DNA of 64,000 nt from Pisolithus tinctorius (Eukaryota > Basidiomycota > Agaricomycetes > Boletales > Pisolithaceae). The notes beneath the pieces are model-generated. The model was given only the letters and a program-made list of their open reading frames with translations, was not told the origin of the DNA and ran no database searches. Position 1 is the stretch's first letter; every line of letters begins with the position of its first letter. Below, piece by piece: positions 1-64,000 of this stretch. The DNA is taken from NCBI GenBank assembly GCA_024663395.1, contig JANFAH010000002.1:4588001-4652000 (forward strand), read 5' to 3'. The translations under genes and the position numbers were made by a program.

Positions 1-136
1 CCAGACAAATCACTTCTGTCGAATTCTCCCAAGAACACTCGGCCCTGTCGACAATTTACTAAAGTCTGACAGTCTGACAGCCAGGAGACGCTCACAAGCT
101 GCTTATTCGCTTCAGTTCCTGGTTAGCGCTTTGCTC

Positions 137-2569
137 ATGATTCAGAACTCACCGCCACGACCATCCGCATGGAAGGGAAAGGGGAAGATAACGAACGAGG
201 ACTACGATGACCTACGACCGACCATAACTTATCGTCACATTCTTTCTCAGAACCTTGGTGTGCGGGACCCTTTGCGCGTCATTGCCCTCTGCGACAGCGA
301 CGCTTTCTATGCGGCTTGTGAACGTGTCAGATTGGGCCTTGACGCCAGCGCCCCGCTCGTGGTGCAACAATGGGAAAGTCTCATCGCTGTCAGCTATCCC
401 GCTCGTAAATATGGCATATCCAGAATGGACAAAGTGAAAGATGCAAAGAAGAAATGTCCGAATCTTGTTACCGTTCACGTAGCTACGTACAAAGAGGGGG
501 AAAGAGAGCCTGGCTACTGGGAGGACATCGATACTCGGACCCACAAGGTATGTACACGCCCACCGCCATCATCCAGGTAAAGTTTGGTGATGACCACATG
601 GTTATTGTTGCAAGGTCTCACTTGATCTGTACCGGCGTGAGAGCAGCAAGATTATCAACATTATGAAGCAGTCGCTTCCGAGTGGCGAAATCGGTGAGAG
701 TCTCTGTTGGCTAGACCTTCGATACATAGCTGACGGGTGGGAAAGAGAAGGCTTCTATTGATGAGGCCTTCTTGGACTTGACGAGGCCAGTTCGCGAGAA
801 GTTGCTTGAAAGATATCCTTACCTGGCCAAGTTCCCCGACGACGCACCTGAGGGGGCAGACAGCCCACTACCTCCTCCACCGCCGATCGATTGGAATCAG
901 CTTGGTGAATTAGTCCCTCTGACTGCGTCGGGTGAAGGGTCCGAACCTCAGGATGAGATCTCAAACCATGAAGATGACCACTTTACTACCTGGCATGATG
1001 TTGCATTGTCGATAGGAGCGGGACTCGTCGCAAAGCTCCGAGAGGAAATCTTTAGGCAACTGGGTTACACGATGTCGGCGGTTCGTAAAATTAACCCGAA
1101 GCAGGCTGTCGTATTAACGTTGGCCAGGGTATTTCACGCAATAAATTTCTTGCCAAGGTGAGTACTTTCTAAGTGGAAATAAACCACTGAATCGCCATCC
1201 GCCTGCAGCTTTGTGCATCCTACAAGAAGCCCAACAGCCAGGTAATCGGTGTACCGCACCATAGCTTCCGGGCTCACACTAGAACAGACCGTACTACGAA
1301 ATGATGCTATCCCATCATACCTCCGACCCATGCCGTTCCAAAAGGTATGTGGTGCCGGGTTCAATGCTGTAAGTGATCGTGATGATGGTATCCAGATACG
1401 ATTCCTTGGTGGAAAGCTTGGAGATGCCCTTGCCAAAGAATATGATGTTTCAACAGTTGGTGATCTATTGTGAGTACATCTCTGCCAGAGCAAGTGTTCT
1501 TTTCAACAAAGTTGCCATGCTATCAAGGACGGTGTCTTTGGGTATGTAATCCCGTCCTTGCATAGCCCTTTACTGACTTCCATGGGTAGGCGAGATGCAA
1601 AATAAATTTGGTGAAAACGCGGTATGGGTTTATGAACTTCTGCGGTGAGAATAGTGAGCTTGTCTTGGCTTTGTGTCATTAAACTGCTAAATCCTGCAGC
1701 GGGATTGACGGAAGCGAAGGTCGATGAATTTCCATCTGTATCCGGCTCTCGTGTTAACATTCTCGTTAGTGAAAGAGAGGTCGGCTCTCTTTAAGAGCAT
1801 GCTGGCATCCAAGAACCTCCCGAAGCCTATAACGACGTTTGCTGATGGCCAGCACTGGATCCGGGTTCTGGCTGCGGAGCTAGCACTAAGACTGAAAGAC
1901 GCGCGTGAGGAAGTTCCCACTCTGTGGCCGAAAACCATTGTCCTCCATGCCCGGAAAGGTACTTCGTCCGGTCCGGTATGTGCTGCGTGCTAAGGAGAAG
2001 CAGGATACGAAACGTCAAAATCCAAGCAAGCAGCATTTCCGTTTACTAAAGACGTTAGCGTCGACGTGATAGCATCTGCGGGAAACAAACTGTGGAAAGA
2101 ACTTATGGGTGGCGCCGCCAAAGTCAATATCACGAATGTGCAGCTTGCGTTCACAGGCATCGAGGCCGCCGAAACCGGTCAACAGAGCATTGATGGCTTC
2201 TTCAAGGCCAGGGATGTCCACCATCAACCTCTCAAGCGCCATAGGGACAACGACGACGAATTATCCCCTACGAGGGCTGAGAGTGACATCCAAGACGTCC
2301 CAGAGCAGCAGGAACGATCTTGGACGTCATTTGTCTGCGACCGGTGTCAGAACCGTATTGCACTTCGAGATGACCAACTCGACTGGAGTGACGACGAGCG
2401 GGCCCGCGCCTTAGCGACATTGCGACAGGAACACGAAGATTTTCATTTTGCACAAGATTTGGAAAATGGCTCTCTGCCAAAGAAGCCGAGCTCGTCATCG
2501 CGGCCAGCGTCGAAACGAGGTCGGACAGTGGAGCCCCAAGGTATTGCAAAATTCTTCGGTAAGAAGTGA
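137..2569 (+). CDS. rad30: DNA polymerase eta (Y-family translesion polymerase)
   Basis: Y-family polymerase that copies across UV photoproducts at stalled forks in the nucleus. I splice 12 exons: 137-547, 615-693, 746-1080, 1128-1157, 1209-1241, 1288-1344, 1396-1469, 1528-1541, 1590-1644, 1700-1719, 1770-1958 and 2004-2569. They total 1863 nt, 620 residues, with every junction GT-AG and in phase. Catalytic carboxylates lie in CDSDAFYA and SIDEAFLDL; thumb motifs GISRNKFLAK and RFLGGKLG follow. The C-terminus has a PIP-like box (QSIDGFF), a UBZ3-type finger (CDRC then HEDFH) and a terminal PIP box (IAKFFGKK), the usual eta layout for PCNA and ubiquitin binding. Exons of 14 and 20 nt are unusual but restore the conserved palm sequence. 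The start is the first in-frame ATG before the conserved block. Length fits the family. Confidence 0.95.
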
Positions 2570-3081
2570 GAGGGCCATATTACCGGAAACGTGCGAGATA
2601 TTTATCAACGCTGTGACCTAACCTATTGGGTTGGTTCTGTCGCGAGTCTGTGGGGCCAGATTGTTATATGACTTGTGTAGATTCTGTACCTACCAGAGGG
2701 ATAATACTAATGAGGGTGACGTGCTGAGGCGATGCATTTGGCATGTCTTTGATTGTCTCTGCGATGTTGCATCACTGGACTGCACAGGTTATCGCCGATG
2801 TCAAGCAGGGGTATCCAGACATCGATATTGCCCATAAAAGTGCTGCGATGGCAGTTCCAAAAGTCCCCCATCCCAACGTGCTGTTCGCGGGCGTCTCGGG
2901 AGTCCTTTCCTTGTTCTTTTCTCTTCGTTTCTGCGGACTGGTCCGCTTTTGCTTCTGGGAAGCATTTTGTTAACGGCTAGACCGTGATATATCCTTTCAC
3001 CCGTTGTTCGCTGCTTCTGTCCGGTCACAGCAAGCATATTCCAGTTACATTTCTCGCTCAGGAATCACGAATCTTACAGGA
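2570..3081. other. Intergenic region without recognisable gene
   Basis: 512 bases between the polymerase eta stop and the receptor start. Only short overlapping ORFs are seen and none matches a family I know. It presumably holds the 3' end of the first gene and the promoter of the receptor. I see no repeat or RNA gene. Confidence 0.5.
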
Positions 3082-5739
3082 ATGATGGAACAAGTGCTGA
3101 AGGGAACGTCCATCGTCCCGGATTTTACTCCTCTGCATTCGGTGCAGTCCAAGGGAGCCGTCGTACGTTTCTTGAGAGCGGGGACCTGTCGTATTACTGA
3201 CCAGTCGCTCTGCTATGTCTTAGGTCACTGCTGTGTTTTCTCTCCTTTCTGCCCTGGCTTTGCTCTTTGTGGTGTGCAGATGTACTCGCGTTGTTCTCCG
3301 CAGAGGCTCGCCAGGCATATATGGAGCCCCTGAGAACCTATTGTTCCGAACGCACATTGGTCACTATGTCGGAAGTCTCCTCATCGGAAACGTGTTTCTC
3401 ACAATAGCTGGATTGATCGAGTTCAAATGGGGTCTTCAATCTGGGATTACTCAAGGTGAGCGAACCTTTTGTGACTTCGTGAGCTCACTCGTCCTCACAA
3501 TTGCGAAGGTGCTCTTTGCTCTGCACAGGGTAGGATTGCTCCGTCCTTTTTGGGACCCCTCTCCCCCATTCTTACAATCCTGCACAGCTGTCATAATGGA
3601 AATTGGGCTGTGGAGCACCGGCTTTTTCACGGTCGCAACGGGCATACACACCTGCATTTCCCTTGTTTTCCGCACACGTCAAGTTCCTTGGATTAACCTG
3701 GCATGTATTGTGCTAGGATGGGTCATCTCGTTTGTCGCTGGTACGAGCGTCTCTTTGAAGCCTCCTAACGACTCATTGATCGAGTGTTTGTGCAGCATTG
3801 GTCCCCCTGGAAAAGAGCAATTTGTATGGACCAGACGGCATATCGTGCGGCGTCGCAAGAAATTACGGAGTTGAACTTTTCGTTTTGCAGCCACTCCCAG
3901 TATGTCCTGATGCAATTCTTTCACGTGTTTCATGTCCCAAACTATGTGTGAAGATTTTTATGGGTATCGCCTGCTCGGGCGCGATATATTCTTTGGTTTT
4001 CCTTGTGCTGTTCGGAAAGCTCAACCCAAAGAACGGTGACCTCGAGATGAATTCTCAGTCTCAACATAGGTGGAGCTTGCTTTATGACTCCAGAGAATAC
4101 GTTCGTTTCATTGCGGTTCTCGCACAGACCATGTTCTGGTATCCTTCCGGTGAGAGTGATGCCATTTGGCGAAAGGTTGTCAATTTGTTTATGCTTGGTA
4201 CCTAGCGTTTTTCGTGCTCTTATTCCCCTTCTGTGTCACTTGCCTCCTGATCTTTTCTGGGCATTCTCTTTCTGATGCTGCAGATGTGTTTGCAAGAGTC
4301 TGTTGTTCAATGCTCGGTAAGTCCTCTTGAAGTGGCGCAGGAGCGTTGTCTTGACAGACCCGCCAGGTCTTGCCAACGTTGGTTTGCTGTACAACACTTT
4401 CCGGGTCATAAGACCCTTGTTTAAGACATCTCCCGCAGTCAGGGTCATGGCAGACACCGAGAAGACGTTTGGACAGAGCGCATCCCAGGAGTCACCAGTC
4501 CGCCCTGAGCCGGCATACATGCCGAGGAGGGACGTTTTACCGCCATCGTTACACCAAAGCCACTATCGGTCAGAATCCGAATCGAGCGCGAATTCAACCA
4601 CACAGTTGCTTGGTTTGAAAAGGAAGTCGTCGAAGTACAATGGAATGAGGGTGCGGCAAGCGGGTCAACCTTCAGTACGAGCACCGTCAAACCGGAGAAA
4701 GGCCGGACTCGCCATCACCGTACCACCGCTGCCATCGGTCGGGGTTCTGAGTCCGCCTTTGGTTACTGTCAAGCTATCTGCTGTTTCCCCTCCTCCGGCC
4801 AGTCATGAATCCCAAAGCAAATCTTCAGGGCGGGAAGATGCGAGTGGGGGGTCTCCGCACTTGATCCTTGGCGATGAACTAGCGGCATTCCCCCCGGTTC
4901 CCCTGTCAGCCTATCATGTACCCAACAAGAGTGCGACTTTGGCGTTGCGACTAGGATTGCCTACACCTTCGCCTGCAATTACGCCTTCGTCACGGTACAT
5001 AGTGCCTTTCACGGCTAGCCTTCAACCGCCAACCCCACAACCGCTATCCACTAGTCACGACAACAGCGAAGGAGAGGCTCCAGAACTTCCTGAAACGTCT
5101 ATCCCCCGTATCAGTGTCACTGCTCCAGGTGCTGCCTACCGACCTCCCTCGAGCATCCGACCACTTCCTGACCTCCCCGAGACACTCGACTCAGATCGCT
5201 CCAGTTGCTACTCAAGCTCGGCATCGTCTTCTAGTGATAGCGAAGGCGAGCACCGTCACATACATAGACCATCATCTCCGCGTAGCGCTCTGCGGCCGCT
5301 GCCGGCTGTGCCTCCGCCAAATGATGGCGACATCGCAGACGCTGAGTGGCCGTGCACACCTGGTCCCTCTACTCGGACCATCTCTCGCACCTCCGATAGG
5401 TCGGACGACAGACGAAGTCGGCGCACGACCATGAGCTCTGTCTGGTCGCAAGACAGCGCATGGACGAAGAGTCAGGCACCGGACAGCGAGGCCATACTTG
5501 CATATTCACAACTTGTCCCACACGCGGTGTTACCTGGCCACGAGCAGGTGAATGTCGGGCCGATGGCAGCGAAACGCGCTGTATTGCCCACGACTCCGCG
5601 ACTGGCTACTCTGAGAGGGATGCGTCCGGTCAAGCTCGCGTCAAGGCTGACTGTGCGGTTTGCTGGTGCCATCAAGAACCCGATATCACCTAGCGAGTTC
5701 ACGATTGTAAATGTGCCTAATAATGATAGTGTTGTTTGA
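3082..5739 (+). CDS. Seven-transmembrane receptor-like protein (Git3/cAMP-receptor type) with long Ser/Pro tail
   Basis: Probable plasma-membrane receptor of the fungal Git3/Dicty_CAR-like GPCR group; ligand unknown. Exons supported by reading frame: 3082-3162, 3224-3455, 3509-3529 (21 nt), 3588-3740, 3796 onward to 4149, 4206-4316 and 4367-5739. Hydrophobic helices include VTAVFSLLSALALLFVV, HYVGSLLIGNVFLTIAGLIE, the WSTGFFTVATGIHTCISLVF helix, the ACSGAIYSLVFLVLFGKL helix and AFFVLLFPFCVTCLLIF. The family motif YGPDGISCGV is present before helix 5. Between 3870 and 3953 splicing is unresolved: two very short introns would fit the family better than read-through. The tail of about 450 residues is rich in Ser, Pro and Arg with no membrane segment, so is likely cytoplasmic. 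It lies in tandem with the CIA30 gene, 167 bases upstream. Confidence 0.65.
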
Positions 5740-5906
5740 ACGAGGATTGAGATAATTTTGCAATACCCTGCTACTACTGTATTTTAGTTTCGAGTGTAAT
5801 TGCCATTCCCCGGTGTGACGCGTGTGAGCCAAACTGACGTAGTCCCTGACTCGTTCCTCACTCCAGCCCAACCTACAGTCAACTGGAACACCTCGACTAC
5901 AGGAAA

Positions 5907-6928
5907 ATGTCACTCTCGAATTTATCTGCCTACATGAACAGATCAACAAGATATGTCCTGGACAATACCGCCAAAAGCACGTCGCTTTGTAAATCCGCCC
6001 ACTCATGAATCCCGGCTAACCCACCGGTCGGTTGTTCCTCCCCCCAGTTCTCCGCATGGAAGGTGCCAAAGAGCCCTCTCGTGCACCGATGACGCTCTTC
6101 ACCTTCCAAACCCGCGAGGACCTGAAACAGTTCGCGACGGGCTGTGACGCCGATATTGGAGGTACCTCGACATTGCACTTTGACCTGGATGAAAGCCCGG
6201 AGCGGAATAAGGGCATTTCCGGGGATCTCGCTACGGCACGGTTCTGGGGAGAAATGCGGCTTGATGTACGGCCAGAGCTACGAGGGAGGATACGAGGTGG
6301 CTACGCAGGATTCCGGTCCAAGGTGGGCAAAATCCCGATCCCCACGTCGCATCAATCAAATTGATGGTTCTGAGCCAGCCACGACCCTCGCTGTTCGGAG
6401 AGATATGCGATGACGTGTCGAACCACCAATTTCTCGGGCTGCGCTTGCGACTTGGAGGTGATCCCCGTCTTCGGAACTCCTACTTCGTGAATATTCAGAC
6501 GGACGGACCGGTCACAACGGATTTATGGCAACACCGACTCTATTTCAAACGGAGCGATGGGGAGTGGGAGGACATTTTTGTGCGTAGTGTCTTACTGTTT
6601 TGGTTGGCTCGAGGCAATGCCTCTCATGCGAATTTCATCACTCATGTTTTCGGGCAGATTCCATTTGACAACTTTATACTCACAAATACTGGTGAGTTGG
6701 TACAACATCAGATAACCATGTTCCGAGAACGTATTCGGACGGTCGGGATATCGCTATTGGGAGGAAATAGTGGTGTGTCAGGTGCATACGACCTCGGCAT
6801 CCACTCCATACGTGCCGTCAACGAGGAAGACGTGACGAAGCCACCTTGTGAGTGTGTTCCCTGACCTTACCCTAGTCCGGACTTAACACGACTCAGCAAT
6901 GGAGAAGGATCCCTCCTTTGGTGCATGA
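5907..6928 (+). CDS. CIA30/NDUFAF1-like complex I assembly factor
   Basis: CIA30-domain protein, expected to chaperone early assembly of mitochondrial NADH:ubiquinone oxidoreductase. Exons 5907-5988, 6048-6322, 6379-6579, 6658-6847 and 6897-6928 give 780 nt, 259 residues, all GT-AG. Diagnostic CIA30 stretches are TLFTFQTREDLKQF, GDLATARFWGEMRLD, FLGLRLRLGGDPRLRNSYFV, DLWQHRLYF, IPFDNFILTNTGE and RTVGISLLGG. The intron 6580-6657 is 78 nt and open in frame, so retention would insert 26 residues; I treat it as an intron because the domain is contiguous without it. An alternative unspliced end is the TGA at 6862-6864. The N-terminus is Ser/Asn rich with few acidic residues but not a clear presequence. 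The last exon lies inside a tandem duplication shared with the Ras region downstream. Confidence 0.88.
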
Positions 6929-7850
6929 TTTTTGTAACTTCTGCGGTTGATCAGTACATGAGTGAGACCTTCATTTACAAAGCATTTCTATATGAGCGCT
7001 TAGGGAGCGAGAAGACGAGACTAGTAACGTGTACAGCGATGGACGGCAAGAAAAGCGCCTGAAGGAATGACCTTGGAGACTGTTAGAAAGAAATCCCGTA
7101 AAGCTTTCGGTAAAACGAACGAGAAGATCACACAATAATACTACCAGAGGAGCCATTTCCATGGTCACCGTTGGAGCCCTTGTGTACTCTAGTTGCGTCG
7201 CCTGGGTTGGCTATAACAAGTGCTCGCAGTGCCTGAAAAGAATGCTGAGCACCCTGTGATACTGTCTGATCTCACGAACGAGTTTGGAGCCTTGTCGACG
7301 TCAGTACACATCTTGGCCCACATTTCTATAAATCAGCAACCAAGGTGTTGTACGAGGTCTCGGCCCTCCGTTTATGGTGCCTATGGTAAATCAGAATGTC
7401 TGGTTCATATGTAACGAAGTCCTCTACCCATCGTGCCAACTTTGAACTTGTATTTGCTAACGACGAGGATGACCGAGAGCGAGTCCCGCTTCTTCACACG
7501 GAGAATTTGATGGAAAGTGCTGGCTCCCTCAAAGAACTTGCGGAGGTGATGGAGTACACGAAAAGGAATCCCTAACCCGTTCCCGTGTCTAGGACCCCAA
7601 GGCATTATGACCTCACTAACGATGACACACTGCTTTTTGTGAGAATCTGAGTGATAAACGTGAGAAAGAAGCGTTCCAATATCTGGTACAACTCACCTTC
7701 AATGGTCGGGTCATCCCGGTTGTTGGAGCCATTCTCGATGGATCGGGTGCCATGAGAGCAGATTTACTGGTGCCTTGGTCAGCATAAGAACTGGGAGAAT
7801 TAGCTGGAAGAGGACGGGACAACGTATCACCAGCGCCGACGATGACGTGG
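6845..7850. repeat. Tandem duplication, block A (CIA30 end plus Ras), partner about 8130-9370
   Basis: The stretch from the CIA30 last exon through the broken Ras copy resembles 8130-9370, which carries the same CIA30-end sequence and the intact Ras gene. Shared landmarks include the 'ggagaaggatcc/ggagaggtgtcc' motif, the sequence before the CaaX exon, and the 'acgaggtctcggccctccg' versus 'gcgagatcccgaccctctg' intron junction. Divergence and indels show that the duplication is old. Confidence 0.8.
7135..7850 (-). pseudogene. Degenerate Ras GTPase copy
   Basis: Broken relative of the intact Ras gene next door, same strand. Recognisable remnants are the STFHQILRVK and VILVVSKYKF segments (for [11 protein letters not shown] and [10 protein letters not shown]), a C-terminal exon relic near 7135-7200 and a P-loop relic near 7745-7770 where GVGKS is no longer encoded. 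The stretch for switch II (DTAGQEEYG) is missing between about 7600 and 7620. No continuous spliced frame can be made. A functional GTPase is ruled out by loss of the P-loop and switch II. Confidence 0.85.
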
Positions 7851-8129
7851 TACCGAAGTGTATCGGGCCCAGAAGTAGATCAATATTACCTGCTCCACAT
7901 ATACCCTGGATATAGTTTCTTTATAGAAGTAGCTCGCGAAGGAAACTGGGACAACGATAAAAATAGGATAATTAGCCTGTGTCAATTGTGACAAAAGAGG
8001 TCTGTGACACGATTCAAAGTGTCAGGTGTTGTCTGAAGACGTGCATATCACTATTAAGAGAGAGGAACTGTGTGTTGGATACATACGATCTCTGTAATAC
8101 TCACCTTCAAAGCAATGAAGTCACTTCGT
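7851..8129. other. Spacer between the two duplication blocks
   Basis: About 280 bases between the broken Ras copy and the second duplication block. No ORF, repeat or RNA gene was recognised. Confidence 0.4.
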
Positions 8130-8433
8130 GAGAGGGATCCACTGACCTCGCTCTAGTCAGACCTTACGAACTTCGGAAATGGAGAGGTGTCCCTTTCACG
8201 TTATTTTGTAGCTTCTGCGAACTCAATTCCAGTTGATCAACACATAAGCATAACCTATATTTACAATGCGATCCGCATGAGTGGCTTAGAGAGTGAGAAG
8301 AAGGCGGTAGAGACGTGTACAATGCTGGGCAGCAAGAGAAGTACCCAAAGGAATGATGGACACCTTGGAATTTGTTAGAAAGATGGAAAAAGAAAATCCG
8401 TATAACTACCGGTAAAATGATACTAAGAAAAGA

Positions 8434-9452
8434 TCACACGACAACACAGCCGGAGCAGCATCCTCCATGATCACCATCGCCCATGTCTTTGGAGCCGCTG
8501 TATACTCCAGGTACGTTCCCTGCGTTGGCCATGACCGGTCTACCCGTTTGTTGTTCCTGAAGAGCATTTGCTGAATTACTTTTTGTGATGCGAATGAAAA
8601 TTATGGGCTTATTCACCTTATTGTACTTCCTAATCTCGCGGACGAGGTTTGTGAAGGCCTCGTCGACGTTGATGCGCTGCTTAGCCGACGTTTCTATGAA
8701 TTTGCAACCAAAATGTTTTGCGAGATCCCGACCCTCTGTTATTGTTATTGTGGTTGTTGTTGATTTGCGTGAACAAGGGTTGTTCCGTACACATAAATGA
8801 GGAAATACTCCTACCGTTCATACCGACTTGGCGCTCATATTCAAGATCGCACTTGTTGGCAACGACAATGACGGGGAACGAATCCTGATCCTTGACACGG
8901 AGAATTTGTTGGTGGAAGGTACTAATTTCCTCAAAGGAGTTGCGAGAGGTGATAGAGTATACAAGAAGGAACCCCTCGCCCGTTCGCATGTACTGTTCGC
9001 GCATTGCCCTATTCGATTTAACAGGATATATACGATAGGAGAATAAAAGGCGGACGAAGTTTGACATACCCGTATTCTTCCTGTCCGGCGGTGTCCAAAA
9101 CGTCGAGGAGTGCGACCTCGTCATCGATGACACATTGCTTGCGGTACGAATCTGAGTGGCATGAGCACGATAAACGGAACGCAATGCTCCACCATCTGAG
9201 TATTACCCACCCTCGATGGTCGGGTCGTATTCGTCGACGAAGTGGCTCTGAATGAATTGGATGGTGAGTGCGGATTTACCGACACCTTTGCGGGTGCATG
9301 AGTTCTGGAGAGTAATTGGAAGAGGATGAGACGACGTACCACCTCCACCAACGACGACGAGCTTGTACTCCCTCAAGAATTGTGCCTAGCCACGAAGGAA
9401 ATCAGTCATTGGGGTGTCAACCAAAATAGAATGCCGCGTGTACCCTTGACAT
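8434..9452 (-). CDS. ras1: Ras small GTPase (Ras1 type, CaaX = CVVV)
   Basis: Membrane-anchored GTPase switch controlling growth, mating and cAMP/MAPK signalling in fungi. Exons on the minus strand: 9452-9444, 9385-9340, 9285-9211, 9151-9070, 9008-8815, 8735-8617 and 8556-8434, together 648 nt, 215 residues. Present are the P-loop GGGGVGKSAL, effector loop [10 protein letters not shown], switch [23 protein letters not shown] and a C-terminal CCSGCVVV with a farnesylation CaaX box and an extra cysteine for palmitoylation. The first coding exon is only 9 nt (Met-Ser-Arg), spliced at GTACAC to TAG. Downstream it overlaps the duplicated CIA30 end. This copy looks fully functional, unlike its tandem partner. 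Confidence 0.95.
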
Positions 9453-9673
9453 GGTATCTCTCACTGCTCAGAGAAGCAGAAGCAAGAAAACAAGAAACAA
9501 GAAATAAGTACTCGACGCTGGAGACAGACAATTGGCGGTGCAAGATAAAATGATTATGCGACGACCACAAACAACAGACAACACAACGCAGGGAAAGTAA
9601 ACCCGTGGATCACATTCATATACCATATTCCCCATGATCGCAGTCTCTTATCCTATTACACTCATCAAACATT

Positions 9674-10769
9674 CTAAAAAATAGAATTTATCAGGTCACT
9701 TCCAATCGCCGCACCTGAAAATGGGTTCCCAATCAGTTACTCCGAGTTTACACGGCAACGAGATAGATGGCGTGACTTCTTACCAGCGCCGAAACCAAGC
9801 CCTCCCGCAGCGGATTGTGCCATCTGAACTATACATGAGTGATGGGATCACGCGCGTTGGTTCCGATACGTACGGTCGTGCCAAGATTGCCAAACCTTCC
9901 CTGCTTGGATGGTTGCTGGGGTGCGGGTTGGAGTGGCTCCGTGGGAGGATAGTAAGGGGGTCCATATTGATGCGGCGGTCCCGGTGATGGGCCATAATGC
10001 TGTAGTGGGCCAGGTGGTGGCCCATAATGCTGTGGTGGCCCTGGGGGTGGGCCATATGGCTGCGATGGCGGTGGTCCGGGAGGTGGAAGATACGGCGGAC
10101 CAGGAGACGCTGGGTGTTTCTGCGACGGCACAGGAGAAACAGTATATCTTTGTACCGGCCCAGTTCTCGAAGACGATGTATCCGACTTGGGCGTGCCCGA
10201 GAAGGGTGGGGGAGACGCTTTCTCGCTGAATGATCTGAGCTTCTCCACATACGCAGCGGGGAAGAGCCCTTGCTTTCCAGCCCGATTGCGACCAGTCCAC
10301 CAATCTTCATTTGTCTCGTTGATGATTTCTATGATCTCACCAGCACGGAAATTCAGATCGCTAGGATCCTAGAAAGATGTGTGTGTGTGTATGTGTCATA
10401 ATGGTAAGGCGATATCGACCCCTTACCTCGCTCGTCCAATCCCACAAAGTCCTAGCCTCGACCTTCGCCTGGTTCTTGCTGGACGATAGGCTCAGGTTCG
10501 ATGCTTTCTGTGTCAGGGCTGTTATGGAGGTGTTGGGCGGAGATCCAGCACGAGAAAGGATCGCCAAGATGTCCCGGCCATCGTCCCGTGGAATCTGGTT
10601 GTGAGTAATGAGCAACTCGATGTTCTGTCGTGTCTGGGAGATAATGTGAGCGAATGCGGGCGATGGCTCTGGCATCTCTTCGATACTCGCTGTAACTAGT
10701 AAATGGTCCGAGCTCAAGTAGCACCGTCACACGGGCGGAGCGGCAAGTAGGACTACTGATCTTGGACAT
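9674..10769 (-). CDS. SH3-domain protein of the Lsb1/Pin3 type with proline-rich tail
   Basis: Likely actin-patch or Las17/WASP-binding adaptor by family analogy. Exons on the minus strand: 10769-10733, 10689-10427, 10368-9870, 9828-9784 and 9714-9674, together 885 nt, 294 residues. After an N-terminal helical module (SQTRQNIELLITHNQIP, GRDILAIL) comes an SH3 domain beginning ARTLWDWTSE and DPSDLNFRAGEIIEI, with NEDWWTGRN and GLFPAAYVEKL. The tail has repeated GPPPGPPQHYGPP motifs and ends MAQSAAGGLGFGAGAAIG, the glycine-rich terminus typical of this family. The first exon and start are less certain than the rest. A (GT)n tract lies in the intron 10369-10426. Degenerate and rearranged relatives occur at 11153-11667 and 40676-42099. 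Confidence 0.85.
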
Positions 10770-11152
10770 CTAAACTACAGCTTGTCACCCACAGCACTAC
10801 ATGTCTCTGAAGCAAATCTTGAAGGATGTGTTGTGCCAGCCAATGCCACTGCTGGTGGGTTTATGGGATGAAGTTAGGCAATAGAAACGGAATCTACAGC
10901 CAGACACAGCATACATGTAAGATCAAGTCCCTCATTACACACATGAAGTGAAAAAGCGTTCGAAATAATGTGGATATTGGCGGTGACCCATATGGCTAGG
11001 GTGGTGGGGGTGAGCTTGGAGGCCGAGTACAAGCGACACAGGAGACGAGCATCTCAGCAACGGTGTAGGAGAGGTATATTTTTTAAACTGGACTGATGTC
11101 CATAGACCATGTACCCAGCTTGCTGGGAGTATCTAGGAGAGACAGAGGGGTC
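10770..11152. repeat. Intergenic sequence duplicated near 41 kb
   Basis: No gene. From about 10880 onward the sequence resembles 41050 onward (for example 'acggaatctacagccagac' versus 'acggaatctacaaccagac'), as part of a segmental duplication that includes the downstream SH3 paralogue. Confidence 0.7.
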
Positions 11153-11667
11153 TTAATCATCGCCATGAAAGATTTTCTTCACATACACAGGGGGAAAACC
11201 CCCCTCCTTCCCAGCTCGGTTGCGACCAAACCACCAATATTCTTCTGCCTCGCTAGTGATCTCTATGATCTCACCGGCACGGAAGCTCAGGTCGTCTGGA
11301 CCCTAGAAAAACGCGCAGGTATCACGACAATGAGACGATTTCATTGGCTCGTGTCATAAACCTTACCTCGCCCCCCCAACTGTCCAAAGTCACAGCCTGG
11401 ACCCCCGTCATGGGAGGTGGCGATATCCTCGGGTGAGAAGCTTCCTGTGTTAACTCTGGGTTGGATGTGTCGGACAGAAACTCGGAATCAGAAAGCTCCG
11501 CCAAGATGTCCTGATCATCGTCCGAAGATGGCTCGGGCATCCTTTTCATAGGCAACTGCCATTATTGTGAGTGCACGAGCCATGCGGCGGTCATGAACAC
11601 GATATACCTTTACACGCGGTGCTGTACCGCCGGTAGACTTACGAGCGACTTGTATGAGCTTAGGCAT
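11153..11667 (-). CDS. Histone H3-tail-like exon joined to a small SH3 protein (copy 1)
   Basis: Function unknown. Minus-strand exons 11667-11608, 11555-11367 and 11302-11153 give 399 nt, 132 residues, all GT-AG and in phase. Exon 1 is 60 nt and encodes a degraded histone H3 N-terminus (VARKSTGGTAPRVK is the clearest part). Exon 2 is an acidic linker (SDDDQDILAELSDSEFLSD) ending DSWGGE. Exon 3 encodes most of an SH3 domain (DDLSFRAGEIIEI, EEYWWFGRNRAGKEGGFPPV). The partner at 41385-42099 has identical exon phases and a 150-nt last exon ending at the same point. The Lsb1-type helical module is absent here. It may be a decaying paralogue: the H3 part has lost K4. The alternative is an unspliced H3 fragment unrelated to the SH3 frame. 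Confidence 0.6.
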
Positions 11668-11924
11668 CTCCTGTAGAAGATGTTCAGGATACTAGTCGAC
11701 TGGGAAATGGGACGCCAGGCTCGAGCCGAATCCTCTCCGCGAGCCAGGATGTCTGCGCACATTGCAAACAGGCAAACAAACCTCTCATGGTTTCTACCAC
11801 AGAACGAGAGTAGGTGATCTGTCGTACTCACGATGGTCACCGGAAGATGTCTGTGGGATGTTGATTTGTAAGCGAGAGACAAACCTTCCACAGATCCCCA
11901 TTGGATGAAATGGAACTATGTCAG
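11668..11924. other. Gene-free interval before the Harbinger element
   Basis: About 260 bases with no supported coding sequence. The TTA at 11925-11927 is the left target-site copy of the Harbinger element. Confidence 0.4.
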
Positions 11925-12696
11925 TTAGAGCTTGTACGGAAAGCGCAGTTCAGTTGTAGTTTACGAACTTCACGGATTGTTCTTGTTTGACGGGTGGTGG
12001 AAAAATCCGGGCCAAAGCGTCGGAGATTGAAATGTTGGTTTCCCTCCCAATGGTAGCATGTCTCTCCCTCCCTATCTCACCTCTGCTGATACTCGACACA
12101 ATCACATCTGGCAAGTACTAATCGAACTTTTCGACGTCTTAGGATCAAATATCGTTGAACTAATGGAAACAGTGGGGGAAATAGAGGAAGAATCCAAGCA
12201 TGCCAAGTGGACCGATGAAGAGGTCGCTGCCCTCATTGATTATCTGCACACAAGTTGCTCAGAGTGGGCTGATGCTGGCAACTTCTGACAAGCGACTTAT
12301 GCGAAAGCTGCAGAGAGCATTTGCAAGCTCCACAGGTCTGGTAAAATCAAGGATTCAAAGAATGTGTTGATTAAATGGGGATTGGTATGTCCTTCTCTAT
12401 TCTAAAGTTGCTATGCTGACACTAGATGTAGCTTAAACATACGTACAACGCAATCATGACTTATCGCAGTGGATCAGGTGAACATTGGGACAATGAGAAT
12501 GGTGCAAATATCTGTGGAGCAGCTGATGCAGAGAAATGGGCAAAATTCATCGGTGTGAAGGTATGTATTTGATCTTACAGATAACTATGATCGGTTCACT
12601 GAGACATTGCAGCGAAACATGGCCATGAAGCCCTTCTGCAACAAGGGCTGGCAGTATCTTCCAATGATGGAGGATATTTTTCCACAGGGTGGCGCA

Positions 12697-14255
12697 TGTC
12701 ATGACCGTGCCCAGACCACCCCAGACCGGCTCTATCCCAGTCTTGACTGGTCCTGTCCAACCCTTGCCCCGGTGTAGGGAACTGTATACTCCCTGAGGCT
12801 GGAACACAAATCTGTCACTAAATTCCACAAGCCTCTACGTCAAACCTGTTTCGGAATTGTTCCGCTTGTGTCTCCATGTTTCCTCCCCACCCCTGTCACC
12901 TTCAGAGTTTCTACCGACCTTCCACATGTTGCTCAGTCATCAAAACGCTGATCTGGAAATTCCACATTCACACAGAGTCATCCGGAATTCAGTAGCCGTG
13001 CCACTGCTCAGCCACATCACCAGTCGTCCGTGCCACTTACCTCTAAAAACTCCGGATTCCCCTGTCGCCCTAAATTCCGCAAGCTGGACTTCGTGCCAGT
13101 ACGCTATGCTCTGCCCTCCTGCGCCACTCAGCTCCACCTCCCACTTGTATGCATACTCTTGTTCTGTTGGAAGATACCCCTTACCATTGTCCCATTCTTA
13201 CTCTTGTGTACTACCCACCGGACTATTTCACGTGCATCCGTATTTTGCTGATGTCTGATGTCCTGCCCTTTATTTTCTGGTCTTTTAGTTTTTCCACCCC
13301 ACCTTACTCCGACTCATACCTACTTTCCCTGTACTATATAATTCCGCCATAGTGTCGGAAATATACCACCCACCTTTGGAGTCGCTATCTGTGTGTGTTC
13401 TGCGAGTTCGAGAGTTTCTAGAGTCTAAGTGCGTATATAGAGTCTACAGCATCTTCAGTGTCCCCAGAGGTCTTTGTGTCTCCTGCGTCCTCCAGCTTTG
13501 TGCACCTAATCCCGTGTCCCTTTCGCTTCAAATTCGCTCCTCTTGACGCGTAGCAACCTCTTGGAATTTTGTATACCCATCCCGCTGTTCCCCACACGTC
13601 TACATCTGCCCAGAATTAAATCCCACGGCTCTCGCTCGAAATTCCCCACTGCTTCTAAGCCCTTTCTCAACTTCTCCTTCCACACAGCACCCCCTGGGAC
13701 GATCCTAGGGAATTCTCCCTTCACCCTTCCTCTAGTTGCACGCTTCCCAGAAGTCGTGTTCCACACTGGTCCCAGCCTTGACCCTTCGACCCAGAAACGT
13801 GTTAGCTCGTGAGGCACTGCAAGGCAGTGTCCAGTCGAGTTGTCCCCTCAGTTGGTACTGGGCCAGTGTAACACCCAGCCCAGCCACATGTCCTGCCCCA
13901 GTTCCCGGTAATCCCTTGTTCATAGTCCTTGCTTGATAAGATTCTTTGTAACACTACTTACCAATCATCGCTGTACCGGTGCAGACCGGTCTCCGGTGCT
14001 ACATTACACTTAGGTTACTTCTAGTATTTAAGCTGTAGGATATTCTGTTTAGCCTCAGTCTGAAATCAAACTAGTTCTCGTCTTAACCCGGTCTCTCTCG
14101 TCCTCTGTCTTCTGTCTCTCGACCGGACTACGGCCCACGCAAGGGAATAGCGCTGCGCCCTCAGTCGCTAAGTCCAATAGTCCAAACCCCTTGATATCTC
14201 GTATTACCCTCTAACCCCCAACTGGCCTTGGACCGGTGAAGACCTGGACTTAACA
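12697..14255 (+). repeat. 5' LTR of the chromovirus
   Basis: Starts TGTCATGACCGTGCCC and ends GACCTGGACTTAACA. Without the nested solo LTR at 12773-13765 and its 4-base duplication it is about 562 bases, close to the right LTR without its own insertion (about 574). Confidence 0.88.
12773..13765. mobile_element. Solo LTR nested in the 5' LTR
   Basis: 993 bases starting TGTAGGGAAC and ending GTGTTCCACA, a TG...CA element. It is absent from the matching point of the right LTR (CTTGCCCCAGTCC). Flanks are CCGG and CTGG, a likely 4-base target duplication with one change. No coding sequence is evident. Confidence 0.75.
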
Positions 14256-14308
14256 GTATTTCAGACTCACACTTGTGTGGGTCAACACCCTTCTGCTCAT
14301 CCCTCGGC

Positions 14309-15679
14309 ATGCCTACCCAAACCAGAACCCAAGCAGCATGGGCACGTGCTACCACCAACCCAGATTCCACTTCAGCAGTCGACTTGCACCGTGCCGCTGC
14401 CCTGGTGTCCTTAGGGACAGCCAGAAGGTCACCCGGTGAAGTCAATAACTTCAGGGGCTTCTCAGCCCATAGATCCACTACCCCCATCCCTAATTGACCT
14501 CTCGCACCCACTAATGATCTGGATGATGAACCGGACCTGGACAAACCAGATGACTTCAATCACCCCAGTGATGATGGTCCTGGTGATGACGGGCTGGGAG
14601 ATGACCTGGATAATGATGATGAAGAACCCCTCCCAGAGGATGATGTCGAGCCTGGTGTAACCGTGCTTGATAATCTTGCCAACGCCATCGAGCTCCTCAC
14701 ACGTAATGCTCGCACTGGCTCTGAGTTGTCCTCTAGAACCAAGTTGCACAAACCGGACACCTTCGATGGGACAGACCCAAAGAAGCTGCGTGCATTTCTT
14801 ATCCAGTGCAAACTTAACTTCTGGGACCGGCCCCAGGCCTTTTGAAGTGATCAAGCCAAGGTCACTTTCATGCAGTCATTCCTGAAAGGGATGGCTCTCA
14901 AGTGGTTCGAACTGGACCTACTTGGGACTGAAGACCCAGAGGACCGGCCCTACTGGATGGACTCCTGGAAGGAGTTTGTCATAGAACTTCAAACTACTTT
15001 CAGACCTCATGACCCGGTGGCTGACACTGAAAGCCAGCTGGACCACCTCCAAATGAAAGATAATCACCGGATCAATAAGTACGTGGTCGAATTCAACCGG
15101 CTTGCCTCACAAGTCCAGGGATACGGTGATGGCACTCTGCGCCACTTCTTCTACACCGGTCTCCCTGACCATATCAAAGATGAGGTCTGCAGGGTTGGCA
15201 AACCAAGAACCCTTCACAAGCTTCGCCACCTAGCCCAGGAGATTGACGCACGTTACTGGGAGCGCAAAGAGGAGGTTCAGCGGTCTAGTAAGCACCAGGG
15301 GTCATCCTCTGGTAACAAATCTACTCCCAACTCTGGCCACAGTAATCAGTCTAAGCCTGGTCAAGAGAAATCCAAGACCGGCAACAACTCTGGAAATAGC
15401 AACTCCGGTAACCAACCCCAGTCCAAACCTGCCTCGACCGGTCAGACCGGCTCTAACACAACCAAGGCGGACTCAAACAAATTGGGCAAGGATGGCAAGT
15501 TGACACCGGAGGAGCACAAACACTGTAGAGACAATAACCTTTGCATGTTCTGTGGGGGCACTGGACATTTTGCAGATAAGTGCCCCAAGAAAGCCGGGAA
15601 AGCCAAAGCTTGCGCTGTGGCCACCTCTGAGGCAGCACTGGCCTCAACCTCGGGCTCTGCCCCCGAGGCAAAAAAATAG
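14309..15679 (+). pseudogene. gag: Chromovirus gag, with two in-frame TGA codons
   Basis: Capsid/nucleocapsid polyprotein. The start is taken at the ATG at 14309; an upstream in-frame ATG at 14273 is possible. An acidic N-terminal part leads into the retrotransposon gag domain (TFDGTDPKKLRAFLIQC; ALKWFELDLL; FVIELQTTF), a Ser/Asn/Gln linker and a CCHC zinc knuckle CMFCGGTGHFADKC. TGA codons at 14495-14497 and 14843-14845 break it; both sit where Arg (CGA) would fit. The frame ends in TAG right after seven adenines at 15670-15676. Confidence 0.9.
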
Positions 15680-18600
15680 GTAGCAGCTCTCAGGACTCCG
15701 CACAGACTGAGAGCTGCATTGACTCCGGCTGTGCACCCACGGAGGCTCGCCTCAATGTGTCTGCTCTTTCTAGTCCAAACTCATTAACCCCCCATGTCTC
15801 TATTGTCAGTCACGATTTACCCCGGTTTCGTACACTAGTGGACTCCGGTTCCACACATAGTTTCATAGATAAAGACTTTGTTAATCAACACCCTTTTGCC
15901 CCTTATCCTGTGTCCCCTATCCAACTCTGGCTCTTTGATGGGTTGTCAAGTTTCGTTATCACCCAAGCAGTAGATCTTTTGGTTCAATTTGTGACCGGCG
16001 ATGTCACCCCGGTAACCCTGTTTCTAGCCCCGTTGGATTCTGAATGTAAGATAGTCCTTGGACATGACTGGCTCACCCGCTACAATCTGTCGATTGATTG
16101 AGTATTGAGCAGTCTGACTTTCTGGACATCTACAGGAGGAATGCCAACCCTGTCGACACCCCCTGCCACACCAGTCTTAACCGGTATTCCCAAACCCGGT
16201 CTACCTGACCAACCCAACCCCGGCCCTGCGCCATCTGTACCATCTGTCGACTCACTGGTTTGCACCCCCCTGAAAGCTCCCCCTATCACCCTGATCAATG
16301 CAGCTGCATATGTACGCACTTGCAAACTAGAGGGATCCACCCAATTCCAACTCCATCTACACCCATTGGACCCGGTCCTGGCCCGGTCTACTTCTACCGG
16401 TCCTCCACCAGACCTGGCTGGTGTACCAAAGGACTATCACGACTTTGCTGACGTCTTTAGCAAAGCCAAGGCCTCTACTCTCCCCCCACACCGGGACTAT
16501 GACCTTAAGATCGAATTGGAAGAGGGTACTACACCACCTGTAGGAACCATCTACTCACTATCCCCGGTCGAGCTACAAGCTCTCCGGGCCTTCATCAACG
16601 AAAACCTGACTACCGGCTTCATCTGGCCCACCTCTTCCCCCTACACTGCACCGGTCCTCTTCGTAAAGAAGAAGGATGGCTCACTCTGGTTGTGTGTTGA
16701 CTTCCGGGGCCTTAACAAGCTCACCAAGAAAGACCAGTATCCCCTACCACTAATATCTGATCTACTCGACTCCCCTAGCTGCACCAAAATCTACACTAAG
16801 ATTGACTTAAGGCATGCGTACCACCTCGTCCGGATTGCACCCGGGGATGAGTGGAAAACTGCCTTCAGAATGCACTATGGGTCTTACAAGTGGTTGGTGA
16901 TGCCTTTCGGTCTTACCAATGCCCCGGCTGCCTTCCAGCGGTTCGTCAATTCAATCTTTGCAGATATGCTAGATGTCTGCGTCGTCATCTACCTCGACGA
17001 CATTTTAATCTACTCTGGAGATGAGTCATCACACAAGCAGCACGTCTGGGAGGTTCTTTGCCGGCTCCGGTTGCATGGCCTGTATGCCAAACTGGAGAAG
17101 TGCGAATTCCACTTGGACTCTGTGGAATACTTGGGTTACCACTTGTCCCTGGCTGGCCTTACCATGTCTTCAGAGAAAGTCAAAGCTATCTGCGACTGGC
17201 CTGAGCCCTGGAAGGTAAAGGACATTCAGTCCTTCCTGGGTTTCGCCAATTTCTACCGCCAGTTCATTTTTAACTACTCGGACATAGTGGTACCTCTAAC
17301 CCAGTTGACACACAAAGGTGCTCCCTGGAACTTTTCTGAGGAGTGCCGCTGGTCTTTCAACAAACTCAAGCAGGCCTTCACCACTGCCCCGGTCCTAACT
17401 CACTTTTCCCCGGAAGCTCCTATTACTGTCGAGACTGATGCTTCTGATTACGCCATAGCTGGTATTTTGTCCATCACCAGTGGTGATGGTCAAATCCGGC
17501 CGGTCGCATTCTATTCTCGCACCTTAACAGCCCTGGAGCTAAATTATGACACCCATGATAAGGAGTTACTCGTGATCTTCGAGGTGTTCCGGACATGGTG
17601 GCATTACTTAGAAGGCTCTGCAGTACTGGTCGACATTGTCACCGATCACAAGAACCTGGAGTACTTCTCCACCTCAAAGGTTTTAACCCGGCGCCAGGCA
17701 CGCTGGTCTGAGTTTTTGTCCCAGTTCAATATGGTTATCCGGTTCAGACCCGGTAAACTCGGTGCTAAGCCTGACGCCCTAACTAGATGATGGGATGTCT
17801 ACCCCAAAGAGGGGGATAGCAACTACGCCCAGGTCAACCCACAGAATCTCAGACCGGTCTTCATGCAGGAACAGCTAGCCACCTCCCTGCACGCCACCTA
17901 CCTTGAATACCTGGTCCTACGTGCTGTTGCACTGATGGACGTGGAGAAGCTACATAATGATATTCTCTCAGCCCTACCCTCAGACCCAGTTGCCCAAGTC
18001 TGGTTCTCAGACACATCAGATTCCCAGTGGTCAGTTGATGACGCCAGCTTCCTCCGTCTAGATGGAAGAATCTATGTACCAGACTCTAACGACCTTCACC
18101 TTCATGTCTTGAGGTTTAAACATGATCATCCCTTGTCCGGCCACTTCAGCCAGAACAGGACTCTAGAGCTCATCTGGCGCGAGTACACCTGGCCTGGCCT
18201 AAGGACATTCGTCAAAGACTATGTCCGGTCTTGTACTACCTGCGCCTGGGCCAAGGTACCCCACCACTGGCCTTATGGCCTACTCAAACAACTCCCAGTG
18301 CCAGAGAAGCCATGGAATTCCATCTCGATGGATTTCATAGAGCAACTCCCAGCCTCAACCAGCTTTACCGCCATCCTCATCGTGGTCGACCGGCTCTCAA
18401 AGCAAGCCATCTTCATACCTACTCACGACACCATCACAGCCCCTGAGCTCACCAAACTCTTCCTCATGCACGTGTTCTCTAAGCACGGTGTACTGGCTCA
18501 CATAACCTCAGACTGGGGATCAGAGTTCATATCTCACTTCTTCTGGTCTCTAGGTAAAGCTCTAGACATGCGTCTACATTTCACCTCCGGGTATCACCCA

Positions 18601-19404
18601 GAGGGGGATGGTCAGACAGAGCGCACCAACCAGACCCTCGAACAGTATCTCCGGGTATACTGCAACTATCAGCAGGACAACTGGGCCGAACTACTACTGC
18701 TAGCTGAGTTTGCCTACAACAATGCACCCAGCGCTACAACCAGGGTATCACCCTTCTTTGCCAATAAGGGTTATCACCCTAATATCTCGGTCTTCCCTGA
18801 GCGCGACCTCACATCCAACCGGGCTCGTGATTACGCAGTCGACTTAGATTCACTGCACCAGTACCTACATGAAGAAATGGCTCTCGCCCAGCAATGCTAC
18901 CAAGGACCGGCAGATGCTAAGCATATGCCGGCCCTGGACTTCAAGGTGGGTGACAATGTCTATGTAAAAGCCAAGTACTTCTGGTCGACCCGGCCCTCCA
19001 AGAAACTGAGTGAGAAGAACCTTGGGCCCTATCCCATAGTAGCCCAGGCTGGCTCTCACTCATTCACCCTGCATTTACCAGACTCTATGCACGCTGTACA
19101 TTCAGTCTTCCACGTATCCCAACTCAAACCGGCCATCCCAAACACCATACCCAACTGGTCTCAACCTCCACCCCCACCAGTAGATGTCGATGGCGACTTA
19201 GAATTCGAAGTAGCAGAGATACTCGATTCGAAGGTCGACCGGCACAGAAGGTGTTGGCTGCAGTACCTGGTCTGGTGGACCGGTTATGAGGGAACTGATG
19301 AGGAAACTACCTGGGTACTAGCAACAGAGCTGGACAACCCTTCAGAACTCGTCCAAGAGTATCATGACCAGTACCCAGACAAACCCGGTCCTTTCAAGAA
19401 GTAA
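15676..19404 (+). pseudogene. pol: Chromovirus pol (protease, RT, RNase H, integrase, chromodomain), two in-frame TGA codons
   Basis: Entered from gag by a -1 shift at the A7 run. In frame order: aspartic protease LVDSGSTHSFID; reverse transcriptase with VVIYLDDILIYS; RNase H with VETDASDYAIAG; integrase with an HHCC finger (HPLSGHFS, CTTCAWAK) and DDE residues in SMDFIEQLP, ITSDWGSEF and GQTERTNQTLE; and a C-terminal chromodomain (FEVAEILDSKVD, YLVWWTGYEGTDEETTWV), which defines chromoviruses and targets integration to marked chromatin. TGA codons at 16099-16101 and 17788-17790 interrupt an otherwise continuous frame. At 17788 the usual sequence would have Arg before WDVYPK; at 16099 it would have Trp. 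Confidence 0.92.
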
Positions 19405-19588
19405 CATAGAACCAGTCTCAAGTTTTCTTTTCCCTTATCTGTTTCTCCTATCTCGTAGTTACTATGTCTTGATCCCTCTTACTTTTCTTTTATCTGTCCT
19501 TTCTTTCACACCTTAGAACCGGAACCGGGCATTGACATTGGCAACTATACACATACAAGAAAAAATGGTACTCTACGTGCATGCGACC

Positions 19589-20652
19589 TCAGACCTGGGA
19601 CCCAGCAGAACTGGCACTGGCCTGGTCACCTGACTCAGGCCAGGACCAGCTTTCCTCCTCTTCCTCCCTCAGCCCCTCCAACTCATCGTCAAGCCCCTCG
19701 ACATCCCTGTCCTCCTCATCAGTGGTGTCCCGGTCTGAAGGCACGTCCGGTGCCAAGAACTCGAAGTGTTCTTCGACATAGGTCTCATAGGACCAGGCAA
19801 ACTGGTAAAAGTTCCTTGAGACCTCCCTTTGGGCCACCATTAGGCTGACCACGTTGTCAGCCACGTGCTCCACTGCCTTGATCAGGCGCTCCATCTGATC
19901 ACCAGTGACAGGACCGGCCCTGGCCTCAGCACCAGTCTTCTTCATCAAAGGCCCCTCCTCCACATTGTCCTCCTCGTCACCAGCACCCTCGAGCACCTTA
20001 GCAGATGGGCGCTGCAACCTCTTCTTCTTCTTGCTGGCGTGTGGGGACATCACATCCACCTTTCTCTTTCCTTTGTCCCCTGCCGAACCGGCACCCGGAC
20101 CAGTCTCACCCTCAACCAGCCACTGGCAGCGCTCCTTGAGCTCGTTGCACCAGTTACATGCCAGGCGCCTCTTCTTACTGTCGGTGCTGTGCAGACAGGG
20201 CGTGTTGGTCCAGGCGCAGCGAAGGCAGCTGGTGGAGTGTTAGTTATCAACACTGGTGGTAATCATCACAGTACTCACCGAGGGTCCATCACCTCGACGT
20301 TTGAACCGGTCCCAGCCAAACTACCCACCAGGGCGTCTGCCCACCGGCTCTCCTCCACCTTTCTGGCTTCTTCAGCCTTGCATGCGGCCTCTACTCTCTG
20401 TGCCTCAGCCTCTGTGCATGCCCTCTCCTCTTCGAGCTGGGCTTGCTCCTGCCTCTCAGCCTCCAACCGGGCTTCTTCAGCCAGCTGGGCTTCCTCCTGC
20501 ACCTTCGCCTTGTGCCTCTTGCACTCGGCCAGCTTTCCCTGGATGGCCTCGTCGTCATCGTTGCTGCCCACCCGCAGCTCTTTGCTCGTCGCCCAGGTCA
20601 GGTCAGGCAGGAGTTCTTGGTCGTAGGGTGTTCTGGACTGGCGAATAGACAT
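19589..20652 (-). CDS. Antisense spliced ORF in the chromovirus 3' region, coiled coil plus Cys cluster
   Basis: Lies between the integrase gene and the right LTR, opposite in strand. Exons 20652-20279 and 20228-19589, joined by a 50-base GT-AG intron, give 1014 nt, 337 residues. The first part is Glu/Ala/Arg rich and looks like a coiled coil (from about residue 45 to 105). A Cys-rich block spanning the splice junction follows (CLRCAWTNTPC, then ACNWCNELKERC), resembling a zinc-binding cluster. The rest has a basic KKKKR stretch and an acidic C-terminus. I recognise such antisense ORFs in basidiomycete gypsy elements only as hypothetical proteins. Role unknown; DNA binding or regulation of the element is a guess. 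Confidence 0.65.
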
Positions 20653-20783
20653 GTCAAAGTGAAAAACCAAACCTGGGGTGAACTGGTCTTAAGACCACTG
20701 GTTTTCAAGGTCAGACACGAAACTTTCAATCTCAGCATTGTCCTCATTGGAGCCTCATGGGCTTGGCTCCAAGAGGGGGATAC

Positions 20784-22158
20784 TGTCATGACCGTGCCCA
20801 GACCACCCCAGACTGTCATGACCATGACACCAGCGTAAGCCCCTAACACCTACTCTGCCCTCTTCCAACATGTTCCCGCGCTTCTCCGCCCTCCTCCGAC
20901 GTGTTCCCGCACTCCTCCGACCCTCCCGACACATCTCCACACCTCTCCGAGGTCCCCCGTCCATGTTCTGACCAACTCCGCTCAACTCCACCCTAAGGTT
21001 GGTCACGTGGGCTGTCGGACTTGCAGCCCTGCATTCTAGATAGGGTTCCGCCCTCGTGTCGGTTTTCTCCATTCTTCCGCTCCTTTGGTATTTACCCTCT
21101 CTTCCTTGTTGTAGCAGTTTCCTTGTCTCAGTTAAGGTCCCCATCATCCCTACCCTCTATCCCTTGTGTCAGAAGGACTCTAACCCACTATACACTTATT
21201 GGTTTACATTCCATACTGCACCACCCTTGACCTACATCGTATATAAGGCCATGTAGTACTCCGATGTAATCAGTACGAATATCGAATAAAGTCCCCACCT
21301 TTGACTCCCTCTCAGTCCCCTCCGGAGTTTCGTCTCCACTTCCTCTGAGTCCGCTCCACCTCTGAAATACGAGGGCTGAGCTCACGCAAGGGGGCAGTGC
21401 ACTAGCTGAACCCAATGCCCTCTCATCCAACCTCCGACCTCTGACCTCAGCCTCCAAAACTTCCCTTCATACCCCTCCGCCCACTGTTCATTGAATATCT
21501 CGCCACCCAGTGGTCGGATTCGCTTCGGACTTTGACCGCTGTACTCCGCAGCCCAACCCGCTCCAACTCCGCCCTAAGAAGGAGCCAGGGGTGTTGTCCG
21601 ACTTTGACACAGACCAGCTCTATCCTGGTCTCAACCGGTCCTGTCCAACCCTTGCCCCAGTCCTGGCCTTGACCCTTCGACCCAGAAATGTGTTAGCTCA
21701 CGAGGCACTGCAAGGCAGTGTCCAGTTGAGTTGTCCCCTCAGTTGGTACCGGGCCAGTGTAACACCCGGCCCAGCCACATGTCCTGCCCCGGTTCCCGGT
21801 AATCCCTTGTTCATAGTCCTTGCTTGATAAGATTCTTTGTAACACTACTTACCAATCATCGCTGTACTGGTGCAGACCGGTCTCTGGTGCTACGTTACAC
21901 TTAGGTTACTTCTAGTATTTAAGCTGTAGGATATTCTGTTTAGCCTCAGTCTGAAATCAAACTAGTTCTTGTCTTAACCTGGTCTCTCTCATCCTCTGTC
22001 TTCTGTCTCTCAACCGGACTACAGCCCATGCAAGGGAATAGCACTGCACCCTCAGTCGCTAAGTCCAATAGTCCAAACCCCTTGATATCTCGTATTACCC
22101 TCTAACCCCTGACCAGACTCCAGACTGGCCTTGGACTGGTGAAGACCTGGACTTAACA
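20784..22158 (+). repeat. 3' LTR of the chromovirus
   Basis: Begins TGTCATGACCGTGCCC right after the polypurine tract and ends CTTAACA. It contains the solo LTR at 20814-21609. The shared part matches the left LTR with scattered transitions. Confidence 0.9.
20814..21609. mobile_element. Solo LTR nested in the 3' LTR
   Basis: 796 bases, TGTCATGACCATGACACC to GACTTTGACA, flanked on both sides by the 5-base duplication CAGAC (20809-20813 and 21610-21614). It starts like its host LTR but diverges at once. It has a TATATAAGG box near 21239 and an AATAAA at 21286, as expected of an LTR promoter and polyadenylation region. The left LTR has no insertion at this point. Confidence 0.88.
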
Positions 22159-22910
22159 GCGCGACTGGCTCCCATGCTTTCTGTCCTGGGGTATTAAACC
22201 CCACACTCACTGCGACCACTGATAGTAACTTTACGGTCTCTGTCCCCCCCAACCCTATGACGACTACTGACAGTACCACCTCCATCCCATCCATCCCCCC
22301 CTCCACTGCCACATTCAGCGGAAAGTGCTCATTCACTGTGATGTCTACTGATATCACAGAAACGGCATCCCCTTCCCTCCTATTCTCAAGAAATCAGCAT
22401 CCCCCAACGACTCCTGTCTTGTCCATTCATAGTAGTAAGCGCAGCTGAACGTCCACTCAATCTTCCAGCAAGATGCAGCCTCAACCTTCCAGCTCTCACA
22501 CCGTCACAGTCATGTCAATCGGTAACATGACCCGGCACTTGGGGGACCAGCTGGCGACGACTTTCATGGATCCATTGATCACGGTCCAGATGGCTATGCA
22601 AATGCTATACAAAGATTCCGAGATCCCTCCCCACCATCATGCATTTATGACGCATCAGTTTTCTGGCATATCTAACCCTGCTGCTGTTTTTATAGCTTTA
22701 CCTGATGAACAATCCCGTCGCGCGTATGTAGCAGATATGTACGATAGCTTTTTCCAAGGCGCTAGCAATGCCCCCCCTACCATGTAGTATGTGTAGCACG
22801 AGTCAGTGTATTGTAGCTACAGAAATGAACTATCAAATGTGTTGGCATCCCTCCAGCATGTGCATCGAACAAAAGTCAGATTAGATTTTACTAGTACATG
22901 ATGGATGTAG

Positions 22911-24155
22911 CTAAAACAAACTAGCAACTTCTTCCTTGAAGAAGTCAGATTCCACGTCTGATTCACTGTCCATGGTACTCTGCGCTCGCTCCACCAAAAT
23001 ACGTTGATAATCAGCCCACATGGCTGTCGCAATATCGACCCGCATCCTGCACATGAGTATGTCTTCTTCTAAGCTCCTCGTTCCTTCCATGGCTTGGGGA
23101 TTAGTATGCAGGCCTGGCTGCTGCTCGCCCTCATCATCTTCATCGAGAGAAATATCGTCTGTGCCCTCCTTGCTCTCACCATGCATACGAATAAAATTGT
23201 GAATGGCGCAAAGTGTGGTGGGGATCCGTGCTTGTATATCAATGTCATATTCTGGCACCAGAAGGAGTATTCGAAAGCAATGCTTTAGGATGCCGAAGAT
23301 TCATTCTATGACATTTCGTGCCGACGTGTGCTGCAAGTTGAAAAGCTCCTCCTTATTTGCTGGTCTGAGAGGAAATGAATAAATAAATAAAACAGTGAGC
23401 AAGACAAAAAACATACCGCGTGTTAGCATGGCCCCATTCTGCAAGATGATACCGGATGCCCTGGTAGGGGACTAGCAACTCTCGACATGAGGGGTAGCTG
23501 GCATCAGCGAGGAGATATTTTCCATTGGGGATGTGGAGGTTGGTGGATGTTGTGTCACTGTAGACATGGGCATCTGTCGCAGATCCTTCCCACCCTGTCA
23601 GCATATAAACAAACTTCAGACCGAAATCGCAGATGAACAGGCCATTTTGCAAGAGGAATCCCTTGCGGTTGTGATAGTTGGAACGTATAATTGAAGGGGG
23701 GATACAGGAATGTGGCAGCCATCTATCGCACCAATCGCATTCCGAAAGTATGGCCAAAATTTGGGGTTGCATCGGATCTTCGGATGGATGGCTTCACCAG
23801 TCAGAAACTGGACATAGGTAATATAAAAGGGGGGTTCTGAAAATATGAAGAGCAATTTCTTGAAGTACCTGTAAAAAAATATGAATATCTGATTTGTCAC
23901 ATGTATTTTGTATTGAACTCACCGAGATATTGTGTCATTTGACCGCTGAAAATGCTCACCAACATGCCTGACCGTCAGGCCAGTCACACATGTGTAGAGC
24001 AAAATCACGAGCTGTTCTTCCAGAGTAACAAATTTCGAGTTGCTGTGACCAATCTCCCGCAGCTCCTCTATGAGCTGAACAAAAATCTCCTTGCACATAC
24101 CAAGTTCACAGCGAATACGATCAGGGTGACCAGTTAGGAGTTCTTGAACCCACAT
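22911..24155 (-). pseudogene. PIF/Harbinger DDE transposase, broken
   Basis: HARBI1-type endonuclease-like transposase. Exon 1 (from 24155) encodes RCELGMCKEIFVQLIEEL and LLYTCVTGLTVRHVGEHFQR. Later parts contain the catalytic GAIDGCHIP, GLKFVYMLTGWEGSATDAHV and YLLADASYPSCRELLVPY blocks and PEYDIDIQARIPTTLCAIHNF. A one-base frameshift lies near 23705, just after GAIDGCHIP. An in-frame TGA at 23301-23303 follows ARNVIE, where Arg is usual. Introns at about 23866-23921 and 23350-23417 keep GT-AG ends. It converges with the Myb-like gene, the normal arrangement. Confidence 0.88.
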
Positions 24156-24185
24156 GTCTCCAGAGAGTTTGGAGGTGTGGTACGG

Positions 24186-24311
24186 TGAGATAGGAGAAGC
24201 CCCTCCGTCCTCGTTGACTTGTTCTTTCTACTGTACATCGCGTCTCTCTCCATCTGCCTCCGCTGACTAAGGCTGACTCATCCTCGCCTCTCCCCCTGCT
24301 CCCCTACTACA
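24186..24311 (-). repeat. 3' LTR of the minus-strand retrotransposon
   Basis: 126 bases, nearly identical to 30088-30213. On minus it is preceded by a purine-rich GATGGGGGCACA that could be the polypurine tract. Confidence 0.9.
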
Positions 24312-24359
24312 TGTGCCCCCATCAAAAAAGACTCGCGACGTCCTCGTCGCTCCCTTCCG

Positions 24360-27300
24360 TCATCCTTCTTCTGTCACGGTCTCGCCCACTTTGTCGTCTC
24401 CTTCAGCCGCCTCCGTTACCTGCTCATCCGTCCCCATCTTTTCCTGTAGTTTTTGCATGTATGCTACTTGGTCTGTATGTAGCTTGGTACCTTCTCGCGG
24501 TGTGAACGCGCGTAACCGTCTTGCACTGTATTCGCCATGTAGTGGGGTTCCATTCAGTGTGACGAGTTTGTAAGCGTTCCGGAGTTGCTCCGCGATCCTG
24601 TGTGGTGTTGACCACTTCGGGAGTAGCTTGCGTTCTGTTTTAAACGTGTAGTCAGTGTCGCTTCTATAGATCTGGACGAGTTGTCCGGGGTTAAAGACTA
24701 CTTCGCCTGGGTGTCTTCGTAAGACTCTTCGGTCGAATGCCCTTTTCCTTTCCACTGCGTGTTTCACTGCTTCATCGTATCCGTCCAGTCTCTGTTGCGC
24801 TGCATACTCCATGTGCGTTGCTGCTTCCACGACGTCCAGTGGCACCAATGTGTCCTCTGGTCTGGTGTGTTTGGTGTCGATGACGAGTCCCAGCAGGAGT
24901 TCTTTTGGCGTGTGTTTGAACGCTGGTAGTAGGCGATTATTGAGTGCCCTTACTGCATTGTCTAGGTGGTCCGGCCATGTTCCTGGTAGTCACTCCCACT
25001 TTGTCGTGTCTGTTTCGTCCTCACCTAGCTCTGGCGCGCATAGTCGTTTTAGCACGTGTAGTAGCAGTTTGTTCGTTCCTTCTACTAGTCCATTTACCCA
25101 CGGGGAGTACGCCGCTACTACGTGGTGTTTGCACGACCATTTTCTGCAGAACTCCTTTACTGCGTGGTTGTCGAAGTGCTTTCCACCGTCAGTCATGAAC
25201 GTTTCGGGTGCGACGTACGTGTTGAAGATCGCTGACAGACTGTCTATTGTTGTTTTGGCAGTACCTGCTGTTTTGAATTTTGTTACCCACAGATGTTGAG
25301 AGAACGTGTCCATGAACAGGCCTAGCGTATGGTATCCGCCTTTGCCGGTGGGCATGCTTAGATAGTCGCCCACTAGTAGTTCGAACGGGTGCCTGCGCGT
25401 GATTGGTTCTAGTAGTGAGTGTATGTATTGTGTTCCGAAACTTTTGCACTTAGCGCAGTCTGTGATCGCCTTCATGATTGAGATGTCGATCTTTGGAGAG
25501 TAGTAGCGGTCCGTGAGGGCGATTTTCAGCGCGTCGCGTCCCCAGTGCCCTCCTGTATTGTGTACGCGTTTTGCCTCTTGTTCCGCTTCCTGCCTAGTTA
25601 TGCACTCGGTTCTGCTTCGGGGTCATATGTTCGTTTTGCCATATATGCGCCATAGCCGTCCATCTTCTATTAAGTACTGCGACACTCTGTGTCTTGCCCT
25701 GCTACGGTCTTTTGGGTTTGATGTTGTGTCGACGTTGAGAATCGCATCTATTACCTCTAGAAACATTGGTTCGTCAGTAAACCGGTCTCTTAACCTTTGT
25801 AGTTTCTCATCTAATTGGCTTAGCGCGAACACGTCGTTCACTAGTCCTGTCATCGCTTTGGGTTCCGGGTTTACCGACCACTGGCTGCCGTCATCGTCTG
25901 TTCGTTCTGTGTTGTCCCATTGTCGGCTCAGGCCATCCGCTACTACATTTAGTTTGCCTGGGATGTGTCTTACCGCCACTATGTTGTGTGCTAGTATTCC
26001 ATCTCTCCATCGTGCGTGTGCTGCCGATATGTTGTCGTTGGCCAGCATGTCTCTGAGCGCTTGGCAGTCCATTTCTACCTCCACCGGGTAGCCCCAGATA
26101 ACGTCTGAGAAGTGGTCTAGGCCGTATTTGAGTGCTGCGAACTCCAGTAGGAACGGCTTGTAGTTGCGTTCAGATGCGGACGTGCGTTTTGATGCGAACG
26201 CGATAGGTACTATTTTGTTCACCGTTTTACCACTTGGTAGTTGTATCTGTATTCGTTGTGTCAGTACGGCTCCTAGGCCTTCTTGGCACCCATCCGTTGT
26301 GACGATGAATGGCGTTCCGTCGTACTTGGGTGCGTGTAGTACTGGTTCGTTCGTTAGCGCCGCTTTCAAGTGTAAGAACGCTCTTGTATGTTCTGTCCTC
26401 CACCTGTCTTTCAGCTTGTAATTTGTCATGGCTCGTCTGTACGTCATTTTTGCGACTGGTTTTGGTACGTCAACGTCCTTGACTAAGTTCTGTAGCGGTC
26501 CTTCGATTTTCGCGTATCCTTTTATGAGGTCTCTGAAGTGGCCGGTGAGTCCTAGGAACGAGCTGAGGTTTAGTGCGTCTTCTGGTTGCTTCCAATTGAC
26601 AATTGCTGTTAACTTAGCTATATCCGGTTGTACTCCGTTCGGTCCTACCGTCGCTCCTGCGAACGTTGTTTCCGACATGAAGAGTTTGCACTTCGTTGGC
26701 GATATTGACAGGTTATTTTCCCGGAACCATTGAAAGGCTTTGCGTAGCTTATCTAACATTCCGTTGAACGTGTTATCGCTGGTTCCGCCGTCGTCTACGA
26801 ACAGTTCTATTATATTTGTTGCTAGTAGGTCGTGTAACTTGGTTGTGATTGTCACCGAGAACGTAGTTGGGGCTCCTGTTAGTCCCATAGCCATGCGCGT
26901 GTACCAGAAGTATCCGCGCCCTTCTACGAAGAAGGTTAGGTACGGTCTCCATTGTTTTGGTACTTCGATTGCGTAGAATCCTGAAGCGAAGTCAAAAACT
27001 GAAACGTATTTGTGACCACTTAGCCGCTGTTGTTTTGCTCTTATGTCCCCTTGGTGCATGGGCGGTATTTGTGCGACCTTGTTGAGTTCTGCGAAGTTTT
27101 GGGTGACCCTCCACTTTGTGGTACTGCCGCCCGTCCGTTGTTTCATCGCTGTCCCTTCGGCTTTCCTCTCCATGTTTGGGAACGGTACCTCTATGCCTGC
27201 TTGTCTGCATTGTTCGTTCAGTTCTTGTTGTAGGTCCTTCAGCGTCATGCCTGCTTTGTCTTCATGTGTTTTTTGCGTTAGTACTGTTGGCGCCACGTGT

Positions 27301-28310
27301 TTGATTTCTTTTATGTTTGCTGGTTCGACCATTCCCGCGTCCAACATTTGCTGTACCCATGTGTGCATGAATGCTTTCTGCGGTGGTGATAGCGGTCGTT
27401 GTCGAGGCGATGTCGTGAAGGTTTTTTCTTTTGGTATGTTAAGGTCAATCGATGCGCCTGGTACGAGTAGTACCTCCTTGATCGAGCATGCGAAGACATC
27501 AGCGTATTCCGCTATGAACTCGTCTACTCGCCTTTTCTCGTCGGTTGTTAGTTCGTTCCCTATCTTGACCGCTTTCTGTATGTATTCTATTCGTTTGATG
27601 TTGAACGGGTTTGTTTGCCTTGTGAATATATCTTCGTCTGAGTTTATCTGGTTCACCGCACATGGTTTCGTACTTGGGCCTTCGCTTGCCATGGTTCGTT
27701 TATCGGTGTCACGTTGCTTGATGTCCAGGGTCTTGTGTTTATTACCCATGACTTGTTCGTGGGTTTGGTCGTGATATCTGTTGTGTAGTGTTAGCATGTG
27801 TTCTCCGTCTGACACAGTTACCTGGTCTGTATTGTAGTCGTGTTGCGCCTTGAACGCAATTAGTAGTGGCTTTCCTACCAGGAATGCCCATCCGCCTCCG
27901 CTATTAAATACCACGAACGTGCCTTGTGTCTTGACGTCTCCTGCTCGTATCGTTCCCGTCCATTGTGCTACTGCTGGTATGATTGTGCCGTTCGCCATCC
28001 TCAGTGGTCGTGAGCAGGCGATCCACCCTTTTAGCCTGTGTTTGACTGTTTCGAAGACCGTTGTACACATCGCGTTTATCATTGCGCCGTCGTCGAATAG
28101 GGCTCGTACTCGTATTCGTTCCCCATTTACGTTGTCTATTGTTATGTTCTGTACGAATGGGACGGTTTTGTTGCTCTTGGAATCTGCGTCGTCTGCTTGT
28201 GCGCTCGCTGTGTATATGTCGACTGTTTCGTCGATTGCATTGTTCGATACATGCGGGCCCGTGTATTGTACTTGTGATCCGTGAGCTACTGGGGTCGTCG
28301 TTCCGTCCAT
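24360..28310 (-). pseudogene. pol: Minus-strand retrotransposon pol, two in-frame TGA codons
   Basis: Single frame. Protease-like ALFDDGAMINAMC; reverse transcriptase with ASGFYAIEVP and the catalytic ELFVDDGGTSD; RNase H with TTDGCQEGLGAVL and HIPGKLNVVADGLSR; integrase with an HHCC finger (VHNTGGHWG, CAKCK) and DDE residues in LLVGDYLSMP, FMTDGGKHF and WVNGLVEGTNKL.; a basic C-terminal domain ends at 24360. TGA at 25623-25625 separates RNase H from integrase, and TGA at 24990-24992 (after KWE) splits the integrase. Both lie in an otherwise continuous frame. The start ATG overlaps the gag stop as TAATG at 28312-28308. Confidence 0.9.
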
Positions 28311-29517
28311 TACGGCGACCCGTCCTCTTTTCCCTGCTCGTCTTCGATGACCAACCTGATATCTGTCGCCATTGCTCTATTGATGGGCCCTAACGCCCGA
28401 TTGCACATCGCCCTCCATGCGGTTTCTCTAGGGTCCAAACGCATCCTATCTCTGGGTGGTATTGGGCAGTCGCGGCTTGTGTGGCCGTGTGTTCCGCACT
28501 TATAGCACTCGCCCGAGCAAACCGCTGCTGTTCCTGGTCGCAGTGGGAACGGGGTGTGCTCAGCCACTCTTGTGGCCTCGCCGTATGTCTGCGTCCAGGC
28601 GTTGAGTTGTGCTTCGTACGCTCTCCATCCTCCTGGGTCTGCCGCGTGGTGTGTGAGTTTATTGACGTTATTGCGGATGATTTCCTTCTGCGTGTCGGTG
28701 AGCGGTGCTGGTGCTTGTCTCCCTTGTTGGATCGTGAAGCAGGAGCTTGTTGAAGCTGGCTTCGGCACTGTCGTTGCTGGTGCTGCGATGTTTGTGGGTG
28801 TGATTGTAAGCGCTGTAGCCTTGCTGTGAAGTCTGCCAACGACGCCTTCTGCTGTTGCGCGAGTCGCCTCTCTCTCTCGTCCTCTTCCTTTTTCCTCTCG
28901 TCCAGTTCCTCCTTCTCCCTCTGTATCTCCTCTACGTCCAGTCCCCGAACTTCCGACGCCAAGTCTTCGAAGGATGTGTACTTCTTCTTCGTTAATTTTC
29001 GGATAACCTTGGGAAGTTGTTTGTGTACGATGCGAACGAGGCCTATGTCTCTCTCCACTCCCGCTGCCTTAGCCAGGCGTAGTACTTCCTTCGCCCATAC
29101 TATGTGCGCCCACACCTTCGTGCCTCCCACCTCCTTTCTGGTTCCTACCTCCTCGTCTTTCAGTGTTAGCGCGGTTAGTTCTTCTTGGTATGCCTCCTGT
29201 GTCTTTACTGCTGCTGGCAGTGGTTCCCATTGCTCGTTGAACGCCTTCTCTAGCTCTGTCCATATCACCTTCTGGGAGCTGCTCAGGCCATCGTACCACC
29301 TTTGCGCTTCTGAGCACGGTGCGAGGTAGTCTTGTAGGGCCTCGATTTTCTCCATTTCATCTGTCACTGCCGCCATTCGCATGATACGTTTGAACGTGCG
29401 TAAGAAGGTCTGTGGATCCTGCGTTTCATCCTCATCCCCCCTGAACGGTTTCAGATCCGTCATCATCGCGACTCGTGCTGGGTCTGTCCTCTGTGCCAAT
29501 CTCGTAGCCGCGGGCAT
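28310..29517 (-). pseudogene. gag: Minus-strand retrotransposon gag, frameshifted
   Basis: Gag polyprotein. The capsid part reads LKPFRGDEDETQDPQTFLRT and YDGLSSSQKVIWTELEKAF, and a strongly charged coiled stretch (EEIQREKEELDERKKEEDER) follows. Near 28835 the frame shifts by one base, and the continuation carries the zinc knuckle CYKCGTHGHTSRDC before the stop at 28310. The frame is open upstream to about 29915 without an ATG, so the first in-frame ATG at 29517 is used; a spliced or upstream start is possible. Confidence 0.8.
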
Positions 29518-30060
29518 AGTGTTCGCTGTCTGTCGATTTCCTGCTGTGGTGGGTGGTGGTGCTGAGACGTACTCGGGTAGTGTACTGGTTTCGTGTGGTA
29601 CTAGTTGTTGTGTTATTGCTCGGGTGGTTCGACTGGGTCCCGCGTACTGCAGCGACCAGCGTATTGCTGCTGTGTTGTCCTGTGGCTGCTCGTCGGACGT
29701 TGGGCTTAATTGTCTGGATGGTGGTAGCCCTCTTGTGGATGCGTACTCTGGTGGTGAGTCCGACACCAGCTCTAGCGCGATGTCGCTTTCTGTTAGTGGC
29801 GTGTCCAGTGGTGACGACGTTCTGGACGTTGTGTCGGGCGTTACACGTGCCGTGAACCGACCCCGTTCGTCCCTTGGTTGTCCTCGTTTGGGTGGCAGGA
29901 TTGTGTGTGGTTGTTACGGTGCGTTGTTGTTTTCTTAAGTCTTGTGTATCGGGTCGATACAGGTTGATACGGGTCTGCGGGTTTTATGCGTGTATCACTG
30001 CTATATCTGTGCTCGGCGTCTATGCGGGTCTCGGTGCAGGTTTCTGCGGTTCTTTTTGTG

Positions 30061-30084
30061 GGTTCGAGTGCCCTCTCGTCACCA
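30061..30084 (-). promoter_or_regulatory. Primer-binding site complementary to a tRNA 3' end
   Basis: On the plus strand this reads like a tRNA 3' part: T-arm GGTTCGAGT, acceptor arm and terminal CCA, 24 bases, three bases from the 5' LTR. On the element's own strand it starts TGGTGACGAG, the expected start of a primer-binding site. The donor tRNA is not identified. Confidence 0.75.
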
Positions 30085-30087
30085 CGA

Positions 30088-30213
30088 TGAGATAGGAGAA
30101 GCCCCTCCGTCCTCGTTGACTTGTTCTTTCTACTGTACATCGTGTCTCTCTCCATCTGCCTCCGCTGACTAAGGCTGACTCATCCTCGCCTCTCCCCCTG
30201 CTCCCCTACTACA
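30088..30213 (-). repeat. 5' LTR of the minus-strand retrotransposon
   Basis: 126 bases ending at the ACGG target duplication. One substitution (CGTGTC versus CGCGTC) separates it from the other LTR. Confidence 0.9.
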
Positions 30214-31139
30214 ACGGTATCGGCTCTTTGCGAACACTGGAGCCAACCAGTTCAGCCAACAAGACTAGGAGCGTCTGGAGGGCAGTCAAAATATGCTGCA
30301 GTAGCGCTTGGTGCACATCAGGATGATCAGGTGGCATCTTTGGAGGAGTTCAATCTCCGACATACTGCCAGACCTTATGCCGAATCTGTGCGCCACCCAT
30401 CAAACAAGAACAATCTGACAAGTTTCTGAACTGCAAGTGAACTGCACTTTCCGTACAAGCTCTTACCAAGACCTTCAAAGCGACTGAAACAACATGTAGC
30501 CTGTAGCTGTCAAGGCAGAACAATTCAGCCCATCTCCTCTCATTGGCAGACCCTTGTTACTTCCAATGTCAAATAATTCTCTTCTTACAATTGCCAACTT
30601 CCATACAAACATAACAGAAAAGAGTGGGCTGGTAGTCTTGAGGCTTTGGACCTCAAGATTGAAAGAACCATGGTTAGGTGCATCAGGAAATTAACAAAGT
30701 ACTATCCATACTTATTTTAGCACCGATTGTCAAATAAGCACGGATAGCGCCGTGACTTATTTAGGTAGATCCTTCGCCCATCTGGGCTTTTTTGCCTTTT
30801 TGCTTAATGACTTTTTTGACTTATTCGTATTATTCTACTATCCATGCTATCCACAGCATGTCATTCTTGTTATACATACCTACCTTTTTCATTATTTTAA
30901 TCGGTCACACACTTATCAGGTTAGAAACACGATAGGTATTGAGAGCGGAGTACCAAACATTAAACGAATGTAGAAATTGTAGTTGCGAGTCAGGGATGAC
31001 AGAAGGTGATAGCGAAGTGGCTATGAACATGAATTGATGCAGATTAGAGAGCGGTGATAATGACTGGTTTGAAGGAGGGGGAAGAAGGGCACATGCAAAA
31101 AAAAAAAAACTGTGGATGTGCGATGAGGATTCTGTCAAA

Positions 31140-33569
31140 CTAAGTCAGTAAACCGTGTAGAGACAAGGTATTTGTCCTACAGATATTCATGCACTGATCT
31201 ATGGACATGCCAAGGTCTTCTGCCGCTGAATCAACTCGGAGACTACCATCGTCCAACAAGGAATCCGTGGCCAGTGAGACAAGGGCATTTGCCATGGAGA
31301 CGATTTCTGTCAGTGCCAAATGATCGCGTTTAGCAACCGACGTATAATAGTGCCTGGTACACGTTCCCCAGTTTTGCTCTGAGAACGCCAGGGCAGCAGA
31401 TGATTCCTTCCCAGACGTCCTGTTGAGTTTGAGGGGAGTCTTCGCAGTGGCCTTGCCCCAGGTGCTGATCTGGTTGTCGATGTCCATGTCACCCCTTTGG
31501 AATAGTTGAATGGCATGCTCAAGCTAAAACCTTTTGTTACTATGCGATCTGATGGGCAAAATATACTACTCACCGCAGCGCAAGAAAGCACAAGGGCCCC
31601 TTGGACACCAAACACTTTCAAAGTATCCGTTCTGAGTGCCAGGATATCAGGGCATCTGATGCAGGATCGCAAATGAGTGTGGGCAAGGAGCTGCAGTATG
31701 AACTGTGAGCAGAAAGTGTTCGCGGGATTTTGATGGTCGAGGTCTTGATATAAGAACGAGAACCTCTCCAGGAGGTCATTGCACGTCTCCTGAATTGCGG
31801 GCAAGTCCATAGACTCGGCATCTATATCGTTACTAGGGCCCGCCGCAAGGAAATGAGCTATGATTGCGATAGTGGTGGAGCCGAAGTTGCTGCGCCACAC
31901 CGTAAGCCGACGAGTTGCCTGTCCAAGAAAACATAGGTTAGACCTTTGATTAACTATGAAGGAATTATTATTAGTACAAGGGAGAAAATAGGTGTTCCAG
32001 GACATATTGCACTGAGGTCCAGGAAATCTGTGCTGATGGTAGTGATGATGATTTGAATAGCACACATCAAGTCCTGGTCAGGGATTAGCCATGGATCCGC
32101 CAGGCTTCCAGCCCACATCACGAGAGCAGGGAGTATCTGCTTGGTCCATTTTCTATCCACTTGCAGTGCGGCAGGCAAATCTAGGTTGATGTAACGTATG
32201 CGCCCGGTACCACTGGTTCCGCTTGATGAGACTTGACTGGGTGTTCCAGGCCCCGCTGAGGACGACGGTCCCACAGTATTTGCTCCTTGTTTGCTAAAGT
32301 TGTTACTAGTCTTCGCCTTCTTCGCCGGCTGGTCAATTACAATATTACTCTGTCACTCCACATAGTTAGCAGGGCACTTGAGCGGGTAGGAGGACATACC
32401 ATTGCGGTCACACGGTGGAGCTCGGGGGCCTTTGGTGTGCATAGATGAATATTTCTATCACGGTGGCCATCATCATCTGCTTCATCAACCTCAGATGTCA
32501 CAATGTATTCAGAGCTATGGTCAGTATGTTTGCGCTTAGAACTGGCCAGGGCCATGTTGGAAATGGGCCTGTCGAAATCATTGTCGCTCTCTTCAAGTTC
32601 TAAGTTAAAATGGGCATTGGCCGTGCATGCGACCAGCTAGAAAACATAGGAATTAAGGCTGAATGATGTTCTTAATCAGTTGATCAATAACGTACCTTCG
32701 TCTCGCGATAGCCTGCGAACCTGACAGGTACAGTTCCCTGTTGATCTTTGTCGTCGTCTCCACTCTCGTCATGGGTCGGCAAACCACTTGGGTTTATTGA
32801 GGGAGTTCTGCCGTAGACTGGAATTGTATTGGAGGCCGCTGAGCTGACACTGGTAGCATTGGTGGTCAAGGAAGGGACGGTTGAAGACAGTGGGTGGGGT
32901 GTCGAATTGGAGTGAGAGTTGGAAGGAACAGAGTTTTGAGGACTATTGTTGCCGGAACTGGGGCCAACATCGTTAGCCCACTTGTTGACATGACCAAGAA
33001 GGAGAGCTCTCCTGTTCAGGGCACTGATATTCCATAGCAAATTTAGCCAGTGTAAAGTTGATTCAGTTAGAAGTAGCATCGTAGAAATAGTGCAACGCAC
33101 TGTTGACGGTGAGCATTTCCCTCTCGGACTTGTGCACGTGTTGACTCCCCAACACCAATGTAGTCAGCCAAATTAGCAACCGCATATTGTCTTTTCACTG
33201 CACGGCTGCTGGGAACCACCCTTGGACGTGGCTTATCTCTCACGTTCGAATCCAAAAGATCTGTGACAACCCGAGGCATGCTGAGGGCATGGTGAGTATC
33301 AACTTCCATATCGTCCTGATCTATTTATCCATCAGCTCAGAGTTCCCAAAGGTGGAATAGAACGTGCCCTCACCGTTAACATGAGGAGTGATGGGTATAT
33401 TAGTGAGCTTCTTTTGAATAGCTCCCCTCGTCGGTTTCACTGGCTTCGTTTTCTCAACAGCATCTTCCATACTTTGGCTGACCTCCATGGTGGCCTCCAT
33501 CTCGTGGATCCGGGTGCCACCCTGCTGAATGGCAACATCCCGAGCGTCTTTGATTGCCTTCGCATGCAA
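31140..33569 (-). CDS. Accessory protein of the Plavaka element (hypothetical)
   Basis: Multi-exon minus-strand gene, boundaries approximate. The N-terminal segment (33569-33321) is charged; later segments are Ser/Thr/Pro/Asn rich with acidic tracts. The conserved part reads RIRYINLDLPAALQVDRKW, ILPALVMWAGSLADPWLIP, FLYQDLDHQNPANTFCSQFI and FSEQNWGTCTRHYYTSVAKR. I recognise this last pattern from proteins encoded next to transposons in Agaricomycetes, where the function is unknown. It diverges from the transposase inside the same inverted repeats, which supports its being element cargo. Introns of 50-70 bases with GT-AG ends separate the parts; intactness was not proven. Confidence 0.5.
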
Positions 33570-33913
33570 GTCGTCCGCTTGCTTCTTGGCCAGGGTGCGT
33601 CATTTAACCTGTGTGTCGAGCACTATCTGTCCCAGGTGTAGGTTAGCCTTCTCCCTTCGTGGACGATGGCTCTGGGGATTGTCGGTCAACATCATCCCAT
33701 TGTGCAAGGTGGAAAATGGAGGCAACAGTGGTAAGTTTGAACTTGTCTATTTTATGGTAATATTTCCCACAAACAAATGACCTGATTTCATAGACTAAGG
33801 CCTATTTACCCTGATGACTTACATATCAACCATGCAGCACTCAACGTGATTTTTTTTCAATACATACACTGACAATGCTGCCAGCCAGGGATGACCATAC
33901 TCGCTGAAGACCA

Positions 33914-36900
33914 ATGTGGAGGCCTTTCAAAACTCTCCAACACCCTTGTGATGAACCTGGGTGCAACCGTTGGTTCAAAAACCTTTCAGGCCTCACTCAA
34001 CACAAGTGCACGATCCATCCATGCTTCCATCTTTTCAACCAAGACCACGCAGGGTCGCCTGGCAATTTAGGACAAGAGGACGACATGCTGCCTTCAGTAA
34101 ATGGCCACACTGCAGGTGTGGATGACAGCCATCAAGAACAAGACCCACTAGACCAGGAACGGGAGCAAGTGAGGGTGGAATTTGTTGGCCCCGGGAGGAA
34201 ACTTTATCGCAATTATCACACCAGTCTCGATGGTGAGCTATCGTACATATGCTGAGCTTGACTAACTTTTATTACAGCACGAAGATGTGATGCCAAAGGA
34301 AACTTTCTACCAGATGATGCCCCCCCGCCGCCATGCATGCAAAAATCACTGGACAACTGGACTCCATACCACAATCAGTTGGAGTTCGAACTCACCGATT
34401 TTCTCTTTACACACGCCGAAATGTCTGCCAAAAAACTTGACACGTTGCTGGAGATCTGGGCTGCATCTTTACTCGCATTAGGTGGGGATCCACTATTTAA
34501 TAACCATGCAGAGCTCTACCATGTAATCGACAGCACCTGTGTCGGCGAAGTTCCATGGGAGGACTTCACAATCCGGTACACTGCTGAAGTGCGAGACGAA
34601 GAAACGGCCCCTTGGATGTTTGATAACTATGATGTATGGTATCGAGACCCGCAAAAAGTAATCCACAACATTCTTGCAAGTTCCAATTTGGTGGCTGAAA
34701 TGGACTATGTACTGTACCGGGAATACGACGCTACGAACAACGAGAGACACTGGCAAGATTTTATGTCTGGTAACTGGGCATGGGAAGAAGTGGTACGTAG
34801 TTGTAATTTGACATATACTTGTCCTAATCCCAGGTTCGTAGGACAGGATCATTCATGAGTTCCTGATGACAGGCGGGGCAACATTAGTACCCATAATACT
34901 TGGTAGTGACAAGACAACCGTGTCTGTAGCAACCGGACAGACAGATTACTACCCACTGTACCTCTCCATTGGAAACGTGCACAACACCGTTCGTCGTGCT
35001 CACCACAATACTGTGGTCCTAATTGCATTCCTCGCAATGCCCAAAAGTAAGCTTTCTTTCGTTTGATTCCACGTCCCCTACCAACTGGTCAACGGTCATT
35101 AGCAACAAGAGAGCATGCCAGCACACCTGAGTTCCGTAAATTCAAGAGACAGCTCTTTCATTCATCGCTAACTCACATCCTTAACTCGCTTCATCCCACA
35201 ATGAAGGTCCCCGAAGTCGTTCGATTTGGCGATGGTTACTACCAGCATGTCATCTACGGGCTTGCAGCATACATAGCTGATTATGAGGAGCAGGTGCTCT
35301 TGTCATGCATCGTGCATAATTGGTGTCCTAAATGTCTCGCACACCAGGAAAATCTCGATGCAGATGCACTCAGACGTCACCGAGATCATTCTGACACAGT
35401 CATCGCCGTACTTGAACTTCGCGATCTATGGGACAAGTATGGAATTGTTGGTGATTTAATAGTAAGTACAATCCTGTTCTTTTGTTTCAGTGACTAATCA
35501 AAGATAGCCATTTACAAATGACTTTTTGCACGCAGATATTCATAGAATGCTATCCCCAGATATTCTCCACCAGCTCATTAAAGGCGGTTTTAAGGATCAC
35601 TTGGTGGACTGGGTTGAGAAGTACCTGATCAACATTCATGGAAAAACCAAAGCCGAAAAGATCCTCAATGACATTGACTGCCGGTATGTTTTCCTTAAAT
35701 GCCCATCGCTATTCATTTTATGCATGAGTACTTTAGAATTGCAGCTGTTGCCCCATTCACTGGCCTGCGATGTTTCCCTCAAGGACGGCACTTCAAACAA
35801 TGGACCGGCGATGATTCGAAAGGTCTGATGAAGGTGATTTCATTTGCACTTTGATTCTAATTTAGTTGTTGAGTTGTGCTTTGTAGGTTTACATCGCCGC
35901 CATCCAGGGCTATGTACCACGAGATATGGTATGAACATTTCGAGCATTCCTCGAATTTTGCTACCTCATTCGTCGAAATGTTGTCACAGAGCAAACACTG
36001 GCTGAAATCGACGATGCCCTCGGATGCTTCCATTACTACCGTGAAGTCTTCCGAAATGCTGGGGTCATCAATTCCTTCTCACTACCCCGACAACATGCAA
36101 TGAAACATTACCACCATCTTATCTGCCAGTTTGGTGTGCCGAATGGACTCTGTTCCTCAATTACTGAGTCCAAACATATCAAGGCTGTTAAATGACCTTA
36201 TCGGTGCACAAACCGCTTTCAAGCCCTTGGACAAATGCTCTTGATTAATCAAAGGCTCAACAAACTTTCTGCAGTGCATGCAGACTTTGAGGAGCGTGGT
36301 ATGTTGAATGGAACATGTCTAATGCATGTGCTTGAGGTGTTAGGTGTGCATTCTCATCCGTGAACTGTCTTAGATTTCTGATGGCCACTTAGGACAAAAC
36401 TCTCATGACGATCGTGATCAGCACCATGACGTTGCCGAAGGTCGTAATGCATCGGACAAGGCTGAGGAACCCACGGCAAGTTATGAGGAGGACTCTGGCA
36501 ATACTGTAGATACCCCCATGACGATCAACGCACATGTATTATTGGCACGCACATACCATACGTCCTATTTCTCAAGTTCCGATAGGTACTGAATCAGTCT
36601 ATCTTAGAACGTAAACGTGCAAAGGACGTAGGGTCCCTAGCAGCTGAACTAGAGATGCCACAGTTCCCTGAGATTCTGTGTCGCTTTCTCCATGGGCAGC
36701 TCTATCCTGCCGATGCCCATGATCCACAAGAAATTCCTTTCGATGAGTGCCCATTTTACGATGGTAAACTACACATCTACAACTCCACAAGTTTGACTTT
36801 TTTTGCGCCGAGCAACCTGAGCGGCATCTACAGTATGCATCGTGAATATATCCGTTCCTGCCCCATGTGGAGAAACGAAGGCCCTCGCTTGTTGAAAGAT

Positions 36901-37536
36901 CTGTAGGCTACCTCAGTAGTGAACAAACTACTGATGTATTAGATGTACCTGTAGGCTACTACAGGATGTCAGTATAGTAGAATACTTGTAATATAAACAG
37001 ACTTACCCTCAGTAGTGAACAAACTACTGAGGGAATACTAGTAGAAAATACTACAAGTAAGTGCGCTATTTCAGCTTATGTAAGCAGCCAAAACATCGCA
37101 CAGTGGTCAAGTACCACAGGGGCACTTTATGTTCCAACATCGCTTTGATTGTGTGTTTGTTGTAACTGACCCACAGGCAGAGGGCATGAGGGCCTTAGAT
37201 GTTGCTCGTGTCCTTTGTTTCTTTTCATTCAAATATCTACAGACGGTGTACCCATGCGCCATCGTCCACTGGTTCAACCGTGTAGGTGATAACCCTGATG
37301 AAGACACAGGGATGTGGATAGTCTGCCCAAGCTACCTTGCGCCGCGCACATGCAACATCTGAAACCTTGCTGCTATTCATGTCAACACAATATATCGCGC
37401 AGCTCATCTCATCCCCATTTACTCCACTCACAACATCAATTCTAGAGATGTCAGACCGCATTGCTCTTATGATATGTTTCATTCCTTCTATGTGAATAAG
37501 TTTGCTGATCACCACACATTCGAGATCGCCTTCTAG
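33914..37536 (+). pseudogene. Plavaka transposase, interrupted
   Basis: N-terminal C2H2-like finger (HPCDEPGCNRWFKN, then H...H), then Plavaka blocks: VPIILGSDKTTVSVATGQT with a likely catalytic Asp, the YPLYLSIGNVHNTVRRAH block, [36 protein letters not shown], the SSITESKHIKAV stretch, and the C-terminal RFDCVFVVTDPQAEGMRALD and DEDTGMWIV. Introns lie near 34233-34277, 34795-34846, 35048-35099 and 35462-35505. TGA codons at 36193-36195 and 37360-37362 break the frame, and a hairpin repeat of about 170 bases sits in the coding sequence near 36905-37075. Ends at TAG 37534-37536. Confidence 0.8.
36905..37075. repeat. Nested hairpin (foldback) repeat inside the transposase
   Basis: CTCAGTAGT-GAACAA-ACTACTGA occurs twice (from about 36912 and 37012); the second copy extends to CCCTCAGTAGT/ACTACTGAGGG with a 6-base loop. 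An outer TACTTGTA...TACAAGTA pair encloses the second. This looks like a small foldback or MITE-like insertion; the transposase frame is lost across it. Confidence 0.65.
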
Positions 37537-37779
37537 CTCAGCGCTGAACTATGTGGTATGGTGGGCACATCAATTTTTTAGTAAGTACGTCCTCTGCATG
37601 AGCCCTTTCCATGCTTACATGTACCATCATGCACCATTCTGTCCCACCACCAAACGATGCGTCATTTGCACTTTGGTTGACCCATGGAACCATGCCTGGT
37701 CTTCCCATGAACCCAAAGAAGGCCGAGCTCGCCTGTGCAGTGAACCCCGCTGGAGCCATTCAGGGACAGAAGATGAGCA

Positions 37780-38250
37780 GGACAAATATGTCATCAACAT
37801 CATGCAGATTGCGAAATTCATTGTGGGTCAACAGGCCAGACACACTGGATCTTGTAGTCACCGTTGGACGCCGAAGGTCGAACGCATATATTGAAACCTC
37901 ATCCACAGTGGGTTCGATCTTTGGGAGAATTTTAAGGTACTTACACAGTGACAGGCCAGACACGCTGGGTCCTGTGCTCGCTGTTGGGCACCAAGGGTCA
38001 AACGCATATATTGAAATCTCATCCACGGTGGGTTCGATCCTCGGGAGAATGTCGAGTTATTCATGCAATGGCAGGCTTGACATGTTGGATCCAGTGGCAC
38101 TTAAACTAGGTCAGCTGACTCGGAAGGTGGAATTTTCACTGTTGGACGCCGAAGGTCGAATGCATATATTGAAATCTCATCCATGGTGGGTTCGATCCTC
38201 GGGAGAATGTCGGGGTACTCATGCAATGACAGGCTGGATGCATTGAGTCC
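37780..38250. repeat. Minisatellite, about three units of 120-158 bases
   Basis: Units share GCATATATTGAAA (at 37884, 38004 and 38162), GTGGGTTCGATC and GGGAGAAT. Spacing is 120 then 158 bases; the third unit has an extra stretch of about 38 bases. It lies after the transposase stop inside the Plavaka element. Confidence 0.75.
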
Positions 38251-38974
38251 CACGTTACTTAGACCGGGTCCGCCAGTTGGGTTGGCGAGTGGAATTTTTG
38301 CTGAAATCACCCTCACGACTTCGGTCACATAGCTTAAAATCTTCTGGTAGTAGGATCGTGGATGTTCGTGTTCCCGCCCAGCAATCACACTATTTTAGAC
38401 AAGTTAGCCTCTGCGTCGTGAATTTGGCTCGTGTTAAACTATCCTGATTTTTTTTTAAATTGTTGTGTCACCGTACTTATTCGACTTATTCGACTTATTT
38501 GCCTTTCTCTAAACTTCTCTTTGCCAGTGCGTAAGTCAGATAAGTCAAATAAGTCAAATAAGTCCAAATAAGTCAGGATAGTATTTTGTTAATTTCCTGA
38601 TGTGAGTGACCTAGATCGCTACATAACTAGCTAACAGAGACGGTTGTCGACGAATAAGTGATGTTTTGCATGCCGTGATACGGTCAAGTCAAGTCCCGTT
38701 CCTGTCTGAACGGATACCTTGAAACCTAGCTCGTGCGATCTCGCTTCTGCGACAACCTGGACATAGTACGAAGCAAACGCCGGAGCACGACCTCACACAG
38801 GGAAGTATTCGTCCCTCAGTTCCGACTTGTCCAGACCATCAGCAATTCGACATTGTTTGATTGACGCTTCACTCTGCAATTGAAATGACAGCCGTGTGTC
38901 GTTGTCGTTGGCCCCTCGGCATTTTTTTCTAGTGCCTCTACATCTTATTTGATAGAGTCGAGTGTCAAGATTCG

Positions 38975-39185
38975 CAACGTTCACGATCACCCGTGCATGG
39001 TGATGATCTCAACGGTTCATTCCCATCCAAGCGCGAGGCATCCCTAGCTCCTTCTGCACATTCTTCATCAGCTACGTCTGATCCAGGGCCCTCAACCATA
39101 CCTGATGGTGCACACGTCGTAATCATCATGTTCTACAGGAACCCTAGCAGTCTGACGTGCCTGCTGAGTATGCATCCTTGGTTTG
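38975..39185 (+). pseudogene. Fragment of the NTF2-like gene (third copy, inverted)
   Basis: Resembles the end of exon 1 of the intact gene at 57129-58312, on the opposite strand: GDDLNGSFPSKREASLAP versus SDDLDGSFPSKRKRSPAP, then SDPGPST, continuing to a diverged TCTACAGGAAC block. No NTF2 domain follows. The rest of 38602-40307 shows no gene. Confidence 0.75.
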
Positions 39186-39189
39186 AACA

Positions 39190-40307
39190 TCAGGCATTGG
39201 AGCGGCCCCCGGCCGAAGGCTTCTGCGAGATTGATATCAGACATGGACATTTGATTGACATGATGTCGATAGCACGATGCGGTGTCGTGTTTGATGGGAC
39301 AGTAGAGGTGCCTGCATCGGTCATGCGTGTGTGGACCTACATAATCCTCTTCATCAACAGCACTACGCCACTGATATATGGTGTGTGTACCACATCAAAT
39401 AGCGCTGTCGGGAATCACTAACTAGTGGGCAGTGGGCAGGAAATTTGGGGCGGGCTCTTTCGATGTCGCTTTTGACGGTGAGCGTTCTGTTTGTGTGCCC
39501 ATTTAAGTGACCGTCCAATATTGCACTACGTTGTTTAGCACTCGAATACGGATGCGAGTAGGACCCAGGACGAATGCCTCTTCAGTCACGTCATACAATT
39601 GGTGCTGCATTAGTACTGGACAGCGGTAGGACATTGAGTGCGGTTTCCCATGAAACGATGTAATCAATGTTGCGGCTGCTTCGGGTTATTGTTGAATCCC
39701 GTCTGGCGCCAATTTATTCCGGCTTTCTCCCTTTTTTATTCGCCTACTCACCGTTCTGCTCGCTAGGCATAAAGCTTCCTCAATCACTAACCGGTTACCA
39801 TAAAAATCCATGTGTTCCCTCATCACAGGACGAATAACGATCATGCATAACATTGAGTGGTGCATGTTTGTTACGTTTCACATCTCTCCTACACTTCTCC
39901 CGCAACATTTTTGATTCATTAGCTGGCGTTTCCCCACTAACCTGGAGGACCTTCGATATGTGTTGCAGCGAAATCGGCATCGGGCAGTGTATATGACGGC
40001 AAACAAACGGTGAGACGGTTTGGAATAGATATTGATAGTATTGCCCGTTGATTCGGTTTCTTGTCACACGTCCGACATGGAAATTGATAGCCGAGTCTAA
40101 GGGCATCGTCGTTGAGACAGCGCAATACATTCTAGTGCTGCGGGTGGCTTTATGTTCTTTTAACTCCCCCTGTCAACAACAATATGCGCAGGTGAGTACC
40201 CGATGACTCACGAGAAAGAGTAAGCGGCTGTGCTAATAAAATGAAGTCAGGCTAAACCTCAGGCTGCAGGTAGTGCGTGCCCTTCATTACATCTTTATAT
40301 GCCGACC
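39190..40307. other. Gene-free interval
   Basis: About 1.1 kb with only short ORFs, none recognisable. No RNA gene or element end was seen. Confidence 0.4.
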
Positions 40308-40640
40308 CCAATAACCGGCACTGCAGGAATGAGGTCGCTCGTCACAATTCAAACACTCATCTTGTGCTGAACCACAGATTGCCCTAGCATATACTCTTTC
40401 ACTCTGTAGCGTGACTAACTAATCACTATCCTTTTTTTACCAATAGTCTTCGACGTTGCGCGCAGAATTGTCATGGGTAATGCGGAATCAACCAACGTTT
40501 TCGGGTGTGGACGGTCTGATCCCGCATGGTGTGAGGGAGTGCAGGTGTTAGTATTCGATTACAGGGCTCCTCCGTTATCCCGTTGACGTTTCATACTCAC
40601 ACTGTTGACTGGCGCAGCATGAGGTAAAGTGTGGCGCGCG
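40308..40640. repeat. Direct repeat, partner 42232-42575
   Basis: Two diverged copies about 1.92 kb apart in the same orientation, sharing for example GTCGCTCG...ACAATTCA and TAGTCTTCGACG plus CGTTGACRTTT. They bracket the SH3 fragment and the H3-tail/SH3 gene. Confidence 0.7.
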
Positions 40641-40675
40641 CGCGCGTATCATGATGATGAGGCGACATTAACTCC

Positions 40676-40950
40676 TTACCTCGCTCATCCACTCCCACAA
40701 AGCCCTAGCCTCGACTTTTGCCTGGCCCTTGCTGAACGATAGGCTCAGCTGCGATGCTTTCTTTGTCAGGTTCGTGATGGACCTGCTGGGTGGAGACTCA
40801 GCACGGGAGAGGATCGTTAAGATGTCCCGGCCGTCGTCCTGCGGAATCTGGTTGTGAGTGATGAGCAACTCGATATTATAATGTGAGCGAATGCAGGCGA
40901 TGGCTGGAGGATCTCTTCGATAGTCGCTGCAACTAGTAGACAGCTCGGGC
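40676..40950 (-). pseudogene. Fragment of the Lsb1/Pin3-type SH3 gene
   Basis: Matches exon 2 of the gene at 9674-10769 (IELLITHNQIPQDDGRDILT, ALWEWMSE) up to the splice donor, but no SH3-coding exon follows. A deletion removes the SQTRQN part of the helical module. It lies directly downstream, on the same strand, of copy 2 of the H3-tail/SH3 gene, mirroring the order at 10.4-11.7 kb. Confidence 0.8.
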
Positions 40951-41384
40951 TCAAGTAGTACTGTCACACGAGAGCGTTCGGTTTAGGAGCGACAGGCATA
41001 GGATAAGCAATCCTAGGCATGCAGACCTCTCATTTTGCGCTGAACTATATATATCATCAGGAACGGAATCTACAACCAGACGCTACATATCATGAAGTCC
41101 CTCATTAACATATGAAATAATAAAACATTCGAAATCATGGAAATACTGATCTTGACGAGGCAGGCATAGTGATTCAGGTGGCCCATCATGGCACGACGAA
41201 TCGCGGTGGTAGGCCATATGGATAGGGTGGTAGTGGTGGGCCAGGAGACCGAGTATGAATATCCGGGGGAACAGGAGACGAGCATTTCTGCAACGTCGCA
41301 GGAGAGGTATATCTTTGAACTGGACTGGTGTCCGCAGACGATGTACCCAGCTTGCTGGGAGTGTCTAGGAGAGACAGCGGGATC

Positions 41385-42099
41385 TTAATCGTCGTCGTCA
41401 AAGACCTTCTTCACATACACAGGGGGGAAACCCCCCTCCTTCCCAGCTTGGTTGCGACCAATCCACCAATATTCTTCTGCTTCGCTGACGATCTCTATGA
41501 CCTCACCAGCACGGAAGCTCAAGTCACTGGGATCCTAGAAAAACACGCGGTAATCATGACAATGAGACAGTTCCATTGGCTCGTTCCATAAACCTTACCT
41601 CGCTCCTCCAACTGTCCAAAGTCACAGCCTGGACCCCTGTCGTGAGAGGTGGCGAAATACTCAGGTCCGAAGCTTTCTGTGTCAGGTCTGTGACGGATGT
41701 GCTGGACAAAGACCCAGCATGAGAAAGCCTCGCCAAGATGTCCCTGCCATGAACCCGTGGGATCTGGTCGTAAGCGATGAGCAACTCGACATTCTGTCGC
41801 GTCTGGGAGATGATGTGAGCGGACGTGCTGGACGTCGGGGACCTAGCACCGAGCTTCGCCAAGATGTCCCTGCCTTCGTCCTGTGGGATTTGATTGTAAG
41901 CAATGAGGTGCTCAATGTTTTGTTGTGTCTGGGAAAAGATGTGATTGAACTGAGATGGCTCGGGAGTCTCTTCGACAATAACAAACTATAATTACGCCGT
42001 GAGCGCGCGGACCATGCGACGACCGCGAACACGAAGTACCTGTTTACGTGGCGCCGTGCCGCCGGTAGTCTTACGAGCAGTTTGCTTGGTGCGGGGCAT
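41385..42099 (-). CDS. Histone H3-tail exon fused to duplicated helical module and SH3 domain (copy 2)
   Basis: Function unknown. Minus-strand exons 42099-42040, 41967-41599 and 41534-41385 give 579 nt, 192 residues, all GT-AG and in phase. Exon 1 encodes PRTKQTARKTTGGTAPRKQ after Met, an almost exact H3 tail: Ala1 is Pro, Ser10 is Thr and Lys14 is Thr, while Lys4, Lys9 and Lys18 are kept. Exon 2 has two tandem copies of the Lsb1-type helical module (FSQTQQNIEHLIAYNQIP and ISQTRQNVELLIAYDQIP, each followed by GRDILA). Exon 3 is SH3-like (DPSDLSFRAGEVIEI, EEYWWIGRN, GGFPPVYVKK) and ends in acidic Asp residues. Homology to the parental proline-rich tail continues downstream in another frame (TSPVQRYTSP), so the protein was probably truncated. 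The alternative is that exon 1 is a stray H3 fragment. Confidence 0.68.
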
Positions 42100-42231
42100 C
42101 TCCTATGGAAGTCGTTTGGAATGTGTCCGTCGATTGGTCACTCGAGTACGGGTGGTGCTCTCTTGTCACGTGACAGTAAGTACCCTGCTATTTGCAGACT
42201 CTGGCATACTGCCGATACTCTGAATCCATCC

Positions 42232-42575
42232 TTGCACCGGCACGAGTGAAGTCGCTCGGTTACAATTCAGACACTCGTCTTGTGTTGGATTGCGGATCAG
42301 GCGATCATTGCCCAAGCGCGTACTCTTTCATTTTGTCGCGTAGCTAACCAACAACTGTCCCTTTGACCATCGTTTATTGTCTAGTCTTCGACGAGTCCGT
42401 GCAGAATTATTATGGGTGATGTTGGATTAATCAACGCTTTTAGGTGCGGACGGTTTCAACTTGCATGGTGTGAGAAGGCGTACAGATGTCAATATTTGAT
42501 ACAGGGTCCTTCCATCACCCCGTTGACATTTAATAGTACGCCTTGCCAATACTAGCGCAGAAGGTAAAGTGATGG
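42232..42575. repeat. Direct repeat, partner 40308-40640
   Basis: Second copy of the 330-base direct repeat, on the 5' side of the H3-tail/SH3 gene. Confidence 0.7.
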
Positions 42576-43435
42576 CTTTACGCGACGAATTCGTAAGGCC
42601 ACACGACCCCCGAAACTAACGGAAAACCGCAAGCTATCCTCACCGGCAACGCACCTCCAACCCGTAACATTTGACGCCATCTTCCCGGCGGACGCAGACT
42701 AATCTTGCACGGGCAACGGCGGGGTGATTATGTATGGTGCAGATCGGCGATATGTAAGCCACCAATTCTGTGTAGTCTCGGGTCTTTTTGACTCTCCTAA
42801 GCCGTACTTATGCCGTGCGCGCGCGCCCCCAGAGTGGGATGGGCTGACGGGGTGGAATGCTACTGCTGAATAAGAGGGCCTGCGGAGGTGCTCCGATTGT
42901 TGACTGTGAGAATGGAGGGGTACAGGGTGCAATTCCGTTCACACCAGGTGCGACCTGTGGCTGTCACGATGGACCACTGTCCTGCTGTGCTTGAGCGCCA
43001 CTTCGGATACATCTGTTTGCCGTTCTCATCAGGCTAATATCACTTAATTCGGAAGGGGTACACATACTGGTTTCGCCTGTACCATATCATATCTCGTTGA
43101 AAGTGTTGATGCTCACCGCGGATGCTTATCTGCAGTGGGCTGCTTGGATTATTCACGTGCGGGATGCCACGTGGCAGGAGGGACGGGAGGAGCGTGGGAA
43201 GAAGGAGTGCTGACTGAGAAGGCTTTCTAATGCGATCTTAGCCGTGGGTCAGAAGCGTAAATGGGACTTGGACATCGCTCAGCATCAGCTCCCCTCTGAC
43301 CAACCACCCCTCCTGCTTGTACTACCCCCCACCCGGAAGCCCTCCGCTAGTACACTACCCCCCGCAGGTGTCTGACACCCTTCTTAAACGCCAGTCTCTG
43401 TCAGCGGTCCCGTTACCCAAAATCATTCCACCACC
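42576..43435. other. Intergenic region upstream of the DsbA-like gene
   Basis: About 860 bases without a supported gene. It presumably includes the promoter of the oxidoreductase; a pyrimidine-rich run (43290-43375) precedes its start. Confidence 0.45.
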
Positions 43436-44452
43436 ATGTCCGATCCAGCCCTCTCTCAGGGCGTCCAACGCGTATTGAAAATAATCGTTATATCTGACTA
43501 TGTACGTCTTTCACATCCTTCATTCTGCCGATCATATTCATGTCAACCTTGATCACTCTGCCACCACAGATATGTGCCTTCTGCTATATCGGTAACAAGG
43601 TCCTCTACGACGCCATCGAGGCATGCAGGGACCTCCCCGTCCGCTTCGACGTCGAGTTCAGACCATTCGCATTACTCTGTCCAACATCCCCAAATGTCGA
43701 CAGGAAACCTTCCCGGAAGGAATATCTCTTCAAGAAGTTCGGCCAGGAGCAGGCAGAAGCAAAGTTGAAAGTGGTCTACGAGATGGCACAGAAAGCAGGC
43801 CTCAAATTGTGCGTTTATCACACCCCCACACACCCCATCCAACTACTTACGTTCTCCCCTTTTGATTCGGCATCAGAGCCGAAGACGGCGTAGTATGTAG
43901 GCCAAACTTGGCACACAGACTCGCCGTAAAAGCATACCATGTTGGCGGACAAGATATGCAACGGGAATTCAACGATATCATCTTTAAAGCGGCATTCGCA
44001 GACGGAAGAGACATCAGCGATCCCGATTTCCTAGTCGACACAGCTGTGCAAGTCGGCCTCATGAACAGAGAAAAGGTACCTCGCTATCCATCTCGCTAAG
44101 CAACCACCCCTCTCAGTACCCATCTCAGGCCTCAGAGTTCCTGAGGTCGACAGAGTGTCAGGACTGCGTAGACAAGATGATCGATGCTGCCAAAGCAAAT
44201 GACGTGAAAGGCGTGCCATTCATCATCATCGACGGGAAGTGGGCGTTGAACGGCGTTCAACCCAAAGAATGCTACATCCAGGCTAGTCTGCCGTTTCAGC
44301 CCCTTGAATGTTCCTTTACACGTTCTCAACGTCAATCGCAGATCTTCCGCAAATTGGCACTACCACCCGAGCCCCTGACACCAGTGGGAACACCACGATC
44401 GTGCAGCGACTGCAGACCCCCGGTCAACTCGCCCCCTCTTCCCGTACAATGA
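43436..44452 (+). CDS. DsbA-family thioredoxin-fold oxidoreductase (FrnE-like)
   Basis: Thiol-disulfide oxidoreductase or HCCA-isomerase-like protein of the DSBA family; no signal peptide, so probably cytosolic. Exons 43436-43501, 43570-43808, 43877-44075, 44129-44281 and 44342-44452 give 768 nt, 255 residues. The active site CAFCYIGNK (CxxC) sits after the first strand, as in FrnE, at about residues 24-32. Helical insert NDIIFKAAFADGRDISDPDF and the cis-proline loop DVKGVPFIIIDGKWALNGVQ are typical. The fourth intron starts GCTAGT rather than GT, a GC-AG intron needed to keep the last exon in frame. A second CxxC (CQDC) lies in the C-terminal half. It stands alone, flanked by gene-poor DNA. 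Confidence 0.88.
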
Positions 44453-47400
44453 CTTCCTTCCTGCCGTGCCTCCTTGTCTTTCTCCTGTTTGCTTAGCATA
44501 TTTTCCCTCGCATCTCGCCCTCGTCTCCTCGTACTTACCTCCGGGAACGCGCCCAAACCTGTTTCGGCCTCATGGTTTCCACATCTTTCATTATGGCTTA
44601 GTGTTTTTTTTGCCATAACGTCAGAAGGTGCGATAATCACGAGGCCGTCGCTCTAACGGCGTCCCATTTTGCGGATTACGGTTGTCTCTTTCGACCTCGA
44701 CATCACACTGGTATGTTTGTCATCTCAGCTGCCAAGCAAAGTAGTAGGTTTCTTTTCCCTCCTTTTGTATATATTCATTTTTTTCTTCTGCTATGGATTT
44801 CAGCTGTCCATAAGTCATACCTGTGAGCGTGAGCGGCGCCACTGAGGCACTACCTGACTAAGTGTGTGTGTTTACAAATAGAACAGACGTGATAGGGCAT
44901 GTCATTCTTGCCATATGCGACAGTGGCGGAACGGGAACAGTGCTAAAACCATACACACTATCGCGGGGACGCTCCAATTAATCGGTACAACGACTTCTGT
45001 CCATCTTCGCCACCGAACAGCAGAATGGAACGTGATTATTGTTCGCGGCGGTGACTATTGAAACGTCTACCATGATGACCAACATATCGTTGATCAATCG
45101 ATCGTTTCGAAGGGTCATAGCCGCTGGGCGAGACGATCAGTCTGGATTGCAGTGAACGCTCGAGCTTTTCTGATGATGGGAGTCTTGATACGGGAACACT
45201 CCTACTACCTCGTATCTCTGTGCTCCCTCTTCAAAACCGTACCAACACGAAAATAGCCTGGCAGCTTCAAAATCGAGCGCCTCAGTGAGACTTGACGACT
45301 TCGACGGGCGATACTACGGTGTTCCTCGACGGTAACTAAGCTCGGATCTTGGAAAACCTGGGTGGTTTAAACAGTTGCCATCGAGGGGGGCAGGCATTGA
45401 TGGTTCTCCCTAAATACACATAAAGAATCAGCATTTCCAAAGGCTCGCTCCATCTCGCGACTTTCGGTCACTAGGCTCTGAAGCACATTTTGGGTCCTGC
45501 GGACTTGAGCGCCCTTTATTATTATTATTATTTCCTGCTTTGAGTGCTAGGAGGGAGGACGCACTTCCCGCCCCTGGTTAGAGACAACCATCACTGGCAC
45601 TGCGGGATTAGGCAAAACGGTTGACGAGCCCTAGCTAACATGCGGCTCACCAAGACGAACTGGCAACATCGATGCTACATACATATTTGCTTACCAATGA
45701 GAAGAGAAGAGCGCTTTGCCGCGATATTGCCTCGTCATAACGACCGAGCAGCGCCATCCACACGCAACCAAAAGAGAAAACATACCACCGAAGTGTCCCC
45801 CCCTCCTCCTCCTGTATGATAACTTGCACTTGGGATACCTTGACTGACCCGTGCGTCTACGACCGCTCGGTTGGTGTGCTCTTCGATCGTTTTTTTACTC
45901 GACATTTGCCCACCCCGACGATACCGAATATGTACACCGCAACCCGCGGGAAACGGACCAGAAACTTTCCGCGCCATTCAAGGCCCTACGATTACCCGGG
46001 AGTCAGTCAGCCTATCCCCGAGCTTTAAAAATAAAATGCGTTCAGACCTTGGTCGTTACACTTTATCCAGACACTTTTCCGGGCCCGCCAGCCCTCTAGA
46101 GATCTGAGACATTAATCGCTCGACGAGTATCCACCAGCACGACGCTCGTTCACAGATTCCAAAGTGACGATCTAAGCAACCGGCCTGGGACTCAGGTGGG
46201 TCACCACCCTGGGCTCCAGGAGAGTAGGTGTGGAGTAGGTGTGCGTAGTACCTGCTACTCGTTCCTGCAGGGATGTAGCACAGTGCTCCACTGAACGTCT
46301 ACATCTAAGCAACCGGCCCGGGTCACCGCTCTGGGCTTCAGGAAGGTAAGGTGTGGAGTAGGTGTGCGTAGTACCTGCCATTCGTTCCTGCAGGCATGTA
46401 GCATAGTGCTTCACTGAATGTTACCATTAGCCCGCCACCGATCAGCGCCACCATTAACGCACAGGGAGCACGGTGTGCTTGAGCCTTCCCAGATACTGTG
46501 GCCGCAAGCTACACTTCGAACATGTCGGTCGTGTCTTGAAATGCTCTGAATGTGCGTAGATTGGGGCAGTAGTTCCTGGTCAAGTTGCTGCTCAACCTCA
46601 CGCGTCAAAAGCAAGAAATGGCTGTCACTGGACAGTGATTAGTGAAGCCCAAATCCAATTTCAAACTTGTCAAACTAAAGGACCCAATTGAACAGAAGGC
46701 GATCCATGATCTTGAACATTCATCGCCATATACGTTTCATGTCACTGTAAGGGGGAAACCTTCCATGTATGTTTCCCAAGAAATCGTGACCCTTCGGGGC
46801 CACACAACGTTGTTTCGTGCAGGCACTACTTTACGCCCAAGAGTAATCATTAATGTAAGACACCTCGTAGGGTCGACTTCTAGCAAACCAGGGAAGCCAG
46901 CCGAAAAAAATGTCTGAACTACTTAAGTACTCGTTCTTCCCTGTCATTAGCAACTCGTCGCTCGGTGGGGTATACGCCGAACGATAAGTGAATAAACAGG
47001 GATCAAGCATGTCACAGAAGAGATGTCTTGTTCCTATATGCAGGTAACAGCCACGCTGCTACCAGTGATCTGGAGCTGTTTTAGCGTCTTGCGCAGCCAT
47101 CATCACCTGCATGTTCTGGCACACAGGAAACGCAAGCAGTCTTGCAAGAGGCTGATAGGAACTCACCACTCTTCTTGTGAGAGAAGGGAAGGACTTGCTC
47201 CACTGGAACGGATTACCCAGTTAGTACTGAAGGTGACCACCTCGTTTAAGGTCAAACCTCCTAACCCAAGGCGTTCCTACCAATCGAGTGAGAGATAGAA
47301 ATCCATGTTATACATTGTCATGTTCAGAGAGAATGAAGAAAAAATAGACATGGCAGTTCCCCATTGCACACAACCCACGCAGCATGCACAACGTGAGGTA

Positions 47401-47840
47401 TGCGGACAAAGAGGATATACGATTGAGAGAATAATACGTTAGCGGCTAAGTGGGAAAAAAAAAAGATTGGAAGAGAATACCACGAAACGACTGTCAACGC
47501 GTAGAGTGTCAGAGTGATGGGTGGGTATGAGATCCGGATCCGAAGTAGCGGTGGATGACGATGATGGAGAAAGAAACAATCATTCTCAACATGCTCGGCC
47601 TTGCAGCAAGTAGAAACCGACGAAATGCCGAAAGCAGAGCAAGTTCAGCAACGAAACTTGCAATATGTACGATAGCAATGGGAAAGTCATGTGCGTGTCG
47701 TTAAAATATCTACGTCCAGCATACCTATAAGAAACGATCGTTTCGTAAGTATTGGGCAAGACATATCACCGAAAACCTACCGAAAAAAAGTGCCGTAAAG
47801 ACCGCGGCCGGCGCTACCACCCAACAACCAGTGATGGGTC
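44453..47840. other. 3.4 kb gene-poor interval
   Basis: No ORF here matches a family I know; the longest are under 95 codons. It holds an ATT microsatellite (about 45519-45538), the tandem repeat at 46173-46420 and the presumed 3' ends of both flanking genes. An ORF at 46642-46917 (91 codons) has no recognisable motif. No tRNA or rRNA gene was seen. Confidence 0.5.
46173..46420. repeat. Tandem duplication, two units of about 120-130 bases
   Basis: Both units contain GCAACCGGCC, GTGTGGAGTAGGTGTGCGTA, GTACCTGC, CGTTCCTGCAGG and ATGTAGCA..GTGCT.CACTGAA, with small indels between. Not coding as far as can be seen. Confidence 0.85.
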
Positions 47841-50305
47841 TCATGCCCTACAGCAAAACAAGCTAGCGAAAAATCCCCGCTTCTTCGGATGTCTATCGTC
47901 TTCCATGTCGTCTGGACCTGGCATCTGGCTTTCGAAGACGGCCATCCCCCGAGCGTGCACGACATCCCGCGGGCCGGTGCCAGTGGTGTCATCTCTTGAG
48001 TTCGCAAAGTTCTTGACACCTGGTGCCTGCGTGCCGTACACAACAGAGTCCGAAGTGTCGTTCCGTCCAACGTGACCTCCATTCTGAACGCCCGGAATGG
48101 GCGAGTGGCGGTCGTATCCGTTGCCGGTCCGGAACCCTGAAGGAACAGCGGGGGCTGGTGCAACCGCATATGGATGGGAAGGAATCCCCGAGTCTCGTAT
48201 CTGCTGGCTGACTCGTCTGGTCGTGGGAGCTATTGGTTGCGCACTGGCATCTCCGCGCCCACTCGAGTCTCTGTTCCCGTTACCATCGCGGGTTCCAGGT
48301 CGCCGATTTGCATTCCTAACGTGCGCAGGCGTAGGAGCAAGGACGAGAGGGGTAGACGGTGTAACGCCTTCTGCGAGGCCACGCGGCCGACGACTGGATT
48401 CGCGATGGCGGGGTGTATGCGGAGTGTTAGTAGTAGCATGAGCCTGGACGAGTAATGATGACGGTGTCTACGCGTGAACATCGTTATAACAAAGGGGCAA
48501 GGGGGGGATACGACGACTTACATTACTCGCTTCCCATCCCTTGCCATTGTTCAATAGCATCCAGTCATAAATGCCGTCTTCTTGTTCACCAATGTTCTTC
48601 AACACCTTGGTGAAGAGATCGCGAAGGAAGTCATAGTCTGGAGCTTCCTCGAAACCGAGTTTCCGGACATAATTCATGTAGATACTGAACTCCTCTGCAG
48701 GCACAGCATCAGCGAACGATTCCCTTATGGGAAGGACGACAGCCATCACGCAAGCGGCAAACTGCCACAGGCACAACAAAAGAACAAGGACTAACCTGGG
48801 AAGCCTTCGCACAGCTCCGCAATAGCTGTACTTTGCTTCTTTTCCCCAATCTTCTCGTACTTTTGTTTGTTTGTGGCCGCTCTGAGACCTTGCCAGGGCA
48901 AGCCACCCCGCAAGAAGTACATAAACACATGTCCCAGCGACTCCAGGTCATCCCGACGAGACTGTTCACGGCCGAGATGGGTGTTGATGGACATGTACCG
49001 GGCAGTGCCGGACAGTGATTTACGTTCGCGATAGGGGATATGAACTTTAGTCTTGGGATCACGGTAGTGTTTTGCCATACCGAAATCTATTATCAAAAAC
49101 GACATAAGCATCTCACTTCGAAAGGAGCACGGCAAAAACCGCCATCAAGGCGATGACAGGTTACAGAGGACAAAGGGGACGGGCGGCAGTGGCAAAGGAC
49201 TAACCAATGATGTGGATGACATTAGCGTTCTTAGTCCCGGGAACGCCAATGAGAAAGTTATCAGGTTTGATGTCTCTGTAAATGAGCGACTTGTCATGGA
49301 CCGATTGGATGCGTGTGATCTAGAGAACTCCGATAAGTCCATTGAATCGCGGGATAAGGGTCGAGAAGAAAAAGGTTAAGGCCTTCTTTTCAAGGGTACT
49401 GATCTAGCTTGGCATCACATCGCCATTTCCATGCCGGATGTGTGACAGGAGACCGAACCAATCCCCAATATCAAATTTCAGGCTGCCTCACCATTTGTTT
49501 TGCAGCCATAGACACTGTCTTGACGGTGAACTTGCGGCCACACATGTCAAAGAGGTCCTCCAGGTTAGGGCCCAACAAGTCGATGACAAGGACATTGTGG
49601 AGACCCTCCTGGCCAAAATGATGGACTTGGGGAACGCCCACTAAAGAATCACAACAACGAGGGGTTCATTACGGGAGAAGTGTGGGCGAAACGCAAAAAG
49701 TGACGAACCTGTACCAGTCAATGTCCTGTACGATCGAAATTCATCCCGTAATTGCGGGGCGTCAGATTTTCGTGGTTCCTTCGGGGAAGGGATCAATCCT
49801 TAGTGGTCCCCTGACCCACAGTGCGACGAGAGCACGTACGAATTTTATGGCAACTGGCTGGCTATTGAGGAGCTTCGTGCCTATTGAGCGGCGCGGTGAA
49901 TAAGAGAACATGAAACGGACAAAGCAAAAATAAATCGACGCCGGAGAGGGATCTCAATTGTTTGACCCTGACTCAACAGTGACCCGAAGGGGCCCACAAC
50001 GCTGGCTCCTCCGGCTTCACAGAAAACATGCTCGATGACCCGCCACTCTCATGCCCCGACGGATGAACGCCACACCAAACCATATGCCTAGTCGAGCGCT
50101 AAAACGTCGTAGTCCGGCGTCGGACGGTATCTCGGTGCGGAGGTGTTCAAATGGACACACAAACCGACGGCTCACCTTCGAAAACAACACCGAACGAGCC
50201 CTCGCCGATTTTCTTGCCGACTCGGAAGTGGTTCCCGACGATGCCATTTGACGTGGTACTCTGGTGGTGTCCTGAGGAGGACGATATGACATGCGGGGTC
50301 GTCAT
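47841..50305 (-). CDS. Casein kinase I, Yck1/2 type with C-terminal palmitoylation motif
   Basis: Ser/Thr protein kinase, expected at the plasma membrane and endomembranes by lipid anchoring. Minus-strand exons 50305-50176, 49880-49840, 49778-49715, 49640-49492, 49319-49205, 49086-48796, 48694-48522 and 48443-47841 give 1566 nt, 521 residues. Glycine loop [14 protein letters not shown], the [15 protein letters not shown] lysine region, catalytic [27 protein letters not shown] and CK1-specific [16 protein letters not shown] are all intact. After the kinase end ([13 protein letters not shown]) a Pro/Ser/Arg-rich tail of about 200 residues ends [14 protein letters not shown]; the vicinal cysteines match the palmitoylated end of Yck kinases. 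The start is the ATG closest to the conserved domain. This gene looks fully functional and CpG-normal. Confidence 0.95.
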
Positions 50306-50935
50306 GTGATAGTGATGGCTGTGATTGTGGTTGTGGTTGTGTGCGGATAGCGATGGAGAAGGGAGACTGGGGGGAAGAGGGGGAGTGTGGAGGAGAGGAC
50401 GTCCCAGGCCCTGTCCTGTCCGGAGAGGAAGAAAATAAAATGTCAAAAGCAAAAACAAAGACAGCCAGTAGTAGAATATTTACGATAGCGGACTTTGAAT
50501 TGCCTTGTTCGTACACGTTTCCGTTAGTGTAGTGGCTACGGTATGTAATCCACGTACAGTACAGTACAGATCGTCCCCAGCCTCAGCACAGACAACCGGT
50601 AGGTAGGGCACAGTACCACGCTGGACGACTGCCCTCCGCGTTGCTAGGGACGCTCGGTAAGTCCTGCGTACCGCGCGTCGCAGTGGCAGAGCGCCGTTGA
50701 AGAAGACGCGTGACCGATGCAGGCACTACTAATATCCGATCAAACACGACCACTGACATTACGCCAGCCTGGTGTCAAACTTCTAGCAGCCTTCTGCAGG
50801 AGCGGGCTCCGTTGTCCAGCCTAATAGGATGAGAAGCAACGGTTGCATCCGAAACTTATCAATCAAACAAAGTAGGAGCGGAGCACCCATACTTACGTAT
50901 GTAGGTACATACCTCGCCGACCTTTTTCAAGACTC
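50306..50935. other. Intergenic region 5' of casein kinase I
   Basis: Holds the likely kinase promoter and leader: a pyrimidine-rich tract on the minus strand near 50340-50440. From about 50840 sequence similar to 57020 begins, the edge of the NTF2-like duplication. No gene supported. Confidence 0.45.
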
Positions 50936-52060
50936 TAACACAACAATCTGATACACATTCGCTACCGTGGGCCAAACTCCCTTCGCCCCCACTTCCCTCC
51001 ACTGCAACATAACTGTATGCACAACCGTGGCCGTCGGCATAACAATTCGGCACACCACAAACCCAGCTGGGGGCCGACGTAAAGCATGTCGTAGCACACG
51101 TGTCTCATCTCGCCAGCACTAGTACACACGGTCTTAAGTTCGGAAGGGGGTATGGCATAGTGCAACGAGGGAAGGGCGACGAGCTTAGTAATAACCTCCA
51201 GTCGACCGCGCTTGAGTGCAGAACACCCAGCTACACACGTTCATACCAATCACCAGCCACTGCACGGAAGAGGAACACTACTCACATATGTCATCAACGG
51301 ACGCCCGGGAAGTCGAAGCGAGCGTCTGAGCCCGAACGAGAGGTCTGCTTGTGCTTATGGTAAGCAAAGGGTGCGAGGCGTGAATATGCTGAGCCAAGAC
51401 TAGCACACAACTTCGTACTTTTGAATATAGCTACCAGATACCAGGAGAGAAGTACTCGGGCACATCAGCTTTATGTAGCACAGGGCTACCCATAGCCCAA
51501 GGACTTACCGTCGAATATAATCCAAAGATGTTTCTGACACCTCTCGGTCTGAAGCAGAAGCATACTTAGCGGTCACGACTGGTTCCCGGGGAACACGATG
51601 ACTATGACTCGTTCGTGTACCATCAGGTATGGTTGAGGGCCCTGGATCGGTAGTTGATGAAGAAAATACAGGAGCTGAGGATCTCTTGCGCTTGGATGGG
51701 AATGAACATCGAGATCGTCACTGCACGCCAGTGATTGTGGACGTTGTGACGGGCCGTGAGTTGGAGCGGACTTGGTTAGCAGTGACGAATGCCCACTTGT
51801 TTGTGCAGAAAAAGCCCGATTGATTGAAGACACTCTTGGTCTAGTAGAACTTGTCAAACCTGGTGTTGAAGTGCTAGGCAAGAGCTAGGAGACCAACAAC
51901 GATGACATGTGGCTGCCAGCTCTTTTACTGGGTGAAGTGTCAACCGAGCTGTGTGGAATGACTGGTGGTCTGGGCAAGTGAGATTTGGGGGATGGATGTT
52001 TCCCCGGTGTACGAAGACGTGCTTGGGTAACTGCAGAAGCAAGATCACACACGTTAGGTT
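50936..52060 (-). pseudogene. Broken copy of the NTF2-like gene
   Basis: Same strand and order as the intact gene at 57129-58312. Recognisable parts are LKPNVCDLASAVTQ (start ATG changed to TTG), TSPSKRAGSHMSS, SAPTHGPSQRPQS and the AIPPSELKTVCTSAGEMRHV block. Exon 2 reads YIQKYEVVC and then hits a TAG, where the intact copy has YIQTYEADRASLAS. Frameshifts separate the exon 1 parts. So the copy cannot make the full protein. Confidence 0.85.
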
Positions 52061-53800
52061 TCAATGGATCGTAGCAGCACATCTACCTCAGCTAGGTTGT
52101 CAGAGGCTTCGTTGTTTTAATACTGCAGAACTTCTGCGGAATTGCATGAGGTACCGTTTTAGATAGCATATGGGTGGCGGCCGTACTGACCCCCGTGGGA
52201 AAATTATCGGACAAGTGTTTTTGAACGTGTTTCGACGTCCTCGGTCCAAACATGAAGCTTTGAAGTCAGATCCACCCAAAAAAGCCGTGTCAACCCGCTA
52301 CTAAATTTGCGGTCTTTGATTGTCCACAACAATTGGGAAGTTGCGACTGCAGCTGCAGTCTGCTCTGAACCTCGCTAATATTAGGTTGTTCTTCATTTGT
52401 TTTGTTTTAGCTTTGTGTACGAGCGCTTCGGTATGCGAGTGTTCTAATACGCTTTCCTCCGCATATTCGAATCTCTCGCGGAACGCCAACCAGTAGGGCA
52501 GCCGTCGCTATCCCGTGCTGTACACAACGCCTTGCATCCGCGAATACAGTTCCCACAAGGCATGCCATCGACGAGTCCACCATCGACACAGCCCATCGCT
52601 CGGCAGGACGAATCCCCCCTCCCTCGCATCGAGCGTGTATCTCGCTCATTTTCGCGCGCCATCTCTTGATTTTTTACAGGGTGGCTGTCCTCGACAACAG
52701 CTCCGTGTCAGCACCAAGCTCGTTCTCACGCGTTCAGCGGTTCTGGAGATGTTTGCATTTTTGTGGGAAGGTCCACCCTCGAGGTCCTGTGGTTGTATCT
52801 CGCGCGTCTCTATGCCGTGCCTCTCACTTTTCCGTTCGTTTATTCCCCCCGCAGAACCCTCTCTGTGGACGTCTCAGGTGTCCAATTCTGTGCAGTGGTT
52901 GTCGAGATGTGCCTATTTTCGTGGTCAGAAGGGCTACGAGCCACTTTTACGTATAAGTCGAGGTCGGGTGGGCCGATTGTGGTGATTCCTCTTGCCTCCT
53001 ACTGGCTCCTGGAGTTTTGCATGATTGCTCCAGCAGTCATCATGTGAGACCCCCCTCTCCCCTCCCTCAAGGTCTTGAGGTCATATTTCGTGCATTTCTC
53101 GACCGTTCCTCTCGCTGTTTGGGTCGTCCATCCCTTTCACTGAACCCTTTCTGTGAAGTCCTTGTTTGACCAGTTTTGCGCTGCTGTTGTCGAGATATCC
53201 CTGTTTTTGTATTTGGAAAGCCATGTGACACTGTAGCCTGTGACTCAGGATCAGGTCGTCCAACCAACGTAGTTCCTTTACTATGTGTTCATCTAGGATC
53301 CCCCACTGTCTCCTGGAACTTCGTGGCGATTGCCCCAGCCATTGTTGTTCGGCGGATTCCCATCTCCCCGCCTTTGAAGACTTGAAGTCGCATCTTGGGC
53401 GTCTCAACACTGTTCCTCTCACCTTTCTGGCCATGCATTCTCCTCGCCAAGCCCTTCCTGGAGATGCCTTGTTCGTCCAGTTCCGCCCTGCCATTACAGA
53501 GACATGTCGGGATTGGGTGCGTGGATCCATTCGGTTTCTTCTTTGCCATGTTTGTTGTGTTCTCCCTCGCCATCTCCTCCAGATTGAGTTCGTTCTAAGC
53601 GCCTGTCATTAGTTGGTAGTCTCATCTTGCCCGCTTCCTTGCTGGATTTCTCGCTTTTTTAGTAACCTTGTGCTACTTGTTAAGTGCTTTTAAATGATAT
53701 ATCACATGTTGCAGTAGCTGGAAAGGTCACGAAGATATAGGTATTATATGTTTTGTGGGCGAGACACTTTCGGACCAAATTGTGGATATCTCGGGACTAG
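52061..53800. repeat. Gene-free interval with a three-unit diverged tandem repeat
   Basis: Units about 300 bases apart share a block around CTCGCGCGTCTCTATGCCGTGCCTCTCAC (52797), TTTCTCGACCGTTCCTCTCGC (53094) and GGGCGTCTCAACACTGTTCCTCTCACC (53396), and blocks such as GGAGTTTTGCATGATTGCTCCAGC against GGAACTTCGTGGCGATTGCCCCAGC. No continuous reading frame across units. Confidence 0.6.
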
Positions 53801-54059
53801 AAGCCCATTGACAATAGTGAATGCAGAGAATCTCTTGGCAGGATGCATTAAATTGAAACATGGATGAGTTCAATGGGAGGAATTATTAGGGACAAGGCAA
53901 GGGTGAGTCATGCAAACAGGATATTTGCTAAGGACATACAGAGAGAACAACCAAAGAAGGCACTGCACCAACTACTATGTGCATGTTTTGTTTTCACACT
54001 TCCAGCACCACATAAGCCTACCATGCTCACCACCACACAATTGCCACCCACCCATCACA

Positions 54060-56330
54060 CTATGGATCAAAAACATCATGCATATGGCTCACATCAACTC
54101 CATTCTCTTCCAGGTATTGATGAAACTGGGAAGAGTATCAGTTCATACCCAGAGAAGTAGTAAAACTAGATGATAGGAAAAAACATACAGCTTTGTCTTC
54201 TGCTTTCATACTGTCATATGTAAGGGGCTTCACCAGGAAAAATGTCACAACTGCATTGAGAATGGCAAGGCCACCACCAATCCAGAACAGACTAATAATC
54301 CCCTTCATGGTTTTTGAACCACCAAAGGCTGGATGGACATACCCTGGTGAATGAGTGGTTATACATTGCATTAAGTGCATCAAAACCCACCATCTATGAC
54401 TTGTGGGAAGACTATAGCCATTGGAGATTAGTCCCAAGAGGTGGATCAACCTAGCCTTTGTGGTACATACCCCACATCCCAATGAAAGCCCCCACTTTTC
54501 CAATTGCAGCTGCAATGTTGTAGATTTGTCCATTGACACAGGACATAAGAGCAGTTTTTACTGCAAGCACTCGGAGGCAACTGCCAGGACCTGTTTCATG
54601 GCAGCATATAAACAGACCAGTCAACCATGCCATTTCACTCTTTAGACTCACCAACTTCACCAAAGCTTAAGAATATCCCATAGACAACCTGTGTAATACC
54701 TGAAAGTTACACCCCTGAGTTCAGATTCAATAGGCTTACTGCAAATGTGGAGATATGATTGGTGAGTGGGCTGTACATGGTGCCCATTGTAAATCCAACA
54801 ATGGCCTGCAGCAGCAATCCAACAATCTGATAAAACAGGACTTAAATGCACATGGACCCAGCAGTGTGCAGTGTGCACTACATACCATTGATGTCTTCAC
54901 ACCAAGGTAATCAACCAGGAATGCACCAAGCACAGTTCCTGCAACAGGCTCAGCTCACAGAGAACCAGAAAGACTAGGTAGGCACCTGGGATACACAACA
55001 AACTACTGCAGGTCAAAACAATACCCTGCAGGAGTAAACACAGGTGAGCTTACTTGGTGACAACAGACCATCCCAACACAATTGATAAGGATGAGCTGCC
55101 TCCTGTGATACTGCATTCTGGTGAGGCCCAACCCCTGTGCATGACATACTGTGCAAGCTTACTTGTTTATAGTCATGGAAGAGTATATGCAGAACTATGG
55201 CCAATCAGAGCTGCATTCACACAAGAGAACCATCTTACTGGGTACCTGCAAATCCTGCATCAGTGTCATGCACCTCCCCATGAGCCATTAACATGCACAT
55301 ACATGACAAAATCATAAATGAACCTTTTGTTGCCACACCATTTGATTATCAGTTTACCACCCAACAGTTAACATGAACACCCACCATGCTAATGACAATC
55401 CAAGGACACTCTTCCAGTACCACTTCAAGGTAAGCCACATAGGGATAGGCACAAATTCTGATGGGTTGCTGGTGTCTGGCAAATACTGACGCAAGGGAGC
55501 CATATAGTACAGGAATACCCCACACTCGCACAGGAGAACACATCCAGGGATGATGCAGAAAGCAAGTGAAAGACCACAGATTTTATCAAGGTGCTGCTCA
55601 CCATGGCTAAGTGTGATAAGTGAGATATCATCATAATGCTATAAAAGATAGCCTTACATCCAGTACAGGGCAAGTGGGGCAAAAGCAGCAAGAACAAAAC
55701 CAGCATCAATCATGGTTTCTGCAGAAGGTTAGCATGGGCACCAATTGGCAGGCCACAGGCATTGCTCACTGGTACCAAGTACCAACCACTGGTATCGTGC
55801 ATTTTTGGCAATGCCATCTTGCTCCATTTCTGAATGAAAAGCTGACCCAGAAGTGTGGAATACACCAACAAAGAAACCAAGGACAGCACTTCACAATTAT
55901 ACAATTGGCAATCACTTCAACAAAGGAAGTCTCACACTCACCAAAAAGCACAAAGTGTGGTGACAAATTCACCAACACTCTCACCCTTCTGACCCTTCAT
56001 GAACACCACAGAACTGGAAATTATAGAGAAGAAAATGATGGGGAAAGGAGCACCCATCTGTGTACAACACTCAGACACACAAATGAGGTTACAAAAGCAG
56101 CGCACCATGCCCATCCTGCTACCATTTAAAAGCAATATGCCCAAAAGCATACCAAATATAATCCCTTCGAGGAGTTAGTCTGCTTGTGATGTGGAATAGG
56201 CACACAGAATCCAACTTACCAACAAATGCCATACTTGCCAACAATGTGCTGTGATATTGTGTCCCAAATTGACCTCCAGGATTTTCACGGGTCAGTACTG
56301 ATGGTAGGAACGATTAGTACCTTGTGGATA
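54060..56330 (-). CDS. MFS transporter, Git1-like (glycerophosphodiester/phosphate type), CpG-depleted
   Basis: Major facilitator protein of the fungal Git1 group, which import glycerophosphodiesters or phosphate. Boundaries are approximate; many short introns. C-terminal half is well supported: IVGLLLQAIVGFTMGTMYSP, VVYGIFLSFGE, QIYNIAAAIGKVGAFIGMW, a 21-nt-scale exon VFPQVID, FWIGGGLAILNAVVTFFLVK and a final EDKAFHQYLEENGVDVSHM ending at TAG 54062-54060. Upstream pieces MIDAGFVLAAFAPLALYW, LKWYWKSVLGLSLAWW and STLLASMAFVG also match the family. The usual GIGGEYPAGS motif was not found, so the N-terminal half may be damaged. The whole locus has almost no CpG, unlike all its neighbours. Confidence 0.6.
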
Positions 56331-57128
56331 TCCCAGCCAATACACATACAAGTGATAACTGCAACAGCGAAGTCAGACTTGTGTAGGACATGGGAGTGGA
56401 ATACATGTACCTGTTCCGATCACTCCAATAAAGTAACCTGCCTAAAGTCAGCACACCTCTGGCATTAAGTAAATACACGAGCAGTACCGTGCGAAAACAG
56501 GACTGTACCACGGCTGATGAGTCAGGTGAAACTTACTGTTAGTTTCAAGCACAGGCAATAAAACGAACCAAAACCTTACGTGAGTCGCAGGAGGAACCGT
56601 AGAATTGAGCGTTGCTTATTTGTTAATACAATCATTTTCAAGGAAATTGATGAGTGTGTGACTGAAGCTTGTGGGTTGAAAGCAAGGGGCATAGGCAAGT
56701 CAACGCTCCTTATCATATAATAGGAGCCGCGAGAGGTTGGGATGTGACTCAGCACCGCCTTATGTAATAGTCCTATAGATTCGGTCAAGTTGCGGATTTG
56801 AGCACGAACATTTGACCAACTTCTGCGAACCATTCACGTCTTACCGTGTGTAATGTCCACTGACAGCAGTGAGCAGCCTTCCAATTGTGATGCCGCTACA
56901 ATTCCCGTCTCCGATACTGTAAAGTTACAACAGATCTTGGAATCTACGAAGCATTGGAATGCACTTCCCAGCCAGTAGTCAAGCAGCGGCTTCCAACAAT
57001 TCGCATTTCTGGTGGAACGATGGCTCGTAGATGAGAAGCTATTATTGCATCCGAAAACTTCACATACACATCAATCAAACAAAGCAGGAGTGTGACATCG
57101 ATACTTACGTATGTACCTCGTCGACCTT
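56331..57128. other. Intergenic region
   Basis: About 800 bases with no supported gene. The first part is likely the 5' region of the transporter. From about 57020 the sequence is shared with 50840 onward, the common end of the NTF2-like duplication. Confidence 0.4.
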
Positions 57129-58312
57129 TCAAGACTCAAACACAACAATTTGATGCACATTCGCTACGACCGGCCAAACGCCCTTCGCCCCCGCCTCCTC
57201 TTTATCCACCTCCTTCCGCTGCAACATGAATGTATGCACAACCGTGGCCGCCGGCATAGCAACTCGGCACACCATAAACACACCCAGCTGAGGGCCGAGG
57301 TAGAGCATGTCGTAGCCCACGTGTCTCCTCTCACCGGCACTAGTACGCGCGCGCTTAAGCTCGGAAGGGGGAATGGCGCAATGTAGCGAGGGAAGGGCAA
57401 CGAGCTCAGTAATAACATCCAGTCGACCGCGTTTAAGTGGGGAGCCCCCAGCTGCACACGTTCATACCAATAAACTTGCCACCGTACGGAAAAGGAACGG
57501 CACCACTCACATATGTCACCAATGGGCGCCTTGGAAGTCGAAGCGATGGTCTGGGCCGAATGAGACGTCTGCTTATGCTTACGGTAACCAAATGTTGCAA
57601 GGCGTGAATATGCAGACGCAAGACTAGCGCGGTCGGCTTCGTACGTTTGAATGTAACTACAAGACACCAAGAGAGAAGTACCCAGGCACATCAGTTTTGT
57701 GCGGTACAGCACTACCCGTTGTCCAAGGACTTACCGTCGAATATAATTCAGAGACATTTCTGACACCTCGCGGTCCACAGCAGATGTATAGTCAGCAGGC
57801 ACGACGAGTTCCTGTAGAACACGATGATTATGTACGGTTGAGGGCCCTGGATCAGTGGTTGATGAAGAAAACACAGAAGGAGCCGGGGATCTCTTGCGCT
57901 TAGACGGGAATGAGCCATCGAGATCATCACTACGCGTGGGTGATCGCGGACGTTGTGGCGGGCCGTGAGTTGGGGTAGACTTGGTCGGCCCATTTGTTTG
58001 TGTGGAGAAAGTCCGACAGATCGAAGACGGTCTTGGTGGGACGGGAAGCTTTTCTCTAGGACTATTTTTGACATCCGACTTTGTCGAATCAGGCATAGAG
58101 AGACCAAGCAAGAGACGAGGGATCGATGACGATGACATACGGTTGCCATCTCTTTTACTGGGTGAAGTGTCAATCGAGTTATGTGGAATTGCTGGTGGTC
58201 TGGTCAAGTGAGAACTGAGGGACGGATGTTTCCCTGTGCGAGGTCGTGCTCGGGCATTTGCTTCGTACGTCTGGGTGATCGCAGAAGCCAGATCATATGT
58301 GTTAGGTTTCAT
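57129..58312 (-). CDS. NTF2-like domain protein (Mex67-like C-terminal fold suspected)
   Basis: Minus-strand exons 58312-57735, 57656-57511 and 57451-57129 give 1047 nt, 348 residues, GT-AG and in phase. The first 190 residues are Ser/Pro/Arg rich and probably disordered (SPSKRDGNRMSSSS; basic PSKRKRSP, a possible nuclear signal). The rest resembles an NTF2 fold: YIQTYEADRASLASAYSRLATF as the first helix, then RLDVITELVALPSLH, GVFMVCRVAMPAATVVHTF, MLQRKEV and GVWPVVANVHQIVV. The pattern recalls Mex67/NXF mRNA-export NTF2 domains, but leucine-rich repeats and UBA domain are absent, so the function is not assigned. A broken copy lies at 50936-52060 and a fragment at 38975-39185. Confidence 0.7.
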
Positions 58313-58387
58313 GGTATCCGTCCAGACAGGAACGGAACTTGACCTGGCCGGTATCAGAAGGAGTACGGCAAACATACAAAACCCCAC

Positions 58388-58747
58388 TTACCAGTCGATA
58401 ACTAGACCATCATCTCTGTCCAGGTTAGCTGATTGTATGACAGTCTAGGTCCTTGCATTCGCTCACCTAATCATGGTTCTTTCAACCCTGAGGGCCAAAA
58501 CTTCAAGTTCCTTAATACAACTAGCAGCCCATTGTTTTCTGTTGAATTTATACTGCGGGCATGAAGGCTGGCAGTTCTGGGGGAGTGGAAAGAATCGTTT
58601 GACACCGGAAGTAACGAGCCGTCTGCCGATAGGAAGAGATGGACTGGATGGTTCTGACTTGACGGCTATTGGGGGTACTAAGTGCGTGTCGTCGTCGTCG
58701 CGTTGTTTCAATCGCTTCGAAGGTCTTGGTGTCTGGATCACTGACAT
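58388..58747 (-). CDS. Small conserved basidiomycete protein (function unknown)
   Basis: Exons 58747-58467 and 58415-58388 give 309 nt, 102 residues. Acidic/Pro-Ser start (PSKRLKQRDDDD, VKSEPSSPSLP), then KRFFPLPQNCQPSCPQYKFN, RKQWAASCIKELEVLALRVE and a final DDGLVIDW. I recognise the pattern PLPxxC...RKxW...LxLxVxR...DGxVIDW from many hypothetical proteins in Agaricomycetes, from memory only. The second exon is 28 nt and completes the conserved end. The stop lies 75 bases upstream of the NTF2-like gene start, same strand. It has a possible basic nuclear signal. No enzymatic motif. Confidence 0.72.
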
Positions 58748-59227
58748 GAAAGGTATAGTCTCAGAACGTTGGAGGGTTCATGAAATTCATCCAGGGGGCG
58801 GTTCATGATATTTGGGTGGATAAGTCCAATTACATAAGACGTGTACTATGGCGTAAAATCTGCACATTTATTTTTCGCGGTCGCATCGCCACATCACCGC
58901 GTCCGTTCAGCCGCGATACCTATGTGCCGCGGCCTCACCACCGCGCCCAATCAGCCGCGTCACCCATACGTCGCGGCCTCACCGCCTCGCTGCCGCGCCT
59001 GTTCAGCCGCGCCCGTTACTTTCAACTATACCACCATGTAATTGTATTATTGTATATAGTACATAGATGATGTTGCTCGTTGCAAACTCAGTGCAACCAT
59101 AGAATAAATTTAATTGGAGAGCGTATTTCATTTCTTCTGGTGCATTTGTTAATTCTCACTCGTCGTCGCCATACAGTGGGGAGGGGGAGAGTGTAGATAT
59201 AATATGAGAGGAACAACATCAGATCTA
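58748..59227. other. Intergenic region with a CpG-rich GCCGCG cluster
   Basis: From about 58880 to 59025 the hexamer GCCGCG or close relatives recur about every 15-25 bases inside two partly repeated units (CAGCCGCG..ACCYATRYGYCGCGGCCTCACC). Flanks are AT-rich. No supported gene; could be a promoter or binding-site cluster for the small protein gene at 58388-58747 or a decayed minisatellite. Confidence 0.5.
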
Positions 59228-60231
59228 CTAAGGACAGAGGGAGTGCGGGAAACTAAAGATCCTCTGCCAAATGAATGAATGAGCTGTGAAAGAAAAAGAT
59301 GGGGAGGGACGTATTAATACCTGGAATTCTCTCCGCACAGACGGCTCCTCGACGATTTCAGTTGTCTCGCCCTCTAGGATTCCCCCCGGCAGCATCTCCT
59401 TCGGCACCAATCCCTCCCTGTCCTTGTGAAATATAAGACCGGCTTCTACTTCTGCTTCGCGCATCCGGTTGCGCTTCTGTTCTTCGATGTCAGCTGCATG
59501 TAGATAGTCTTCAAGCGCATGGAAAGCGGGTTGTGAAAGGAAGACTTGTAAGAGGCAGAGACGATTTTTGCAGATAAATCTTCGACACCAGCGGGTGTGG
59601 GTGCAGGTGCGGAGGAAGCCGGGGAAGTGGATAACGTAGAATAAGATGGAGATGCCTCTGGGGTATCGGGAGCGGTGAAATACGAGGTGGGGATGGGGGT
59701 GCAGAGGAAACCGGAGAAGTGGGTAATGTAGAGTAAGACGGAGATGCCTCTGGGGTATCAGGAGCGGTGAAAAATTGGGCTGTACCTTGGCCATCGGATC
59801 CCTGTACCTCTGACAAAATTCGTCCGGAGTCATACCAACCTCAAACGCGCATGCATTCCTCTTTGCAACCCTGACCAACCCTGAGCTGCGTACCTGCCCT
59901 TTGACTGATCGTCCCTCGAGCTGATTCGGGAGTTGGGAGTCGTGCCAGTGGCAGTGTTGTCACGTGGCATACAATGAACAGTATTTTTCCAGGGTACTGG
60001 CGGCGGTGAAATACGAAGGCGGTGGGATGTACACGGACTACAGGGGCAACAGATGGCGGTACGAGTGAGGGGGAGGATGGGGTAAAACGGTTCACGCTCG
60101 CGCGTCACAGACGGTGGGAGGTTCATTCTTGGAGCACTCGCCGGGGATCGCTCCTCTTCCCTGCGAGATATCTTGTCGAAAAATGACAAAAAAAAGTCTG
60201 TCTGGTGTGACATCAACCTCGAATCCAACAC
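59228..60231 (-). CDS. Hypothetical protein, exon structure unresolved
   Basis: Several frames look coding but I could not join them. Segments are MTPDEFCQRYRDPMAKVQ (near 59830-59780), FTAPDTPEASPSYSTLPTSP (about 59770-59700), and a charged AADIEEQKRNRMREAEVEAG with LVPKEMLPGGILEGETTEIV near 59500-59340. A tandem repeat of about 93 bases (59610-59690 and 59700-59790) duplicates the TAPDTPEASPSY stretch. No family was recognised. Confidence 0.35.
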
Positions 60232-60398
60232 TGAGAGTTGTACTTACCTTGTTATTATACTTAGTTGCGCTTCGAAATTAACTTATGAGTCAGGCCAAAC
60301 GAACTTCGACTTCAACGAAGTCTTGTCAATTTACATGACGTGCCACCACATTTTCTACATACAATTACAAAATGATGATCAATAACGCGTGACGAGGC

Positions 60399-61362
60399 CT
60401 ACGTAGGTATAATGCTCTGGACAAGACGATCTCTAACACGAGTAATGAATCGGTGGGAGTGGGCGAGTGGTTTATTTACGTGCATTATATTCGAAAACAT
60501 ATACCTCTTGCAATCTTCGCCGACACAGCCAAACTGCAGTTTCTTGAAGAGATTAATAGCATCGTCGAAACTGTATGGGCTCCTTCCATTGAGGAGGAGT
60601 CGCCCCATGCCGTTCCACCACACTGCACCCCAGTCTTCTTCACACCCCTTGTGATCCTGACAGCGAGCGGCATGTACGATAGGGGGGGCCTCCACAGCGA
60701 CTGTGCAGACGTACTCATCCAGGTGAGACATGACATAAACATAGGCGACGTAAGTTTCCATCCCCATCCAGCGACGGTGAACCTTCTTGATCTTGGTCAG
60801 AGGGAGGTCGCAGAGCCTCATAAAACCTCTTTCGAAGAGTGCCCGAATCCTGTACTTGATGCCCAGATAAATGAGTTTGGAAGGATGGAAGGAAAATGAT
60901 TTCTCGATGATGCAAGAAGTAACGAAGCTGAGCAGGCGTGTAGTGCATTGGAACTTGCGGATAAACTCTAGGAGGTTCTTGAGGTCATCTGCAGAATATT
61001 TAGCAGGTGGGCAGGGACTTTAGTAGGTGAAATCAGTAAGCGCATCAGAGCAGAAACTCGTAGACTTACCACGTGAACTTGATCTCAAGGAACAAGTCAA
61101 AAATTTCTGTAGTGAGGAATCCGTCCTTCACAATAATCGGGTTCTGATCAGTGTGCCCCTCCCCGTCCTTGTCTTCCGGCACAAATTTTCCAAGTGAAAA
61201 GAGGTCAGAAAAGAAGGCCGACTCGTTGACCAAGATGTCGTGGTTGAGTTTGTAAAGGGAATCTTTGACGAGGATAATGTACGTGCCGTTTTCAAAATAA
61301 AAGTCGGGATGGTGGGTGGCCGTCACAGTCGCTGGTGCTGAAGGACTACTCGATGGAGTCAT
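60399..61362 (-). CDS. BTB/POZ domain protein
   Basis: Exons 61362-61070 and 61017-60399 joined by a short GT-AG intron give 912 nt, 303 residues. BTB domain near residues 20-100: HPDFYFENGTYIILVKDSLY, KLNHDILVNESAFFSDLFSL and GFLTTEIFDLFLEIKF. The remainder follows the helical C-terminal pattern common in expanded basidiomycete BTB families (SADDLKNLLEFIRKF, YLGIKYRIRALFERG, CQDHKGCEEDWGAVWW). No Kelch repeats or zinc fingers. Such proteins may be Cul3 adaptors, but that is not established for this family. Confidence 0.85.
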
Positions 61363-61440
61363 GATTAGGATGAAACGCTGGAGAGGATAGGCATAGAAAA
61401 TTGTGCATCGATATTATGTCAGTTATTTGTTTGGCTGTAT

Positions 61441-63404
61441 GTGGGTTTAGGCTTCATGCGTCCAGACCTACATACTCTGTTATCGATGGCGACTTTGCTC
61501 CCAAGTGCCATCCCTCAGCTACCTGCGAACGCCACACCGTGGCCACCCAATCTCCTCACTGCTTTTGATTCGCTATCCGAAATTTACCAGCGTGCTCTCC
61601 ACGCCTGGACTCAAGAGGATAACGACTTGGTTCGCTTGGACTGCCACCTTGGCTTTCTGGAAGGTAACGTGATGCATCTCCTTACCGCAATTGAAGAAGA
61701 CCGTCTAGGATCCGATCTGTCTGACTGGCTGTCTCTGGTGGCCGAGTTAATTGGAAGACTGCATGCAGCGCTTACATGTTATCGAGACAGCATGAGGACT
61801 CGGTGAGTACGTTTGAACAAATGGCCGCTGACGCTAACAGTTCGTCACGCGAACTCATGATTAGTGTCGACGACACTGTAGGGATCCCAGAGCCTGTGAT
61901 GGAAATTCACACCGGTTTACGAGGATGACCAAGGAAAGTCGTTGATGTCGGCATTCTCGAGGAGGCCATTTCAACTTCAAGGCAAATCCACACCACCGAG
62001 CTTGCGCGCGTCCTTGGAATCCATAGAAACACCCTGCATTCTTACATGAAGTCTCATGGCATCAAACGAAGATACACGAAGATTACAGATATGGAGCTTG
62101 ATAACCTTGTTACTGCATTCAAGAAGAGATGGCCCGAGTCCGGACTTCGCTATATAATAGGGTTTATGCGGGCACAGGGGATCCGTGTGCAGCATCGCCG
62201 TGTAATTCAGTCACTTCGAAGGATCGATCGACTAGGTCAAGCTTTACGAGACCGCTGCACGAAAACGAGACGCAAGTATCACATCAAACGGCCAAATGCG
62301 CTGTGGCACATCGACGGTCACCACAAGTTGATTCGGTGGGGAATCGTCATTCATGGGTTTATCGATGGCTTTTGCCGCACAGTACATCTATCGCCTACTC
62401 AAATTTGTCACATTTGTTGATTCACTCGTAGGTTACCGCAATTCGTGCCAGCGACAATAACTGGTCATCGACTGTCCTTCATTTATTCGAACATGCTGCT
62501 GAACAATATGGAATACCTTCCCGTGTACGTGGAGACTGCGGTGGTGAGAATATCGATGTTGCGACATACATGATCATGAAGAACGGCCACCACCGTGGCT
62601 CATTTATCTGGGGAACATAAGTTTCACATCATTTTTGTATTCATCGTTGCTAATCATATGCATAGTTCAACTTGGAATTGTCACATCGAGCGTTTATGGG
62701 TCGAAGTTGGATCCCAATTTGCCAGACGCTGGTGTGCTTTTTTTGCACGACTTGAACGTGTCCATATGCTCGATATCGAAAACCCGTCACATATTTGGTT
62801 ACTCCACATGCTGTTCCTTGACGATATCAATCACGACTGCCAGGTGTTTCGGGAGGAGTGGAACTGCCACCCGATGGGTGGCGCAGGTACTAACAACAAG
62901 AGTCCAATGGTAAATGTCGAATTTTATTAGTTTATACTCTTTTTGTCTCATGAAATAAAGGACATGCGTCTGCTCGGTCAAATTCAATTTGGAATCTACC
63001 GAGAATGTGAAGATCGCAAAGGATGTAACATTGCCGATGATGAAGTAATGGAGACGGCTGATGCGATCGCGCGCCAACAACAAGTACACATTAAGCATGA
63101 GGCCGTGCGCGTACCCTCTCTTCAGAACCCTTTTCAGAATGACGAAGAAGAACTAACTTTCTTCAGGGGTCTTCAGGAGGTAGTCACCCAGGACATCACA
63201 CCGGAAAATTTCGGGTTGACAGCAACGGAGTGGAGCTCTGACACGTACCCGCTGATCGAGACTATACACATTGGGCGCCGCGCACGAAAAGAGGTAGATA
63301 TTTCATTGGCTGATGCGATTTGGTATTCCTGGGCACGCCTATGGTGCCAGGCATTGTCTACGTTGTCATTCTACCTAATGACCCGTGACTCATCATTTGT
63401 ATAA
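61441..63404 (+). pseudogene. IS3EU/Ginger-like integrase transposase, decayed
   Basis: Common Agaricomycete DDE integrase. N-terminal helical part (LLTAFDSLSEIYQRALHAW), an HTH-like region (STSRQIHTTELARVLGIHRN), then the catalytic core: LWHIDGHHKLIRWGIVIHG (D), SRVRGDCGGENIDVATYM (D) and CHIERLWVEVGSQF (E), with the family blocks WLLHMLFLDDINHDCQVFRE and EEWNCHP. An in-frame TGA at 61926-61928 follows TGLRG, where Arg is usual. The expected splice donor near 62621 reads ATAAGT instead of GTAAGT. A later intron (62910-62961) is intact. No terminal repeats or target duplication were identified, so the element ends are unknown. Confidence 0.78.
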
Positions 63405-63461
63405 ATGCTTCTGAATTTTACTGCAGTAACACCAACCGCACTTCACCCCATCCTCACTAGC

Positions 63462-64000
63462 ATGTCGAGTGCGTCGACCCGGACGAACCTCTGCTGGGGT
63501 GGAGGTGGTCAATGCGATTGCGAGCGCTTTAGGCCTAAGGCAGATGACCCTGCTCATTGCTGGGAATGTTCGCATGGGTTCAGTAAGCACCTGCATGCTG
63601 ACAATTCCCCAGCCGTCAATACCCTGGCCGTCAATACCCCAGTCGTCAATACCCCAGCCGTCAATGCCCCAGCTGTCACCCAATCGCAGCCCGCTGTATG
63701 TGGCTCATCAAATGTGGCGAAAATATTCGAAGGACTTACTTCAAGATGTCTCACTGGCACTTCTCAACCAAATCCCCGCCAGGAGGCACTGGCAACTAAA
63801 TCTTCAAAGCTGAAGCTGCTCTCAACATTACGGATGTCCGCTTCTAACGAGCGCGGGGTAGGCATTTGTAGTGCCTTGGGACCACTCGGGCTGACATTTT
63901 TATTCCAGCCTTCTCAACGGCAAACCAGTGGTCAGGCGTTCCATGTCAGCTCTGTCGCCATCATTACATGCGGAATAGACGTATTTTTTCTTTTTAAATT
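63462..64000 (+). CDS. Partial ORF, Cys/His-rich with PAVNT repeats, runs off the window
   Basis: Open from ATG 63462 to the window end, 179 codons without a stop. Starts with a Cys/His-rich block (LCWGGGGQCDCERFRPK, then HCWECSHGF and H), which resembles zinc-binding motifs in basidiomycete hypothetical proteins. A 15-base repeat follows, encoding about five copies of (P/L)AVNT or close variants. The rest has no known domain. It starts 58 bases after the integrase stop on the same strand and may belong to that element. Intron or stop beyond the window cannot be judged. Confidence 0.5.
   Translation, partial: MSSASTRTNLCWGGGGQCDCERFRPKADDPAHCWECSHGFSKHLHADNSPAVNTLAVNTPVVNTPAVNAPAVTQSQPAVCGSSNVAKIFEGLTSRCLTGTSQPNPRQEALATKSSKLKLLSTLRMSASNERGVGICSALGPLGLTFLFQPSQRQTSGQAFHVSSVAIITCGIDVFFLFK

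Follow-up and report, generated by a model that had tools for sequence, protein, structure and literature searches.

A histone H3 tail exon joined to an SH3 adaptor gene across the fungal genus Pisolithus, with a possible role for the tail as a short linear ligand

Most known cases of histone-tail mimicry are short motifs, carried by viral proteins and by a few regulators. The SNAG motifs of SNAI1 and GFI1 are short H3 mimics on zinc-finger factors, with no shown descent from H3. Fungal SH3 adaptors of the type that presumably goes by the names Lsb1 and Lsb2 (Pin3) in yeast consist of a helical module and then an SH3 domain, followed by a proline-rich part and a C-terminal end. Here we describe a gene of the tree-root fungus Pisolithus tinctorius, found in a stretch of 64,000 nucleotides (the window), that joins an H3 tail to an adaptor of this type. 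Like the SNAG proteins, its product places an H3 mimic at the N terminus of a non-histone protein; unlike them, it carries the H3 exon itself. Compared with the adaptors, the fusion shares the helical module followed by SH3, but it adds the H3 tail, doubles the module and loses the proline-rich part and the C-terminal end. A literature search, which covered titles and the starts of abstracts and had preprints and most subscription journals outside its scope, returned no report of an H3-tail/SH3 fusion. A sequence-only reading of the locus had likewise known of no such gene; that statement needs widening within Pisolithus, where an unrelated family of finger proteins, described below, also bears H3-like tails.

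The features of the locus and of that second family are collected in Table 1; the fusion gene is copy D. Joined together, its three exons form an open frame of 198 residues, and the translated protein lies 1 residue (K18 to N, in H3 numbering) from P0001, the annotated 198-residue protein of P. orientalis. Exon 1 translates to MPRTKQTARKTTGGTAPRKQ and is followed by a GT donor at 42039. The sequence-only reading had placed the first intron at 41968-42039 and arrived at a product of 192 residues. Its donor stands, but the acceptor is most likely the AG ending at 41986, because P0001 matches that choice, which gives FVIVEETPEPS at the junction; an acceptor at 41968 would also remain in frame but would lose six codons. 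At the same junction, the other fusion proteins read LV(V/I)EE (P0002, P0004 and P0005), LAAGK (P0003) and LPMKR (P0006). We infer the splicing of D from such gene models.

Table 1. Features of the copies in the window (window coordinates) and loci of the finger family
Feature	Position	Strand	Description
Copy A	9871..10675, CDS continuing below 9871	-	Intact unfused parent-type gene P0013, 274 aa
Copy B	11156..11667	-	Fused paralogue P0006, 132 aa; degraded tail MPKLIQVARKSTGGTAPRVK; former SH3 start Met retained
Copy C	40646..40970	-	Degenerate SH3-type paralogue; SH3 part unrecognisable
Relict of the parent's proline-rich C-terminal part	41203..41384	-	Out of frame, 3' of the D stop
Exon 3 of copy D	41385..41534	-	Most of the SH3 domain; DDDD; stop codon ending at 41385
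Intron 2 of copy D	41535..41598	-	
Exon 2 of copy D	41599..41985	-	6 parent-leader codons (FVIVEE), former start codon ACT, doubled helical module, linker
Intron 1 of copy D	41986..42039	-	Most likely acceptor AG ends at 41986
Exon 1 of copy D	42040..42099	-	Met and 19-residue H3 tail, with Pro1 and Thr14
Leader of copy D	42100..42127	-	28 bases resembling the H3 gene leader, by DNA similarity
Finger-family loci	L043, L044, L045, L046, L051; L047/L056 (C2:1031117); L052/L057 (C14); L058 (C3)		The first five are of MVKTKQ type

That the first exon encodes an H3 tail was borne out. Searched against the PDB, the tail matched H3 peptides (best E 8.3e-07), and a degenerate H3-start pattern hit it with 0 mismatches, as the sole match at up to 3 mismatches where chance would give 0.10. 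The claim that no H3 core follows also held: the spliced frame of D contains no histone-fold core, and Pfam searches of P0001 (E up to 1) returned SH3 families and no histone. The in-phase joining to an Lsb1-type helical module and SH3 domain agrees with the gene layout, with the SH3 match of P0001 (PF00018, E 2.7e-10) and with the N-terminal helical module, which aligns with P0007-P0012 and occurs twice. The D protein stops after DDDD and is without the proline-rich region and the GFGAGAAIGS..IF end.

The canonical H3 gene of this genome, on contigs C41 and C47, reads ARTKQTARKTTGGKAPRKQ and then LATKAARK; an intron interrupts it after Q19, exactly where the fusion has its first intron. D and this gene share a single block of 129 bases, 82% alike, that begins 28 bases ahead of the ATG, spans exon 1 and ends within intron 1; 53 of 60 exon 1 bases and 33 of 41 intron 1 bases are identical. 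The H3 N-terminal tail ARTKQTARKSTGGKAPRKQ is present in D, whose tail has 17 of 19 residues in common with the genome's own H3, A1P and K14T being the sole differences. The fusion differs from canonical H3 further in having an SH3 protein, not a histone fold, behind its tail. A third change proposed earlier, Ser10 to Thr, falls away: all H3 tails read in the genome (C41, C47, two on C39, C3 and C31) have Thr10 (..RKTTGG). Among the fusions, position 10 is Thr in D, copy E and P. orientalis and Ser in the other four fusion proteins. The shared intron points to capture of the H3 5' end at the DNA level and not to convergence. From these sequence comparisons, we regard it as almost certain that the fusion arose when a duplicated SH3 gene captured the 5' end of an H3 gene.

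The SH3 partner has five copies on contig C2, between 4.598 and 4.722 Mb: A is unfused, B fused, C degenerate, D fused, and E fused and broken, with stops and with its frame lost between ATG and tail. D is a truncated duplicate of the neighbouring intact SH3 gene. Copy A, about 31 kb from D in the window, has the leader CTAGTTACAGCGAGTATCGAAGAG immediately 5' of ATGCCAGAG. In D, the bases matching this leader are now translated and the former ATG is ACT; in B, the former SH3 start codon is still ATG (KRMPEPS). The matching leader and the old ATG site indicate that the H3 piece was inserted immediately before the codon at which the parent gene starts, and the ACT of D implies that the H3 ATG initiates the full-length protein. 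We conclude from the sequence that a DNA-level duplication carried the 5' end of H3 to a duplicated Lsb1/Pin3-like SH3 gene and set it right in front of that gene's start codon. The piece comprised at least 28 leader bases, exon 1 in full, the splice donor and 41 intron 1 bases. The H3 exon would then be spliced in frame, by way of five or six former leader codons, to an acceptor that lies within the old SH3 leader or close to it. The exon shuffling suspected in the sequence-only reading is upheld in this form, by DNA similarity of the exon with its donor and part of the intron. Upstream of the ATG, no alignment to the H3 promoter beyond about -60 is clearly better than shuffles, and capture of the H3 promoter was dropped on this ground.

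DNA searches of the 92.5 Mb assembly found neither D nor the flank 43200-45200 anywhere else. Upstream of the fusion, window positions 42240-42535 are 70% like 40323-40595, which lies downstream of the degenerate copy C; the likeness would fit an older tandem unit that extended beyond the genes. Other repeats within the window pair 21660-22159 with 13769-14256 (93%) and 57030-58254 with 50828-52027 (75%). Could the window locus be a recent pseudogene or an unspliced relict, and the models of the other species predictions only? The broken paralogue E and an assembly with no second copy of the locus would agree with this, but D is open across three exons and almost identical to the P. orientalis protein, and we consider such a reading very unlikely.

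Relatives were gathered as 121 distinct proteins (P0001-P0121), from 12 matches in one search and 120 of 129 in another; they were clustered at 90% identity, which may conceal more species, and the lists contained no Scleroderma protein. The H3-tail pattern occurs in 6 of the 121, those of P. orientalis, P. sp. B1, P. marmoratus, P. albus, P. thermaeus and copy B of P. tinctorius. It is absent from the other 115 among the matches listed, which include unfused proteins of P. albus, P. marmoratus, P. tinctorius and P. thermaeus as well as proteins of Astraeus, Paxillus and Suillus. The fusion is thus found in six Pisolithus species, P. tinctorius and five others. P. tinctorius and P. orientalis are reported to be the most basal sequenced Pisolithus, nearest Scleroderma (PMC10066745). 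The fusion lies on both sides of that basal split, and on this placement the event predates the deepest split among the sampled Pisolithus species. We conclude that a true, old and genus-wide fusion, and its origin, are well supported by sequence.

Is the tail peptide itself constrained? Five species were compared through P0001-P0005 (D, nearly identical to P0001, and the paralogue P0006 were left out). Over tail residues 2-20, mean pairwise identity was 0.837 and 13 of 19 residues were invariant, compared with 0.565 (3 of 32) in the linker and 0.550 (0 of 7) in the translated leader. The two helical modules gave 0.797 (22 of 38) and 0.789 (19 of 37), and SH3 gave 0.692 (23 of 52). In Fisher tests that ignore the tree, invariance was higher in the tail than in the linker (2e-05), the leader (0.0052) or all remaining residues (0.027), but the tail was not more conserved than the modules (0.57 and 0.26) or SH3 (0.11). 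All five species agree throughout K4-K9 and T11-G13, while residues 2, 3, 10, 14, 18 and 19 vary, R2 being Pro in three of the five. Base changes were also compared with neutral simulation, in tests that ignore the tree and have just the 57 bases of exon 1 after the ATG to work with: D and E differ at 10 bases and 3 residues, a residue count so low in 0.9-1.7% of runs (P 0.009-0.017), and D and H3 differ at 7 bases and 2 residues (P 0.020-0.036). Copy B has gone another way; 9 of its 19 tail residues differ from the genome's own H3 (dN 0.448, dS 0.691), and about half of the tail is lost. Gene conversion from H3 may have contributed to the conservation but is disfavoured as its sole cause, because D and all six listed fusion proteins retain Pro1. 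Taken together, the comparisons suggest that the tail is probably under coding constraint. The earlier suggestion of a neutral product is disfavoured to the same effect: five more species carry the fusion and the tail is better conserved than the linker, yet the tails of B and E have decayed.

The H3 piece might instead have been kept just for its leader, start codon and donor once the old ATG was lost, with a peptide that does little. The ACT at D's former start codon, the decay in B and E and a tail conservation no higher than that of the folded parts all speak for it. However, an invariant core within the tail beside adjoining leader codons that have none, residue changes fewer than in neutral simulation and an H3 promoter likeness that ends by about -60 argue the other way, and we judge this account rather unlikely. 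Nor does the charge of the tail seem to explain its conservation. A basic, disordered N terminus without acidic residues might act as a generic, putative nuclear or mitochondrial targeting signal, its H3 likeness being a matter of origin only, but the stretches K4-K9 and T11-G13 are kept while K14 and K18 vary, a pattern more specific than charge alone, and we give such a signal only a small chance.

In an AlphaFold2 model of P0001, built from 34 sequences, confidence is low for residues 1-30 (block means 54, 49 and 45; pLDDT below 50 at 17-29); helices are predicted at 31-49, 55-67, 72-91 and 97-112, the SH3 domain is confident and pTM is 0.38. A tail predicted to be disordered fits a linear ligand and, equally, a passenger. 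The gene product would be a short SH3 adaptor whose N terminus is a disordered H3 tail. The span from K4 to K9 and from T11 to G13 is the part of H3 used by readers and writers of H3K4 and H3K9, and Pro1 should alter or block readers that require Ala1. We propose that the tail may be retained as a short linear ligand, recognised by binders or modifiers of the K4-K9 region of H3, and that these proteins would be brought to, or held with, whatever the SH3 domain binds. On the sequence evidence, a tail that is a ligand for H3 readers or writers is a fair conjecture, short of probable. The decoy for such proteins put forward in the sequence-only reading likewise stays conjectural. The reading as a whole, in which an old exon-shuffling fusion has kept its tail as a putative short linear ligand, plausibly for H3-tail binders, we hold tentatively, at a little under an even chance. 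We infer the translation, binding and location of the fusion protein. The fusion in six species suggests, without proving, a role for the tail outside chromatin.

The SNAG proteins offer a more particular ligand. D, P. orientalis (P0001) and P. marmoratus (P0003), half of the six species, begin MPR, and a Met-Pro-Arg start could make the tail a pseudo-substrate of LSD1; the proline of the GFI1 SNAG domain (P2A) is reported to be required for LSD1 binding (PMC5896174). However, P. albus, P. sp. B1 and P. thermaeus (P0002, P0004 and P0005) begin MPP, and P0006 begins MPK. A genome search for LSD1 (SWIRM plus amine oxidase) did not find one, although intron-split exons could conceal it; the two SWIRM domains found appear by eye Swi3/Rsc8-like and Ada2-like, and neither adjoins an amine-oxidase match. 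Hence, LSD1 mimicry is highly improbable in our estimate. The genome has 45 amine-oxidase matches, many of them clustered on contigs C12, C18, C25 and C75.

The second family emerged when the genome was searched with H3: of 66 matches (E up to 1), 40 look, judging from their coordinates and frame lengths, like one ORF type of 73-80 codons. Four of the 40 and one shorter copy start with MVKTKQTAKKTTGGRAPR; single loci read MARTKQTAKKVTGGHAPR and MARTRQNAKKTTSGTAPR, the latter type also at a second place. A model from one locus returned 109 proteins (P0122-P0230), 105 of them from Pisolithus, one from Suillus ampliporus and one from Cytidiella melzeri. At least 10 of 20 H3-tail matches, starting within the first 60 residues, were counted in 53 of the 109, and at least 8 matches beginning at residue 2 in 35; as controls, 2180 shuffles of the first 80 residues reached at most 9 and the 115 unfused SH3 relatives at most 7. 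A profile of 53 of the 109, a different 53 from the tail-bearing set, matches PDB H3 at 1.7e-08. The tail-bearing 53 keep K4 in all and K9 in 51; over 1359/1378 pairs, their identity is 0.72 in the tail (inflated by the tail-based choice), 0.38 in residues 21-45 and 0.52 in the later part. Behind the tail lies a Cys-rich finger with a weak match to the DNMT3 ADD PHD finger (E up to 0.1 in 7 of 53 members, best 0.0011); that of P0123 is below the Pfam cut-off. An alpha/beta part follows the finger (model mean pLDDT 66). Docking of the tail on the P0123 finger is unsupported, model residues 1-47 having pLDDT below 50. A sequence of at least 7.4 kb, matching at about 93-96% in its largest pieces and containing long internal tandem repeats, is common to L053 (480-7894), L054 and L059; part of the family thus sits in dispersed repeats.

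Like the SH3 fusion, these proteins have an H3-like tail at or near the N terminus with K4 and K9 kept. They differ in their ADD/PHD-like finger and alpha/beta domain, their many copies and, in the copies read, a reading past Q19 without the H3-type intron. An origin of the fusion's tail from this family is rejected: leader, exon and intron of the fusion all resemble those of the H3 gene, and the finger copies read continue past Q19; the family's origin is separate. Its existence makes off-chromatin use of the H3 tail in Pisolithus more plausible. A broader and speculative idea, to which we assign a low probability, is that the H3 tail was recruited at least twice in the genus, by SH3 exon shuffling and in a partly mobile finger family, both serving as off-chromatin decoys through which readers and writers of H3K4/K9 would be loaded, masked or recycled; one use might be to dampen the silencing that acts on the mobile family.

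In Pisolithus, an adaptor has acquired the H3 tail exon itself, together with part of the adjoining intron, and the resulting fusion occurs across the genus. The natural series of intact, altered and decayed tails would allow the residues that matter in a tail off the nucleosome to be tested. Together with the finger family, it would also allow a test of whether the H3 tail has become a reusable module in a single fungal genus.
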